A stretch of 14,863 nt of DNA from Candidatus Tayloriibacteriota bacterium (GTDB lineage Bacteria; Patescibacteriota; Minisyncoccia; Phycocordibacterales; JAKAEA01). A model generated the notes under the pieces. The model did no database searches, had not been told where the DNA came from, and saw nothing but the letters and a program-made list of their open reading frames with translations. Every line of letters begins with the position of its first letter. Position 1 is the first letter of the stretch. The stretch spans positions 1 through 14,863 of the forward strand of contig JARIGY010000049.1 in assembly GCA_029288535.1 (NCBI GenBank). Direction: 5' to 3'. Positions 1 to 14,863 of the stretch are shown one piece after another. The position numbers were made by a program, and so were the translations under genes.

Positions 1-1
1 C

Positions 2-649
2 TATTCGCCGGCGTTTTTCCCCGATGACGGTCTGATAGAAAAGGTAAATGAGCCGTGGGCTGCGGTGAAGATCATCTCGCCGGCCGAATATATCGGCACC
101 CTGATGCAGATTCTTTACGAACACGAAGCGGAAGTGGGCGAGACGGAAACGTTTGGCGATAACCGCACTGCGCTCAATGTCCTGATGCCGCTCCGCGAGA
201 TGATGCGCAACTTTTTCGATGAAGTGAAAAGCGCCACCTCCGGCTACGCGTCGGTGTCATATGAAATCAGCGGCATGCGCGAAGCCGATGTCACACGGCT
301 CGATATTCTCGTTGCCGATGAGCCGGTGCTTGCTTTCGCCCGGGTTGTCGCAAGGCGGCGCGTCGAAGAGGAAGCGATAAAGGCCGTTGAGCGCCTCGCT
401 GCCGTCCTGCCGCGCCAGATGTTCACAACCAAGATCCAGGGCAAGGCTCTCGGCCGGATCATTTCCTCCGAGACGCTTTCGGCCATGAAGAAAGATGTCA
501 CCCAGCATATGTACGGCGGCGACATCACCCGCAAAATGAAACTCCGCGAGAAGCAGAAAAAAGGCAAAAAGAAAATGGCCGCTCTCGGCCGCGGCAACGT
601 CAATATCCCGCACGACGTCTTTCTCAAGATGATGCGGAATGAAGACTAA
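2..649 (+). CDS. lepA: Elongation factor 4 (LepA), C-terminal part, 5' end outside window
   Basis: LepA is a ribosome-associated translational GTPase that back-translocates or remodels stalled ribosomes. Only the last 215 or so residues are present: the frame is open from base 2, and the GTG at 65 is an internal codon (reading ...EPWAAVKIISPAEYIG). The piece covers the EF-G domain V-like region and the LepA-specific C-terminal domain. The diagnostic basic segment GGDITRKMKLREKQKKGKKK lies near the end and is followed by the usual VNIPHDVFLKMM tail. The stop is TAA at 647-649. The GTPase domain is upstream of the window and cannot be checked. A palindromic repeat begins 11 bases after the stop. 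The family assignment is secure. Confidence 0.96.
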   Translation, partial: YSPAFFPDDGLIEKVNEPWAAVKIISPAEYIGTLMQILYEHEAEVGETETFGDNRTALNVLMPLREMMRNFFDEVKSATSGYASVSYEISGMREADVTRLDILVADEPVLAFARVVARRRVEEEAIKAVERLAAVLPRQMFTTKIQGKALGRIISSETLSAMKKDVTQHMYGGDITRKMKLREKQKKGKKKMAALGRGNVNIPHDVFLKMMRNED

Positions 650-659
650 TCAATTTAAA

Positions 660-704
660 ATATCACCCCGGCCTGCGGCCACCCCTCTTAATTTAAGAGG
701 GGAA
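660..704 (-). repeat. Palindromic repeat, copy A (intergenic)
   Basis: Read on the minus strand this is a hairpin CCCCTCTTAA/TTAAGAGGGG, then TGGCCG-CAGGCC, then GGGGTGATA. It matches copy B at 6762-6804 almost base for base; A lacks one base in the second hairpin. It fills the space between lepA and the 36-aa reverse gene, and its hairpin could also act as a weak transcription barrier. It belongs with copies B-E, all of which lie inside tsaD. Confidence 0.85.
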
Positions 705-708
705 AGTG

Positions 709-819
709 CTAACTGAAGAGCGAACTCGAGTACAAAAGCACCATGCTTAGGATCATGATGATGGCCACCACGGTCATGGCGATGTTGAGGCGTCTACGAT
801 GTTTCTTGCTGACGAGCAT
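709..819 (-). CDS. Small single-pass membrane protein (36 aa)
   Basis: An unrecognised microprotein starting MLVSKKHRRR, followed by a hydrophobic helix at about residues 13-30 (LNIAMTVVAIIMILSMVLLY) and a short SSSLFS tail. The basic N-terminus should stay in the cytoplasm (positive-inside rule). It is divergent from the ftsB-like gene with only 21 bases between the starts. On the minus strand a promoter is visible: TTGAAA (850-855), 16 bases, TATTAT (828-833), then 8 bases to ATG, so the mRNA would begin at or very near the start codon. A longer overlapping frame in the same phase runs on to 1179 but is only the shadow of the ftsB-like gene. The good promoter and clean transmembrane pattern support it; no function can be given. 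Confidence 0.6.
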   Translation of the reverse strand: MLVSKKHRRRLNIAMTVVAIIMILSMVLLYSSSLFS

Positions 820-855
820 TGTAGTATATAATACCAGTATATGCTCGAATTTCAA
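806..855. promoter_or_regulatory. Bidirectional promoter with shared -10
   Basis: The stretch TATAATA at 827-833 is a -10 element on both strands: TATAAT (827-832) toward the ftsB-like gene and TATTAT toward the 36-aa gene. Each lies 8 bases from its ATG. The minus-strand promoter has TTGAAA at 850-855 with 16-base spacing. The plus-strand -35 is weaker (TTGCTG at 806-811, 15 bases). Neither gene has room for a Shine-Dalgarno sequence, so both mRNAs are predicted to be leaderless. Confidence 0.6.
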
Positions 856-1215
856 GCTAAAAAGCGGGTCCGCAGGATTTTCTTTTCCAAAGGCGCCGTT
901 GCGCTTCTGATCCTCGTCGTGCTGCTTATGGCCAGGGCTACCTGGAATGTTTTTAAAAAAGAACAGGCGAGCGCCGCCAACGCTGCCGAAGCCGCGAGAG
1001 AGCTTTCCAAAATGCAGAGCCGCGAGAACGTGCTGACGTCCGAGATCTCGAGGCTTTCCACCGATGAGGGCGTGGAAGAGGAGATCCGCAGCAAATACAG
1101 CGTGATCAAGCCTGGCGAGAACATGATCGTGATCGTCGACCCCCAAGCCACAAGCACTCCGCCGGCCGCAGCCCCCCAAAGCCTATGGGGCAGGTTCACA
1201 AATTTGTTCAAGTAA
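841..1215 (+). CDS. FtsB/DivIC-like septum formation initiator protein
   Basis: A 124-aa bitopic membrane protein with the FtsB/DivIC architecture. It has a short basic cytoplasmic N-terminus (KKRVRR), one transmembrane helix at about residues 17-34, an alanine- and glutamate-rich coiled coil at about 40-75, and the family-typical block EEEIRSKYSVIKPGENMIVI at about 78-97. A proline-rich tail follows (TSTPPAAAPQS). In known systems these proteins form a complex with FtsL and FtsQ/DivIB and control septal peptidoglycan synthesis. No ftsL is adjacent. The start at 841 is 8 bases after a TATAAT box, so translation probably begins from a leaderless mRNA. FtsB and DivIC cannot be told apart at this divergence, so no symbol is given. 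Confidence 0.85.
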   Translation: MLEFQAKKRVRRIFFSKGAVALLILVVLLMARATWNVFKKEQASAANAAEAARELSKMQSRENVLTSEISRLSTDEGVEEEIRSKYSVIKPGENMIVIVDPQATSTPPAAAPQSLWGRFTNLFK

Positions 1216-1218
1216 CGC

Positions 1219-1246
1219 TTGCAGAGACTTTCCAGCATGATATACT
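1219..1246 (+). promoter_or_regulatory. Promoter of the glutaredoxin gene
   Basis: TTGCAG (1219-1224), 16 bases, TATACT (1241-1246). Transcription would start near 1253, giving a leader of about 27 bases before the ATG at 1280. No Shine-Dalgarno sequence is visible in that leader. The -35 overlaps the end of the ftsB-like gene. Confidence 0.5.
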
Positions 1247-1279
1247 CTTACTACTTATAAGATAACGCTTATATATCAT

Positions 1280-1513
1280 ATGCCACAAGTAACCATGTAT
1301 TCCACAGCAACCTGCAAATATTGCAAGCATGCCGAAGCGCTGTTCAACGAGAACAACATCTCTTTTCAGAAATTTGACGTTGGAGCTGATCCGGAAAAGC
1401 GCAAGGAGATGGTAGACAAAAGCGGCCAGCTCGGCGTGCCGGTCCTCGATATCGGCGGCAACATTGTCGTCGGCTATGATGAAGAGACGATCAAGAAACT
1501 GCTCAAGATCTAA
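1280..1513 (+). CDS. Glutaredoxin-like thiol-disulfide oxidoreductase
   Basis: A 77-aa single-domain thioredoxin-fold protein. The redox site CKYC is at residues 12-15 after the first beta strand (VTMYSTAT). The cis-proline loop GVPV is at 52-55, followed by the glycine-rich turn DIGGNIVVGYD and a C-terminal helix. The length is that of classic glutaredoxins and NrdH-redoxins. It should reduce protein disulfides or mixed disulfides in the cytoplasm. The electron donor cannot be read from the sequence, and CPR bacteria usually lack glutathione synthesis, so a thioredoxin reductase is a more likely partner (inference). It has its own promoter and is followed by a strong terminator at 1533-1576. 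Confidence 0.9.
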   Translation: MPQVTMYSTATCKYCKHAEALFNENNISFQKFDVGADPEKRKEMVDKSGQLGVPVLDIGGNIVVGYDEETIKKLLKI

Positions 1514-1532
1514 ATGTAATCTCAAAATATTC

Positions 1533-1576
1533 AAACGAAAAATCCCACTATTCATTATTAGTGGGATTTTTCGTTT
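1533..1576. terminator. Bidirectional rho-independent terminator
   Basis: A near-perfect hairpin: AAACGAAAAATCCCACTA (1533-1550), 8-base loop, TAGTGGGATTTTTCGTTT (1559-1576). It has a T-run on each strand, so it can end both the glutaredoxin transcript (+) and the tRNA-Arg transcript (-). Confidence 0.9.
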
Positions 1577-1580
1577 TTTG

Positions 1581-1652
1581 TGCCCTCGGCAGGAATCGAA
1601 CCTACAATTACCCCTTAGGACGGGGCAGTTATATCCATTTAACTACGGGGGC
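1581..1652 (-). tRNA. tRNA-Arg(CCT)
   Basis: A complete cloverleaf on the minus strand: acceptor GCCCCCG/CGAGGGC with one C-A mismatch, D arm GTTA/TAAC, anticodon stem GCCCC/GGGGT with loop GTCCTAA (anticodon CCT at 34-36), T loop TTCGATT, discriminator A. CCA is not encoded. It reads the arginine codon AGG. The promoter is the mirrored element at 1659-1691, so the primary transcript starts only a few bases upstream of the mature 5' end. Confidence 0.93.
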
Positions 1653-1658
1653 CGAGAC

Positions 1659-1691
1659 TAGACTATAGCAGAAAAAGTATGCTATAGTCTA
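1659..1691. promoter_or_regulatory. Mirror-image divergent promoter (two extended -10 boxes)
   Basis: A perfect inverted repeat, TAGACTATAGCA (1659-1670) and TGCTATAGTCTA (1680-1691), with a 9-base spacer. Each arm holds the extended -10 TGCTATAGT, one facing tRNA-Arg on the minus strand (9 bases to the mature 5' end) and one facing the 78-aa gene on the plus strand (10 bases to ATG). The same 9-mer precedes valS. Confidence 0.65.
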
Positions 1692-1698
1692 TGGGTCC

Positions 1699-1935
1699 AT
1701 GGATACAGAAGACAAGAAAATCCTCGATAAGATACTGCTGCTTGCCGAGCAGAACAACCGTATTCTGCGCAAAATGAGGCGCGATGTGCTTGTCGGCAAA
1801 TTCCTGCATCTTCTGTACTGGGTCCTGATCATTGGAGTTTCGGTTGCCGGTTACTACTATATCAAACCGTACATCGGAAACCTTACCGCGATCCTCCAAT
1901 CCATGGACAAGATAAAGAGTCTCATTCCCAAGTAG
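1699..1935 (+). CDS. Small membrane protein with N-terminal coiled coil (78 aa)
   Basis: An unrecognised protein. Residues 1-30 form an amphipathic, charged helix (DKKILDKILLLAEQNNRILR), compatible with a short coiled coil. Residues about 35-58 are a transmembrane helix (LHLLYWVLIIGVSVAGYYYI), and a short C-terminal amphipathic helix ends IPK. It is a single-pass membrane protein, probably with the N-terminus in the cytoplasm. It is expressed from the mirrored promoter, with a leader of only a few bases, and lies just upstream of tRNA-Phe (5-base gap), with which it may be co-transcribed up to the terminator at 2018-2050. Function unknown. Confidence 0.75.
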   Translation: MDTEDKKILDKILLLAEQNNRILRKMRRDVLVGKFLHLLYWVLIIGVSVAGYYYIKPYIGNLTAILQSMDKIKSLIPK

Positions 1936-1940
1936 CGCAT

Positions 1941-2013
1941 GCCGAGGTAGCTCAGTTGGTAGAGCATATCCCTGAAGAGGATGGGGTCGGCGGTTCGAGC
2001 CCGCCCCTCGGCA
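1941..2013 (+). tRNA. tRNA-Phe(GAA)
   Basis: A full cloverleaf: acceptor GCCGAGG/CCTCGGC, D arm GCTC/GAGC, anticodon stem TATCC/GGATG with loop CTGAAGA (anticodon GAA), T arm GGCGG-TTCGAGC-CCGCC, discriminator A. CCA is not encoded. It starts 5 bases after the stop of the 78-aa gene and is followed at once by a strong terminator, so it is probably the last gene of that transcript. Confidence 0.96.
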
Positions 2014-2017
2014 CATT

Positions 2018-2050
2018 AAAAAAGTCCTACTAAATTTAGTAGGACTTTTT
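2018..2050. terminator. Bidirectional rho-independent terminator
   Basis: Hairpin AAAAAGTCCTACTA / TAGTAGGACTTTTT with an AATT-like loop and a T-run on both strands. It ends the tRNA-Phe transcript (+) and the valS-prsW-hsp20 block (-), whose last stop codon is at 2057. Confidence 0.92.
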
Positions 2051-2056
2051 GTTTGA

Positions 2057-2563
2057 TTAGTTTGTCTTGACCCGGAGTTTTGTTTGTCGGCGCTTGTCTA
2101 TCTTGGGAAGGCGGATCGTGAGGAGTCCATGGCGTTCGCTTGCTTCCGAAGTCTCCACATCGATTTCTTCCGGCAGAAGCACGGTGCGGGAAAATGATCC
2201 CCAATACAATTCCTGATGGAAATAATCGTCGTCGGAGACTTCGCGGACCTCTTCGCGCTTGCCCCGGATGGTGACCATGTCGCGGCTGATAGAGATATCG
2301 AGATCCTCGGGCTTTACTCCGGCGACGATCGTCTTGATGACGATATCGTTTGCGTTCTGAAAGACGTCAACGGTAAGCTGGCCTTCTTCCACTGCTTCTT
2401 CCATCCACTCGTCGGGACGCTGCGGGCCTTTGTCGCCAAGAGTCTTCTTCGGGCTCATCACGACCTGTTTCTGGTGCTCTTCGAAGTCGAGTTCGCTGTC
2501 GGCGTCGTCTATCCTGACGGTACCGGTAAGTCGCTCAAAAAATGATCGTTTGTCTTTTTGCAT
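2057..2563 (-). CDS. Hsp20/alpha-crystallin family small heat-shock protein
   Basis: A 168-aa ATP-independent holdase chaperone that binds unfolding proteins. A polar, acidic N-terminal arm (about 1-55) precedes the alpha-crystallin domain at about 60-162: GQLTVDVFQNANDIVIKTIVAGVKPEDLDISI, then the FHQELYWGSFSRTVLLPEEID block, then HGLLTIRLPKID, the counterpart of the A-x-x-x-n-GvL-x-i-x-x-PK signature. The C-terminal tail is short and basic and lacks a clear I-X-I motif. It starts 10 bases after the prsW-like stop, with no Shine-Dalgarno sequence and no obvious promoter in the gap, so it is probably the last gene of the valS block. No HrcA/CIRCE-type element is visible. Confidence 0.93.
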   Translation of the reverse strand: MQKDKRSFFERLTGTVRIDDADSELDFEEHQKQVVMSPKKTLGDKGPQRPDEWMEEAVEEGQLTVDVFQNANDIVIKTIVAGVKPEDLDISISRDMVTIRGKREEVREVSDDDYFHQELYWGSFSRTVLLPEEIDVETSEASERHGLLTIRLPKIDKRRQTKLRVKTN

Positions 2564-2573
2564 GATGATGTGA

Positions 2574-3320
2574 TTAATTCGGCGGGGTTAGGCTTTTAAC
2601 TTTTTCGAAAGCGAGAAGCAGGAAGACGATGATTATCCAGACGGCGTAGAAGGGAATGAGCGGCCAGCTTTCGTTCATTACTATTATAGATAAATTAAAA
2701 AATGCATGCAAGACGGTGGCGGTGATAACTCCGAGGCCGACATAGACTATTTTGGCTCTTCGGCTGCGGTAAAAGCTCAGCGCAAGCGTCAAGCCGATGA
2801 TGCCTGAGGCCATGGTATGGACAAGTGTAGCCCCGATGAACCGCTGATTATTGCTGACAAGTGCGTCCAGTACTTTGCCGTGCAGATTGAAATCGGAGTT
2901 GAAGAAAAAGAACAGGGCGTTCTCAGCGGCAGAAAAACCGAGAGCTGCGGTGATCATGTACATCATGCTGTCGATGGGCTCATGGTTTTCTATGCGCCGC
3001 AGCACAAGTGCATAAGCCAGGCCGAATTTCAATAATTCCTCGATAGCAGCCCATGCCCAGTATGTAAGCATTGTCGGCTGTTGTCCGATGCAGGTAACGG
3101 TGCAGGCGGATTGCTCAATGAACAGCGCAAGCGCTACGCCGATCATGCCGCCGAGAAACGCAAGGAAGATGAGTTTCTTCGGTTCGGGATGCTTGTCCTC
3201 GTGCTCCCAGAACCACAGCCAGATGAGTACCGGCAGAAGTCCGCCCAAAAACGCGAGAATGATTTTGGCGAAGAGCGTGAAATGGTACTGTGCCGTAAGG
3301 AGCGAGATAATCGTAGACAT
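2574..3320 (-). CDS. PrsW-like intramembrane protease (CPBP/PrsW-type)
   Basis: A 248-aa polytopic membrane protein with about seven hydrophobic helices. It carries the conserved motif set of PrsW-type glutamic intramembrane proteases: EE-x-x-K at residues 94-98 (WAAIEELLKFG), F-x-x-x-E-N at 129-134 (GFSAAENALF), a conserved His at 168 (LVHTMASGIIG) and H-x-x-x-N at 205-209 (HAFFN). In Bacillus, PrsW cleaves an anti-sigma factor. Here no sigma/anti-sigma pair is in view, so the substrate is unknown. It follows valS with one intervening base and has no Shine-Dalgarno sequence, so translational coupling is likely. The association with valS and a heat-shock gene is compatible with envelope or protein-quality control, but that is inference. 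Confidence 0.88.
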   Translation of the reverse strand: MSTIISLLTAQYHFTLFAKIILAFLGGLLPVLIWLWFWEHEDKHPEPKKLIFLAFLGGMIGVALALFIEQSACTVTCIGQQPTMLTYWAWAAIEELLKFGLAYALVLRRIENHEPIDSMMYMITAALGFSAAENALFFFFNSDFNLHGKVLDALVSNNQRFIGATLVHTMASGIIGLTLALSFYRSRRAKIVYVGLGVITATVLHAFFNLSIIVMNESWPLIPFYAVWIIIVFLLLAFEKVKSLTPPN

Positions 3321-3321
3321 G

Positions 3322-5550
3322 TTATGAGGGTTCGCCCTGGGCTTTATCGAAGGGCCACTTTTCTACCATGAGCAATGTGTCGGTTCCAGGCATCATGCTC
3401 CAGATTTCTTCTGTCACGAACGGCATGAACGGATGCAGGGCTTTGAGAGATTCCGTCAGGATGTGGAGGAGTGTCCACTGTGCGGATTTCTTTGAGGCCT
3501 CGTCGCCGTTATAAATAGTGCTCTTGCTTTCTTCCAGTACGATATCGGCAAACGTATGCCAGAAATAATGATAGAGCTTTTCTCCGGCAAGATAGAAGCG
3601 GTAGGATTCGATGTCAGAAGATGTGTCTTTAAGAGTGTCTTGGAATACCCGTATCGCTTCGGCATCTTTCTCGGCAAGGTCGGGTTTTTCGGCGACTGAA
3701 GTATTTTCCGTCATGGAAAGGACGAAGCGGGCGGCATTCCAGATTTTATTTGCAAAATGCTTGTAGGCTTTTATCTTGTCTTCCGAAAGCTTCGAGTCGT
3801 TGCCCGGACCTGTGCCGATAATGAGCGAAAGGCGGACAGCATCGGCGCCGTACTTCGCGATCATGTCGAGCGGGTCGATAATGTTGCCGAGCGATTTGGA
3901 CATTTTGGCGCCCTTTGCATCCCGCACCAGGCCGTGGAAGTAAACAGTTTTGAAAGGAACTTCGCCGAGCAGGTACGTGCTCATGAGGATCATGCGGGCG
4001 ACCCAGAAGAAAATAATGTCATATCCTGTTTCAAGCACGGTAGTCGGGTGGTATGTCTCCAGGTCTTTGGTCTTGTTTGGCCAGCCAAGCGTGCTGAAGG
4101 TCCATAGGCCGGAAGAGAACCAGGTATCGAGCGTGTCTTCGTCATGAGTCCATCCGTTGCCTTCCGGAGCCTCCATGCCGTTATAAACTTCAGGGTGTGC
4201 CGTGTCTGAAGTCGAACGGTACCAGATGGGAATCCTGTGGCCGAACCAGATCTGGCGCGAGATGCACCAATCGTGGAGATTGTCGATCCAGCTGTAATAG
4301 ACCTTTACAAATCGGTCCGGAATTATTTTGATCTGATTGTCCGCGACGGCGGCACGCATCAGTTCTTTTAAACTGGTGACAGAGCCGGAGCTGATGCCGC
4401 TGATTTCGGAATGGGGAATGGTAAATTTCTTGTTGACGTCGATAAACCACTGGAGTTTGGGCAGCGGTTCGATAATGCCGCCAGTGCGTTCGGCAGTCGC
4501 TATGTTCTGATCGATTTCTTTTTCATCTTCGAGAAGCCCTTCAGTGCGCAGCCATTCGACGATGATCTCCCGCGCCTCCGCAACTTTTTTGCCTTTGAGA
4601 TTTTTCGCCTCGACATTCATTTTGGCAAATTCGCTGATGACCTGCTTCATCGGAAGGTTGTGCCGTTCCGCAATGCCGGCGTCGACAAGGCTGTGGGCCG
4701 GTGTAACTCCTAATGCGCCGGTACCGAAATCCTTGTCGACAGACTCGTCAGCCACAATTTTTACCGTGACAGGTTCGCCGGCAAAATCGAAGCTGTATTC
4801 CTTGCCGACATACTGCTTGTATCGTTCGTCGCTCGGATGCACCGCGACGGCAGTATCGCCGACTTTGGTTTCCGGACGGGTCGTTGAAATGGAAATAGGG
4901 AAGTCTTTCGAATATTTGAACGTATAGAGCTTGGCTTTGCGCTCCACATAGACTATCTCATCGTCGGAAATTGTAGTCTGGCCTTTTGGGTCCCAGTTGA
5001 TAACTTTAAAGCCGCGATAGATGAGCTTGTCGTCATACATTCTTTTGAATGCGGTGCGGACGGCAAAATTGCGCTCTTTGTCCAGGGTATACGCTTCGCG
5101 GCTCCAGTCTATGGATGAACCCATTTTTTTAATCTGGGAAACGATTGTGTCATGGCTGTTTTGGGCGAATTGTTCGACGCGCTTCAGGAATTCATCGCGG
5201 CCGAGATCGTGCTTTCGTTTGCCTTCCGATTTTTCGAGATCCTTTTCAACTTTGGATTGGGTGGCGATAGCGGCATGGTCGGTGCCTGGGATCCAAAGCG
5301 TGCGCTTGCCCTTCATGCGGCTGTAACGGACCATGATGTCTTCTATCGCAAGCATCGAAGCGTGGCCGATGTGGAGCGTGCCGGTAACATTCGGCGGCGG
5401 AAGGACGATGGAAAAAGGCTCGGCGTCGGCGTCGGTAAAGCCTTTTTGTATAGAAATATCAGGATTAAAAAGGCCGGATTCCTCCCATTTTTTGTAAATA
5501 GCGTCTTCCGTTTCCTGCGGGTTGTAGGGCTTCAGCAATTTCTCATTCAT
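3322..5550 (-). CDS. valS: Valyl-tRNA synthetase
   Basis: A class I aminoacyl-tRNA synthetase of 742 aa charging tRNA-Val. The HIGH signature is at residues 60-63 within PPPNVTGTLHIGHASM. The CP1 editing domain follows (TTRPETKVGDTAVAVHPSDE), then the CISRQIWFGHRIPIW region, then KMSKS at 549-553. The C-terminal anticodon-binding helices follow. The protein is shorter than E. coli ValRS (951 aa) and lacks the C-terminal coiled coil. The final residues FDKAQGEPS after KWP look like added, repeat-derived sequence. The open frame extends to 5592, but those 14 extra residues are encoded by the promoter itself (TGCTATAGT at 5557-5565), so the ATG at 5550 is chosen. It leads the block valS-prsW-hsp20. 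Confidence 0.96.
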   Translation of the reverse strand: MNEKLLKPYNPQETEDAIYKKWEESGLFNPDISIQKGFTDADAEPFSIVLPPPNVTGTLHIGHASMLAIEDIMVRYSRMKGKRTLWIPGTDHAAIATQSKVEKDLEKSEGKRKHDLGRDEFLKRVEQFAQNSHDTIVSQIKKMGSSIDWSREAYTLDKERNFAVRTAFKRMYDDKLIYRGFKVINWDPKGQTTISDDEIVYVERKAKLYTFKYSKDFPISISTTRPETKVGDTAVAVHPSDERYKQYVGKEYSFDFAGEPVTVKIVADESVDKDFGTGALGVTPAHSLVDAGIAERHNLPMKQVISEFAKMNVEAKNLKGKKVAEAREIIVEWLRTEGLLEDEKEIDQNIATAERTGGIIEPLPKLQWFIDVNKKFTIPHSEISGISSGSVTSLKELMRAAVADNQIKIIPDRFVKVYYSWIDNLHDWCISRQIWFGHRIPIWYRSTSDTAHPEVYNGMEAPEGNGWTHDEDTLDTWFSSGLWTFSTLGWPNKTKDLETYHPTTVLETGYDIIFFWVARMILMSTYLLGEVPFKTVYFHGLVRDAKGAKMSKSLGNIIDPLDMIAKYGADAVRLSLIIGTGPGNDSKLSEDKIKAYKHFANKIWNAARFVLSMTENTSVAEKPDLAEKDAEAIRVFQDTLKDTSSDIESYRFYLAGEKLYHYFWHTFADIVLEESKSTIYNGDEASKKSAQWTLLHILTESLKALHPFMPFVTEEIWSMMPGTDTLLMVEKWPFDKAQGEPS

Positions 5551-5556
5551 GGCGAA

Positions 5557-5565
5557 ACTATAGCA
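5557..5565 (-). promoter_or_regulatory. valS: Extended -10 promoter of valS
   Basis: TGCTATAGT on the minus strand, 6 bases before the valS ATG. Transcription should start at or about the start codon (leaderless). No -35 at normal spacing is convincing (TTGAAC is 24 bases away). The 9-mer is identical to both arms of the promoter at 1659-1691. Confidence 0.6.
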
Positions 5566-5588
5566 GAAAATAGGCTTTTTTTCTAGGT

Positions 5589-5753
5589 TCAATGCGTCAT
5601 TTTAAAGCCAAGCCAGATGCCGACGATGGCGCCGGCCGCGCTTAAAATGATCGATGAAAAAGACAGCATGCCTGCGCCCCACAAAAGCGGGATAAGGCTG
5701 CCGGCCGTAGAGCCGACGATCATGCCGATCCAGATTACTGATTTTGATTCCAT
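5589..5753 (-). CDS. Small two-helix membrane protein (54 aa)
   Basis: An unrecognised microprotein on the minus strand. It begins MESKSVIWIGMIVGSTAGSL, has two hydrophobic helices at about 6-29 and 34-51 rich in glycine and alanine, and ends KMTH. The pattern resembles small glycine-zipper membrane proteins in general; I cannot assign a family. An extended -10 (TGCTATACT, 5760-5768) lies 6 bases before the ATG, giving a predicted leaderless mRNA. It occupies the gap between valS and tsaD, is on the same strand as both, and ends 38 bases before the valS start. Composition and promoter support a real gene. Confidence 0.72.
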   Translation of the reverse strand: MESKSVIWIGMIVGSTAGSLIPLLWGAGMLSFSSIILSAAGAIVGIWLGFKMTH

Positions 5754-5759
5754 GGCCTA

Positions 5760-5768
5760 AGTATAGCA
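5760..5768 (-). promoter_or_regulatory. Extended -10 promoter of the 54-aa gene
   Basis: TGCTATACT on the minus strand, 6 bases from the ATG at 5753 and only a few bases past the tsaD stop codon. Same box class as the valS and 1659-1691 promoters. Confidence 0.55.
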
Positions 5769-5772
5769 AATA

Positions 5773-7035
5773 TCAGAGTGAAAGGTTGCCCTGGGCTTTG
5801 ATATTTTCGGACGGTTTCGCGCCCGCGACAATGTGTAGATAGCCGGCAGCCGCGATCATCACTGCGTTGTCGGTCGAATCTTTTATTTCCGGAATAAGCA
5901 ATTGCACATCGCCGTATTCTTCAATTGATTTCTTAAATTCGCGGCGGATGAAACTGTTGGCAACGACACCGCCGCCCAGGATCAATGTTTTGATGCCGAA
6001 TTCTTCGATGGCGTTTCTGGTTTTTGTAATCAGGACTTCGGTAACGGCAGTTTCAAATTCTAATGCAAATTCTTTTTTTGTCTCATGGGTTATCTCCCTT
6101 TGAAGGGAGTGGCCGGAGGCCGAGGGATGTCCTTTGAGGGCGTAAAGCACCGCTGTTTTGATACCCGAAAAAGAAAAATCATAATCGGGAGTGCGGAGCA
6201 TCGGGCGGGGCAAGACCACCCCTGCCTTCGGCATCCCCTCCTTTCCAAGGAGGGGAGCTTCGCGCCGTGCTTCTTCCGCAAGTTTTGAGATCTCTGGCCC
6301 GCCCGGGTATGGCAGCGAAAGCAGACGCGCAACTTTGTCGAACGCTTCGCCGACCGCGTCGTCGCGGGTTTTGCCGATCACTTTATAATCGAGCCAATTT
6401 TTTATGAGTACTAGCTCGGTGTGTCCGCCGGAAATCAAAAGCGCCAAGGCAGGAAAAACAACCTGTGCTTTCGGCGTCACTTCATTTCCAAGCAGGGGAG
6501 AAACGATATGCCCTTCCATGTGGTTGGTCGCAATAACCGGAATGTCCCAAGCCAGGCCGAGAGCTTGGGCGAAATTGATACCGACCCAAAGTGCGGGTTC
6601 GAGGCCTGGGCCGGCAGTGACGGCGATGCGGTCGATGTCTGGTTTTTCTATCGACTCGATGATTTCTTTTACGACTTCAAAAAGTCCGGCGTCGCGGGCA
6701 AGGAGTTTTTCTAATTTTTCTGAAAGTTCTAAAGATATCACCCCTGCTCGAGTACTCGCTTCCCCTCTTAAATTAAGAGGGGTGGCCGGCAGGCCGGGGT
6801 GATATTTTGTCATCCCCGCATCACCCAATGCTTTTTTTAAAAGCATTCCGATATTTTTCGTATGCTCCCGCTTGGCAAGCATGGGAAACACGCCACCGAA
6901 CTCTTCATGCAGTTTTGCCTGCGAATACAGCGCGTCGCCGAGCACTTTGAAAGAAGGGTTTTCCAGACCGCCGGTAGCTTCGACTATGCACACTGCCGTT
7001 TCATCGCAGCTGGTTTCGATGCCGAGGATTTTCAC
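5773..7035 (-). CDS. tsaD: tRNA N6-threonylcarbamoyladenosine transferase TsaD, enlarged by in-frame repeats
   Basis: TsaD transfers the threonylcarbamoyl group to A37 of ANN-decoding tRNAs, working with TsaB/TsaE. Core motifs present: ILGIETSCDETAV at 3-15, the metal-binding HMEGH at 172-176, ISGGHTELVL at 201-210, DDAVGEAFDKVARLL at 225-239, FSFSGIKTAV at 287-296, LGGGVVANSF at 353-362 and STDNAVMIAAAGY at 387-399. At 420 aa it is about 80 longer than E. coli TsaD (337 aa). About 70 of the extra residues map to four palindromic repeats read in frame: residues 77-101, 178-193, 260-274 and 302-315. None hits a catalytic motif, so the protein may still work. The start is GTG, overlapping the upstream TGA as GTGA (4 bases), which indicates translational coupling to the gene at 7032-7466. 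Confidence 0.95.
   Translation of the reverse strand: MKILGIETSCDETAVCIVEATGGLENPSFKVLGDALYSQAKLHEEFGGVFPMLAKREHTKNIGMLLKKALGDAGMTKYHPGLPATPLNLRGEASTRAGVISLELSEKLEKLLARDAGLFEVVKEIIESIEKPDIDRIAVTAGPGLEPALWVGINFAQALGLAWDIPVIATNHMEGHIVSPLLGNEVTPKAQVVFPALALLISGGHTELVLIKNWLDYKVIGKTRDDAVGEAFDKVARLLSLPYPGGPEISKLAEEARREAPLLGKEGMPKAGVVLPRPMLRTPDYDFSFSGIKTAVLYALKGHPSASGHSLQREITHETKKEFALEFETAVTEVLITKTRNAIEEFGIKTLILGGGVVANSFIRREFKKSIEEYGDVQLLIPEIKDSTDNAVMIAAAGYLHIVAGAKPSENIKAQGNLSL
6093..6132 (+). repeat. Palindromic repeat, copy C (inside tsaD)
   Basis: CTCCCTTTGAAGGGAG hairpin followed by TGGCCGGAGGCC and GAGGGATGTCC: the family layout of hairpin, GGCC hairpin and G-rich tail. Antisense to tsaD, it is read as residues 302-315 (GHPSASGHSLQREI). 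Confidence 0.8.
6214..6258 (-). repeat. Palindromic repeat, copy D (inside tsaD)
   Basis: On the minus strand, CCCCTCCTTGGAAAGGAGGGG, then ATGCCGAAGGCA, then GGGGTGGTC. In the sense orientation it encodes APLLGKEGMPKAGVV at residues 260-274, which matches the peptide from copy E. Confidence 0.8.
6457..6505 (-). repeat. Palindromic repeat, copy E (degenerate, inside tsaD)
   Basis: A diverged copy of D: CTCCCCTGCTTGGAAATGAAG, then GACGCCGAAAGCA, then CAGGTTGTT on the minus strand. The hairpin is partly decayed. It encodes SPLLGNEVTPKAQVVFP (about residues 179-195), clearly related to the copy D peptide, just after HMEGH. Confidence 0.7.
6734..6806 (+). repeat. Palindromic repeat, copy B (full-length, inside tsaD)
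   Basis: The longest copy. It has terminal inverted repeats GATATCACCCC (6734-6744) and GGGGTGATATT (6796-6806), an inner palindrome CGAGTACTCG, the hairpin CCCCTCTTAA/TTAAGAGGGG (6762-6782) and TGGCCGGCAGGCC. Antisense to tsaD, it encodes residues 77-101 (HPGLPATPLNLRGEAS...). Its right 43 bases match copy A almost exactly. Confidence 0.88.
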
Positions 7036-7466
7036 TTCTTAAATTTTTGGATATCTAACAAATCGTTTCGGAACGCTACTACATCAGGTTCCATTTCTAC
7101 CTGGACAACATCAACCTCATGTATTGTGCGTGATTTTAAGACGCTGAAATAGCGCACTTTCTTGCCTTTCTTTTTTGCAATTTTTATTTCAGATAAAACC
7201 CCATCGCTTATTGCTCCGAATACCCGTATTTCATCGCATTTTCTTACGCAGTTGTTATTGGCTTCGCGAACACTGCCCCTGTCTATGGAATCCAAAAGAA
7301 AATAATCAAAGATCATGAAAGGGTTCAAAGGCATACCGCCCTGTTCGAGAACAAACTTTGAAATGAACATTCTAAAATAAAAAAGATGCTTGGACATTGC
7401 CGTATAAACAAGCGGCATGTCTTTATTCAACTCCAAGGCTTTGTGTTTAAAAATTCTCTTGCTCAT
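7032..7466 (-). CDS. Nucleoside 2-deoxyribosyltransferase-like fold protein (DUF4406/DUF7768-like)
   Basis: A 144-aa protein. The pattern LVYTAMSKH at 19-27, GGMPLNPFMIF at 43-53, REANNNCVRKCDEIRVFG at 67-84, ISDGVLSEIKIAKKKGKKV at 86-104 and RYF is the layout of the nucleoside 2-deoxyribosyltransferase-like (Rossmann-like) superfamily. Glu93 in SDGVLSEI sits where the catalytic Glu of that superfamily falls. The named enzymes swap bases on deoxyribose. Whether this one does so, hydrolyses an N-glycosidic bond or only binds nucleotides is not known. Its TGA overlaps the GTG start of tsaD (GTGA), so the two are co-translated. It begins 18 bases after tRNA-Val on the same strand and may be transcribed with the tRNAs. 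No Shine-Dalgarno sequence is seen. Confidence 0.7.
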   Translation of the reverse strand: MSKRIFKHKALELNKDMPLVYTAMSKHLFYFRMFISKFVLEQGGMPLNPFMIFDYFLLDSIDRGSVREANNNCVRKCDEIRVFGAISDGVLSEIKIAKKKGKKVRYFSVLKSRTIHEVDVVQVEMEPDVVAFRNDLLDIQKFKK

Positions 7467-7484
7467 ATTAAGAATTCAATTCTG

Positions 7485-7557
7485 TGGGCGATAGAGGACT
7501 CGAACCTCTGGCATCAACAACGTCAATGTTGCGCTCTACCAACTGAGCTAATCGCCC
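7485..7557 (-). tRNA. tRNA-Val(GAC)
   Basis: Cloverleaf on the minus strand: acceptor GGGCGAT/ATCGCCC, D arm GCTC/GAGC, anticodon stem CAACA/TGTTG with loop TTGACGT (anticodon GAC), T loop TTCGAGT, discriminator A. CCA is not encoded. A TAGATT -10-like box lies 8 bases upstream of the 5' end, but the tRNA could also be read through from tRNA-Ser. Confidence 0.95.
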
Positions 7558-7596
7558 GTACCACTAATCTACCAGAAACCCCATGTAATTTCCAGT

Positions 7597-7664
7597 ATAG
7601 CTCTCCTTCGCGACTTACTTGCGGACTGTGTCCGCCGTAGCTCGCTTCGGCGAGCGAAGGCGGA
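7597..7664. repeat. GC-rich palindromic element abutting tRNA-Ser
   Basis: A compound palindrome: TCCGCC (7631-7636) pairs with GGCGGA (7659-7664), enclosing CTCGC-TTCG-GCGAG. A second hairpin GCGGAC-TGT-GTCCGC (7621-7635) overlaps its left arm, and the outer CTTCGC is complementary to GCGAAG on the far side. It differs in sequence from the A-E family. Its last bases (GGA) are the first bases of the tRNA-Ser acceptor stem, so the element directly continues the tRNA 3' end. Confidence 0.7.
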
Positions 7665-7747
7665 GAGAGAGGGATTTGAACCCTCGAGGAGCTTTCACCC
7701 CTGCCGCGTTTCGAGTGCGGTGCCTTCAACCACTCAGCCATCTCTCC
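7661..7747 (-). tRNA. tRNA-Ser(CGA)
   Basis: A class II tRNA on the minus strand: acceptor GGAGAGA/TCTCTCC, D region TGGCTGAGTGGTTGAAGGCA, anticodon loop CTCGAAA (anticodon CGA), long variable arm, T loop TTCAAAT, discriminator G. The anticodon stem CCGCA/CGCGG has one A-C mismatch at its loop end. CCA is not encoded. The 3' end runs straight into a palindromic repeat. Confidence 0.94.
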
Positions 7748-7753
7748 AATGTT

Positions 7754-7782
7754 AATCTACTGAGAGCATTACCACCTCTCAA
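7754..7782 (-). promoter_or_regulatory. Promoter of tRNA-Ser
   Basis: On the minus strand, TTGAGA (7777-7782), 17 bases, TAGATT (7754-7759), 6 bases before the mature tRNA 5' end. It faces away from the tRNA-Glu promoter. Confidence 0.5.
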
Positions 7783-7803
7783 TTACAGTGAGCTTAGCAC
7801 TTT

Positions 7804-7832
7804 TTGCCTTTTTCTCAAATTCCTGCTATATT
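7804..7832 (+). promoter_or_regulatory. Promoter of tRNA-Glu
   Basis: TTGCCT (7804-7809), 17 bases, extended -10 TGCTATATT (7824-7832). Transcription would start near 7839. The short leader contains the hairpin ACTTCTA-TTTA-TAGAAGT, ending just before the tRNA. Confidence 0.65.
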
Positions 7833-7859
7833 TTGAGCACTTCTATTTATAGAAGTCCA

Positions 7860-7933
7860 GGCCTCATCGTCTAACCTGGTTAGGACACGAGCTTTTCAAG
7901 CTTGTAATCCGGGTTCAAATCCCGGTGAGGTCA
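7860..7933 (+). tRNA. tRNA-Glu(TTC)
   Basis: Acceptor GGCCTCA/TGAGGTC, D arm with TCTAACCTGGTTAGGA, anticodon stem CGAGC/GCTTG with loop TTTTCAA (anticodon TTC), T arm CCGGG-TTCAAAT-CCCGG, discriminator A. CCA is not encoded (the genome reads CCC). The 3' half is also the coding end of the serine recombinase on the opposite strand, so this gene marks the left edge of the mobile element. Confidence 0.95.
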
Positions 7934-7936
7934 CCC
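7915..7936. other. Probable attachment site in the tRNA-Glu 3' end
   Basis: Base composition and gene content change at the 3' end of tRNA-Glu, and the recombinase reading frame ends inside it. This is the usual arrangement at one end of an integrated element. I found no second copy of the tRNA 3' end in the window, so the crossover position is inferred. Serine recombinases need only a very short shared core, so absence of a long repeat does not exclude an end inside the window. Confidence 0.5.
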
Positions 7937-9591
7937 ACAGCATTTAATCGGTTTTCAAAAGGTATGAATCCTTTTTTGACCTTATAATTCAACGTATTTT
8001 CGGAAAATAAAAGTTCTGAAAAAATAATACGAATAATTTTCTCTTTTTCATAGGAGTTGGCAAAAGACCAATATACCGCAACATTTTCCAGCAGTTCTGA
8101 AAGTTTTATAACGTCCTTTATAACTTCATGCATTGCAGTGTCTGAAGCCTGCTCGGCATTCTGTAGGGAAGTGAGTTCAGTATTCAGCCTTGTTTCTTCC
8201 TCAATATAAGCCTCTGGTGAGTACACGCCGGCTTTAATAAGTGTGAGACGGTTGTTTCGCAAATATGATAAGTCTTCTCGCAATTTCTTTTTCCTACGAT
8301 CATCTTCTTCAATCCTGCCATTTCGCTTCTCCTCAAAAAGAACAATGTCAGTTTGGGTTCGGGCCTCAATCTCGGCCAACTCATCTTTTGTAAAAACAAG
8401 TTTCGCAATCAGACCACCAACTTTTTCTTCAAAGAAATCGCTATTAAAATTCTTTTTTAGATTGGGACAACCAGTCACGCAACGTGAAAAGTAGTAATTA
8501 ATATCTTTCTTTATATAAGGAGTATAAATACGATGGCAAAACTCGCAACGGGCAATGCCGCGATAAGGCAGATCAATTTTCTCGGTGTAATGAACACTTG
8601 TTTTTCTTTTTGTTAATTGCCGCTGAACGTCATTAAAAATTTCCGGCAAAACCAAAGGCGCATGACTGATACTTTGAACATACTGACCGTCATTTCCGAA
8701 TGTTTTTCCCGTATAGAAGAGGTTGGTAAGTATTTTGTGAACCATGTTAGCAGTTACGGGTCGGGATATCTTTTCAATGACGATTTCTTCGCTTTCTTCA
8801 GCCAGCATTTCCGCCTCAGTTCTTCGACGCCGCATTGGCACTGTAGTAAGTCCTTGTTTATTCGCCCATCGGGCAAGGTCTTCAAGGCTCCAGTCGCCAG
8901 TAGCGCAGAGATCGAACATCTTTTTGATTATAGGAGCCCGAATTGGGTCAAGCGGCTTATGTTCCATATTCCCTTCGTTCAAATAACCTATTGGCGCTCG
9001 GTGGGTGACAATACCGCGCTCTCGGAGGTTTCGTGTATTAATACTGACTTTCTCACTTGTTACCCGTGAATGGTGCTCGGCAAACATACCGTCAATGTCC
9101 ATGTGAAGTGCTCCCGAACTGGTTTTTTCGTATTTTGCATAGACAAATCTCACATCAATACCTTTCCGCATTAATTTACGGACTAGGGTATCATCTCCTT
9201 TATTCCTGCTGATTCTATCCCAGCAAAGCACAATAATACCTCTAAAAAGACCGAGGCTTAAAAACTGAACAAGTTGCTGAAACTTTGGCCGACTGATCCG
9301 GTATTGTACTAAGCCATCATCAGAGATCGTCACCTCGTTATCTTCTTTGAAGCCTGAATGTTTTTCAGAGATAATACCATCAACACAAAAACTTTTTATG
9401 GTTATGGGTGCAATTTTTATTTTTTCTCGAGAAGAAAATTTTGTGGTCTCAGCTTTTTGATATGAAAGGGAATTTTTTTGGTTTTCGGGTTCGTCAGTAC
9501 TCTTCCGGTTATATGCCAAATAACAGTCACGATATTTACCGTTCTGAATATCCTCCAGTAATTTCTTTTCGGTTGTTTCGGTAATGGACAT
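7915..9591 (-). CDS. Large serine recombinase (site-specific integrase)
   Basis: A 558-aa protein with the large serine recombinase layout. The resolvase catalytic domain has nucleophile Ser31 in YNRKSTDE and the WDRISRNKGD motif at about 124-133. A recombinase domain starts near RAPIGYLN (198-205). A zinc ribbon follows with C349-x2-C352 and C371-x3-C375. A long charged coiled-coil region at about 400-470 and a C-terminal tail complete it. It should integrate and excise the element through a covalent phosphoserine intermediate. The start ATG overlaps the preceding stop as TAATG. The last residues GDLTGI and the stop are antisense to the tRNA-Glu T arm and acceptor stem, so the C-terminus was probably set by integration. 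Confidence 0.95.
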   Translation of the reverse strand: MSITETTEKKLLEDIQNGKYRDCYLAYNRKSTDEPENQKNSLSYQKAETTKFSSREKIKIAPITIKSFCVDGIISEKHSGFKEDNEVTISDDGLVQYRISRPKFQQLVQFLSLGLFRGIIVLCWDRISRNKGDDTLVRKLMRKGIDVRFVYAKYEKTSSGALHMDIDGMFAEHHSRVTSEKVSINTRNLRERGIVTHRAPIGYLNEGNMEHKPLDPIRAPIIKKMFDLCATGDWSLEDLARWANKQGLTTVPMRRRRTEAEMLAEESEEIVIEKISRPVTANMVHKILTNLFYTGKTFGNDGQYVQSISHAPLVLPEIFNDVQRQLTKRKTSVHYTEKIDLPYRGIARCEFCHRIYTPYIKKDINYYFSRCVTGCPNLKKNFNSDFFEEKVGGLIAKLVFTKDELAEIEARTQTDIVLFEEKRNGRIEEDDRRKKKLREDLSYLRNNRLTLIKAGVYSPEAYIEEETRLNTELTSLQNAEQASDTAMHEVIKDVIKLSELLENVAVYWSFANSYEKEKIIRIIFSELLFSENTLNYKVKKGFIPFENRLNAVGDLTGI

Positions 9592-9785
9592 TAAAATTTA
9601 ATTGTATCTAGTTTTTTTAGCTGCCCATCAATTATACTATAACCTTCGGCAATGAGACGCTCTTGAATTTCTCTCAAAACATCACCTAGGTCGCTTAGGC
9701 TGATGATGGTTTCTTCGGGGAAGGCGTATTGCGGAATAGTCTCATAATCTAAGTCATCGTTAGCTTGCAGTATCTCCGCCAGCAT
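9591..9785 (-). CDS. Small acidic protein coupled to the recombinase (64 aa)
   Basis: Not recognised. The protein is acidic and mostly helical by composition (LSDLGDVLREIQERLIAEGY), with a basic end (KKLDTIKF) and no cysteine pair or membrane segment. Its stop overlaps the recombinase start (TAATG at 9591), and its own ATG overlaps the stop of the zinc-ribbon gene (TAATG at 9785). Translation therefore probably passes from one gene to the next by reinitiation. Small proteins next to serine integrases are sometimes recombination directionality factors; that role here is only a guess from position. Confidence 0.7.
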   Translation of the reverse strand: MLAEILQANDDLDYETIPQYAFPEETIISLSDLGDVLREIQERLIAEGYSIIDGQLKKLDTIKF

Positions 9786-10309
9786 TACTTTTGGGCCGGT
9801 TCATCTGGTATGTCTTTTTTAGTAATGCCTATTTGCTTGATAAGCATGTATTTATCTTCACTCGAAAAGTAAGGTTTTCGTATTAAGCGGGAAATACTTC
9901 TTGTCTTTCGAGAGGGTGGCACATAGCCAAGCTTGCAGCATTTCCTGCACGCCGCTGATTCGTACGTTCTATAACGGTAAAGGTACTTCACTCGGCTGTC
10001 GCAGTAAATACAGATAAAGTAGAAGATAAATCCTCGATGCTGTCCCAAATTTGATGCAACGAAATCAACTTTTTGAGGACTCCAATAAAAGAAATCATTT
10101 AAACTTTCAAGAGGCGAGCAAATTCTGTTCTCAGGTGTATTTAAGAGGTTTTTTAAATGGATTGCGCCGCTGAAGTGTTGAATTTTAAGTTTTATTCCGT
10201 GCCGCTTGCTGTAACTCAGCACAAAAGTTTGTACATAGTCTGTAATATCAATTCTCCGAATCTTATCCATAAAATCTTTGTTGCTGTGTCTATAGGTGGG
10301 CATAATCAC
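9785..10309 (-). CDS. Zinc-ribbon protein of the element (174 aa)
   Basis: Unassigned protein with a zinc-ribbon motif C100-x2-C103 ... C121-x2-C124 (ICIYCDSRVKYLYRYR and ACRKCCKLGY), followed by a basic stretch (PPSRKTRSISRLIRKP). This fits nucleic-acid binding. Similar C-x2-C...C-R-x-C-x-x-L-x-Y ribbons occur in small proteins beside recombinases and transposases (general recollection, not a search). The longest frame starts with GTG at 10309; the ATG at 10303 (MPTYRHSN) is equally likely. It starts 17 bases after the ATPase stop and is TAATG-coupled to the 64-aa gene. It is probably part of the recombination or DNA-processing module. Confidence 0.75.
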   Translation of the reverse strand: MIMPTYRHSNKDFMDKIRRIDITDYVQTFVLSYSKRHGIKLKIQHFSGAIHLKNLLNTPENRICSPLESLNDFFYWSPQKVDFVASNLGQHRGFIFYFICIYCDSRVKYLYRYRTYESAACRKCCKLGYVPPSRKTRSISRLIRKPYFSSEDKYMLIKQIGITKKDIPDEPAQK

Positions 10310-10326
10310 TATGAATTTCTAATAAT

Positions 10327-11688
10327 TTAGTCTGTAGGTAAATGTTGTAGCAAAGTGCTTTCCTTTGGTTCTGTATCGTCTGGAACGTTCACAATGTGCG
10401 CTTGTTCACCTCGAATATCTGCGTCAGAGATGCCAAAGCGTTCTTTCCAGAAATCTAGGCGGCCATGGTTCTTCTCGAGTCCCAGTACGAAGCCGCGCCT
10501 TGTTTTATAGGGCTTTAGTTGAAGTTTGGTTCTCAAATACCAACCGATTTTACGTGCTGTAAGCTTATCATCAAAATCCAACGCGTCATGGTTCACAGAG
10601 TCAGAAATCTCTCCGACGGTCACCTCTTTCTTTTGGGTGTCATGCTCAAACTTTAAAATAGCGAAGATAATATCCGACTCTCTGGAAAAACCTCGGTCGG
10701 TGATGAGCTCGACGTTGTATTTCTGGATGAACTCTTTGAGGGACTGTTTCATCTCAGGAGATTCAATAATCGAGAGAAGCGGGATGATTATCTGATGCAG
10801 GCGAGGATGGATGCCTTTAATCGGTTTTTCGTCGAACACAAGCGGCTTATAGTAGTTCTTGAGCCGCCACATGAGAAGCTTGTTCCTTATCTTCAGAGCT
10901 TCAGTGTAGAACTCGTCGCTCAGCCGCTTCGGTATATCTTCCCGAAGGGTGCCGCGGCCCATTTCTTCTATCAAAAATCGGCTCTCCAATGCCTTATCCT
11001 TGAAGGTCTCTCTAGTCGCAATTATCTTCGGTGAGAAGACGCTATAGGCTTTTACCTCGAATACGCCTTTTCCTTCGGATCGGAGTACTGACATGCCCTT
11101 CTGATAGCCTGTGTTCAGTATCTTTACGATGTCGTCGCCCATGTCTGATGATTTGAAGTCAGCTTCGTCGAGAATAAGCGTTCCGCCGAGGTCGTTCAAA
11201 ATGCGAAAAATAGGGGAGGGAGTCGTTGCTCCACCAGTGAATATGGGGCGGTAGCATACAGAACCTACGGCTTGCAGGAGGCGAGATTTGCCACTGCCGA
11301 AGTCCCCGAGAGCACGAAGATAGGGTAATTCATGGAAGCGGTCATAGACCCAACTGAAAAGCACATAATAGGTCGCTATCTGCTCGAACATCGGCGATAT
11401 ATCGAGGTATTTGTGAATATGGGCCTGTATTTCGGCTATGAGCTCTTCATCAGTTCCGTAATCGCTTGCTGTTGAAGGAAGGAGCACCACACCCTTACTC
11501 ACGATGTCATTTTGACCGTCGAGCGGGAAAAATTCCTCCTTCTCTGTCTTGATGAAGTCGGCATACTGCACCGTGCCATCCTTAAAGATAGCGAACTGGG
11601 TCTGTTGTCCGCTAGGATTATAGATGGTTTCTGCTAGTTGGTCTGCAAGCACGAGAGAGGCCTTTCGATTCTTTTTATTATTTTCCAT
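10327..11688 (-). CDS. AAA+ ATPase of mobile-element replication type (DUF3631/helicase-like)
   Basis: A 453-aa P-loop ATPase. Walker A GDFGSGKS is at residues 128-135, Walker B TLILDEAD at 170-177, and an arginine-finger-like ESRFLIEEMGRG at 235-246. The ATPase core spans about 100-270. The C-terminal third contains a winged-helix-like stretch (SRESDIIFAILKFEH ... KIGWYLRTKLQLKP), and the tail is acidic. Related ATPases sit in the replication modules of plasmids, phages and integrated elements as helicases or primase-helicase parts. No primase active site is present in this protein. It is the largest non-recombinase gene of the element and probably drives its replication. It starts 28 bases after the DUF5659-like gene, same strand. 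Confidence 0.75.
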   Translation of the reverse strand: MENNKKNRKASLVLADQLAETIYNPSGQQTQFAIFKDGTVQYADFIKTEKEEFFPLDGQNDIVSKGVVLLPSTASDYGTDEELIAEIQAHIHKYLDISPMFEQIATYYVLFSWVYDRFHELPYLRALGDFGSGKSRLLQAVGSVCYRPIFTGGATTPSPIFRILNDLGGTLILDEADFKSSDMGDDIVKILNTGYQKGMSVLRSEGKGVFEVKAYSVFSPKIIATRETFKDKALESRFLIEEMGRGTLREDIPKRLSDEFYTEALKIRNKLLMWRLKNYYKPLVFDEKPIKGIHPRLHQIIIPLLSIIESPEMKQSLKEFIQKYNVELITDRGFSRESDIIFAILKFEHDTQKKEVTVGEISDSVNHDALDFDDKLTARKIGWYLRTKLQLKPYKTRRGFVLGLEKNHGRLDFWKERFGISDADIRGEQAHIVNVPDDTEPKESTLLQHLPTD

Positions 11689-11716
11689 GTGTATCTAATT
11701 CAATATTATTAATATT

Positions 11717-11974
11717 TTAATCGTTCAATCTGTCGAGTAGTTCTCTTCGAGCCTGTTCATATTTATGTACTTCCACAAGCAATCTTTCGTCATCTTTTTC
11801 TCCGTAGCGATATAGCCATACCAATTCCTCTAATTCATCAGTTTTCACAAAAACAAACTCTTTCTGCTTGTTAGTTATGGAATTGACACCACTGATTTGA
11901 TATTCTTTCGCATACAGAAAAACTGCTTGATTTAGACTCGATGTCCTCAAATATTTATCTGCATTTATTTTCAT
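11717..11974 (-). CDS. DUF5659-like small protein (85 aa)
   Basis: Residues DKYLRTSSLNQAVFLYAKEY then FVFVKTDELEELVWLYRYGE follow the DUF5659 pattern: a (K/R)TS(D/S)L-x-x-A start, a central beta strand FVF, and a C-terminal helix ending ARRELLDRL. The family has no known function and is found in mobile elements and phages of many bacteria, including CPR. It starts only 18 bases past the terminator of the upstream 241-aa gene, so it needs its own promoter; an AT-rich TAATAAA-like stretch immediately upstream is the only candidate. The family call is from memory of the pattern. Confidence 0.65.
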   Translation of the reverse strand: MKINADKYLRTSSLNQAVFLYAKEYQISGVNSITNKQKEFVFVKTDELEELVWLYRYGEKDDERLLVEVHKYEQARRELLDRLND

Positions 11975-11991
11975 AAAATTTTTATTAAATT

Positions 11992-12012
11992 AAAAAACCC
12001 GCGTGTTGCGGG
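11992..12012 (-). terminator. Rho-independent terminator of the 241-aa gene
   Basis: On the minus strand, CCCGC-AACAC-GCGGG followed by six T. It lies 37 bases past the 241-aa stop and 18 bases before the next ATG, so it separates that gene from the ATPase-recombinase block. Confidence 0.85.
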
Positions 12013-12048
12013 CTGCGCCAGTAGCTTACCAAAACCATTTTTTCTTGT

Positions 12049-12774
12049 TTAGGTGCTATTTGGGGGTGATTTGGGTTCGATTGGGGTTTTATTCATTACA
12101 AGTGTAAGATTACCCCTATTGTTAACAAGATTTTTGGAATTTAGGCCAATCTTTGATCTCAGGCTTTTTGCGAGTGCGTTGATTTTAGCGGTCTCAAGAG
12201 TCTTTTTTGTTTTATCTATAGCTTCGCCATCCTCATAGAATCCACACTGAACTAGCACGTCGTACCTGTACATTTTTTTGTTTGGTTTTTTATACAGAAA
12301 CTTAAATACTTTATACGCAGAACTACCGTCTTTGAGTTTAAAATTCTCGGTACCATTTCTGCCGATACCAGTCGTTTCGTTATAGTATAAGGCGCTCGCT
12401 TCCTTTTCACCGTTACCGACACTGCCTTTTAAAATCCCAATGAAGTGTTGAATACCTTTAAAGTTCTTAATCTCATAGCTTATTCGTTTTTGGGCCGAGT
12501 CTTTTGCGATGACATCAAAAAGTATTGTTTCTTTCTCTAAACCTTTGTTGGGGTTATGGAGTGAATAGTCACTGGTAATTTTTAGTAACCCTTTTGCTTC
12601 AAAACTCCGCATTAATTCGGAAAGTTCCATGTAATCGATGCCGAACTTGTATGGAACCACATAGTTGGAGCGCTTGAGAACCTCAAAAGACCTTTCTTGT
12701 TTGGGGTACATCTTCTCTTTTGCAAGTACTTCATTGAGTACCTGAATTGCTATCGCAGCAGTGTCTTCTTTCAT
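12049..12774 (-). CDS. Hypothetical protein with C-terminal winged-helix-like region (241 aa)
   Basis: Not confidently recognised. Residues about 25-80 contain a helix-turn-helix-like stretch (IDYMELSELMRSFEAKGLLKI). The middle is mixed beta (KRISYEIKNFKGIQHFIGIL). The C-terminal 85 residues (SSAYKVFKFLYKKPNKKMYRYDVL ... INALAKSLRSKIGLNSKNLVNNRGNLTLVMN) look like a winged helix with a two-strand wing: helices, a basic recognition helix, then RGNLTLVMN. A role as transcription or replication regulator of the element is plausible. It is monocistronic, with a terminator behind it and a divergent promoter region in front that carries an imperfect palindrome, so self-regulation is possible. This is inference. 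Confidence 0.65.
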   Translation of the reverse strand: MKEDTAAIAIQVLNEVLAKEKMYPKQERSFEVLKRSNYVVPYKFGIDYMELSELMRSFEAKGLLKITSDYSLHNPNKGLEKETILFDVIAKDSAQKRISYEIKNFKGIQHFIGILKGSVGNGEKEASALYYNETTGIGRNGTENFKLKDGSSAYKVFKFLYKKPNKKMYRYDVLVQCGFYEDGEAIDKTKKTLETAKINALAKSLRSKIGLNSKNLVNNRGNLTLVMNKTPIEPKSPPNST

Positions 12775-12792
12775 GTGAATCTCAATTTGAAT

Positions 12793-12820
12793 GTATAATC
12801 TGTGAACGTGTTAACGTTGC
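12793..12820. promoter_or_regulatory. Divergent promoter region with operator-like palindrome
   Basis: TATAAT (12794-12799) reads as a -10 on the plus strand and ATTATA on the minus strand, 19-20 bases from the 241-aa start. Beside it is the palindrome AACGT-GTTA-ACGTT (12805-12818), where a repressor could block the minus-strand -35 region. No good -35 is visible on either strand, so confidence is limited. Confidence 0.4.
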
Positions 12821-12901
12821 GAACATCCTAGCATAGATACTCTTGAAATAAAGGCTCGTATATGGCACTATAAGTATACAACTTAATATATAGAATCTAA
12901 A

Positions 12902-13054
12902 CCAGTAGTAATACTGGCATGATGAAAATAAACCTTTCACAGTATCAAGCTCCTCGTCAGAGCACTGTGAAAGGTTGCGTAGGGAAACCTGCGTAGGTGA
13001 CTTCGGTCATCACTGATGAGGAGCTTTATGCTTCCTCGAAAACCTTTCACAATG
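12902..13054 (+). promoter_or_regulatory. Switch-like structured leader RNA at the start of the exported-protein gene
   Basis: Read as RNA, segment A (12931-12943, AACCTTTCACAGT) pairs perfectly with A' (12964-12976). In the loop between them, B (12947-12960) pairs over 14 bases, one of them G-U, with B' (13013-13026), which holds the GAGGAG ribosome-binding site. This is an H-type pseudoknot. Alternatively, A' pairs over 11 bases with A'' (13041-13051). That would close a four-way junction of three hairpins: CGTAGG-GAAA-CCTGCG (12978-12993), GGTGAC-TTCG-GTCATC (12996-13011) and GAGGA/TCCTC (13018-13037). The two folds exclude each other. A further hairpin CCAGTA-GTAA-TACTGG lies at 12902-12917. 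Confidence 0.7.
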
Positions 13055-13579
13055 AAAAAAAGTACATGGAGTTGGATAATTACTTTGGCAGTGATCTTAA
13101 TTGTAGTTGCTTATCAAGTTGGGCAAAGTTCAAATAACCGTCAATCTTCGCCAAGCATTTCGTTAACGCAACCACCCGTGGCATCAAAGGTAGCTCCTGT
13201 GAAATCCAGCAATCCCTCTGCGAATAATGATGAATCAAGGGCTTGTGCACAGCAGACCATGGCTATGGTTAATAGTCTAAATGTTGAAGCCGATAGATTA
13301 CAACAACAGTTCGGTCTTTCGGGTAACATATCAAGCTATCAAAATTATTTTAACACTAAAGAAAATAAATGTTACGCTCTTGTCTTTAGTACATCAAGCT
13401 ATAAAAATACTTTTGGTAGTAGTGAGGATCTGTATGATGTTTATGCAAACCAAAGAATTGCTAATTATTCTCCATCAACCTTGTTTTGTTCTATCAATGG
13501 AGTTACAGGGTGTAAGTACAGTGATTTTAAGTTTGATGTAGATACGAGGTTTCTTTTCACAGCCTCTTGGTCTTGGTAA
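13028..13579 (+). CDS. Exported or membrane-anchored hypothetical protein with conserved cysteines
   Basis: The protein has a basic start, one hydrophobic helix (SWIITLAVILIVVAYQVG), a serine/proline-rich linker, and a C-terminal domain of about 110 residues. In that domain CAQQTMAMVNS, YFNTKENKCYALVFSTSSY, DLYDVYANQRIANY, LFCSINGVTGCKYSDFKF follow a pattern I associate with secreted domains of unknown function in Gram-negative and CPR genomes, with paired cysteines that could form disulfides. It is probably anchored outside the cytoplasm. Three in-frame ATGs exist (13016, 13028, 13052). 13028 is chosen because GAGGAG ends 4 bases before it; 13052 gives the most typical signal anchor but has no ribosome-binding site. 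The GAGGAG lies inside the switchable leader structure, so translation is probably controlled. Confidence 0.75.
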   Translation: MLPRKPFTMKKSTWSWIITLAVILIVVAYQVGQSSNNRQSSPSISLTQPPVASKVAPVKSSNPSANNDESRACAQQTMAMVNSLNVEADRLQQQFGLSGNISSYQNYFNTKENKCYALVFSTSSYKNTFGSSEDLYDVYANQRIANYSPSTLFCSINGVTGCKYSDFKFDVDTRFLFTASWSW

Positions 13580-13594
13580 GTTTTTGGAATCAAA

Positions 13595-13789
13595 ATGGTC
13601 CGATGGATAGATATCCAAGTTTGCACTTCTTGCGGTAACTCCAGATACAAACATGAGATTTCTTTTCATGGAAGATCTGATTTCCAAAGAATAAAAGAAT
13701 TACTGATTGCTATGAATGTCAGATTTAAGAACCGGATAGTATGTTTTGGTAGCGGCTATACCATCGCCAGCTGGAAGGAAGTCACTTAA
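13595..13789 (+). CDS. Possible small cysteine-containing protein (64 aa)
   Basis: A short frame 15 bases after the exported-protein gene. The peptide MVRWIDIQVCTSCGNSRYKH carries a C-x-x-C pair and is followed by a helical stretch (FQRIKELLIAMNVRFKN) and a C-terminal IVCFGSGYTIASW. It could be a small metal-binding protein translated by coupling. There is no ribosome-binding site and I recognise no family, so it may also be chance. Confidence 0.35.
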   Translation: MVRWIDIQVCTSCGNSRYKHEISFHGRSDFQRIKELLIAMNVRFKNRIVCFGSGYTIASWKEVT

Positions 13790-13858
13790 AATCCCTCATT
13801 TTCTGAAAAGACTATTTTAGTTTGGTGCCTATCCCTTCAGAGCAAGTGTTGGTAAGAT

Positions 13859-13889
13859 TTGACATTTTTAGTCGTCGGAGTAGTATAAT
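13859..13889 (+). promoter_or_regulatory. Strong sigma-70-type promoter of a candidate small RNA
   Basis: Consensus TTGACA (13859-13864) and consensus TATAAT (13884-13889), separated by 19 bases, longer than the usual 17. No reading frame of size begins downstream, but a terminator lies about 110 bases on. Confidence 0.6.
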
Positions 13890-13895
13890 AGAATT

Positions 13896-14002
13896 GTTGA
13901 AGAATGTATCATGAATCTAGCGCCTATATGATACACATACACATCATTTGTGATCTTGTTTTGATAAAGAAAACAGGACACACCCCATAAGGGTGATTTT
14001 TT
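13896..14002 (+). ncRNA. Candidate small RNA, about 105 nt
   Basis: Bounded by the TTGACA/TATAAT promoter and a terminator. Three hairpins are visible: TGTATCAT (13905-13912) with ATGATACA (13928-13935), TGTTTT-GATAAAG-AAAACA (about 13958-13976), and the terminator CACCC-CATAA-GGGTG. No start codon with a ribosome-binding site or frame of more than a few codons is seen. It matches no RNA family I can name. Whether it is a regulator of the element, for example antisense control of replication, is not known. Confidence 0.5.
13981..14002 (+). terminator. Rho-independent terminator of the small RNA
   Basis: CACCC-CATAA-GGGTG (13981-13995), A, then six T (13997-14002). Confidence 0.85.
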
Positions 14003-14027
14003 GTTATTTAAAAATTGAAGAGTGGGT

Positions 14028-14147
14028 ACAGGAAGTAAAATGTGAGCTTAGCGGGATTCGAACCCGCACGCCGCGAAGCATTGGTTTTGGAGACCAAGAT
14101 GTCTACCAATTCCATCATAAGCTCAACGACATTGTATTACTTCCTGT
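14028..14147. repeat. Inverted repeat enclosing the CCA-anticodon tRNA
   Basis: ACAGGAAGTAA (14028-14038) and TTACTTCCTGT (14137-14147) are perfect 11-base complements on either side of the tRNA. In the precursor RNA they could form a stem that brings both tRNA ends together for processing, or they could be the ends of an inserted cassette. Confidence 0.65.
14043..14124 (-). tRNA. tRNA with Leu-type body and CCA (Trp) anticodon
   Basis: A complete class II cloverleaf on the minus strand: acceptor GAGCTTA/TAAGCTC, D stem ATG/CAT with loop GAATTGGTAGA (identical to the D loop of E. coli tRNA-Leu(CAG)), anticodon stem TTGGT/ACCAA with loop CTCCAAA, 13-base variable arm (TGCTTCGCGGCGT), T arm GCGGG-TTCGAAT-CCCGC, discriminator A. 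CCA tail not encoded. Anticodon 34-36 is CCA, which reads UGG. A single base change at position 35 separates it from tRNA-Leu(CAA). Gene finders may call it either Trp or Leu. It lies in the mobile element, with no neighbouring tRNA, and has flanking inverted repeats. Confidence 0.85.
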
Positions 14148-14640
14148 GCTCACGCCTCAATTCGAGACGTGAGTTGTATAGCTAGAAACTACACAACTGA
14201 AACTATAGAAGAAACGATCGGTACCGTGAGCTTTGCTTGCGGTACCTTTCGTTTATATCGGCGACAGATTAACTTGCCGCTTGTATCATAATGACAAAGA
14301 AGCAAGGCACAGCCGCCAGTTATAAACTCGTTCATGTGCTTTAATGAACTATTTGTCGTTGTCGCTTGCGATTAGCTTACGCTTGTTATACCGACAAAGC
14401 AAAAACCATTACTTTAACCGACGTTTAGTTCAGGAGTAAGACCAATGGTCTGACGCCTAAACCAAAGTTTAAGGGACTAAGGTTTAGAGTTGAATTACTT
14501 CTTCTCCATTCCTAAGCGCCAGTTAAAATAATGGTTTATGGTTTTTGTTTTTCTGGTACGCTTACATCGGTTGCTGCCTTCCTCGGCATAATTCGTATAC
14601 CCTTAATATACGAAAGCATGATACATATTAACATATTTCT
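14125..14640. other. Gene-free, heavily structured region (possible large non-coding RNA or origin)
   Basis: No plausible gene on either strand. Hairpins in order: CTCACG/CGTGAG (about 14149-14172); AGTTGTATAG/CTACACAACT (14172-14198); GGTACCGTGAGC-TTT-GCTTGCGGTACC (about 14220-14246), flanked by AAACGA/TCGTTT; GTTCAT/ATGAAC (about 14330-14349); TTTGTCG/CGACAAA (about 14352-14398); a long-range stem AAACCATTACTTTAAC (14403-14418) with GTTAAAATAATGGTTT (14522-14537) enclosing AGACC-AAT-GGTCT and CTAAACC/GGTTTAG; and TTCGTATA/TATACGAA (14592-14614). Wobble pairs favour the minus strand for two stems and the plus strand for one, so the transcribed strand is not settled. tmRNA, RNase P and SRP RNA signatures were looked for and not seen. 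Confidence 0.55.
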
Positions 14641-14805
14641 ATGAAGCGTAATCCCCAAGAAACAAATAAGGAACAGTTTTTTAAAATCGTCAATAAGGCT
14701 ATATCCCCGTCAGCACAGCCTCGAAAACAGGCAAAGCGTGGTGGTTATAAAGGAAAGCAAACTGGTTCACATACTCCTGCAAATACTTCTGTGAAACCCA
14801 AGTGA
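14641..14805 (+). CDS. Small basic protein (54 aa)
   Basis: An open frame MKRNPQETNKEQFFKIVNKA..., ending VNKAISPSAQPRKQ, AKRGGYKGKQTGSH, TPANTSVKPK. It has a short amphipathic helix (KEQFFKIVNKA) and then a disordered lysine-, glycine- and serine-rich tail with no hydrophobic segment. This fits a small nucleic-acid- or ribosome-binding protein, but I recognise no family with confidence. There is no Shine-Dalgarno sequence; the TTCGTATA/TATACGAA hairpin lies 26 bases upstream and a terminator 23 bases after the stop, which supports a real transcription unit. Confidence 0.55.
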   Translation: MKRNPQETNKEQFFKIVNKAISPSAQPRKQAKRGGYKGKQTGSHTPANTSVKPK

Positions 14806-14827
14806 TTCACCACTTCGTGTGCATAAC

Positions 14828-14846
14828 GTGGCTTTACCACTTTTTT
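14828..14846 (+). terminator. Probable terminator of the 54-aa basic gene
   Basis: GTGG-CTTTA-CCAC followed by six T. The stem is only 4 bp, so the call is moderate. Confidence 0.5.
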
Positions 14847-14863
14847 CTTATACACTCCAAACT

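Follow-up and report, generated by a model that had tools for sequence, protein, structure and literature searches.

In-frame palindromic elements in tsaD of a patescibacterial genome and DUF559 genes as their candidate partners

The closest described counterparts of the repeats presented here are the palindromic elements of Rickettsia (RPEs) and Wolbachia, short palindromes that lie in frame in unrelated conserved genes as well as between genes, with the host protein kept. Dispersed short hairpins, often in inverted pairs, are also formed by the GTAG and CGTC types of REP; in the available excerpts of the source, the partner gene of the GTAG type is flanked by the element, and the CGTC type is reported without a dedicated transposase (PMC3733652). 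The same excerpts describe RAYT/REP pairs, which set a precedent for short palindromes that are also intragenic, and list REPs inside genes for DNA repair, DnaE, DNA ligase and tRNA enzymes, a gene list that strikingly resembles the one given below (PMC3733652). Among selfish nucleases, the EDxHD class and its role in homing have been described, as far as the accessible part of that source goes (PMC3943268).

The elements found in a Candidatus Tayloriibacteriota genome are like the RPEs in kind, and the parallel drawn between the two in the initial annotation is supported as a working one. They differ in that a candidate partner gene adjoins matching elements here, whereas we know of no partner enzyme reported for RPEs. 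They also occur in another host and measure about 45-80 nt, against the 105-146 bp given for RPEs in the accessible part of the source (PMC2229807). They share with the REPs of the excerpts the dispersed hairpins, the inverted pairs, a candidate partner gene flanked by the element in one of two cases and the copies inside DNA repair and tRNA enzyme genes, but have neither a GTAG head nor a CGTC-AT head, and the candidate partner is a DUF559 gene, not one for a Y1 transposase (PMC3733652). We consider it probable, at roughly 0.7, that the segments within TsaD are non-autonomous relatives of a DUF559-bearing mobile unit. The association with DUF559 goes beyond the initial annotation, and so does the finding that other lineages, too, carry palindromes in these TsaD loops. 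Among the matches listed from a mostly freely accessible literature, represented by titles and the beginnings of abstracts, no link between DUF559 and palindromic repeats is mentioned, and no palindromes in genes of Patescibacteria are described.

Palindromic elements in tsaD and in the rest of the genome

The window, by which the whole analysed stretch of 14,863 nucleotides is meant, contains a 420-aa open reading frame (ORF) that was identified as TsaD and is free of stops across all four palindromic segments. The conserved columns of TsaD are retained in an alignment (A3) of 53 sequences chosen from the TsaD loci at hand, without L072, which has stops. An Rfam search of window positions 5700-7100 gave no match at E up to 1. 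The features, by window position, are these:

5773..7035, minus strand: tsaD, host of elements B to E, encoding tRNA N6-adenosine threonylcarbamoyltransferase (420 aa; PF00814 match, E 2.9e-73; PDB TsaD homologues)
6733..6808, plus strand: element B, family 1, antisense to tsaD; 76-nt unit AGATATCACCCC...GGGGTGATATTTT; peptide KYHPGLPATPLNLRGEASTRAGVI
6087..6133, plus strand: element C, family 2, antisense to tsaD; tail GAGGGATGT; peptide HPSASGHSLQREI; covariance-model match
6203..6257, minus strand: element D, family 3, sense; tail GGGGTGGTC; peptide PLLGKEGMPKAGVV; covariance-model match; kin are E and a copy at position 3259 of contig C19
6453..6500, minus strand: element E, family 3, degenerate, sense; peptide PLLGNEVTPKAQVV; identical to D at 36/47 positions
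657..704, minus strand: element A, family 1, intergenic; BLAST E 2.1e-17 to B

Each element is composed of a pyrimidine-arm hairpin (CCCCTC...GAGGGG type), a second hairpin and an end like GGGGTGAT. The initial annotation had placed palindromic elements in frame in tsaD in both orientations, which agrees with B and C being antisense and D and E sense within one uninterrupted frame, and the repeated insertion over time that it proposed has left signs. Its view of a single layout at different levels of decay had to be given up: B and A, C, and D and E form three families whose stems and tails differ.

All four tsaD segments represent copies of palindromic elements that are dispersed in the genome. 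The 76-nt unit of B recurs in the RecJ gene with 74 of 76 positions identical and unrelated flanks on both sides, and it resembles the ends of one of the two DUF559 genes of the genome, DUF559-1. C and D are assigned by family matches. E, the most doubtful of the four, is kept on the identity with D noted above; when about 150,000 positions in loci of this genome were compared, no clearly unrelated site scored above 26. Complementary ends, ATATCACCCC and GGGGTGATAT, are present in B and in the copies in RecJ and on contig C56. In this the elements recall MITEs, which are likewise short non-autonomous units with complementary ends, but no target-site duplication is visible in the comparison of B with the RecJ copy, and the candidate partner is not a DDE transposase. 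A length of 76 nt is not divisible by three, so reading can have stayed in frame only through a minor gain or loss at the border.

That an element is read in frame carries information chiefly for family 1, in which only one or two of the six frames are open, compared with four in C, four in E and all six in D. It therefore says little for D, C and E, and the 'PLL' of the E peptide is partly ancestral (VSPLI or VSPLL in the two nearest relatives). Both points would suit a reading in which the segments are chance or ancestral residues and not insertions. We give this reading next to no credence: the pattern CCCCTCN{1,12}GAGGGG has 14 copies in the genome against 0 in the reversed control, and for B the near identity with a copy in an unrelated gene led to its rejection.

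Further copies inside and outside genes, which the initial annotation had foreseen, were found both by BLAST with B and by an RNA covariance model, R1. The BLAST search of the genome returned 14 matches, including B itself and overlapping matches on the opposite strand, which merge into seven further places at E < 1e-4 (contigs C3, which is copy A, C11, C56, C69, C75 and, twice, C91). R1, built from 11 copies, detects 24 separate places in the genome of 792 kb (E up to 0.00125), of which 10 were in the training set and 14 outside it. In tsaD it covers 6087-6133 (C), 6210-6257 (D), 6453-6500 (E) and 6760-6808 (B), with scores that hold by construction because these four copies belonged to the training set.

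Eleven of the 24 places are read through in frame within larger ORFs of eight genes, namely those of TsaD (4), Tgt, LigA, RecJ, Dus, LeuRS and DnaE and a 547-aa ORF with a weak likeness to T4SS coupling proteins; ten of these eleven copies lie in clearly identified housekeeping enzymes. As with RPEs, the same element is found in frame in unrelated protein genes, the B unit in TsaD and RecJ being an example. Four places are beside the two DUF559 genes and nine lie between genes or near gene ends; no ORF of at least 80 aa overlaps element A (657-704), and the copies on C36, C79, C92, C99 and C19 overlap only short or upstream reading frames, which are putative. Family 3 consists of D, E and the C19 copy, and a fourth family, with tail GGGGGAGATT, includes the DnaE copy. 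Local alignment scores gave no clear family for the Dus and LeuRS copies. On contig C99 (9131-9865, locus L146) two family-4 elements stand on opposite strands about 640 nt apart; the profile search found no DUF559 match on this contig.

The surroundings of tsaD have features of their own. The GC content of the window is 48-54% before position 7000 and 37-43% after it. Three tRNA genes at 7484-7935 are followed by a serine recombinase gene (7915-9591), three more ORFs tested gave no Pfam match, and the region 7484-14863 looks like a genomic island at a tRNA site. Perfect inverted repeats at 2019-2050 and 1533-1576, with arms of 16 and 18 bp, adjoin tRNA genes and are probably terminators.

Palindromes in the loops of TsaD and in the linkers of other enzymes

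The protein had been described as about 80 residues longer than E. coli TsaD. It is indeed longer than E. coli-type chains (337-343 residues in PDB homologues), but most of the excess belongs to the lineage as a whole: TsaD measures 386 and 392 aa in the two nearest relatives, so the excess over them is only 28-34 residues. Against these two, the gain is +17/+17 residues in the B loop, +4/+4 in the E loop, +8/+8 in the D loop and +9/0 in the C loop. Among 65-66 relatives, a loop at least as long as the one here is found in 5 for B, 46 for E, 11 for D and 11 for C; one TsaD comparison was made without L081, L083 and L084, which are split or partial.

The initial annotation expected clean insertions. 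TsaD as a whole is longer than in the two nearest relatives, but the B loop of the nearest one carries a palindrome of its own. Among the other hosts, comparison with PDB homologues shows distinct additional segments at the element in RecJ and DnaE and a smaller one in Tgt. Clean insertion everywhere was rejected on account of LigA, Dus and LeuRS, in which the element lies in a linker and the length stays close to that of the PDB homologues; some copies thus seem to have replaced linker sequence.

Palindromes recur in the same places in other lineages. The tsaD genes of 66 relatives contain 29 perfect hairpins of at least 8 bp, and 23 of the 29 fall, with 12-nt margins allowed, in the four loops, which make up 17.6% of the length. 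When L018 and L045, which are one genome, are counted once, the figure is 20/25 (p 2.6e-8 for an assumed share of 26%). Hairpins of the form CCCCYYYYYN{1,8}RRRRRGGGG, the one in tsaD included and overlapping variants merged, were counted at 6 places each in genomes G001 and G052, at 28 in the L061 genome and at 5 in the L077 genome, against 0, 0, 0 and 1 in the reversed control. The tsaD of L018 combines the pyrimidine-arm type with a GAGGTC type similar to the palindrome around the Y1 gene of our genome, and the TsaD of Parcubacteria GWA2_47_21 (L054, 5001-6341) has two copies of a third palindrome type, one in the B loop and one in the E loop, each encoding the peptide NSLPAPNRLRQAGKQI. With at least three unrelated palindrome types in them, the TsaD loops take up unrelated palindromes repeatedly.

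This concentration might be thought to indicate that the inserts are kept for a benefit to TsaD, such as regulation or partner binding, and are not merely tolerated. Four of the eleven in-gene copies lie in this one gene. Under uniform placement in a genome assumed to be 90% coding, the probability of this is about 3e-9 for a given gene and, if 700 genes are assumed, 2e-6 over all of them. Other lineages also hold hairpins in the same loops (the 20/25 above). A benefit to TsaD is nevertheless improbable, since the lineages differ in the sequences and families involved, the palindrome types are unrelated to one another, and tolerance of long variable loops is the simpler account. The two nearest relatives have other residues in these loops, and no repeat-free relative with the residues seen here was found among those compared.

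DUF559 genes beside the elements

The genome has two DUF559 genes, free-standing frames of 116 and 124 aa, both beside palindromes. DUF559-1, on contig C91, sits between inverted family-1 elements with their GGGGTGATAT tails inward and is the only one of the two with elements on both sides; DUF559-2, on C65, has two family-2 elements downstream, and no element was found upstream. The elements beside each gene match dispersed copies by family. Copies A and B and those in LigA, Tgt and RecJ have local alignment scores of 63-70 with the near end of DUF559-1 and 39-48 with its far end, compared with 18-40 for the DUF559-2 elements. Element C and a copy on C22 each match one DUF559-2 element (63 and 73) and score at most 23 with DUF559-1; C itself scores 63 and 33 with the two DUF559-2 elements and 14 and 11 with the DUF559-1 ends. 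The TsaD copies B and C belong, in other words, to the families flanking DUF559-1 and DUF559-2, respectively. Neither family 3 nor family 4 has a DUF559 partner in this genome, a situation that would fit older, decaying copies.

A profile of 40 DUF559 sequences matched PDB entry 3hrl (E 9e-33) and the 'mobile intron protein' 3r3p (E 5.9e-6), which we take to be I-Bth0305I; the other PDB matches, at E of 0.04 or more, were taken as chance. Twelve residues are invariant in the 40 sequences, E13, D41, E52, D54 and H58 among them. By its sequence relation to 3r3p and these conserved acidic and His residues, whose roles are presumed, DUF559 belongs with the EDxHD nuclease superfamily. The principle of a selfish nuclease driver would be the same as in the EDxHD homing endonucleases; however, the DUF559 genes here are small and free-standing, and stand beside palindromes, not in an intron. 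No assay in which a DUF559 protein was tried on palindromic DNA of this kind is known to us.

DUF559 ORFs of other phyla are found near such repeats, and this was the lead behind the flank tests. For the class, 40 DUF559 loci were compiled: 29 new loci among the matches listed in one search, and 11 of the 26 matches from another, the remaining 15 being weak (E > 1e-7) and mostly partial. The controls were 30 Y1 loci and 27 of 29 TsaD loci (without L020 and L028). A pyrimidine-arm (Y-arm) hairpin within 350 nt was present on at least one side of 36/40 DUF559 loci, by a criterion written after inspection of the flanks of these same 40 loci, and of 0/30 Y1 and 1/27 TsaD loci. Both sides had one in 25/40, 0/30 and 0/27 loci, respectively, the copies at the 25 DUF559 loci being counted without matching them to dispersed elements, and far windows had one in 7/77, 0/57 and 0/52 cases. 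When every perfect GC-rich hairpin with 9 bp or more was accepted in the same 350 nt, the corresponding figures for DUF559, Y1 and TsaD loci were 31/40, 19/30 and 7/27 on at least one side, 22/40, 6/30 and 1/27 on both sides, and 13/77, 2/57 and 4/52 in far windows.

The same link is seen between whole genomes. At least five copies of CCCCTCN{1,12}GAGGGG occur in 33 of the 57 genomes with DUF559 (a match at E up to 1e-15) and in 16 of the 326 others (383 genomes; odds ratio 26.6, p 1.7e-20), and the reversed pattern reaches five copies in 3/383, none of them among the 57. The link persists within taxonomic families: when labels were shuffled 200,000 times within the 18 families that have both kinds of genome (45 and 91 genomes), the observed value was never attained, and the family mean of the hairpin count was higher with DUF559 in 13/18 families and lower in 4/18.

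By analogy with classical REPs, the elements could be moved by a REP-associated tyrosine (Y1) transposase, and the genome does have one Y1_Tnp match, a 232-aa frame. This sole match (L104, contig C74, 1243-1966) is bounded by inverted copies of another palindrome, TGTAGAGGTC and GACCTCTACA, of which a third copy stands at 913-945; this small genome thus contains another REP-type system, distinct from the first. With these different flanks and no Y-arm hairpin near any of the 30 Y1 loci, the RAYT was rejected as mover of the CCCCTC family, and a Y1 transposase as the agent behind the elements is improbable.

It is also conceivable, if unlikely, that DUF559 is cargo or a hitchhiker, a defence or repair gene that happens to be carried between palindromes which owe their spread to replication slippage, template switching or another enzyme. 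Such a reading would accommodate the lack of any observed transposition event, the 16 hairpin-rich genomes above in which DUF559 has no strong match, the missing partner genes of families 3 and 4 and the one-sided elements of DUF559-2. It accounts less readily for the flank association at 36/40 loci, for the agreement by family between the neighbours of each DUF559 gene and the dispersed copies, and for a link that holds within taxonomic families. The association suggests instead that the nuclease spreads the palindromes.

Outside the class, plasmids were sampled: of 41 records 12 were taken, and one with the domain inside a very large protein was dropped, leaving 11 DUF559 genes from cyanobacteria, Deinococcus, Azospirillum, Sinorhizobium and Sphingomonas. 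Hairpins of the CCCC...GGGG type lie near at least one end in 10/11 by eye and in 5/11 by the fixed Y-arm criterion. In three Deinococcus plasmids (L206, L207 and L214) DUF559 is found at differing positions among hpaB and hpaE genes, always opposite in direction to its neighbours: between a VOC gene and hpaE (with a hypothetical gene), between an oxidoreductase gene and hpaE, and between hpaB and an oxidoreductase gene. A dispersed rhizobial element contains TGGCCGGCAGGCCGG, like B, and Sinorhizobium strains (L233, L237-L240) differ at the same place by a single hairpin of a two-hairpin element, which some have and others lack; two Sinorhizobium plasmid loci compared gave no clean empty site. 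Some rhizobial hairpins end in GGGGACG, and their identification as CGTC REPs was dropped because CGTC stems almost invariably start with AT in the excerpts available (PMC3733652). Overall, neither empty sites nor target-site duplications were found in the comparisons made.

A possible route into essential proteins

If the TsaD segments are indeed relatives of a DUF559-bearing unit, the autonomous form would be one small DUF559 nuclease gene (Vsr/EDxHD type) between inverted copies of the element, as DUF559-1 may exemplify. The nuclease would probably act in trans at element ends or targets, and the element would be copied in during the repair of a break or flap. Copies that keep the frame and lie in surface loops or interdomain linkers could survive purifying selection, which would let them build up in permissive loops of essential proteins; the loops of TsaD are presumably four sites of this kind. 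The encoded peptides may then be a by-product, neutral for the host protein.

A wider reading, for which the scales stand about level, is that DUF559 serves as the nuclease dedicated to mobilising a third large superfamily of REP-like palindromes in bacteria, besides GTAG/RAYT and CGTC, that extends from Patescibacteria to cyanobacteria, Deinococcus and alphaproteobacteria. Homing-like cutting and repair would time and again write new in-frame peptides into loops of essential enzymes, and in Paceibacteria TsaD would be a preferred sink for them. As a domain of unknown function that stands beside palindromes of the dispersed type, DUF559 offers a direct and testable candidate for the mover of the whole superfamily. 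If true, this would give a function to a widespread domain and would explain where new loop sequence in the essential proteins of highly reduced genomes comes from.
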